Assembly (NCBI GenBank): GCA_025350085.1
Contig: JANXYI010000007.1
Coordinates: forward strand, 1-11,120
Length of the DNA stretch: 11,120 nt
Source of the DNA: Deltaproteobacteria bacterium
GTDB taxonomy: Bacteria; Desulfobacterota; Desulfovibrionia; Desulfovibrionales; Desulfovibrionaceae
Direction: 5' to 3'
Shown here one piece after another: positions 1 to 11,120 of this stretch. A program made the translations under genes and the position numbers. The notes under the pieces are model-generated. The model searched no databases. It was given only the letters and a program-made list of their open reading frames with translations, and was not told the origin of the DNA. Numbering within the stretch: position 1 is the stretch's first letter; each line of letters opens with the position of its first letter.

Positions 1-489
1 CGCGACTCCACGGCCTTCCTTACCGCCTGCGAGACCGCCCGGGACCAGAGCCTCGGCGCCGAGGCCCAGGCCGCGGCTGCCGCGGCAGCGGCCCAGACCC
101 AGGCCGGGCTTGCCGAGAATGCCGCGGACCAGGCCCAGGCCAGCGTGGGTGGGGTCCGCGTGAGCGCTTCCGACACCACCCCGGGCAGCCTTGCGGCCAA
201 GCTCACTGCAGGCGACGGACTGGCCGAGACCCTGCTTTCCCCGGGCGCGGACGAGGTCCTGCGCCTGTCCGTGGCCCTGGCCCAGGACTCCGGCCTGGAG
301 CTGGCCGCAGGCCTGCTGCGGACCCAGGTGGCCCAGGGCGGCGGGCTCTCCCGCACGGCCTTGGGCCTGGCCGCGGACACCGGCGCGGGCTCGTCCCAGC
401 TCCCGACCAACGCGATTGTCAGTCAGACCCAGCGGCCCGCCATGGTGGCCGGCCGCATCCTCAACCACGCACTCCTGGGAGGCATGTAG
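1..489 (+). CDS. Phage tail/fibre-type protein, C-terminal part (partial)
   Basis: The frame is open from base 1, so only the C-terminal ~162 residues are present; the start lies outside the window. The visible part begins with an Ala/Gln-rich stretch, likely helical, followed by a segment around VRVSASDTTPGSLAAKLTAGDG. Similar segments (V-K-V-S-A-x-D-T-T, then K-L-x-x-G-D-G) recur in phage tail fibre and tail-associated proteins. The C-terminus is Gly/Ala/Thr-rich and ends RILNHALLGGM. The next gene starts 3 bases after the stop, so the two are probably co-transcribed. The tail/fibre role is inferred from that segment and from the downstream lysis genes. No catalytic motif is visible. Confidence 0.6.
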   Translation, partial: RDSTAFLTACETARDQSLGAEAQAAAAAAAAQTQAGLAENAADQAQASVGGVRVSASDTTPGSLAAKLTAGDGLAETLLSPGADEVLRLSVALAQDSGLELAAGLLRTQVAQGGGLSRTALGLAADTGAGSSQLPTNAIVSQTQRPAMVAGRILNHALLGGM

Positions 490-492
490 ATC

Positions 493-909
493 ATGGCAGC
501 GAACAAGGAACCCATCTTCATCGGCAGCATCAGCGGTAAGATCACCGAACTGGCCGATACCACCGAGACCGACATCTTTGTGGGCGACTCCGTGGAGTCC
601 ACCCGCGTGGACGTGCTGGCAATCGCCACCGACGACACGGCCGACAAGGACCTGATCCTCCTGTTCCACGACGGCACGGCCAGCAAGAAGGCGGCGCTGG
701 TCAAGATCCCGCTTTCCAGCGGCAACACCAATGCCCTGGCCCCGGTGAACCTGCTGGCCCACGCCCAGCTGGCCGCGCACGTCTGCGCCGACGCCGCGGG
801 CAACAGGTTCATCAACCTGCCCCCGGGCTGGAAGATCCGCGCGCAGGAGGCCGCGGCGCCCACCAGCGGCAAGAAAATGTGGGTCTTTGCCCGCGGCGGA
901 AAATACTAG
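493..909 (+). CDS. Small phage structural-type protein, function unknown
   Basis: This is a 138-residue protein with a GGGAGG ribosome binding site about 12 bases before the ATG and 3 bases after the previous stop. It has no signal peptide or membrane segment. The sequence has alternating hydrophobic and polar residues, suggesting beta structure (TDIFVGDSVESTRVDVLAIA, then LILLFHDG). It ends with MWVFARGGKY. I do not recognise the family. Size, position between two tail-type genes and compact layout suggest a tail-associated or decoration protein, which is inference. The next reading frame begins 2 bases after its stop. Confidence 0.55.
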   Translation: MAANKEPIFIGSISGKITELADTTETDIFVGDSVESTRVDVLAIATDDTADKDLILLFHDGTASKKAALVKIPLSSGNTNALAPVNLLAHAQLAAHVCADAAGNRFINLPPGWKIRAQEAAAPTSGKKMWVFARGGKY

Positions 910-911
910 CC

Positions 912-1952
912 ATGGCCCGGCTCTGTTCGCATGAGGGCGGCGGGGCCTGGCCTGGGGGAGTAGGGGGGATTCCTCCCTCCCCCTTTGGCAAGGCTGGCGC
1001 CATGTTTGGGGATGGGTCTTACTCCGGCAACATCATCCAGGGGGGTAGCGCGCTTCAACCTGACGCTAATGGCATCATCACCATCACCGGGGCAGCAACC
1101 ATTACCCCGGACGCCAACGGGACTGCTTTCGCTATGTGTATGACGCTGGTGTTGGATGGTGCTGGCGCTTCCCTGGCTCCCTCCGTTGCGTGTAAGGGGC
1201 TCCTCGTCCTGGCCTCGGTGAAGATCGAGTTCAAGAACGGGGCTGGTGCATCCATGACGGCAATGGGCGTCGCAGGCCAAGTCCTGGCTGACCCCTCGGT
1301 GTACGACCTCATTCCCACGGCTTTTCAGAAGAAGTTCAACGCACAGAAGCTCAAGTCTTACACCCTCAAGCGGGATGGGGCTGCGGGTACAGCGGTTCCA
1401 TCGGCGCTCAATGTGCCGGGGCTCACAGGCAACGCAGGTGCTTCCTGGCAGTCGGGTTCCGGCGGCTCTGGTGCCGTTGCGAACTCCGGTACTGCTGGCG
1501 CTGGCGCTTTAGGCACATGCTTCTCTGGCGGTTCTGGCGGTGGTGCCAACGTCAACTCCTATGCTGGCTGCACCCCTGGTGTGGACTATGGCGGTGCGGG
1601 TGGCAACTCGACCTATTCCAACTGCCACGGCGGCACAGGCAACCCCGGCGGCTCGGCCCCTGGCGGTGCGGGCAACAACGGCACGGGTGGACTCCTCCTG
1701 CTGCTGGCCCCTGTTGTTCTGATCGGGGCTGGTAGCATCCTCCAGGCAGACGGTGTTTCCTCTGCTGACTCCGCGCACACCGTATCCGGGGCGTCCGGCG
1801 GTGGCATCGTGGGTATCGTCTACAAGGACACCTACACCAACTCCGGCACCGTGCGGGCCAATGGCGGTGCATCGGGCACCTCCGGGTCCGGTGCCAACTT
1901 CAACGGTGGCCCTGGTGGCGCTGGCTCCGTCAACATCGGCCAAGCAGCATAG
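912..1952 (+). CDS. Glycine-rich phage tail tip / adhesin-like protein
   Basis: A 346-residue protein. The N-terminal part contains an MFGDGS segment (residues 31-36) followed by beta-rich sequence, resembling the start of known glycine-rich phage tail proteins. Residues ~155-260 are very rich in Gly, Ser and Asn (runs such as GGSGGGANVN and GGAGGN). Then comes a hydrophobic strand, LLLLLAPVVLIGAG (261-274), and further Gly-rich sequence to the end (GGPGGAG near 332-338). A Gly-rich region followed by L-L-L-x-A-P and G-x-G-x-I-x-A-x-G is seen in tail-tip adhesins and other secreted glycine-rich proteins. The start at 912 follows the previous stop by 2 bases (possible coupling) but lacks a good ribosome binding site; the ATG at 1002, which begins exactly at MFGDGS, is an alternative. 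Codons ending in T are much commoner than in neighbouring genes, suggesting a separate origin. The receptor-binding role is inferred. Confidence 0.62.
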   Translation: MARLCSHEGGGAWPGGVGGIPPSPFGKAGAMFGDGSYSGNIIQGGSALQPDANGIITITGAATITPDANGTAFAMCMTLVLDGAGASLAPSVACKGLLVLASVKIEFKNGAGASMTAMGVAGQVLADPSVYDLIPTAFQKKFNAQKLKSYTLKRDGAAGTAVPSALNVPGLTGNAGASWQSGSGGSGAVANSGTAGAGALGTCFSGGSGGGANVNSYAGCTPGVDYGGAGGNSTYSNCHGGTGNPGGSAPGGAGNNGTGGLLLLLAPVVLIGAGSILQADGVSSADSAHTVSGASGGGIVGIVYKDTYTNSGTVRANGGASGTSGSGANFNGGPGGAGSVNIGQAA

Positions 1953-1961
1953 GAGGCTGAC

Positions 1962-2291
1962 ATGATTCTTTTACATCATCCCGAAGTGGAACTCTCCCGA
2001 AACCTCCTGGCTGCCCTGCCGGAAGGCGTGGCTGTCGTGAACTGGATGGCCCCGGAGCATGACGGCTACCTGGGCGACCCGCAGCCCTCGGCCTTTCCCA
2101 CGGTCATCGTGGAGGTCCCGGCCTATGCCGACGACCGCCCGCTCTTTGGCGAAGGGGGCGAGTTCCTGGGCATGGCCGCGGTTTTGGTGCCCGCGCACCA
2201 GGAGCCCCTGCGCCTGCCAGCCTCCTGGGACGCCGTGGCCTCGTTTGTGGCCTCGGTCGAGAACCGGGCGAGCTTGCGGCCCGCGCCCTAG
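1962..2291 (+). CDS. Hypothetical phage protein downstream of tail tip
   Basis: A 109-residue protein with an AGGAGG ribosome binding site that overlaps the previous stop codon. It has no signal peptide or membrane segment. A central SAFPTVIVEVPAY segment looks like beta strand, and the C-terminal WDAVASFVASVENRA looks helical. Small proteins placed directly after tail fibres are often fibre-assembly or chaperone proteins, and that is a reasonable but unproven reading here. The family is not recognised. Confidence 0.55.
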   Translation: MILLHHPEVELSRNLLAALPEGVAVVNWMAPEHDGYLGDPQPSAFPTVIVEVPAYADDRPLFGEGGEFLGMAAVLVPAHQEPLRLPASWDAVASFVASVENRASLRPAP

Positions 2292-2300
2292 GAGACGGCC

Positions 2301-2684
2301 ATGCATCAGCCCTGTGCCTTCCACGACCAGTTCATGGAGCAGATCCGCGACGCGCTGCTCGGCCTGAAGGACCAGATGCGCCAGGGCATCGAGGCCGTGG
2401 CCGCCCAGTCGCGCGCCAATGGCGAGACCCTTGTGCGCATCGCCGAGTCCCAGGTGGCCCGGCGCGAACTCTGCGCCCGGCAGGAGGAGCGCGTTTCCAC
2501 CCTGGAGCGTGGCGCGGACCAGCACCGCGAGGCCCACACCCGCGAGCGCGAGGAGCATCTGGCCGAGCGCGCGGACCTGTGGAGCGCGGTGAACACCCTG
2601 CGCTTCCATGTCTATGTGGGCCTGGGCGTGGGGCTGGTGCTGCAAATCGTCGGCCCCTTCGTGCTCCGGGCCGTGCTAAAATAG
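2301..2684 (+). CDS. Coiled-coil protein with C-terminal membrane anchor (lysis-cassette, holin/XhlA-like or spanin-like)
   Basis: A 127-residue protein. Residues ~10-98 are rich in Glu, Arg, Gln and Leu and should form a long helix or coiled coil. One hydrophobic segment follows at ~103-124 (VYVGLGVGLVLQIVGPFVL), and the tail is short and basic. This layout, a helical soluble domain then one C-terminal TM, resembles XhlA-type haemolysin/holin accessory proteins found beside phage holins and lysozymes. An inner-membrane spanin is less likely because the anchor is C-terminal. The ribosome binding site AGGAGA overlaps the preceding stop. The gene is followed at once by the holin and lysozyme, which supports a lysis role. 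If the holin frame is truly broken, this protein could matter more for lysis. Confidence 0.55.
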   Translation: MHQPCAFHDQFMEQIRDALLGLKDQMRQGIEAVAAQSRANGETLVRIAESQVARRELCARQEERVSTLERGADQHREAHTREREEHLAERADLWSAVNTLRFHVYVGLGVGLVLQIVGPFVLRAVLK

Positions 2685-2706
2685 CCCTGCCCAAAAGGAG
2701 GAACCC

Positions 2707-3138
2707 ATGCTGCTTGACTTCATCCCGCTCATTGGCGCCGCGGCGCAGAAGCTCCTTGACCTGATCCCGGACCCGAACGCCCGGGCCCGGGCCGCCGAGG
2801 ACTACCAGAGGGAGATCCTGGGCATCGCGGCCAAGGCCTAGGCTGACCAGCGCGAGATCAACAGGGCCGAGGCCGCAAGCCCGTCGCTCTTCGTGGCTGG
2901 CTGGCGGCCGGCCATCGGCTGGGTCTGCGCGCTGGCCCTGGCCTTCCAGTACCTGGCCCGGCCGCTCTGGGTCTGGGCCTCGGGCGTCTGGTGGCCCGCA
3001 GTCGCGCCGCCACCGGCGCTGGACGACATGCTCTGGCAGCTCATGTTCGGCATGCTCGGCATGGGCTCCCTGCGGACCATTGAGAAGATAGGGGGCGAAA
3101 AAATGGGGGCTGAAAAAAACAAGGGGGCGGGCCGATGA
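2707..3138 (+). pseudogene. Three-TM holin (GTA_holin_3TM-like) interrupted by an amber codon
   Basis: Read from the ATG at 2707 (AGGAGG site 7 bases upstream), the frame encodes 44 residues, meets TAG at 2839-2841 (codon 45), and stays open to TGA at 3136-3138; the read-through product would be 143 residues. The region after the stop has EINRAEAASPSLFVAGWRPAIGW, the hallmark of the three-TM holin family of phages and gene transfer agents, followed by two hydrophobic stretches and LGMGSLRTIEK at the end. In the family the corresponding position is commonly Gln or another polar residue, so a CAG-to-TAG transition is the simplest cause. Such holins form inner-membrane holes that release the endolysin. 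A GTG at 2893 could restart a shorter product containing the membrane part, but it has only a weak ribosome binding site. A sequencing error or suppressor tRNA are alternatives. The lysozyme overlaps the end by 4 bases. Confidence 0.75.
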
Positions 3139-3545
3139 ACACGCACCGCCTGGCGCAGCAGCTCATCCTTGACGAGGGCCTGCGCCTCAAACCCTACCGC
3201 TGCACCGCGGGCCGACTGACCATCGGCGTGGGCCGCAACCTGGACGACCGGGGCCTGACCGAGGCCGAGGCCCTTGTCCTTTTGGACAACGACATCAAGG
3301 CCTTCTGGGGCCAGTTGGTCACGGCCCTGCCGTGGGTCGTGCAGGCGCCGGAAGCGGTGCAGGAGGTTCTCGTGAACATGTGCTTCAACCTGGGCCTGGC
3401 CGGGCTGTTGCAGTTCCAGCAGGCCCTGGCGTATCTCCAGGCCGGGCTCTGCATGGATGCGGCCGCAGAGATGCTGCGCTCCAGATGGGCGGGGCAGGTG
3501 GGCGCCCGGGCCGAAAGGCTGGCGGCGAGGCTGAGGGAGCTCTAA
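3135..3545 (+). CDS. Phage endolysin, T4-type lysozyme (GH24 muramidase)
   Basis: A 136-residue enzyme that cleaves the MurNAc-GlcNAc bond of peptidoglycan. The active-site region DEGLRLKPYRCTAGRLTIGVG (residues 13-33) aligns with T4 lysozyme: catalytic Glu11 corresponds to Glu14, Thr26 to Thr29, and T4 Asp20 is replaced by Cys23. The C-terminal part has FNLGLAGLLQF and SRWAGQVGARAERL, matching the T4 segments containing FNMGETG and SRWYNQTPNRAKR. There is no signal or signal-anchor sequence, so access to the wall should depend on a holin. It starts inside the holin reading frame (ATGA overlap), which is typical of translational coupling. Length is close to that of other short GH24 endolysins. 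It is the last gene of the + strand phage block. Confidence 0.92.
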   Translation: MNTHRLAQQLILDEGLRLKPYRCTAGRLTIGVGRNLDDRGLTEAEALVLLDNDIKAFWGQLVTALPWVVQAPEAVQEVLVNMCFNLGLAGLLQFQQALAYLQAGLCMDAAAEMLRSRWAGQVGARAERLAARLREL

Positions 3546-3572
3546 CCAACGCGGTCCTTCTCCGGACGCCAG

Positions 3573-3606
3573 ACGGCCCGGCCAGGCGAACACCTGACCG
3601 GGCCGT
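3573..3606. terminator. Hairpin between convergent genes, possible bidirectional terminator
   Basis: ACGGCCCGG (3573-3581) pairs with CCGGGCCGT (3598-3606), and CAGG (3583-3586) with CCTG (3593-3596), with one C/A mismatch and a 6-base loop. It lies between the lysozyme stop and the stop of the convergent scaffold-like gene, where a shared terminator is expected. There is no clear T-run on either side, so intrinsic termination may be weak. Confidence 0.5.
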
Positions 3607-3630
3607 TGCCGTTTAGGTAGGGGCAGGGGC

Positions 3631-4503
3631 CTAGGAGGCGCGCAGGGCCGGGGTCTGCTCGCCGGGGTACAGGGTCTCGAAGCCCTGCTGCACCTGGCGC
3701 ACGAAGTCCGGATCGCGGCGCGAGGGGTCGAAGTAGCGCGGGTCGCGCATCATCTCGCGCAGGCGCTGCGGGGTCAGGCTGGCCGCGGCCCCGGCGCCGC
3801 GCCCGCGCAGGGCGGACTCGTTCACCAGCGGGGCCAGGCGCGCGAAGGCCTGGACCACGCAGGCGTTGTCCGCAGCGCCGGTGTCTTCCAGGGCCTGCAG
3901 CAGGGCCTGGCCGCCCAGGGACCGCACGGCCGCCCGCGCGGCCTCCAGCACCCCCTGGGCCTCGTCGCCGTGGGCCTGGCGCAGGCCGGACAGCTCGCGT
4001 TCGCGGGACTTGCGGCGCTCGGCGCGGACCTTTTCGGTATAGCTGCGCAGGCCTTCAACATTCAGCGGCAGGAACCAGGCGTACAGGCCGCCAGCCTGGG
4101 TCTCGGACAGGCCCAGCTCGTGGGCCTTGGCCAGGAACTGGGCGCGCAGGGTCTCGTCCACGCGGAAGTCCTCGGGCAGCACGATCTCGGGCAGGCAATA
4201 GTCCTCAGGCGAGGCCGGGCGGCCGTCCTGGGGCAAGGCCTGGCCTTGGGACAGCAGGGAGCCCTCGGGCTCGGTCTTGCGGCCCAGCAGGCGCTGGGCA
4301 TGCACCAGGGCCTTCAGGGCCTCGCCGGACGAGGCATACTTGGCCAGGGCCGGGTGCTGGCGCAGGGGGATCTGGGTCTCGTTGCCGGACTCGTCGCGGC
4401 CGGGCGCAGTGATCTCCGCAGGCAGCTCCGAGCGCCAGTCAACGCCCGGGGCCTGGCTTTGGGCGGGGCTGCGTTTCTGGGCTGGGGTGGGGGCATCGGT
4501 CAT
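3631..4503 (-). CDS. Phage scaffold / capsid-assembly-like protein
   Basis: A 290-residue soluble protein read from the ATG at 4503, chosen because AAGGAGA lies 6 bases upstream; the frame continues to 4614 but that extension would cross the promoter. The N-terminal ~45 residues are polar and Pro-rich. Then come HPALAKYASSGEALKALVHAQRLLGRK (50-76), PEDYCLPEIVLPEDF (99-113), a helical region with FLAKAHELGLSETQA (123-137) and a charged helix ~157-195. The C-terminus has RDPRYFDPSRRDPDFVRQV (253-271) and ends near LYPGE. This order is typical of podovirus scaffold/capsid-assembly proteins, which guide head assembly and then leave the procapsid. It is oriented opposite to the tail/lysis genes, and no capsid gene follows. 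It has its own promoter module. The assignment is from pattern recognition; capsid-assembly role is likely but not proven. Confidence 0.65.
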   Translation of the reverse strand: MTDAPTPAQKRSPAQSQAPGVDWRSELPAEITAPGRDESGNETQIPLRQHPALAKYASSGEALKALVHAQRLLGRKTEPEGSLLSQGQALPQDGRPASPEDYCLPEIVLPEDFRVDETLRAQFLAKAHELGLSETQAGGLYAWFLPLNVEGLRSYTEKVRAERRKSRERELSGLRQAHGDEAQGVLEAARAAVRSLGGQALLQALEDTGAADNACVVQAFARLAPLVNESALRGRGAGAAASLTPQRLREMMRDPRYFDPSRRDPDFVRQVQQGFETLYPGEQTPALRAS

Positions 4504-4584
4504 GATGGTCTCCTTGGTTGCAGGTGGGCTAGGGCGGTTTCTGGCCCGGACGCGGCCCTGTGCCGGGCCGGGCGCTCGGCCCTT

Positions 4585-4614
4585 AGTATACCCCCATGTT
4601 TTGCCAAAGGACAA
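4585..4614 (-). promoter_or_regulatory. Promoter of the scaffold-like gene (TTGTCC-N18-TATACT)
   Basis: On the - strand, TATACT (4590-4585) lies 18 bases after TTGTCC (4614-4609), giving a sigma-70-type promoter about 85 bases before the start codon. The -35 hexamer is part of the promoter-proximal copy of the repeated element. The same spacing and near-identical hexamers occur before the Bbp19-like gene. Confidence 0.6.
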
Positions 4615-4662
4615 AAATACCCCATCTTTGGCCGGTAAAAGGACAAAAATACCCTCTTGACA
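4609..4662 (-). repeat. Promoter-linked repeat module, copy A
   Basis: Contains GGACAAAAATACCC at 4609-4622 and again at 4641-4654 (given on the + strand), exactly 32 bp start to start, about three helical turns, followed by TTGACA at 4657-4662. By eye, 46 of 54 positions match copy B at 5958-6011 with no gaps. The proximal repeat includes the -35 hexamer of the scaffold-gene promoter. The arrangement suits a regulator binding two sites on one face of the helix; the protein is unknown. Confidence 0.75.
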
Positions 4663-4668
4663 GGGTTT

Positions 4669-5031
4669 CTAGTCCAGCCGCAGTTCCGCGGCCTGGAGCA
4701 CCTGCTGGCCCGTGAAGCCGAAGAGACGCGTGAACTTGGGCCAGCGCGGGTCGGCCTGCCCGCCGGGCTCCACGCGCAGGCCCACGATGCGCGTCTTGCC
4801 CAGCCTGCGCGCCATGTCCTTGAGCTCCTCCACATCGGCGCGCAGGGCGCGCACCGTGGCCGGGCCGAAGCGCAGCACCTCCAGGTGCAACTCCAGCGCG
4901 TCCTCGTGCTCGGCCAAGGCCGCCGCAGCGTACTCCCCGTCCTTGCCGGACAGGGAGTAGAAACGGAAACGCCAGCTCTCGTGCAGGGTTGCAAGGGCGG
5001 GGTGCGGCTGTGCGAGGGCAATGATGGCCAT
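4669..5031 (-). CDS. Hypothetical phage-type protein
   Basis: A 120-residue protein. The ATG at 5031 is preferred because AGGAGA lies 6 bases before it; the ATG at 5037 touches that site, and the frame open to 5274 has no support. Sequence features are a likely helix ALAEHEDALELHLEVLRFG, then VEELKDMARRLGKTRIVGLRVE, and a C-terminal WPKFTRLFGFTGQQVLQAAEL. The strand-helix pattern and late WPKFTRLFGF motif faintly resemble small GNAT-like phage proteins, but no acetyl-CoA loop can be identified. There is no membrane segment. It lies upstream of the scaffold-like gene on the same strand and stops just before promoter module A, so the two need not share a transcript. Function unknown. Confidence 0.6.
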   Translation of the reverse strand: MAIIALAQPHPALATLHESWRFRFYSLSGKDGEYAAAALAEHEDALELHLEVLRFGPATVRALRADVEELKDMARRLGKTRIVGLRVEPGGQADPRWPKFTRLFGFTGQQVLQAAELRLD

Positions 5032-5125
5032 GATCATTCTCCTGTTCCGGACGGGCTGGCTGGCCCGCCGCTTGAAGCAAAGGTCCGGGCCGTTCCCTGA
5101 CCTGCAAAAAAGGCGGATTTTTCTG

Positions 5126-5152
5126 TTGCCAATCAGGTGCAACGGGTATAAT
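5126..5152 (+). promoter_or_regulatory. Promoter of the lipoprotein gene
   Basis: TATAAT at 5147-5152 is a perfect -10 box; TTGCCA at 5126-5131 is a fair -35 at 15-base spacing, shorter than ideal. An A/T-rich tract (5106-5124) lies just upstream and could act as an UP element. Transcription would begin near 5159, about 197 bases before the lipoprotein start codon. Confidence 0.55.
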
Positions 5153-5158
5153 GACTGG

Positions 5159-5355
5159 CGCGTGAGGGTACGGACCCCCGCATGGGCACGGAGCAGCCGC
5201 GCACATGCGTCAGGGCCGAGCCTCCTCTCCGGCTCCCCCAGGCCGACTGCCAAAAGGCAAACGACCGAGGGCATGGGTCCCGGGTGGGACTTTCGCCGGA
5301 GGTGCAGGAATTTCGTGTCCGTGTTTCATCACCACCAATAGAGAGGAAGGTTCCC
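5159..5355 (+). promoter_or_regulatory. Long leader of the lipoprotein mRNA, possibly structured
   Basis: No convincing gene lies between the phage-type gene at 5031 and the lipoprotein start. The stretch contains possible local hairpins, including GCCGAG/CTCCGGC (5215-5234), TGCC-AAAA-GGCA (5248-5259) and GGACCC (5171-5176) with GGGTCC (5275-5280). It ends with GAGAGGAAGG, the ribosome binding site, 5 bases before the ATG. I could not match it to a known riboswitch, 6S RNA, SRP RNA, tmRNA or tRNA. It may be a regulated leader or include a processed small RNA. Confidence 0.3.
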
Positions 5356-5595
5356 ATGAAAAAGCTGTTCGCCGTGATGATCGTTGCTGCCCTGGCCCTT
5401 GGCGTTTCCGCCTGCGGTGAGAAGAAGGCCGAAGAGAAGAAGGCTGAGCCCGCTGCTGCCGCCCCGGCTCCCGCCGCCCCCGCCGCCCCCGCCGAGGCCA
5501 AGCCCGCTGACGCCGCCAAGCCCGCTGACGCTGCCAAGCCCGCTGACGCCGCCAAGCCCGCTGACGCCGCCAAGCCCGCTGACGTCAAGAAGTAA
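5356..5595 (+). CDS. Small Ala/Pro/Lys-rich lipoprotein with hexapeptide repeats
   Basis: A 79-residue protein. Residues 1-20 form a lipoprotein signal, a basic start (MKK), hydrophobic core and lipobox VSAC with Cys20 as the acylation site, so the product should be exported and anchored by lipid. The mature part starts CGEKKAEEKKAEP, continues with an Ala/Pro-rich spacer, and ends with five AKPADA-type hexapeptides (18-bp DNA units at 5497-5586) and KK. It has no globular domain; it is probably extended, perhaps a spacer or wall-associated protein. The ATG at 5356 is chosen for the signal peptide and ribosome binding site GGAAGG; the frame is open further upstream, but that would remove the signal. 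It has its own promoter and terminator and sits opposite to the flanking phage-type genes, consistent with a moron or an old host gene. The exact role is unknown. Confidence 0.85.
   Translation: MKKLFAVMIVAALALGVSACGEKKAEEKKAEPAAAAPAPAAPAAPAEAKPADAAKPADAAKPADAAKPADAAKPADVKK
5497..5586 (+). repeat. Five tandem 18-bp repeats in the lipoprotein gene
   Basis: Units of GCCAAGCCCGCTGACGCC are repeated five times in frame, with single-base changes (GCT ending unit 2, GTC ending unit 5). Each encodes AKPADA (the last AKPADV). Near-identity at DNA level suggests recent expansion by slippage. Confidence 0.9.
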
Positions 5596-5616
5596 GACTC
5601 GGACCCTAGTCCATCC

Positions 5617-5647
5617 AGAGGGGGGCCATTGGCCCCCCTCTTTTTTT
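5617..5647 (+). terminator. Intrinsic terminator of the lipoprotein gene
   Basis: An 11-bp stem, AGAGGGGGGCC (5617-5627) with GGCCCCCCTCT (5631-5641), closes a 3-base ATT loop and runs into seven T (5641-5647). It lies 22 bases after the stop codon. The T-run is on the + strand side only. Confidence 0.93.
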
Positions 5648-5679
5648 GTCCTGCCCCCGGCGCTGCGGCCCTTCGGGTC

Positions 5680-5910
5680 TCAGTCCGCGTCCGGCCCGGC
5701 CGGGCGTCTGGGTTCGGGCCCTTCGATCATCCGGCTGACATGAAGGGCCAGGCTCCGGCGGCCCTCGTTGAAGGCCGCACGCTGCGGGTCCGGGCTGAAG
5801 CTCGTCTCGCCGAGGAAGCCCTGGCGGGCTATGTCCGCCAGGACCAGCCGCCCGGCCTCGCCTTCGAAGGCCCGGGCATAGGCCAGATGCAGATCCAGTT
5901 GTTCGCGCAT
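5680..5910 (-). CDS. Bbp19-like small phage protein
   Basis: A 76-residue protein read from the ATG at 5910 with AAAGGAGGG upstream; the frame continues to 6045 but that extension crosses the promoter. The sequence has YARAFEGEAGRLVLADIAR (11-29), then TSFSPDPQRAAFNEGRRSL (36-54) and a short helix LHVSRM. This order of a G-x-x-V/L-L-A-D helix, a T-S-F-x-P-D-P segment and an A-F-x-E-G-R-R helix matches the Bbp19-like domain named after a Bordetella podophage gene and common among podovirus structural regions. Its function is not established. It has promoter module B 24-101 bases upstream of the ATG and converges on the lipoprotein terminator. The Pro/Arg-rich C-terminus looks disordered. Confidence 0.75.
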   Translation of the reverse strand: MREQLDLHLAYARAFEGEAGRLVLADIARQGFLGETSFSPDPQRAAFNEGRRSLALHVSRMIEGPEPRRPAGPDAD

Positions 5911-5933
5911 GGGGGGTACCCTCCTTTGCCCGC

Positions 5934-5963
5934 AGCATACACCCGGAAAACCGGGCCGGACAA
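5934..5963 (-). promoter_or_regulatory. Promoter of the Bbp19-like gene (TTGTCC-N18-TATGCT)
   Basis: On the - strand, TATGCT (5939-5934) is 18 bases after TTGTCC (5963-5958). The layout copies the scaffold-gene promoter exactly, including the -35 hexamer lying inside the proximal repeat. The start codon is 24 bases beyond the -10 box. Confidence 0.6.
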
Positions 5964-6011
5964 AAAACACCCATTTTGGGCCGCTAAAAGGACAAAAATT
6001 CCCTGTTGACA
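5958..6011 (-). repeat. Promoter-linked repeat module, copy B
   Basis: Contains GGACAAAAAACACCC at 5958-5972 and GGACAAAAATTCCC at 5990-6003, again 32 bp start to start, with TTGACA at 6006-6011, the same offset (16 bases) from the distal repeat as in copy A. The near-identity to copy A includes spacer sequence (ATnTTnGGCCGnTAAAA), so it is a duplicated module and not two separate consensus hits. Confidence 0.75.
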
Positions 6012-6056
6012 GCTTTTCGGGCAGCGGGGCCCGAAACTGAAACACACCGTCGCCCC

Positions 6057-6085
6057 TTGACTTTTTGCAGACTCCTGCCGATTGT
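6057..6085 (+). promoter_or_regulatory. Weak candidate promoter for the PHP-like membrane protein gene
   Basis: TTGACT (6057-6062) is 17 bases before GATTGT (6080-6085). The -35 is good, the -10 poor. It precedes the start codon at 6140 by about 55 bases. No other candidate stands out. Confidence 0.3.
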
Positions 6086-6139
6086 GAAAACAGTCACGTC
6101 TGTCCGGGCCGCAGGCCTCGCGGACCCACAGGGAGCAGC

Positions 6140-9100
6140 ATGGCCGAGAGCGAATCATCCTACTGCGGGCAGGGCGCCGAGGCCTTCGCGCTTTTGCGCC
6201 CCTCGCGCGCCTTTTTCGACCAGAAGGACTATGACCTGCTGCGCATCGTCTGCGACGTGGTGAACCGCGAGGACGCCCCGGCCCACAAGAAGCTTTTAGC
6301 CCCGTACATGCATCCCCACGGCATCAAGGAGATGGCCGCCACGCGCGGCCTGCGCATCGCCTACGCCGTGGTGCACCTGCTCGGATCGCTGGAAACCGGC
6401 AAGGCCGAGGACCGGCTCTCGGCCCTGCGCGGCCTGCACGCCGAGGTGCTGACCACGGCCCAGGGCGGGCTGCGCCGCAACACCGCGCGCGTGCTCGTGC
6501 AGCTCATGAAGGACATGGTCCGCGCGGGTGGCGACCCCCAGACCCAGCTCATGCTGGCCCACGACTTCCGCGAGGCCACCTCGGGCCGGCCCAGGGTCAT
6601 CCGCCGCCACCTGGAGAGCTTCCACCTGCTGGAAATCCCCGAGGACAACAGCCAGATCGCCTTCGACCACCACGTGCACGATGCCAACACCAAGGGCCGC
6701 AAGTCCTCCACGCACCTGGTCATGGACGCCTGGATCAAGGGCATCAAGAGCCTCACGGTCATCTACTACAACCACGTGCCCCGCGAGGTCGCGGCCGAGC
6801 TCCTGGAAGCCGCGCAGATCATGGAGATCAAGGTGCGCATCGGCATCGAGTTCACCCCGCGCTTCCGCGGCCGCTACCTGAAGCTCATCTGGGTGCCGGG
6901 CGGGTTCGCCTCCCCGGCGGAGTTCCTGGACTTTCTCGACCAGCCCGAGACCCGGCGCTTTTTCGAGGAGTCCCGGCAGGTCTCGCTCTTTCACCAGGGC
7001 TATGTCCGGCAGGTCTTTGACGAGTTCAACGCCGTGCACCGGCAGACCCTGGCCCGGGACTTCGGCCTGGAGCTTGCGCCCCTGCCCGAGCCGGAATTCC
7101 GGCGCTTTGTGGGCGCAGGCCAGGCCTCGCTGGAGCACCTGGGCAAGTTCATCCACGACCGCCTGCTGCCGCTGATGCAGAAGCAGGCCGCGTTTCTGCG
7201 CCACGAGTTGAGTACCGCCACCGCGCCCGTGCGTGCGGAGATCCGCCAGCAGCTCAAGCACCTGCGCGATCTGGACACCGACGAGATCATCGAGCGCTTC
7301 CTCAAGCCGGACAAGAACCCCACCCTGGCCGATCCGGGCGTGCCCCCGGACGTCTCCGAGGATGCGCCGGAGGTGCCGGGCATGCTCAAGCTCGCGCCGC
7401 AGGAGCTTGCGGCGCGGCTGCTTGAGATCCACGCCCTGGGGCGCATCACCCTGAGCCTGGGCAACCTGCGCGTGGAGGACGTGCTGGAGATCCTCTACGA
7501 CTGCCAGGGCGCGGTGACGCACCTGGAGATCGTGAACATGAAGGACCGCGCCCTGGGGCGCGAGCTGGACCCCGAGCGCATCAACGCCCTGCAGGAGGCG
7601 CTGAACACCGCCAACGTCATCAAGCTCAAGAAGCTGATCCGCGGCATCATCGCCAGCGTGGGGTCGCGCACCCGGCGCGAGAAGCTCTCCGAGATCCTCT
7701 ACGACATCTCCACCCTGCGTTCCTACTACCTGAAGACGCCGCTGGCCTCCTGCATCGGCACGGACTCCACGGGCCAGTCCAGCCGCCTGTATGGCATGGG
7801 CATGGTCGTGGTGGACACCCTGCCCGCGCGCGCGCGCCGCGCCCTGGCCCGCATGTCCGGCGCGGAGGTGAAGCGCCTGGACGTCACCGTAAGCGCACGC
7901 AGGCGCGTCACCGACCTGGCCGAGGACGAGGGCGTGCCGCGGTCCGGCCTGCTGCCTGCGCTGGCCGCGCTCATCCCGCCGCTCAAGGTCCTCACCCGGG
8001 GCCACGGCGTGGAATGGCTGGTGGAGAACCACCGCCTGACGCCGGGGAAACCGGGCAATGTGTCGCTTTTGGGCGGCATCCAGCGCGAGCACGGCCTGGA
8101 GGCGGGCCTGGAAGAGACCGGGCCACAGCAGGCCAAGGCCCAGAGCCGTCCGCCCCTGCGCTACCTCAACTCGCACCTCAAGAACGGGCTCAAGATCCTG
8201 GCCGGGTTCATCCCCGCGGCCCTGACCTTTGCCCTGACCAAGGACTGGTGGGTGCTGGCCTGGTTCGGCGCCTTCCTCTGGTTCGGCATCACCGGCGTGC
8301 GCAACGTCATCCAGATGGTGCTGGGCTCGGGCGGGCTCAAGCGTTCCTCGCTCCTGCAGTGGAGCGGGCTGGTGAGCTGGGGGCGGCTGGCGGACTCGCT
8401 TCTGTACACGGGCTTCTCCGTGCCCCTGCTGGACTACCTGGTGAAGACGCAGCTTTTGAACAAGACCCTGGGCATCACCCTGGCCACCTCGCCGCTGGCG
8501 CTCTATGCGGTCATCGCCCTGGCCAACGGGCTGTACATCTGCAGCCACAACATCCTGCGCGGGCTGCCCACTGCCGCGGCCGTGGGCAACCTGTTCCGCT
8601 CGGTGGTCTCCATCCCGCTCGCCCTGGTCTTCAGCGCGGCCATCGTGCTGCTGCTTCAGGCCTCGGGCCACCCGGACGCCGCGAGCGCGGTGGAGCCCTG
8701 GGCCGCGGTGATCTCCAAGCTGGCCAGCGACTGCGTGGCCGGACTCATCGAGGGCGTGGCCGACCGCGAGCTGTTCATCCGTCTGCGCGCCTGGGACTAC
8801 CGGGGCAAGCTGAACCAGATCTTCGACACCTTCCAGCAATTGGAGCTGCTCTTCCCCCAGGAAGACGCCCTGGCCCTGCTCGAGTCGCCCAAGCAGTTCA
8901 TGCTGACCATGAGCTACGAGCACAAGGGCCTGGAGAACATCATCATCGTCAACGCGCTGGATCTCTTGTACTTCTGGATGTACCAGCCGCGCGCCCGCGG
9001 GGTCATGGCGGGCTTCCTGCGCGAGATGGGGCCGGAGGAGCGCCGGGTGTTCCTGCTCTCGCAGTACGTGCTCATGCGCGAGCGCGAGATCAGCCAGCTC

Positions 9101-9223
9101 TTCCTGGACGGGTTGGTGGGCCGCAACTTTGCCCGGGCCCTGTCCTTCTACCTGGACATGCACCGCGGGTACCTGGACGACATCCAGGGCCTGGCCGCGC
9201 GCCTGGCCGTGGCCGCGAAGTAG
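6140..9223 (+). CDS. Large membrane protein with degenerate PHP-like domain
   Basis: A 1027-residue protein from the ATG at 6140, which has GGAG 6 bases upstream; the frame is open back to 6065 but those codons look like leader. The N-terminal ~165 residues are helical. Residues ~174-255 resemble a PHP (polymerase and histidinol phosphatase) metal domain: DHHVHDA (176-182) matches motif I (HxH = His178, His180), GIKSLTVIYYNHV (201-213) matches motif II, but with Tyr-Tyr-Asn-His in place of TDHD, and KVRIGIEFT (231-239) matches motif III with Glu237. So some metal ligands are kept and others lost. Residues ~320-670 are mostly charged helices, including a GTDSTGQSSRLYGMGMVVVDTLP segment (540-561). 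About five membrane segments lie in ~685-841, followed by a ~185-residue soluble tail. A signalling, hydrolytic or non-catalytic sensor role are all possible; I do not recognise the full-length family. The rsmG gene follows 59 bases later. Confidence 0.85.
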   Translation: MAESESSYCGQGAEAFALLRPSRAFFDQKDYDLLRIVCDVVNREDAPAHKKLLAPYMHPHGIKEMAATRGLRIAYAVVHLLGSLETGKAEDRLSALRGLHAEVLTTAQGGLRRNTARVLVQLMKDMVRAGGDPQTQLMLAHDFREATSGRPRVIRRHLESFHLLEIPEDNSQIAFDHHVHDANTKGRKSSTHLVMDAWIKGIKSLTVIYYNHVPREVAAELLEAAQIMEIKVRIGIEFTPRFRGRYLKLIWVPGGFASPAEFLDFLDQPETRRFFEESRQVSLFHQGYVRQVFDEFNAVHRQTLARDFGLELAPLPEPEFRRFVGAGQASLEHLGKFIHDRLLPLMQKQAAFLRHELSTATAPVRAEIRQQLKHLRDLDTDEIIERFLKPDKNPTLADPGVPPDVSEDAPEVPGMLKLAPQELAARLLEIHALGRITLSLGNLRVEDVLEILYDCQGAVTHLEIVNMKDRALGRELDPERINALQEALNTANVIKLKKLIRGIIASVGSRTRREKLSEILYDISTLRSYYLKTPLASCIGTDSTGQSSRLYGMGMVVVDTLPARARRALARMSGAEVKRLDVTVSARRRVTDLAEDEGVPRSGLLPALAALIPPLKVLTRGHGVEWLVENHRLTPGKPGNVSLLGGIQREHGLEAGLEETGPQQAKAQSRPPLRYLNSHLKNGLKILAGFIPAALTFALTKDWWVLAWFGAFLWFGITGVRNVIQMVLGSGGLKRSSLLQWSGLVSWGRLADSLLYTGFSVPLLDYLVKTQLLNKTLGITLATSPLALYAVIALANGLYICSHNILRGLPTAAAVGNLFRSVVSIPLALVFSAAIVLLLQASGHPDAASAVEPWAAVISKLASDCVAGLIEGVADRELFIRLRAWDYRGKLNQIFDTFQQLELLFPQEDALALLESPKQFMLTMSYEHKGLENIIIVNALDLLYFWMYQPRARGVMAGFLREMGPEERRVFLLSQYVLMREREISQLFLDGLVGRNFARALSFYLDMHRGYLDDIQGLAARLAVAAK

Positions 9224-9282
9224 GGCGGGAAGGGGGACGCAGAGCCCTTGCTCCCTGCCTCCCCCCCGCGTAGACTCTCCCC

Positions 9283-10038
9283 ATGCCCCAGCCGCCCAAG
9301 CAACCCCCCAAACCCTACGCGCCCGCCCCTGGCGAGGTGGCTGTCGAGGCCAAGCGCCTGGGCTTTGCCCTGGCCAAGGCCCAGGCGGCCGCGCTCGCGC
9401 ACTACCTGACCCTGCTGCTCAAGTGGAACCGGGCCATGAACCTCGTTGGCCGGGCCGGTTGGCCGGACGTGTTCCGCGACCTGGCCGCAGACAGCCTGTA
9501 CCTGGCGGAATTTCTGGCGGAGCTGCCGCTGCCTCCGCAGCCGCTGACCCTTGACCTGGGCGCTGGCGCGGGCCTGCCGGGCCTGCCGTTGCGTGTGCTC
9601 TGGGAGGCTGGCGACTACCTGCTGGTGGAGGTGCGCGAGAAGCGGGCGATTTTCTTGCGCCAGGCCGTGGGCGAGCTGCGACAAGCCGGGGGCCAGTCCG
9701 GCAGCCAGGCCGTCAGCCTGCCTGGGGTGCGTGTGTTCCACGGCCGGGCCGAGGCGGTTCAGCCGGAACTTCAGCGCCTGGGCCTGCGGCCGCGCGCGGA
9801 CGTGATCGTGAGCCGGGCCTTTCTGCCCTGGCCGAAACTTTTGCCCCTGGCCGCGGAGCTGCTCGCGCCGACAACAGGACAGGGAGGGGGCCGACTGGTG
9901 GTGCTTTCCAATGAGCCGCCGCCTTTGGCCGCGATCTTGGCCGGGTATGGCGGCGGCTTTGCGCTTGAGGCCAGCCGGGCGTACCCCTCAGGTGACAAGA
10001 CGCGCTACTTCTGGTCCTTGAGGCCTGCCAGCTGCTGA
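9283..10038 (+). CDS. rsmG: 16S rRNA (guanine-527 N7) methyltransferase RsmG
   Basis: A 251-residue cytoplasmic enzyme that uses S-adenosylmethionine to make m7G527 in 16S rRNA; loss gives low-level streptomycin resistance in several bacteria. KWNRAMNLVG (47-56) is the family's N-terminal signature. The SAM-binding motif I is LDLGAGAGLPGLPL (90-103), followed by VEVREKRAIFL (115-125), where Glu116 should contact SAM. VSRAF (176-180) is the motif IV-type segment. The Pro-rich N-terminus (1-17) and a Gly/Gln-rich insertion (136-145) make it somewhat longer than the E. coli protein. No strong ribosome binding site precedes the ATG. The last 34 bases overlap the 3' end of the convergent gene. In many bacteria rsmG sits beside mnmG or parA; that context is absent here. 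Confidence 0.93.
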   Translation: MPQPPKQPPKPYAPAPGEVAVEAKRLGFALAKAQAAALAHYLTLLLKWNRAMNLVGRAGWPDVFRDLAADSLYLAEFLAELPLPPQPLTLDLGAGAGLPGLPLRVLWEAGDYLLVEVREKRAIFLRQAVGELRQAGGQSGSQAVSLPGVRVFHGRAEAVQPELQRLGLRPRADVIVSRAFLPWPKLLPLAAELLAPTTGQGGGRLVVLSNEPPPLAAILAGYGGGFALEASRAYPSGDKTRYFWSLRPASC

Positions 10039-10223
10039 AGCATCCCGCCCTTGAAGATGAGCTTGGTGGCCAGTTCGTCGGCCTGATCGGCCAAGTCCAT
10101 CAGCTTTTCCAGGAATTCCAAGATCATCTGGCGGCGCTCTTCGTCGCCGTGCTCGAAGTCGAACTCCAGGTCGCCGCAGGCGAAGTACTCGGCGAGCTTG
10201 TCCAGGTCGGCGCAGGTCAGCAT
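10005..10223 (-). CDS. Small acidic helical protein, function unknown
   Basis: A 72-residue protein from the ATG at 10223 with GAGGA 8 bases upstream; an upstream in-frame start at 10292 would overlap rlmH. The sequence is rich in Asp, Glu and Leu, mostly helical (LEFDFEHGDEERRQMILEFL and LMDLADQADELATKL), ending basic. It has one Cys pair at Cys4 and Cys15 but no metal-site spacing. It follows rlmH by 65 bases on the same strand and overlaps the rsmG 3' end by 34 bases. No family is recognised. Confidence 0.6.
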   Translation of the reverse strand: MLTCADLDKLAEYFACGDLEFDFEHGDEERRQMILEFLEKLMDLADQADELATKLIFKGGMLQQLAGLKDQK

Positions 10224-10288
10224 GGTCTGTATCCTCGTGTGTGGCGGTCTGGCGGTCTTGTCAGTCAAGGCGGCCCAATCAAGGCGGC

Positions 10289-10768
10289 TCAATCATGATG
10301 ATACGGCAGGCCCTTGTTGATGCTCGCGGCGCGGTAGAGCTGCTCCAGGAGCACCACCCGGGCCAGCTCGTGCGGCAGGGTGATGCGGCCCAGCGAAAAC
10401 AGCGCGCCGCTGGTGCGCGCGCGTTCGCGCACCTCGTCGGACAGGCCGAAGGCCCCGCCCACGAGAAAGCAGGGCGTGCGCGCCGCATTCTCCCAGGCCT
10501 TGAGCTTTGCGGCCAGCTCGCGGCTGGACCACATTTCCCCGCGCTCATCGAGGGCCACGATCAGATGCTTCGGGTCCAGCCGGGCCAGCAGGTCGCGGCC
10601 CTCGCGCAGGGCCTTTTCCGGCGGCGGCAGCGCAGCAGGCGCGTCCTTGAGAACTGCCACCTCGCAGCGGGCCAGCCGGGAAAGCTTGCACACGTAGAGG
10701 TCCGCGGCCTCGCGCAGGGACGCCTCGCGGCACTTGCCCACGAACAGGCACTGGAGCTGGGCCGCCAC
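10289..10768 (-). CDS. rlmH: 23S rRNA (pseudouridine-1915 N3) methyltransferase RlmH
   Basis: A 159-residue SPOUT-class methyltransferase that modifies pseudouridine 1915 of 23S rRNA helix 69 in the assembled 70S ribosome. It keeps the family's marks: an N-terminal LFVGKCREASL (8-18) like the VGKLK region, LIVALDERG (69-77), the SAM-binding knot segment FLVGGAFGLSDEV (101-113), SLGRITLPHELAR (125-137) and the C-terminal YHHD (156-159), where the family ends YHHE/D. Length is within the usual 155-160. Start is a GTG at 10768, inferred from homologue length; a weak ribosome binding site precedes it. The upstream stop is 5 bases before, so it is probably co-transcribed with the phosphoesterase. 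The frame stays open far upstream, but that sequence reads as Arg/Pro/Gly-rich shadow of the phosphoesterase. Confidence 0.94.
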   Translation of the reverse strand: MAAQLQCLFVGKCREASLREAADLYVCKLSRLARCEVAVLKDAPAALPPPEKALREGRDLLARLDPKHLIVALDERGEMWSSRELAAKLKAWENAARTPCFLVGGAFGLSDEVRERARTSGALFSLGRITLPHELARVVLLEQLYRAASINKGLPYHHD

Positions 10769-10773
10769 CGTGG

Positions 10774-11120
10774 CTAGACCCGCTCCAGGGTGGCGCGCAG
10801 CTCCCCGTTGACCAGGTTCAGGCGCACGAACCCGCCCTCGGACAGCAGGCCGGGGTTCAGGGCATGGGTGCGGCCCAGGCGCTCCTCGCCCACGGACTCG
10901 TGGATGTGCCCGCAGAGGAGCACGTCGGGCCGGGCCTCCTCGATGAAGGCGCGTACGCCCGGGCTGCCCACGTGGGCGCCGCTCGTGGTGCGGTCCAGGC
11001 TGGTGCTGAGCGGCGGGGTGTGGATCACGGCCAGCAGGCGGAAGGCGCACCCGGGGCAGTCCCTGTGGGCCAGGTTCAGGGCCTGCTGGTGGGTCTCGCG
11101 GATCAGGCGCGCCAGCTCGG
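10774..11120 (-). CDS. Calcineurin-like metallophosphoesterase, C-terminal part (partial)
   Basis: The frame runs to the right edge, so the N-terminal part, with the first metal-binding motifs, is outside the window. The ~114 visible residues have HTPP (motif for metal-bridging His), a DRTTSGAHVGSPGVRAFIEE helix region, and LLCGHIHES, the conserved GHxH motif, followed by HALNPG. These match the C-terminal half of Icc/YfcE-like phosphoesterases that hydrolyse phosphodiesters with two metal ions. A small CPGC motif lies just before HTPP. Substrate cannot be deduced. It ends 5 bases before rlmH, suggesting one transcript. Confidence 0.85.
   Translation of the reverse strand, partial: ELARLIRETHQQALNLAHRDCPGCAFRLLAVIHTPPLSTSLDRTTSGAHVGSPGVRAFIEEARPDVLLCGHIHESVGEERLGRTHALNPGLLSEGGFVRLNLVNGELRATLERV

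Follow-up and report, generated by a model that had tools for sequence, protein, structure and literature searches.

The window analysed here, an 11,120-nt stretch of DNA from a genome of the genus Humidesulfovibrio (73.83% complete, 462 contigs), carries two closely similar promoter-like modules in front of two phage-type genes, which raises the question what such a module is for and which genes it controls. The two 54-bp segments (4609-4662 and 5958-6011) match at 46/54 positions without gaps, as the first-pass annotation had pointed out, and the repeat between both modules extends to 61 nt with 84% identity. They form the top-scoring 54-mer pair of a 3-kb region, whereas the best pair in five dinucleotide shuffles of the same region reached only 31-33 matches. 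The window contains two copies of the pattern GGACAAAAA-N23-GGACAAAAA with 0 mismatches, and none was obtained in 200 shuffles even when 3 mismatches were allowed. Thus, the 200 pattern shuffles and the five 54-mer shuffles rule out a chance origin of the pair.

Both modules lie on the minus strand. Module 1 (profile hit at 4582..4668, 79.6 bits, E 7.4e-23) precedes the scaffold-like gene and consists of TGTCAA (4657-4662), a distal repeat (4641-4654), CGGCC (4630-4634), the -35 element TTGTCC inside the proximal repeat (4609-4614) and the -10 element TATACT (4585-4590). Module 2 (5930..6018, 74.9 bits, E 2e-21), in front of the Bbp19-like gene, has the same parts: TGTCAA (6006-6011), distal repeat (5990-6003), CGGCC (5979-5983), TTGTCC inside the proximal repeat (5958-5963) and TATGCT (5934-5939). 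The -35 and -10 elements and their 18-bp spacer are placed in both modules as originally described. TGTCAA and CGGCC had been missed in that description; across copies they are conserved at least as well as the repeats. CGGCC, midway in the module, is part of an inverted half-copy GGCCAAAA. The earlier view of the module as direct repeats only therefore holds in part: direct repeats are present, but they are accompanied by the upstream TGTCAA, the inverted GGCCAAAA and, in relatives, tandem 10-11 bp half-sites.

The genes behind the two modules had also been named correctly. The scaffold-like gene (3631..4503, minus strand, 290 aa) matches PF05396 (E 2.2e-6) and phrog_3742 (E 5.4e-19), the Bbp19-like gene (5680..5910, minus strand, 76 aa) matches PF25181 (E 4.6e-17), and a module lies upstream in all five other scaffold loci and of each of five Bbp19 orthologues elsewhere. 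A gene between the modules (4669..5055, minus strand) without Pfam or PHROG match has similar genes at the equal place in loci L043 and L077 and is perhaps co-transcribed with Bbp19. Positions 1..3545 (plus strand) hold the end of a tail/lysis operon with the end of a tail fibre gene, small genes, a holin-like gene and a lysozyme gene (3135-3545, PF00959, E 8.2e-13). Judged from the gene order of L043 and L077, this operon begins behind a module in relatives; the corresponding module of the window's genome is found on contig C380 (5133-5220). The tail/lysis operon, scaffold and Bbp19 genes of the window are orthologous to loci in genomes G012 and G003, with identical neighbours. The holin-like gene (2707-2841) has an in-frame TAG at 2839-2841, beyond which the frame of its orthologues in L043 and L077 continues; the TAG may be a genuine stop or a sequencing error in the assembly. 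A gene of 1027 aa with no match in Pfam (6140-9223) adjoins the Bbp19 module, related genes being equally placed in L043 and L077, and a small Ala/Pro/Lys-rich lipoprotein-like gene with a short tandem repeat lies between the modules (5356-5595, plus strand).

Further contigs of the window's genome carry the repeat with equal 32-bp spacing. Copies upstream of phage genes elsewhere, which had been expected if the module marks a regulon, were indeed found: a module profile built from sequence only gave 11 hits in this genome and matched 14/15 Humidesulfovibrio genomes, mostly immediately upstream of a gene start. With the best 14 candidates considered in each, these 14 genomes contain at least 5-14 modules. 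The genus itself was recognised by named capsid matches, some of which bear other names. With the best 21 candidates each, nine Humidesulfovibrio genomes in a class sample of 199 genomes, most listed ones of the same family, contain at least 21, 19, 18, 14, 13, 12, 11, 11 and 10. The paired repeat pattern was frequent in Humidesulfovibrio only (59 genomes searched). Matches of a first wide pattern search outside the genus were no commoner than in the reversed control and are not used as evidence there. In the rest of the family, 35/273 genomes had a weaker profile match at E 0.01, with multiple copies mainly in Pseudodesulfovibrio and g14, and weaker module forms lie upstream of capsid and portal operons in Pseudodesulfovibrio. 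Weak matches outside the family in G036 (E 0.0017) and G056 (E 0.0076) were treated as noise, and the exact module pattern was absent from all viral contigs searched.

Altogether 62 modules were mapped in 40 fetched stretches, four contigs and the window, and all but one, which is cut off by the end of its contig, were aligned (61 copies). The aligned copies had been chosen by two TTTTTGTCC repeats, so that the conservation of these repeats partly reflects the selection; TGTCA and CGGC, which were no selection criterion, are invariant in 61/61 copies. Conservation stops at the promoter edges.

A called start on the same strand follows within 300 bp in 47 of the 62 modules (median 52 bp). Six others meet a contig end, six an opposite-strand gene first and three a farther start; the last two groups comprise three modules with TerS about 520 bp off, three with capsid or scaffold starts called inside the module, one broken-frame toxin, one broken-frame Rhs gene and one case (L078) with no recognised gene. 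For five modules no open frame was kept for clustering. The 57 assigned downstream genes encode modular toxins (18, including row L049, where a tail-tubular gene and the effector that follows were read in the wrong frame, and row L045, a broken gene), Rhs proteins (7), Bbp19 (6), scaffold (6), GNAT/internal virion proteins (5), capsid (5), TerS-linked products (3), TerL (2), tail tubular proteins (2) and three single genes, of which L058 is a GNAT gene read in the wrong frame. Families recognised behind modules include capsid PF19821 (E 1e-74), internal virion PF24072, RHS and Tlde1 in Pfam, and TerL phrog_2, TerS phrog_4044, tail phrog_394 and internal virion phrog_308 in PHROG; the TerL and GNAT genes score below the Pfam cut-offs. 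Lysis genes also stand behind modules, and portal PF12236, present in 14/15 Humidesulfovibrio genomes, has a module upstream in 10/12 fetched portal loci. The proposal of a phage-gene regulon is thus supported by the phage genes behind the modules, but the regulon is wider, as it also includes Rhs and modular toxin genes.

Several loci show additional features. At L046, L061 and L067 about 520 bp separate the module from the TerS gene downstream; in L046 a small opposite-strand gene resembling those of secreted proteins lies between them, to which the TerS leader would be antisense. Capsid leaders of L091-L094 and L096 contain, besides a GGGACACCCGG motif that is also present in other genera, a long inverted repeat (GCTTCGCCGCGCGCC ... 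GGCGCGCGGCGAAGC). Three toxin modules exactly 1387 bp apart in G009 (C34, 20614-23428, L059) reflect a toxin cassette duplicated in tandem. In many cases a contig breaks off no more than about 250 bp from a module (C19, C23 and C34 of G012; C19, C21, C29 and C34 of G009), usually ahead of Rhs or toxin genes, and the repeated genes that follow are the probable cause.

The phage genes behind the modules belong to one short-tailed phage and are dispersed, singly or in small operons, amid host genes. In G012, capsid, TerL, TerS and tail tubular genes are each flanked by host genes and do not form a contiguous prophage cluster, and the genes are spread such that no mobile unit holds them all, as expected of a gene transfer agent (GTA). 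The retention of phage-derived head, portal and packaging genes in Humidesulfovibrio genomes is likewise a GTA trait. TerL is kept in 5/5 Humidesulfovibrio genomes searched, the G010 copy having an in-frame stop. Because Humidesulfovibrio TerL gave no match in 13 complete Pseudodesulfovibrio genomes at E 1e-10, a full packaging set is seen in Humidesulfovibrio only.

Gene order differs between genomes. Portal and tail tubular genes are adjacent in G010, G014, G001, G004 and G008, and apart, each with its own module, in G012, G009 and G013. In 13/13 complete Pseudodesulfovibrio genomes a distance of about 0.5 kb separates portal from scaffold, and the Pseudodesulfovibrio capsid gene lies at least 8 kb from portal and scaffold with the exception of G253 (C1, 769665-774104, L122), where, unlike in all other genomes searched, capsid, portal and scaffold are contiguous. 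This contiguous order is perhaps ancestral, and we read the different gene orders as reflecting a stepwise splitting of one head operon.

Upstream of capsid genes outside the genus the repeats have drifted, and GTCAA and an AAAA-GG-TAnnnT end are retained. The distance from GTCAA to the -10 element before capsids is 70-71 bp in 11/11 Humidesulfovibrio and 5/5 other-genus regions; among the Pseudodesulfovibrio capsids it is 70-71 bp in 4/15 and 79-80 bp in 10/15, with one uncalled. One of these spacings was thus obtained in 30/31 capsid regions, with a script that was free to pick the -10 element within 55-100 bp. Before Pseudodesulfovibrio portals a spacing of 79-81 bp was found in 10/12 regions and in 0 in three control readings, only the allowed spacings being offered to the script in this case. 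The two spacing classes (70-71 and 79-81 bp) differ by one helical turn. Moreover, YCC ends spaced 10-11 bp apart occurred 15 times in 14 regions, which are related to one another, against 4.9 expected (0/1000 mononucleotide shuffles), and also recur at 21-22 bp. The 32-bp repeat spacing hence resembles three helical turns in an array of tandem 10-11 bp units. In sum, the promoter design combines a sigma70-type -10 element, a poor -35 element and TGTCAA about 70 bp upstream (about 80 bp in most Pseudodesulfovibrio), with T-tract/YCC half-sites in between.

The poor -35 element together with the phased half-sites suggests an activator that would sit on one helical face, and we infer a dedicated regulator of the module; no regulator gene could be singled out. 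Such an activator would contact TGTCAA as well as the phased half-sites from the same side of the DNA and recruit RNA polymerase to the weak promoter, so that unlinked virion genes would fire together in one cell state. Their product would be a DNA-packaging particle, a step proposed because Humidesulfovibrio has retained the portal and both subunits of the terminase.

The capsid gene is single-copy in 13/15 Humidesulfovibrio genomes and was not found in the window's own incomplete genome nor in G011. A capsid tree of 40 rows follows the genus labels and requires no more than the minimum of 6 genus changes, although support for the Pseudodesulfovibrio clade is only 74/90. The dN/dS ratio of capsids, estimated by NG86, which is rough at the capsid GC content, has a median of 0.25 and a maximum of 0.46 (66 pairs, 12 sequences). 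Frames are stop-free in 64/66 listed capsid rows, the other two being one split copy and one copy with a stop. Judged from the capsid tree and dN/dS alone, inheritance is vertical under purifying selection, as expected of a GTA. All 84 phage capsid records are below 60% identity, the best (54.6%) being an unannotated 5-kb record; in viral contigs the capsid identity reached 62%. Podoviruses with PF19821-type capsids (Pelagibacter phage EXVC031P, Vibrio phage 1.179.O and others) have a capsid homologous over about 98% of its length, but differ from the module capsid by an identity below 60% throughout.

Besides virion genes, modules precede genes for small Rhs proteins and modular putative toxins, several of which are predicted to be peptidoglycan-directed. 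An N-terminal domain of about 59 positions, here called the W domain (DW[WF]xVxKPxDWxP; invariant D39, W40, V43, W49 and P51), occurs in 36/288 family genomes and 3/44 genera, all three of them capsid-bearing. A capsid match was obtained in 34/36 genomes with the W domain versus 26/252 others (p 1.9e-25, best 21 candidates per genome); the 36 genomes represent three genera and not 36 independent events. W-domain genes lie behind the portal gene in L112, L113 and L121, behind the tail-tubular gene in L049, within about 0.75 kb behind the capsid gene in seven Pseudodesulfovibrio and behind the scaffold gene in four. Modular enzymes under the module likewise begin with this domain. It was not seen as an N-terminal motif in two scanned Tlde1 proteins under the module.

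Pfam recognised none of the effector C-terminal domains except Tlde1 and, in one W-domain enzyme, a weak CHAP match. The C-terminal domain of P0022, another of the W-domain enzymes under the module, was modelled with pLDDT mostly above 80, and the model matches peptidoglycan-peptidase folds, with the VldE C-terminal domain (E 1.9e-4), MepA (E 0.05) and a VanY-like enzyme (E 0.19) in the fold search; a viral structure library gave one unnamed match (E 3.7e-4). The model of a portal-operon effector was poor (mean pLDDT 43). Each of 5/5 portal- or tail-operon effectors examined is followed by a gene for a small protein that has one to three hydrophobic segments and that we read as a putative immunity protein. 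The common promoter design before virion genes and putative toxin genes suggests that cells would turn on toxins and a phage-like particle at the same time. We raise only tentatively, and with more doubt than conviction, that a domesticated podovirus delivers polymorphic toxins, the W domain being a virion-loading signal, the particle injecting toxin with or without DNA, and kin being protected by the small membrane proteins encoded next door.

That the modules define a shared regulon of a domesticated phage we regard as highly probable, and three alternatives to it have little weight. If the modules were copies of a small spreading element or recombination site, their large number and the many contigs that break soon after a module would be explained; their orientation to gene starts, the end of conservation at the promoter edges and the diverged module forms that other genera have at the orthologous places before capsid and portal rule this out, leaving it practically no credence. 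A regulon of toxins of T6SS or another secretion system that incidentally includes phage-like genes would account for the 18 toxin and 7 Rhs genes among the 57 assigned, the Tlde1 domains and the presence of VipB in 4/15 genomes, but capsid, portal, terminase and scaffold genes carry the module as well, which makes it very improbable. The VipB sheath was not found in 11/15 genomes, including G012, G009 and G013 (99-100% complete), and a T6SS regulon was rejected. Equally improbable are decaying prophage remnants with the module as an old late promoter: single genes lie far apart and a few copies are broken, yet nearly all capsid frames are intact under purifying selection, host neighbours are identical in several species, and modules are retained before relocated genes.

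Two questions within the domesticated-phage regulon are less settled. The repeats could be operators of a repressor that silences the phage genes until a signal arrives, since the proximal repeat overlaps the -35 element and a CTGTCAACAG palindrome lies upstream of several capsids outside the genus; with regard to a cI/LexA-type operator made up of short palindromes, this palindrome is present in several relatives and incomplete in most Humidesulfovibrio copies. The poor -35 element, the position of a best-conserved element about 80 bp upstream and the spacing change by one helical turn fit the phasing of an activator with the polymerase better, so that we consider repression unlikely and activation the probable mode of action. 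As for the particle, it might be kept for killing or toxin delivery, with DNA packaging incidental or lost. The module promoter of toxin genes, their place in virion operons and the lack of a TerL match in the 13 Pseudodesulfovibrio genomes favour such a role, but Humidesulfovibrio keeps TerL (one of the five copies with a stop), TerS in three loci and the portal in nearly all genomes; killing without gene transfer hence seems a minority prospect, and we lean slightly towards a particle that acts as a GTA. On the sequence data as a whole, the module is likely the common promoter of a GTA-like regulon of a domesticated short-tailed phage together with co-regulated toxins.

The module thus provides a sequence signature for a GTA-like system in a family whose agent, Dd1, is known mainly from particles. 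The Dd1 particle has a small head and a very short tail. Virion genes split into separate transcripts are united here by one promoter design, intermediate gene orders persist in living genera, and particle genes are connected, through their operons as well as their regulation, with pairs of toxin and immunity-like genes. This link makes the purpose of such particles testable in culturable Pseudodesulfovibrio, for instance in the environmental Pseudodesulfovibrio hydrargyri BerOc1, which has the capsid. No paper on the module system was found among the open-licence papers searched.

Of the known systems, Dd1 of Desulfovibrio desulfuricans is a GTA of the same bacterial family; a review mentions a putative Dd1 small terminase, so that some Dd1 genes have been proposed, and describes the GTA small terminase as being without a DNA-binding domain (PMC11841831). 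FpGTA of Faecalibacterium, described as a probably podovirus-like, GTA-like element in two loci, resembles the module system by this description as a split podovirus-like element outside the Alphaproteobacteria; it differs in having two operons instead of many single-gene loci, and the accessible text of that report describes no common promoter design or toxins (PMC12946183). CcGTA of Caulobacter crescentus is controlled by GafY, GafZ and IHF, with 20 GafY sites, 18 of them common with IHF, and it resembles the module system in its sigma70-type phage-gene promoter, in the position of the activator site, presumed for the module, at some distance before the -35 element, and in the use of this design at many chromosomal sites (PMC11150451). 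Hosts and phage ancestors of the two systems differ, and CcGTA consists of one main cluster with peripheral genes, whereas the head genes described here are, by their layout, separate transcripts (PMC11150451).
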